Positions 1 through 6,076 of a DNA stretch of 6,076 nt are shown here, piece by piece. Within the stretch, counting starts at the first letter, position 1; each line of letters opens with the position of its first letter. The stretch comes from Nitrospinae bacterium RIFCSPLOWO2_12_FULL_45_22 (GTDB taxonomy: Bacteria; 2-12-FULL-45-22). Made by a program: the position numbers and the translations under genes. The DNA lies in contig MHDQ01000141.1 of assembly GCA_001803565.1 (NCBI GenBank), forward strand, positions 1 through 6,076, written 5' to 3'. The notes under the pieces were generated by a model that had not been told where the DNA came from, did no database searches, and saw only the letters and a program-made list of their open reading frames with translations.

Positions 1-831
1 TGGATCATACACGCTTTCGCCAGGCTTGGGGTCAAGCATTTCAACCATAAGCTTAATAACCTCCCTGGCGGTATAAACCTCCCCTTCTTTGGCTTTCTGG
101 GGGGCAAAATATCTTAGTAGCCATTCGTAGGCATCGCCAAGGATATCTGGGGATACATGGTGCAGGGACCTGGCGCTGAAAAGCTCTACAAGCTGCCGGA
201 GGATTTCTGCATTCTCTCTATTGGTAGTGAACTGGACAAAGTCTACATTCTCGAAGACATCCCTGAGCTCCGGGTTTCTTTCTGCCAGGGTCTTCATGGC
301 CTTGGAGAAGTTTTCCGTGAGCCTTGCAGGGTCTTTTCTGATAGGTTCCCAGAGCAGGGCTTCAGAAATATCAAAATCGTGGTAGATGGAGTTTTTAGCC
401 TCTACTTTTGCCTCTTCTTCATTGAGGCCATCAGCGATGGCTTCATTGTATGCCGATTCAAACTCCATCTCCCATCGGTCACTGATCCGTTTATAAAAGA
501 GGAGGACAAGGATAAAGGCATAATCTACCCTGGTTCTGATGAGGTCTGCCGCGGCCTTCAGGAGGCCCTCAATGTCTCCCCTCGAAAGCGTCTCAGATAA
601 TATCTGCTCCTTGCTTATCAGGTTATAAATCCTCTTTCGTGCATCGGCCGGGTCGAGTTCTACTTTTAACATCCCGCCCCTTCTTAATTCCGAGAGGATA
701 ACATTAATCTGATCCTCACTATCCTTATTCTTCTCTTTCAGAACCATCGCCGCATCGTCAAAGCAGAAAGAATGGGCTTGGAAGGTATCCCATAAGATTT
801 CATAGCGTTTATTAAGCCAATCGATTAGCAT
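1..831 (-). CDS. hsdM: Type I restriction-modification DNA methyltransferase subunit (HsdM), N-terminal part, cut by window edge
   Basis: The reverse strand reads open from ATG at 831-829 to the window edge, giving 277 residues with no stop. In the family HsdM forms the adenine-N6 modification core with the specificity subunit HsdS. Residues about 86-240 match the helical HsdM N-terminal domain (VDYAFILVLLFYKRISDRW, residues 102-120). Residues 252-277 (VYTAREVIKLMVEMLDPKPG, then ESVYDP) are the usual lead-in to SAM motif I (DPxCGSGG), which falls just outside the window. The catalytic NPPY motif and any hsdS/hsdR genes would also lie outside. Residues 1-74 are an extra domain ending LSELRRGGMLKVELDPADAR-KRIYNL, which looks like a winged helix and is not part of the classical enterobacterial protein. 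An AGAGG ribosome site (845-841) sits 9 bases before the ATG. Family assignment is firm; the role of the extra domain is inferred. Confidence 0.93.
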   Translation of the reverse strand, partial: MLIDWLNKRYEILWDTFQAHSFCFDDAAMVLKEKNKDSEDQINVILSELRRGGMLKVELDPADARKRIYNLISKEQILSETLSRGDIEGLLKAAADLIRTRVDYAFILVLLFYKRISDRWEMEFESAYNEAIADGLNEEEAKVEAKNSIYHDFDISEALLWEPIRKDPARLTENFSKAMKTLAERNPELRDVFENVDFVQFTTNRENAEILRQLVELFSARSLHHVSPDILGDAYEWLLRYFAPQKAKEGEVYTAREVIKLMVEMLDPKPGESVYDP

Positions 832-863
832 AAGTATTATCCTCTACCTATATTATAAAAGTA

Positions 864-892
864 AATATAATATAACTTATTTAATAAGTCAA
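864..892 (-). promoter_or_regulatory. Sigma70-type promoter for hsdM
   Basis: Read on the minus strand, TTGACT (892-887) is followed after exactly 17 bases by TATATT (869-864). Each box matches the consensus at five of six positions. Transcription would begin near 857, leaving a leader of about 25 bases that contains the AGAGG ribosome site. Spacing, box quality and position before a clear gene start make this the best promoter in the window. Confidence 0.72.
875..889. promoter_or_regulatory. Perfect palindrome between the hsdM -35 and -10 boxes (operator candidate)
   Basis: ACTTATT-T-AATAAGT is a perfect 7-bp inverted repeat with one central base. It overlaps the last three bases of the -35 box and fills most of the spacer. 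A dimeric repressor bound here would block RNA polymerase, as controller proteins do in some restriction-modification loci. The HsdM protein has its own N-terminal winged-helix-like domain, so autoregulation is a possible but untested reading. The stretch is AT-rich, so chance symmetry is not excluded. Confidence 0.42.
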
Positions 893-927
893 GCAAAATA
901 TATATGACCCTTCAGCGAGGCTGTCAC

Positions 928-951
928 CCTGAGCCTTTTGTTGGGCTCAGG
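928..951. repeat. Hairpin, 8-bp perfect stem
   Basis: CCTGAGCC (928-935) and GGCTCAGG (944-951) form a perfect 8-bp stem with an 8-base loop TTTTGTTG. No U-tract follows on either strand, so it is not a good intrinsic terminator. The surrounding GTCACCCTGAGC text suggests a member of a dispersed intergenic repeat family. No second copy is in this window. Confidence 0.5.
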
Positions 952-1056
952 ATAAACTCCGCTAAGGGGCTCCAGGATTACATAGGGATACGGCCATCGG
1001 CTTGAACCTGCTGCTACACTCTGGTAACTGAGGGATCACCACTTCCCTTGTTTTGG

Positions 1057-1086
1057 CATTGACTTTCCTTGTCAATGTAAGATAAC
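1057..1086 (+). promoter_or_regulatory. Weak promoter candidate with overlapping hairpin, upstream of the permease
   Basis: TTGACT (1059-1064) is followed after 16 bases by GATAAC (1081-1086), a 4/6 match to the -10 consensus. A perfect inverted repeat, CATTGAC (1057-1063) and GTCAATG (1071-1077) with a 7-base loop, covers the -35 box and half the spacer, so it could be an operator. It lies about 45 bases before the leader ORF. The -10 box is poor, so the promoter call is tentative; the inverted repeat itself is certain. Confidence 0.3.
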
Positions 1087-1131
1087 TTTTATCCATTGCA
1101 GCTCTCCCTTTAATATATGAAAAAGGAGCTA

Positions 1132-1179
1132 ATGATTTTAACTTTCTTTAGATATTGGGAGTATGCGTTTAGGACATGA
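1132..1179 (+). CDS. Possible 15-codon leader peptide, translationally coupled to the permease
   Basis: ATG at 1132 follows AAAAGGAG (1121-1128) by three bases, a good Shine-Dalgarno sequence at slightly short spacing. The ORF encodes MILTFFRYWEYAFRT and stops with TGA at 1177-1179, which overlaps the permease ATG (1176-1178) as ATGA. The permease start has no ribosome site of its own at a sensible distance: GGGAG is 14 bases away and AGG only 2. Termination-reinitiation coupling is therefore plausible. It could instead be a relic of a lost upstream gene or a chance ORF. The peptide has no recognisable domain. Confidence 0.35.
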   Translation: MILTFFRYWEYAFRT

Positions 1180-1985
1180 CCAGGGGCAAGCGGATCAAGG
1201 CAGTTATAAGGATGGAATGGACAAAGATTCGGGGTAAGAAGTCCGCCTTTATCCTGCCTCTGATAACGATGGCATTCGTCCTGCTAGCTGGCTATGGCTT
1301 CAAATTAGGGGTCACAGAGAAATTTATGGGCATAGAATCCGGCTTTTATCTGGCTGCTACTACTACCAATACTGCCCTATATATTCTGACGATATTGACT
1401 GTTGTGCTGGTAGCGGTGGCCGTAGGTAACGAATTTGTTGCTGGTACTATCAGATATATCCTCTCCCGGCCTATCAGGCGGGAAGAATGGCTCCTGGGCC
1501 ACCTGGCAGCCATGGTACTGATGGTAGTTATCCTGTACCTTATTATTATCCTCAGCGGGATTATCATTGGGGCCATCACCTATGGCTATTCCCCTTTGAC
1601 TGAAAAGGAATTCGTTATCCATTCCCAAAAAGAGTTATTTAACAAGCTCATAATAGCCCTACTCTTGCCTATCTTACCTTTGATCACCCTGGTTATTGCT
1701 ATAGAACTGGTTACTTTGGTGAGCGAGAGTCCGGGGACAGCAATTGGTATCGGGCTGGGTGCTGGGTTTGCTTTATCTATCCTGAGCAACCAGACCAAGC
1801 TGGGCCAATTCTTTTGGGCTAATTATATCTTCTCACCCCTGGAGGAGATGGAGAAGATGAGCAAAGGGCTCCCTACAGACTGGGGGGCTATTATTTGGTG
1901 GTCAATAGGGGTCTCGCTTATTACGGGGCTTATATTATTGGTTTCTTCTATTTACATTATAAGGCGCAAAGAGATCCTGGCATGA
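1176..1985 (+). CDS. ABC-2 type transporter permease (orphan, no adjacent ATPase)
   Basis: This 269-residue integral membrane protein has about six predicted transmembrane segments: residues 24-42, 66-84, 107-133, 157-183, 186-203 and 239-262. The basic N-terminus (TRGKRIKAVIRMEWTKIRGKK) fits the cytoplasmic amphipathic lead-in of ABC-2 permeases. The loop after TM2, GNEFVAGTIRYILSRPIRRE (84-103), matches the family pattern E-x-x-x-G-T-x-x-x-x-L-x-x-P-x-x-R, which contacts the ATPase. Such permeases need a separate ATP-binding subunit to export drugs, lipids or polymers, but none is encoded here; it may be elsewhere in the genome. Substrate is unknown. A stop codon (1170-1172) lies in frame just upstream, so ATG 1176 is the earliest start; M13 (1212) is an alternative. 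Its TGA overlaps the start codon of the next gene by 4 bases. Confidence 0.85.
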   Translation: MTRGKRIKAVIRMEWTKIRGKKSAFILPLITMAFVLLAGYGFKLGVTEKFMGIESGFYLAATTTNTALYILTILTVVLVAVAVGNEFVAGTIRYILSRPIRREEWLLGHLAAMVLMVVILYLIIILSGIIIGAITYGYSPLTEKEFVIHSQKELFNKLIIALLLPILPLITLVIAIELVTLVSESPGTAIGIGLGAGFALSILSNQTKLGQFFWANYIFSPLEEMEKMSKGLPTDWGAIIWWSIGVSLITGLILLVSSIYIIRRKEILA

Positions 1986-2551
1986 GGCTGGTTGATACCG
2001 CGGGTAGTGGCAGGTCTCCTGACCTGCCACTAAAAAAACCAAAATATAAAGAAGGTTATCATTTTATAACAATAGTGACAAATAAACGCATTGAAGTATT
2101 TAAATGCAAAGATATAGCCATGATAGCAGTAAGAACAATTCTATTCTATGAGAAGAGAGGGGATTTTAGACTTATAGGATTTATTGTTATGCCAGATCAC
2201 ATCCACATGATTTGCGAACCAGCGGGTAGTGACAGGTCTCCTGACCTGTCAAGTATTGTACGAGATATAAAGAAATACATTGCCAAAGAAGCAATCGGCT
2301 ATCTTTCATCGGGAGATAGTAATATGCTTGTAAGTATTCAATTGCCAAAACCCAAGAAGAAGGGGCATACCCATCAGTTATGGCAAACAGATTTTTATGC
2401 GTTTAATATACTTACTGAAAGTAAACTGAAGGAAAAACTGAGATATATGTATGAGAACCCGGTAAGGAAAGGCTTGTGTAATGATATATTTGATTATGAA
2501 TTTTCTGACATTAGGCGGTATTTCGGGGCAGTAGACCGGAAACTACCCTGA
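1982..2551 (+). CDS. REP-associated tyrosine transposase (RAYT, Y1/HUH transposase IS200-like superfamily)
   Basis: This 189-residue protein belongs to the single-strand DNA endonucleases that cut at hairpins and are thought to spread REP elements. Residues 26-34 (YHFITIVTN) form the first beta strand. MPDHIHMI (70-77) holds the HUH metal-binding pair H73 and H75. QLWQTDFYAFNIL (132-144) and YMYENPVRKGL (155-165) are the conserved C-terminal blocks; Y155 is the likely nucleophile by position. I chose ATG 1982 because the reading frame upstream lies inside the permease and no other ATG precedes the conserved strand. Two GTAG-hairpin repeats lie inside the gene and are translated in the same frame as AGSGRSPDL (residues 7-15) and AGSDRSPDL (81-89). 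The second falls between the HUH strand and the following helix, a loop that may tolerate insertion. GC content (about 22-38% in sampled lines) is well below that of the neighbours, suggesting acquisition. The catalytic residues look intact. Confidence 0.88.
   Translation: MRLVDTAGSGRSPDLPLKKPKYKEGYHFITIVTNKRIEVFKCKDIAMIAVRTILFYEKRGDFRLIGFIVMPDHIHMICEPAGSDRSPDLSSIVRDIKKYIAKEAIGYLSSGDSNMLVSIQLPKPKKKGHTHQLWQTDFYAFNILTESKLKEKLRYMYENPVRKGLCNDIFDYEFSDIRRYFGAVDRKLP
2004..2032 (+). repeat. REP-like element A: GTAG foot plus 12-bp perfect hairpin, inside the RAYT start
   Basis: GTAG (2004-2007) begins a perfect inverted repeat: arm TAGTGGCAGGTC (2005-2016), loop TCCT, arm GACCTGCCACTA (2021-2032). 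REP elements acted on by RAYTs typically have a GTAG-type tetranucleotide at the 5' foot of a hairpin, and this fits. It lies 19 bases after the permease stop and covers RAYT codons 8-17, so the mRNA hairpin might protect the permease transcript's 3' end or damp RAYT translation. That role is inferred. Confidence 0.75.
2226..2251 (+). repeat. REP-like element B: GTAG foot plus 9-bp hairpin, in the middle of the RAYT gene
   Basis: GTAG (2226-2229) precedes TGACAGGTC (2230-2238), loop TCCT, and GACCTGTCA (2243-2251). Compared with element A, one stem base pair has changed on both sides (GC to AT), so pairing is conserved. The flank AACCAGCGGG before GTAG also resembles that of element C. It sits exactly 222 bp, or 74 codons, from element A, in the same reading frame. 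Confidence 0.75.
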
Positions 2552-2572
2552 CAGAATAGGAACTTCCTTTTT

Positions 2573-2598
2573 TGCTGGGTCAGGAGACCCAGCACTAC
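2573..2598 (-). repeat. REP-like element C, inverted, just downstream of the RAYT gene
   Basis: On the minus strand GTAG (2598-2595) precedes TGCTGGGTC (2594-2586), loop TCCT (2585-2582), and GACCCAGCA (2581-2573). The stem sequence differs from A and B at several positions, yet all nine pairs are kept. The loop is identical in all three. It begins 22 bases after the RAYT stop and points opposite to A and B, so A and C bracket the gene as inverted ends. The mRNA hairpin would also lie between RAYT and the next gene. Confidence 0.75.
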
Positions 2599-2623
2599 CC
2601 CGCTGGTTGCTAGATAATGAGCC

Positions 2624-4156
2624 ATGAATAGATTCATTTATCTGATTATCTGGGGTATTCTGGGTACTATGTTGATATTGGTGCCAACCTCTGCCTGGGC
2701 ACTAAATTTCCTGCCCCTAGATTTATCGGTCGAAGGCCGGATAAAGGACCTGCGGGTAGAAGACCTTAATTATGATGGGCTTAAGGACCTGCTGGTGATT
2801 TATATCCAAGGATTACCGCCTAAAGAGAGCCGGTGGTTATCAATCTTTTGGCAAAAATCAGATAAATCCTTTAATTCAACCCCAGATCAGAGTTGGGAAA
2901 TAGCTCAGGAGGCAACTGTGTTGGATACTGGAGAAATATCAACCCAGTTCCCTGGCCGAGAGCTGGTCTTTCTTACCAATCAAGGGGTCAGCTTTTGTCG
3001 CCTCAGGGACAATCAGTATAACCCAGAGCTCATCCCTTTGCTTTCCCACTCAGTTTTTACCGCCTTTCCGGAAAAGAATAATTTACCTGTTACTAACTTC
3101 GTGCAGGACTGGAACCAGGATGGCCAGGAAGATATAGCTATCATGGATTTTGGCCGACTGGTAATCTTTTTGGGTGATGGTAAGGGCAATTTCCCTGAGC
3201 GCGATGAGCTAAAAATAGAGATCAAACCCTTTTATCTAGGCTATGACCCACTGGACAAGAGTAATGACCCTACCAAGATAGCCCTGTTCACCTCTACCTA
3301 TTTCTTCCCGGAATTGAACCTTAGGGATTATAATGGTGATGGTCATAAAGATTTAATGGCTATCCGTAACGATGTCCTTTATTGGTATGCGCATGATAAG
3401 GATGGTAAATTTGAGTCTTCCTTTACTAAAAAGGATTTCGATATTCAAACCGATGAAGAGAAACGGGAAGAACTGGTAAATATCAAGATGATGGTAGAGG
3501 ACCTGAATGGCGATGGTCTGGCTGATGTATTGATCAACAAGCAAAAAACCCGGGGCCTTACCAGCTTATACAGCCTGGTAAGCATCTTTTATCACCGAAA
3601 AAATACTGGTATATCTTCGGTCCCCCAACAGATTATCACTACCGAAGGGACGGCCTCAGTAGCTATGGTGATCCGGGACTTGAACCGGGATGGCCGGCAA
3701 GACCTTATCCTGCCATCCTTTGAATTTGGCTTAGGGGCTGTTATTAGATATTTCTTTACTAAAAAAATTAGGGTAAGCTTCCTGGTCTACTTGATGAGGG
3801 AGGATGGCCGTTATCCAGATAAGCCCGATCTAGAAAAAGAGATCAGGTTCAAGATTGATCTTTCGGGCCAATCTAACCTGGCAGTAATAGACCCCGATGG
3901 TGACTATAATGGTGATGGGGTAAATGACCTGGTCTTTGGCACCAGTGATGACGAGCTTTCTATCTTTCCCGGGGTTAAAGACCCCCTTAAGAGCAACAGG
4001 ATATATGAAGATGATCCACTTTTACGGCTCCAAATCAATACCCTGGGGTATCTTATTGCTTCTGACCTGGGCAATAAAGGGAGGAGTGATATCATCCTCT
4101 ATTATCCTCGAGAGCCAAAGCTATGGAGCAAGATCAAGCTCCTATTGAATAGATGA
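2624..4156 (+). CDS. Secreted VCBS/FG-GAP repeat protein, probable beta-propeller
   Basis: This 510-residue protein begins with a Sec signal peptide: N-terminal MNR, a hydrophobic core (residues 4-22) and an A-x-A site with likely cleavage after A26 (TSAWA). The mature part carries calcium-binding-type D-x-N-x-D-G repeats at residues 47-52 (DLNYDG), 162-167 (DWNQDG), 235-240 (DYNGDG), 293-298 (DLNGDG), 352-357 (DLNRDG) and 427-432 (DYNGDG). Each is followed by a D-hydrophobic strand. A degenerate seventh occurs at 481-489 (DLGNKGRSD). LGDGKGNF (183-190) is also typical of VCBS repeats. Six or seven such repeats fit a beta-propeller exposed in the periplasm or outside the cell, as in integrin-like FG-GAP domains. 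No enzyme motif, anchor or sorting signal is visible after the signal peptide. Ligand and role are unknown. The ribosome site is weak. It follows REP element C by 25 bases, so its link to upstream genes is uncertain. Confidence 0.85.
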   Translation: MNRFIYLIIWGILGTMLILVPTSAWALNFLPLDLSVEGRIKDLRVEDLNYDGLKDLLVIYIQGLPPKESRWLSIFWQKSDKSFNSTPDQSWEIAQEATVLDTGEISTQFPGRELVFLTNQGVSFCRLRDNQYNPELIPLLSHSVFTAFPEKNNLPVTNFVQDWNQDGQEDIAIMDFGRLVIFLGDGKGNFPERDELKIEIKPFYLGYDPLDKSNDPTKIALFTSTYFFPELNLRDYNGDGHKDLMAIRNDVLYWYAHDKDGKFESSFTKKDFDIQTDEEKREELVNIKMMVEDLNGDGLADVLINKQKTRGLTSLYSLVSIFYHRKNTGISSVPQQIITTEGTASVAMVIRDLNRDGRQDLILPSFEFGLGAVIRYFFTKKIRVSFLVYLMREDGRYPDKPDLEKEIRFKIDLSGQSNLAVIDPDGDYNGDGVNDLVFGTSDDELSIFPGVKDPLKSNRIYEDDPLLRLQINTLGYLIASDLGNKGRSDIILYYPREPKLWSKIKLLLNR

Positions 4157-4178
4157 CCAACAAAGGTTCTCTGATAGG

Positions 4179-4195
4179 CCGGGCATCTTGCCCGG
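4179..4195 (+). terminator. GC-rich hairpin after the VCBS gene (weak terminator candidate)
   Basis: CCGGGCA (4179-4185), loop TCT, TGCCCGG (4189-4195) make a strong 7-bp stem 22 bases after the stop codon. It is followed by GATAAAAATC rather than a U-tract, so intrinsic termination would be poor; transcript-end protection or membership of a dispersed repeat are alternatives. No GTAG stands at its foot, so it is not of the same class as elements A-C. Confidence 0.35.
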
Positions 4196-4233
4196 GATAA
4201 AAATCAAGATCCTATTAACCTGATTATATATAG

Positions 4234-5262
4234 ATGCTCAATCTGAATAACTCTGATAGTATTGCTGTCATTGGCGCTGGTAGCTGGGGTACCGCCTTAG
4301 CTAACCTGTTAGCCTTGAAGGGATACCAGGTAAAGCTATGGGTATATGAACCGGAGCTCGGGGAAATCCTTACGGGCAAGCGGGAAAATACTTATTACCT
4401 ACCGGGGATAACGCTGGATGGGCGGATTGATCCCTGTTTAGACATAGTTGAGGTTGCCCAGGGGCAAAATATCCTGGTCTCTGCCCTGCCTTCCCAGGTA
4501 GTACGGCCTGTTATAGCCCGGTTGATTCGTTATTTGTCTCCCAAACCCTTGATCATCACTGCCTCTAAAGGGATAGAAAAGGGTAGTCTGCTAACCTGCT
4601 CGCAGGTAATACGAGAAGTCCTCCCTACGCAGATAAAACCTGGCATAGTCGCATTATCCGGCCCTAGCTTCGCTATGGAAGTAGCCCATGGCTTACCTAC
4701 CGTAGTAGTCGCTGCCTCGGCTGACTCAGAGGCTGCTGCCTTAGTCCAAAAGATATTTTCTGCCCCCCACTTCCGGGTCTATACTAACCCGGATATAATC
4801 GGTGTGGAGCTAGGTGGGGCATTAAAAAATGTCATTGCGATAGCGGCGGGTGTATCCGATGGTCTGCGGTTGGGAGATAATGCCCGGGCTGCCCTGATTA
4901 CCCGGGGGTTGGCTGAGATTAGCCGGCTAGGGACAGCTATGGGTGCCTCTCCGCTAACCTTCCTCGGACTGGCCGGGTTAGGAGACTTAGTATTGACCTG
5001 TGCGGGGCCGCTTAGTCGCAATAGGACTGTGGGCTTGAGACTAAGTCAGGGCCTGAAATTAAACCAGATACTGAGTGAGATGAGGATGGTAGCCGAGGGA
5101 GTAGAGACCGTGCAGGCAGCCATAGCCCTGGGCATGAAGCATCAGGTAGAATTGCCTATCTGCGAGGCAGTCTATTCTCTCCTCTATCAGGATAAAGACC
5201 CACGCCAGGGTGTAATAGAACTGATGACCCGGAGCCTCAAAGAAGAATTCCCCTTTAAGTAA
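4234..5262 (+). CDS. gpsA: NAD(P)-dependent glycerol-3-phosphate dehydrogenase GpsA
   Basis: This cytoplasmic enzyme reduces dihydroxyacetone phosphate to sn-glycerol 3-phosphate, the backbone for bacterial phospholipids. The 342-residue length is normal for the family (about 330-340). The Rossmann motif is IAVIGAGSWGTALA (residues 10-23, GxGxxG at 14-19). SALPSQ (83-88), ASKGIEKG (110-117) and LSGPSFAMEVAHGLPT (141-156) follow in family order. The catalytic region is GVELGGALKNVIAIAAGVSD (190-209) with the lysine at K198. NARAALITRGLAEISRLG (216-233), GLAGLGDLVLTC (245-256) and SRNRTVG (261-267) complete the substrate domain, and all key residues appear present. A TAG codon directly precedes ATG 4234, so the start cannot be farther upstream in this frame. 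No clear Shine-Dalgarno is visible. It lies 77 bases after the VCBS gene, on the same strand, with a hairpin between them. Confidence 0.97.
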   Translation: MLNLNNSDSIAVIGAGSWGTALANLLALKGYQVKLWVYEPELGEILTGKRENTYYLPGITLDGRIDPCLDIVEVAQGQNILVSALPSQVVRPVIARLIRYLSPKPLIITASKGIEKGSLLTCSQVIREVLPTQIKPGIVALSGPSFAMEVAHGLPTVVVAASADSEAAALVQKIFSAPHFRVYTNPDIIGVELGGALKNVIAIAAGVSDGLRLGDNARAALITRGLAEISRLGTAMGASPLTFLGLAGLGDLVLTCAGPLSRNRTVGLRLSQGLKLNQILSEMRMVAEGVETVQAAIALGMKHQVELPICEAVYSLLYQDKDPRQGVIELMTRSLKEEFPFK

Positions 5263-5330
5263 TCGTTATGGAGGAACAACCCTTACCCAGATGATGTTTC
5301 CTTAGCAGTTCAGCCCCTATCGAACATGAA

Positions 5331-5406
5331 TGTCATTCCGACCGAAGGGAGGAATCTTTATTTAGCTCCGGTCTCGGAAAGATTTCTCGCTGCGCTCGAA
5401 ATTACA
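5331..5406. repeat. Imperfect long inverted repeat, dispersed-repeat type
   Basis: The left arm (5331-5359) begins TGTCATTCCGACCGAAGGGA and the right arm (5378-5406) ends GCTGCGCTCGAAATTACA. Aligned as reverse complements they match at 22 of 29 positions around an 18-base centre. The wording (GTCATTCCGA..GAGGAATCT / AGATTTCTCGCTGCGCTCGAA) is of a kind that recurs between genes in many environmental bacteria, so this is probably a degraded dispersed element. No coding content. Confidence 0.65.
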
Positions 5407-5450
5407 AGGGTGTGGCTATTCTTTGTCATGCGGCCTATGTAATATAATTT

Positions 5451-5501
5451 GTAGTGGTCGAGCTTGCTCGACATTTCTAGCAGAGCAAGCTCTGCCACTA
5501 C
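5451..5501. repeat. Paired REP-like element (BIME-like): two GTAG hairpins in opposite orientation
   Basis: Outer inverted repeat GTAGTGG (5451-5457) and CCACTAC (5495-5501) encloses two hairpins. Hairpin 1 is GTCGAGC (5457-5463), loop TT, GCTCGAC (5466-5472). Hairpin 2 is GCAGAGC (5480-5486), loop AA, GCTCTGC (5489-5495). Each has GTAGTG at its own 5' foot, on the plus strand for hairpin 1 and the minus strand for hairpin 2. The minus-strand text GTAGTGGCAG is identical to the start of element A in the RAYT gene. Two inverted REPs side by side is the classic BIME arrangement. Confidence 0.72.
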
Positions 5502-5716
5502 CATTGTTAATGGATTTCTGACAAAAAATAACCACTCCCAAATGACAAAGAACCTGAACTGTTACATTTTTCCTTAGCAGGTAGGGCATAAGAATCTGGT
5601 TTTGGGTAATAGTTTCCCCCATTATACATCTCCATACCCATACAGATGGTCTTGTTGAAATACTCGATGAAGATTGATCTGGCACGAATCACCGGAAAAG
5701 GAACGAAGCAATTGCT

Positions 5717-5746
5717 TTGAACAAAACTGGGTGCAAAAGCGATAAA
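5717..5746 (+). promoter_or_regulatory. Weak promoter candidate upstream of the 43-codon ORF
   Basis: TTGAAC (5717-5722) and GATAAA (5741-5746) are separated by 18 bases; each matches its consensus at four of six positions. It lies about 50 bases before the ORF start. Only spacing and position support it. Confidence 0.22.
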
Positions 5747-5795
5747 AATAGAAGACACCAAAAATTATCCTACAACAATTAAATGGGAGACAGCC

Positions 5796-5927
5796 ATGCC
5801 AAAGATTGATATTGAGAAGACAGAGCTGGTCGGGCTGGATAAATATAATGATGATAGAAAAAAGATAACCGTTCACCCGGCTAAGCTTTATCAGCCACTA
5901 AGACACAAAGGCACCAAGGAAAGGTAA
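5796..5927 (+). pseudogene. 43-codon ORF, possible truncated start of a site-specific DNA-methyltransferase gene
   Basis: ATG 5796 is preceded at 7 bases by GGGAG (5784-5788), a good ribosome site. The product begins MPKIDIEKTELVGLDKYNDD and ends in a basic tail QPLRHKGTKER before TAA (5925-5927). From memory of the family, the first 17 or so residues resemble the N-terminus of type III-like adenine methyltransferases (MPKIDIxKTELVWPGKYNED). No search was run. The last codons lie inside a dispersed repeat (from 5895), as if the repeat had replaced the rest of the gene; no methyltransferase motif follows. It could instead be a real small basic protein. The type I hsdM at the other end of the window makes a restriction-modification remnant plausible. 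Confidence 0.38.
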
Positions 5928-5952
5928 AACGCAAAGCTAAAAGTGCAAAGCT
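5895..5952. repeat. Dispersed-repeat-like sequence of CCACTAAGACACAAAGG type
   Basis: The stretch begins CCACTAAGACACAAAGGCAC and continues through purine-rich text holding two copies of GCAAAGCT (5931-5938 and 5945-5952). Wording of the type CACTAAGACACxAAGGCAC is familiar as a non-coding dispersed repeat in many bacterial genomes. It overlaps the 3' end of the 43-codon ORF. No second copy is in the window, so the call rests on recognition of the pattern. Confidence 0.45.
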
Positions 5953-5979
5953 CCTGTCTGCGTGCACCGCACAGGCAGG
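5953..5979. repeat. Imperfect hairpin, 12-bp stem
   Basis: CCTGTCTGCGTG (5953-5964) pairs with CCGCACAGGCAGG-type text ending at 5979 through 12 positions, with one mismatch and two G-T wobbles, around a 3-base loop. No U-tract follows. It directly adjoins the preceding repeat and is probably another dispersed palindrome. Confidence 0.45.
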
Positions 5980-6076
5980 GAGGAATAATTACCTTAAACT
6001 GCCTATCTGCTTCGCTCATGTTAAGTGTTAACAGTTTATTTTTATTGGCTTTGCATGAGTTGCTAAAGATTGCTGA
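5980..6076. other. Non-coding tail of the window
   Basis: No gene is visible. A 6-bp palindrome, TGTTAA (6019-6024) and TTAACA (6028-6033), is followed by the T-rich GTTTATTTTTATT, which could act as a weak AT-rich terminator or be a binding site. The next gene, if any, starts beyond the window. Confidence 0.35.

What the first reader, a model, noticed from the sequence alone, without database searches (positions are those of the whole stretch)
1982..2606. RAYT gene carrying and bracketed by its own probable REP recognition hairpins
Three hairpins lie within or beside the transposase gene, all with GTAG at the 5' foot and the same TCCT loop. Their stems differ at several positions but always with compensating changes (TGGCAGGTC, TGACAGGTC, TGCTGGGTC and their partners). 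Compensated stems with invariant foot and loop are what one expects of a structure recognised by a protein. Flanking by inverted REPs is established for RAYTs; what is unusual is that two of the copies lie within the coding sequence. The pairing of this RAYT with this hairpin family is inferred.
Basis: partly seen in the sequence, partly recalled or inferred. Interest (0 to 1): 0.75.

Follow-up and report, generated by a model that had tools for sequence, protein, structure and literature searches.

The report
RAYT transposase gene with in-frame REP hairpins
A small bacterial transposase-like gene carries copies of the DNA hairpin it probably acts on inside its own protein-coding sequence; the hairpins are real and track the gene across distant bacteria, but this habit was already described for one branch of these enzymes.

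Summary
A RAYT/TnpA_REP gene (1982-2551, +) carries GGGTAG-footed, 9-bp-stem, TCCT-loop hairpins: two direct copies inside the CDS (2002-2029, 2224-2251) and one inverted copy downstream (2573-2600). Covariation is strong and the family is dispersed in the genome (16 hits). Four other genomes carry this RAYT clade: two Syntrophia-like genomes and two Schekmanbacteria, one of the latter with a decayed gene. All four have REPs at both ends of the same ORF. The middle of the gene holds 0, 1, 2 or at least 5 copies, in frame. REP abundance tracks the RAYT: 5 of 5 genomes with it have at least 10 hits; 31 without it have 0-2. Most dispersed copies are foot-to-foot pairs; some sit in frame in host genes (uvrA, putA, a SAM-hydrolase-like gene). 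The RAYT core is under purifying selection, and REP-coded segments are predicted floppy tails or loop. However, in-frame REP insertions within tnpA_REP genes were reported in 2018 as the hallmark of TnpA_Y1 subclass 2.4, and intragenic REPs (uvrA included) in 2013. Verdict: real, well supported, new member of a known kind. Binding and cleavage are inferred.

The parts
1982..2551 (+). RAYT / TnpA_REP (Y1 HUH single-strand transposase), 189 aa; HUH motif MPDHIHM, WQ, catalytic Tyr155 in YMYENP
   Evidence: NCBIfam NF047646 E 2.9e-29, Pfam Y1_Tnp 8.7e-7; 4er8 match; dN/dS about 0.13 in the core
2002..2029 (+). REP hairpin H1, direct, inside the CDS at the N-terminus (codes GSGRSPDLP); left end of the unit
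   Evidence: identical 28/28 in the two Schekmanbacteria RAYT genes
2224..2251 (+). REP hairpin H2, direct, in frame inside the CDS between strand b3 (HUH) and helix aC (codes GSDRSPDLS)
   Evidence: absent in L044, 2 copies in L043, at least 5 in L045/L046
2521..2548 (-). REP H4, inverted and decayed, forms the C-terminal codons of the CDS (FGAVDRKLP); right end of the unit
   Evidence: 2 mismatches to the motif; the intact copy is identical in L043, L044 and L045; R1 E 0.001 genome-wide
2573..2600 (-). REP hairpin H3, inverted, intergenic, downstream of the RAYT; resembles half of a dispersed foot-to-foot pair
1176..1985 (+). ABC-2 type permease gene upstream; its stop codon overlaps the RAYT start (ATGA)
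   Evidence: Pfam PF12730 3.1e-11
2624..4156 (+). FG-GAP repeat protein gene downstream (context only)
   Evidence: Pfam PF13517 5.2e-26

Best explanation
This is a REPtron: a single-copy RAYT (TnpA_REP, closest to the published subclass 2.4) with its cognate GTAG REP family. REP copies form both ends of its reading frame and are also inserted in frame in the linker after the HUH motif. Inferred mechanism: the protein binds the single-stranded hairpin with its 5' GTAG foot, cuts next to it through Tyr155, and spreads REPs as foot-to-foot pairs into intergenic sites and now and then, in frame, into genes, its own included. Insertions in its own gene persist because they code for disordered segments, and the middle ones multiply as 45-nt (15-codon) units. 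Shown here: gene identity, hairpins, covariation, co-occurrence, in-frame positions, copy-number variation, purifying selection. Inferred: binding, cleavage, and that this RAYT moves these REPs.
For: Family and fold. REPs in the same ORF in four further genomes, L043, L044, L045/L046 and L178. Co-occurrence: R1 hits 16, 12, 39 and 28 in RAYT genomes (E<=1), 27 in G085 (E<=0.05), 0-2 in 31 others (RAYT presence; Fisher p 2.7e-6 if genomes were independent). N-terminal REP identical over 28 nt between the window and L044 although dS of the core is about 1.2, so the REP is kept or refreshed as DNA. Foot-to-foot pairs with spacers of 0-4 or 19 nt dominate. REP-coded residues 5-16 and 183-189 have pLDDT below 50, and H2 codes the loop between b3 (73-80) and aC (89-110). 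In-frame insertions in host genes. The published description of subclass 2.4 matches.
Against: No biochemistry. The genome also holds 68 copies of another GTAG palindrome (GAGCAAGCTC family) that this RAYT might or might not serve. HUH and Tyr motifs (DHIH, YMYENP) differ slightly from the published 2.4 consensus (NH[IFV]H, YIxNNP). RAYT genomes are few and two pairs are relatives, so co-occurrence is not fully independent. G071 has two REP-like hits and G067 one, without this RAYT.
Confidence: 0.86

Rival explanations
1. The hairpins in the gene are regulatory RNA elements: hairpins in the mRNA bound by the RAYT, or slowing ribosomes, that autoregulate the transposase.
For: REPs at the N- and C-terminal ends of the ORF are kept in all five genes, and H1 is unchanged at the nucleotide level although synonymous sites have diverged.
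Against: The middle copy is absent in L044 and runs to at least 5 in L045/L046, so it is not required. The same elements are dispersed as inverted pairs between and inside unrelated genes. None of the hairpins scores as a terminator.
Confidence: 0.08
2. The repeats are kept for the peptide (GSGRSPDLP), as a protein linker repeat; the DNA palindrome is a by-product.
For: The repeats are always in frame in the RAYT, and units of 45 nt (15 codons) multiply inside the ORF.
Against: Paired stem changes alter the peptide while keeping base pairing. The family occurs intergenically and, in host genes, in other frames and orientations giving other peptides. 45- and 36-nt units also lie downstream of the stop codon.
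Confidence: 0.03
3. The RAYT acts on another REP family of the genome (the 68-copy GAGCAAGCTC palindromes), and the TCCT-loop hairpins near it are bystanders.
For: Family of 68 copies with a GTAG foot in the same genome, one pair in the window; the only other RAYT found there (L002) has different flanks.
Against: In five genomes of three lineages this RAYT clade is bounded by and filled with the TCCT-loop family, which is virtually absent where the clade is absent. The assembly is 85% complete, so another RAYT may be missing.
Confidence: 0.05

Closest known systems
TnpA_Y1 subclass 2.4 REPtrons (Quentin et al. 2018, PMC6006769; listed there as Bertels group 4)
   Same: REPs flank the gene and are inserted in frame inside it, between HuH and Y (between b3 and aC), with variable number and length; patchy distribution over phyla; protein length about 190 aa; WQ motif.
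   Different: HUH here is DHIH rather than NH[IFV]H, Tyr motif YMYENP rather than YIxNNP. Here REPs also form the N- and C-terminal codons of the ORF. Hosts include a Syntrophia-like lineage and Schekmanbacteria. Subclass membership was not tested with the published profiles.
Intragenic GTAG REPs (Di Nocera et al. 2013, PMC3733652)
   Same: GTAG REPs and dimers inserted in frame into genes, uvrA included; REPs overlapping RAYT gene ends.
   Different: Different hosts and stem sequence; some host genes here (putA, SAM-hydrolase-like) do not appear in the passages read.
Rickettsia palindromic elements (RPEs)
   Same: Palindromes inserted in frame in many protein genes.
   Different: No dedicated transposase is named for RPEs in the passages read; here the REP family tracks a RAYT.
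E. coli TnpA_REP (4er8) and its REP/BIME family
   Same: Same fold, HUH and Tyr aligned, GTAG foot, hairpin, inverted pairs.
   Different: E. coli REPs have a bulged stem (PMC8266576); here stems are perfect and REPs lie inside the gene.

Membership tests
RAYT / TnpA_REP | Y1 HUH transposase domain with HUH motif and catalytic Tyr | tested here: met
   NF047646 E 2.9e-29, above cut-off; HIH and Tyr155 conserved in the alignment to 4er8; fold match 4er8 E 1.8e-9
RAYT / TnpA_REP | Gene flanked by REPs in inverted orientation (REPtron) | tested here: met
   H1 direct, H4 and H3 inverted; same in L043, L044, L045, L178
RAYT / TnpA_REP | Cognate GTAG-footed hairpin dispersed in the host genome | tested here: met
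   16 hits in G000, controls 0-1
RAYT / TnpA_REP | Protein binds and cuts single-stranded REP at a nearby dinucleotide | not testable with these tools
   needs biochemistry; shown for other RAYTs (PMC8266576)
TnpA_Y1 subclass 2.4 | REP insertions within the tnpA_REP gene that keep the reading frame, between HuH and Y | tested here: met
   H2 between b3 and aC
TnpA_Y1 subclass 2.4 | Motifs NH[IFV]H, WQ, YIxNNP | tested here: inconclusive
   WQ met; DHIH and YMYENP each differ by one or two residues
TnpA_Y1 subclass 2.4 | Groups with subclass 2.4 in the phylogeny or profiles of the authors | not tested
   reference set not held; plasmid homologs found are mostly from Bacteroidota and Cyanobacteriota, which is only suggestive
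IS200/IS605 insertion sequence | Multi-copy autonomous element moving as a unit | tested here: not met
   one copy per genome; same neighbouring genes in related genomes (L043 and L045/L046; L044 and G085)

The most novel reading that the evidence does not exclude
The element is a coding-through REPtron: one open frame runs from the left-end REP to the right-end REP, so the transposon ends are translated, and the protein has been shaped to tolerate, or to use, its own REP insertions (for example to limit its own expression or activity as copies multiply).
Probability: 0.12. Interest if true: 0.55.

Novelty: new member of a known kind. Interest (0 to 1): 0.36.

Why it matters
It supports a RAYT-REP pairing by covariation and co-occurrence in lineages known here only from metagenome-assembled genomes. 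It also gives a natural series of one gene with 0, 1, 2 and at least 5 internal target copies, which could show what self-insertion does to a RAYT, and it ties in-frame palindromes in host genes to a candidate enzyme.

Tried and rejected
Terminators: rejected, no T-run after any of the stems. Rfam: no match. Chance hairpins: rejected. Viral origin: no relative in viral contigs. Plasmid homologs are only 24-30% identical. Several distant RAYTs (L047-L050, L052, L089, L090, L173, L002) were scanned for GTAG hairpins inside the CDS; none showed the nested pattern of this clade. That scan was crude and found no ORF for several loci. The claim that the N-terminal REP is always translated was narrowed: in G085 an ATG lies after the REP, and 14 masked bases in L044 could hide the same.

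Full report
Observation. The window is G000:C141, in a 3.67-Mb assembly that is 85% complete. The ORF 1982-2551 starts with the ATG that overlaps the stop codon of an ABC-2 permease gene (ATGA) and ends 72 nt before an FG-GAP protein gene. It matches NCBIfam REP-associated tyrosine transposase (E 2.9e-29) and Pfam Y1_Tnp. A fourth, decayed inverted copy (2521-2548) forms the last codons. All share foot GGGTAG; the three intact ones share inner stem GGTC/GACC and loop TCCT.

Structure, not chance. On 18 copies from four genomes (16 distinct) the 9-bp stem has 91.7% standard pairs and covariation 0.531 against 0.170 in shuffles. The outer five pairs vary with compensation and the inner four barely vary. 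On 126 model matches the values are 91.0% and 0.527 against 0.177; those rows were aligned to the model, so they lean towards it.

Related genes. One search found close relatives in a Syntrophaceae MAG (L043, 75% identical), a Schekmanbacteria MAG (L044, 66%) and a deltaproteobacterial MAG (L045 and L046, read here as the two ends of one gene split at contig ends inside a repeat). All carry REPs in the ORF: one or two direct copies at the N-terminus, an inverted copy that codes the C-terminus (YFGSGDPKLP), and in the middle 0 (L044), 1 (window), 2 (L043, one decayed) or at least 5 (L045/L046) copies, the multiples spaced 45 nt apart. A second Schekmanbacteria genome (G085) keeps a copy beside the same neighbour gene that has lost its middle, including the catalytic Tyr, but still runs in one frame from REP to REP. 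The RAYT is therefore inherited in place within lineages and shared between distant ones.

Selection. dN/dS of the core outside the REPs is 0.13 between L043 and L045/46 and 0.135 between window and L044. The N-terminal REP is identical over 28 nt in window, L044 and G085, and the C-terminal REP is identical in L043, L044 and L045, although synonymous sites between the distant genes are heavily diverged. The REPs are kept, or renewed, as DNA.

Co-occurrence. With covariance model R1 the genomes with the RAYT hold 16 (G000), 12 (G060), 39 (G061) and 28 (G062) hits at E<=1, while eight others hold 0-1 at chance level. The model was built from copies of G000, G060 and G061, so some of these hits are its own training rows; the dispersed copies in G062 and G085 are not. 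In the class of G060 (23 genomes) only the two RAYT holders are rich (10 and 25 at E<=0.05). One other genome has 2 hits, one has 1 and 19 have none. In the phylum of G061, G061 and G085 have 31 and 27 and the other two none. Taken together this is 5 of 5 against 0 of 31 (Fisher p 2.7e-6 if independent).

Arrangement. Dispersed copies are mostly foot-to-foot pairs (hairpin-CTACCC-GGGTAG-hairpin) with spacers of 0-4 or 19 nt; G061 also has tail-to-tail pairs. The RAYT unit has the feet outside. The pair therefore looks like the junction of the two ends of such a unit; that relation is suggestive only.

In-frame insertions in other genes. Most copies are intergenic. In G000 a REP pair lies in frame in uvrA and others in a SAM-hydrolase-like gene and a pilin-like gene; in G061 one lies in the putA linker and one near the end of a NuoM-like gene. 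Alignment to solved relatives shows an added 19-residue stretch in the SAM-hydrolase-like protein and unaligned inserts or linkers in UvrA and PutA. The names of the pilin-like and NuoM-like proteins were read from sequence, not searched.

Structure of the protein. An AlphaFold2 model (mean pLDDT 81.5) puts REP-coded residues 5-16 and 183-189 in stretches below 50, and H2 in the loop between b3 and helix aC. The best fold match is TnpA_REP bound to a REP hairpin, 4er8.

Prior art. Quentin et al. [quoted passage not shown] Di Nocera et al. 2013 (PMC3733652) report intragenic GTAG REPs, uvrA included, and REPs overlapping RAYT ends. The kind is therefore known. New here, as far as the papers read show, are this clade, its hosts, the copy-number series and the co-occurrence test.

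Limits. Cleavage and mobility are inferred from other RAYTs (PMC8266576). Subclass membership rests on the insertion site and partial motifs. The N-terminal REP is surely inside the translated part only in window and L043, and the second copy in L046; in the Schekmanbacteria a start after the REP is possible.

Noticed in passing
window 5451-5501: A different GTAG palindrome pair downstream of gpsA (GTAGTGG...GAGCTTGCTC / GAGCAAGCTC...CCACTAC); the pattern occurs 68 times in the genome against 0 for the control. No RAYT for it was identified.
   Followed up: partly
L002 (G000:C49:7499-7933): Second RAYT of the same genome, 27% identical, with different palindromes nearby (GGGTAGGC...GCCTACC).
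   Followed up: partly
L126 647-715 (G061:C144): A 69-nt mini-element: left REP, 13 nt, right REP with the same stem (TTTCGGGTC) as the RAYT C-terminal REP; looks like an internally deleted copy of the RAYT unit at another site.
   Followed up: partly
window 1987-1994 and 2602-2609: The 8-mer GCTGGTTG flanks the whole RAYT unit in direct orientation, next to the right foot; part of it recurs inverted before H2. Unexplained; Y1 transposases are not expected to make target duplications.
   Followed up: no
L154 (G062) and L196 (G067): The same decayed REP lies at what looks like the same site in two genomes, one of which lacks this RAYT: perhaps an old insertion that outlived the gene.
   Followed up: partly
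L045 506-650 and L043 3124-3196: Further REP units with 45- and 36-nt spacing lie just after the RAYT stop codon, partly in the same frame as the RAYT.
   Followed up: no
window 1-831 (-): A type I restriction methylase (HsdM-like) gene cut by the end of the window.
   Followed up: no
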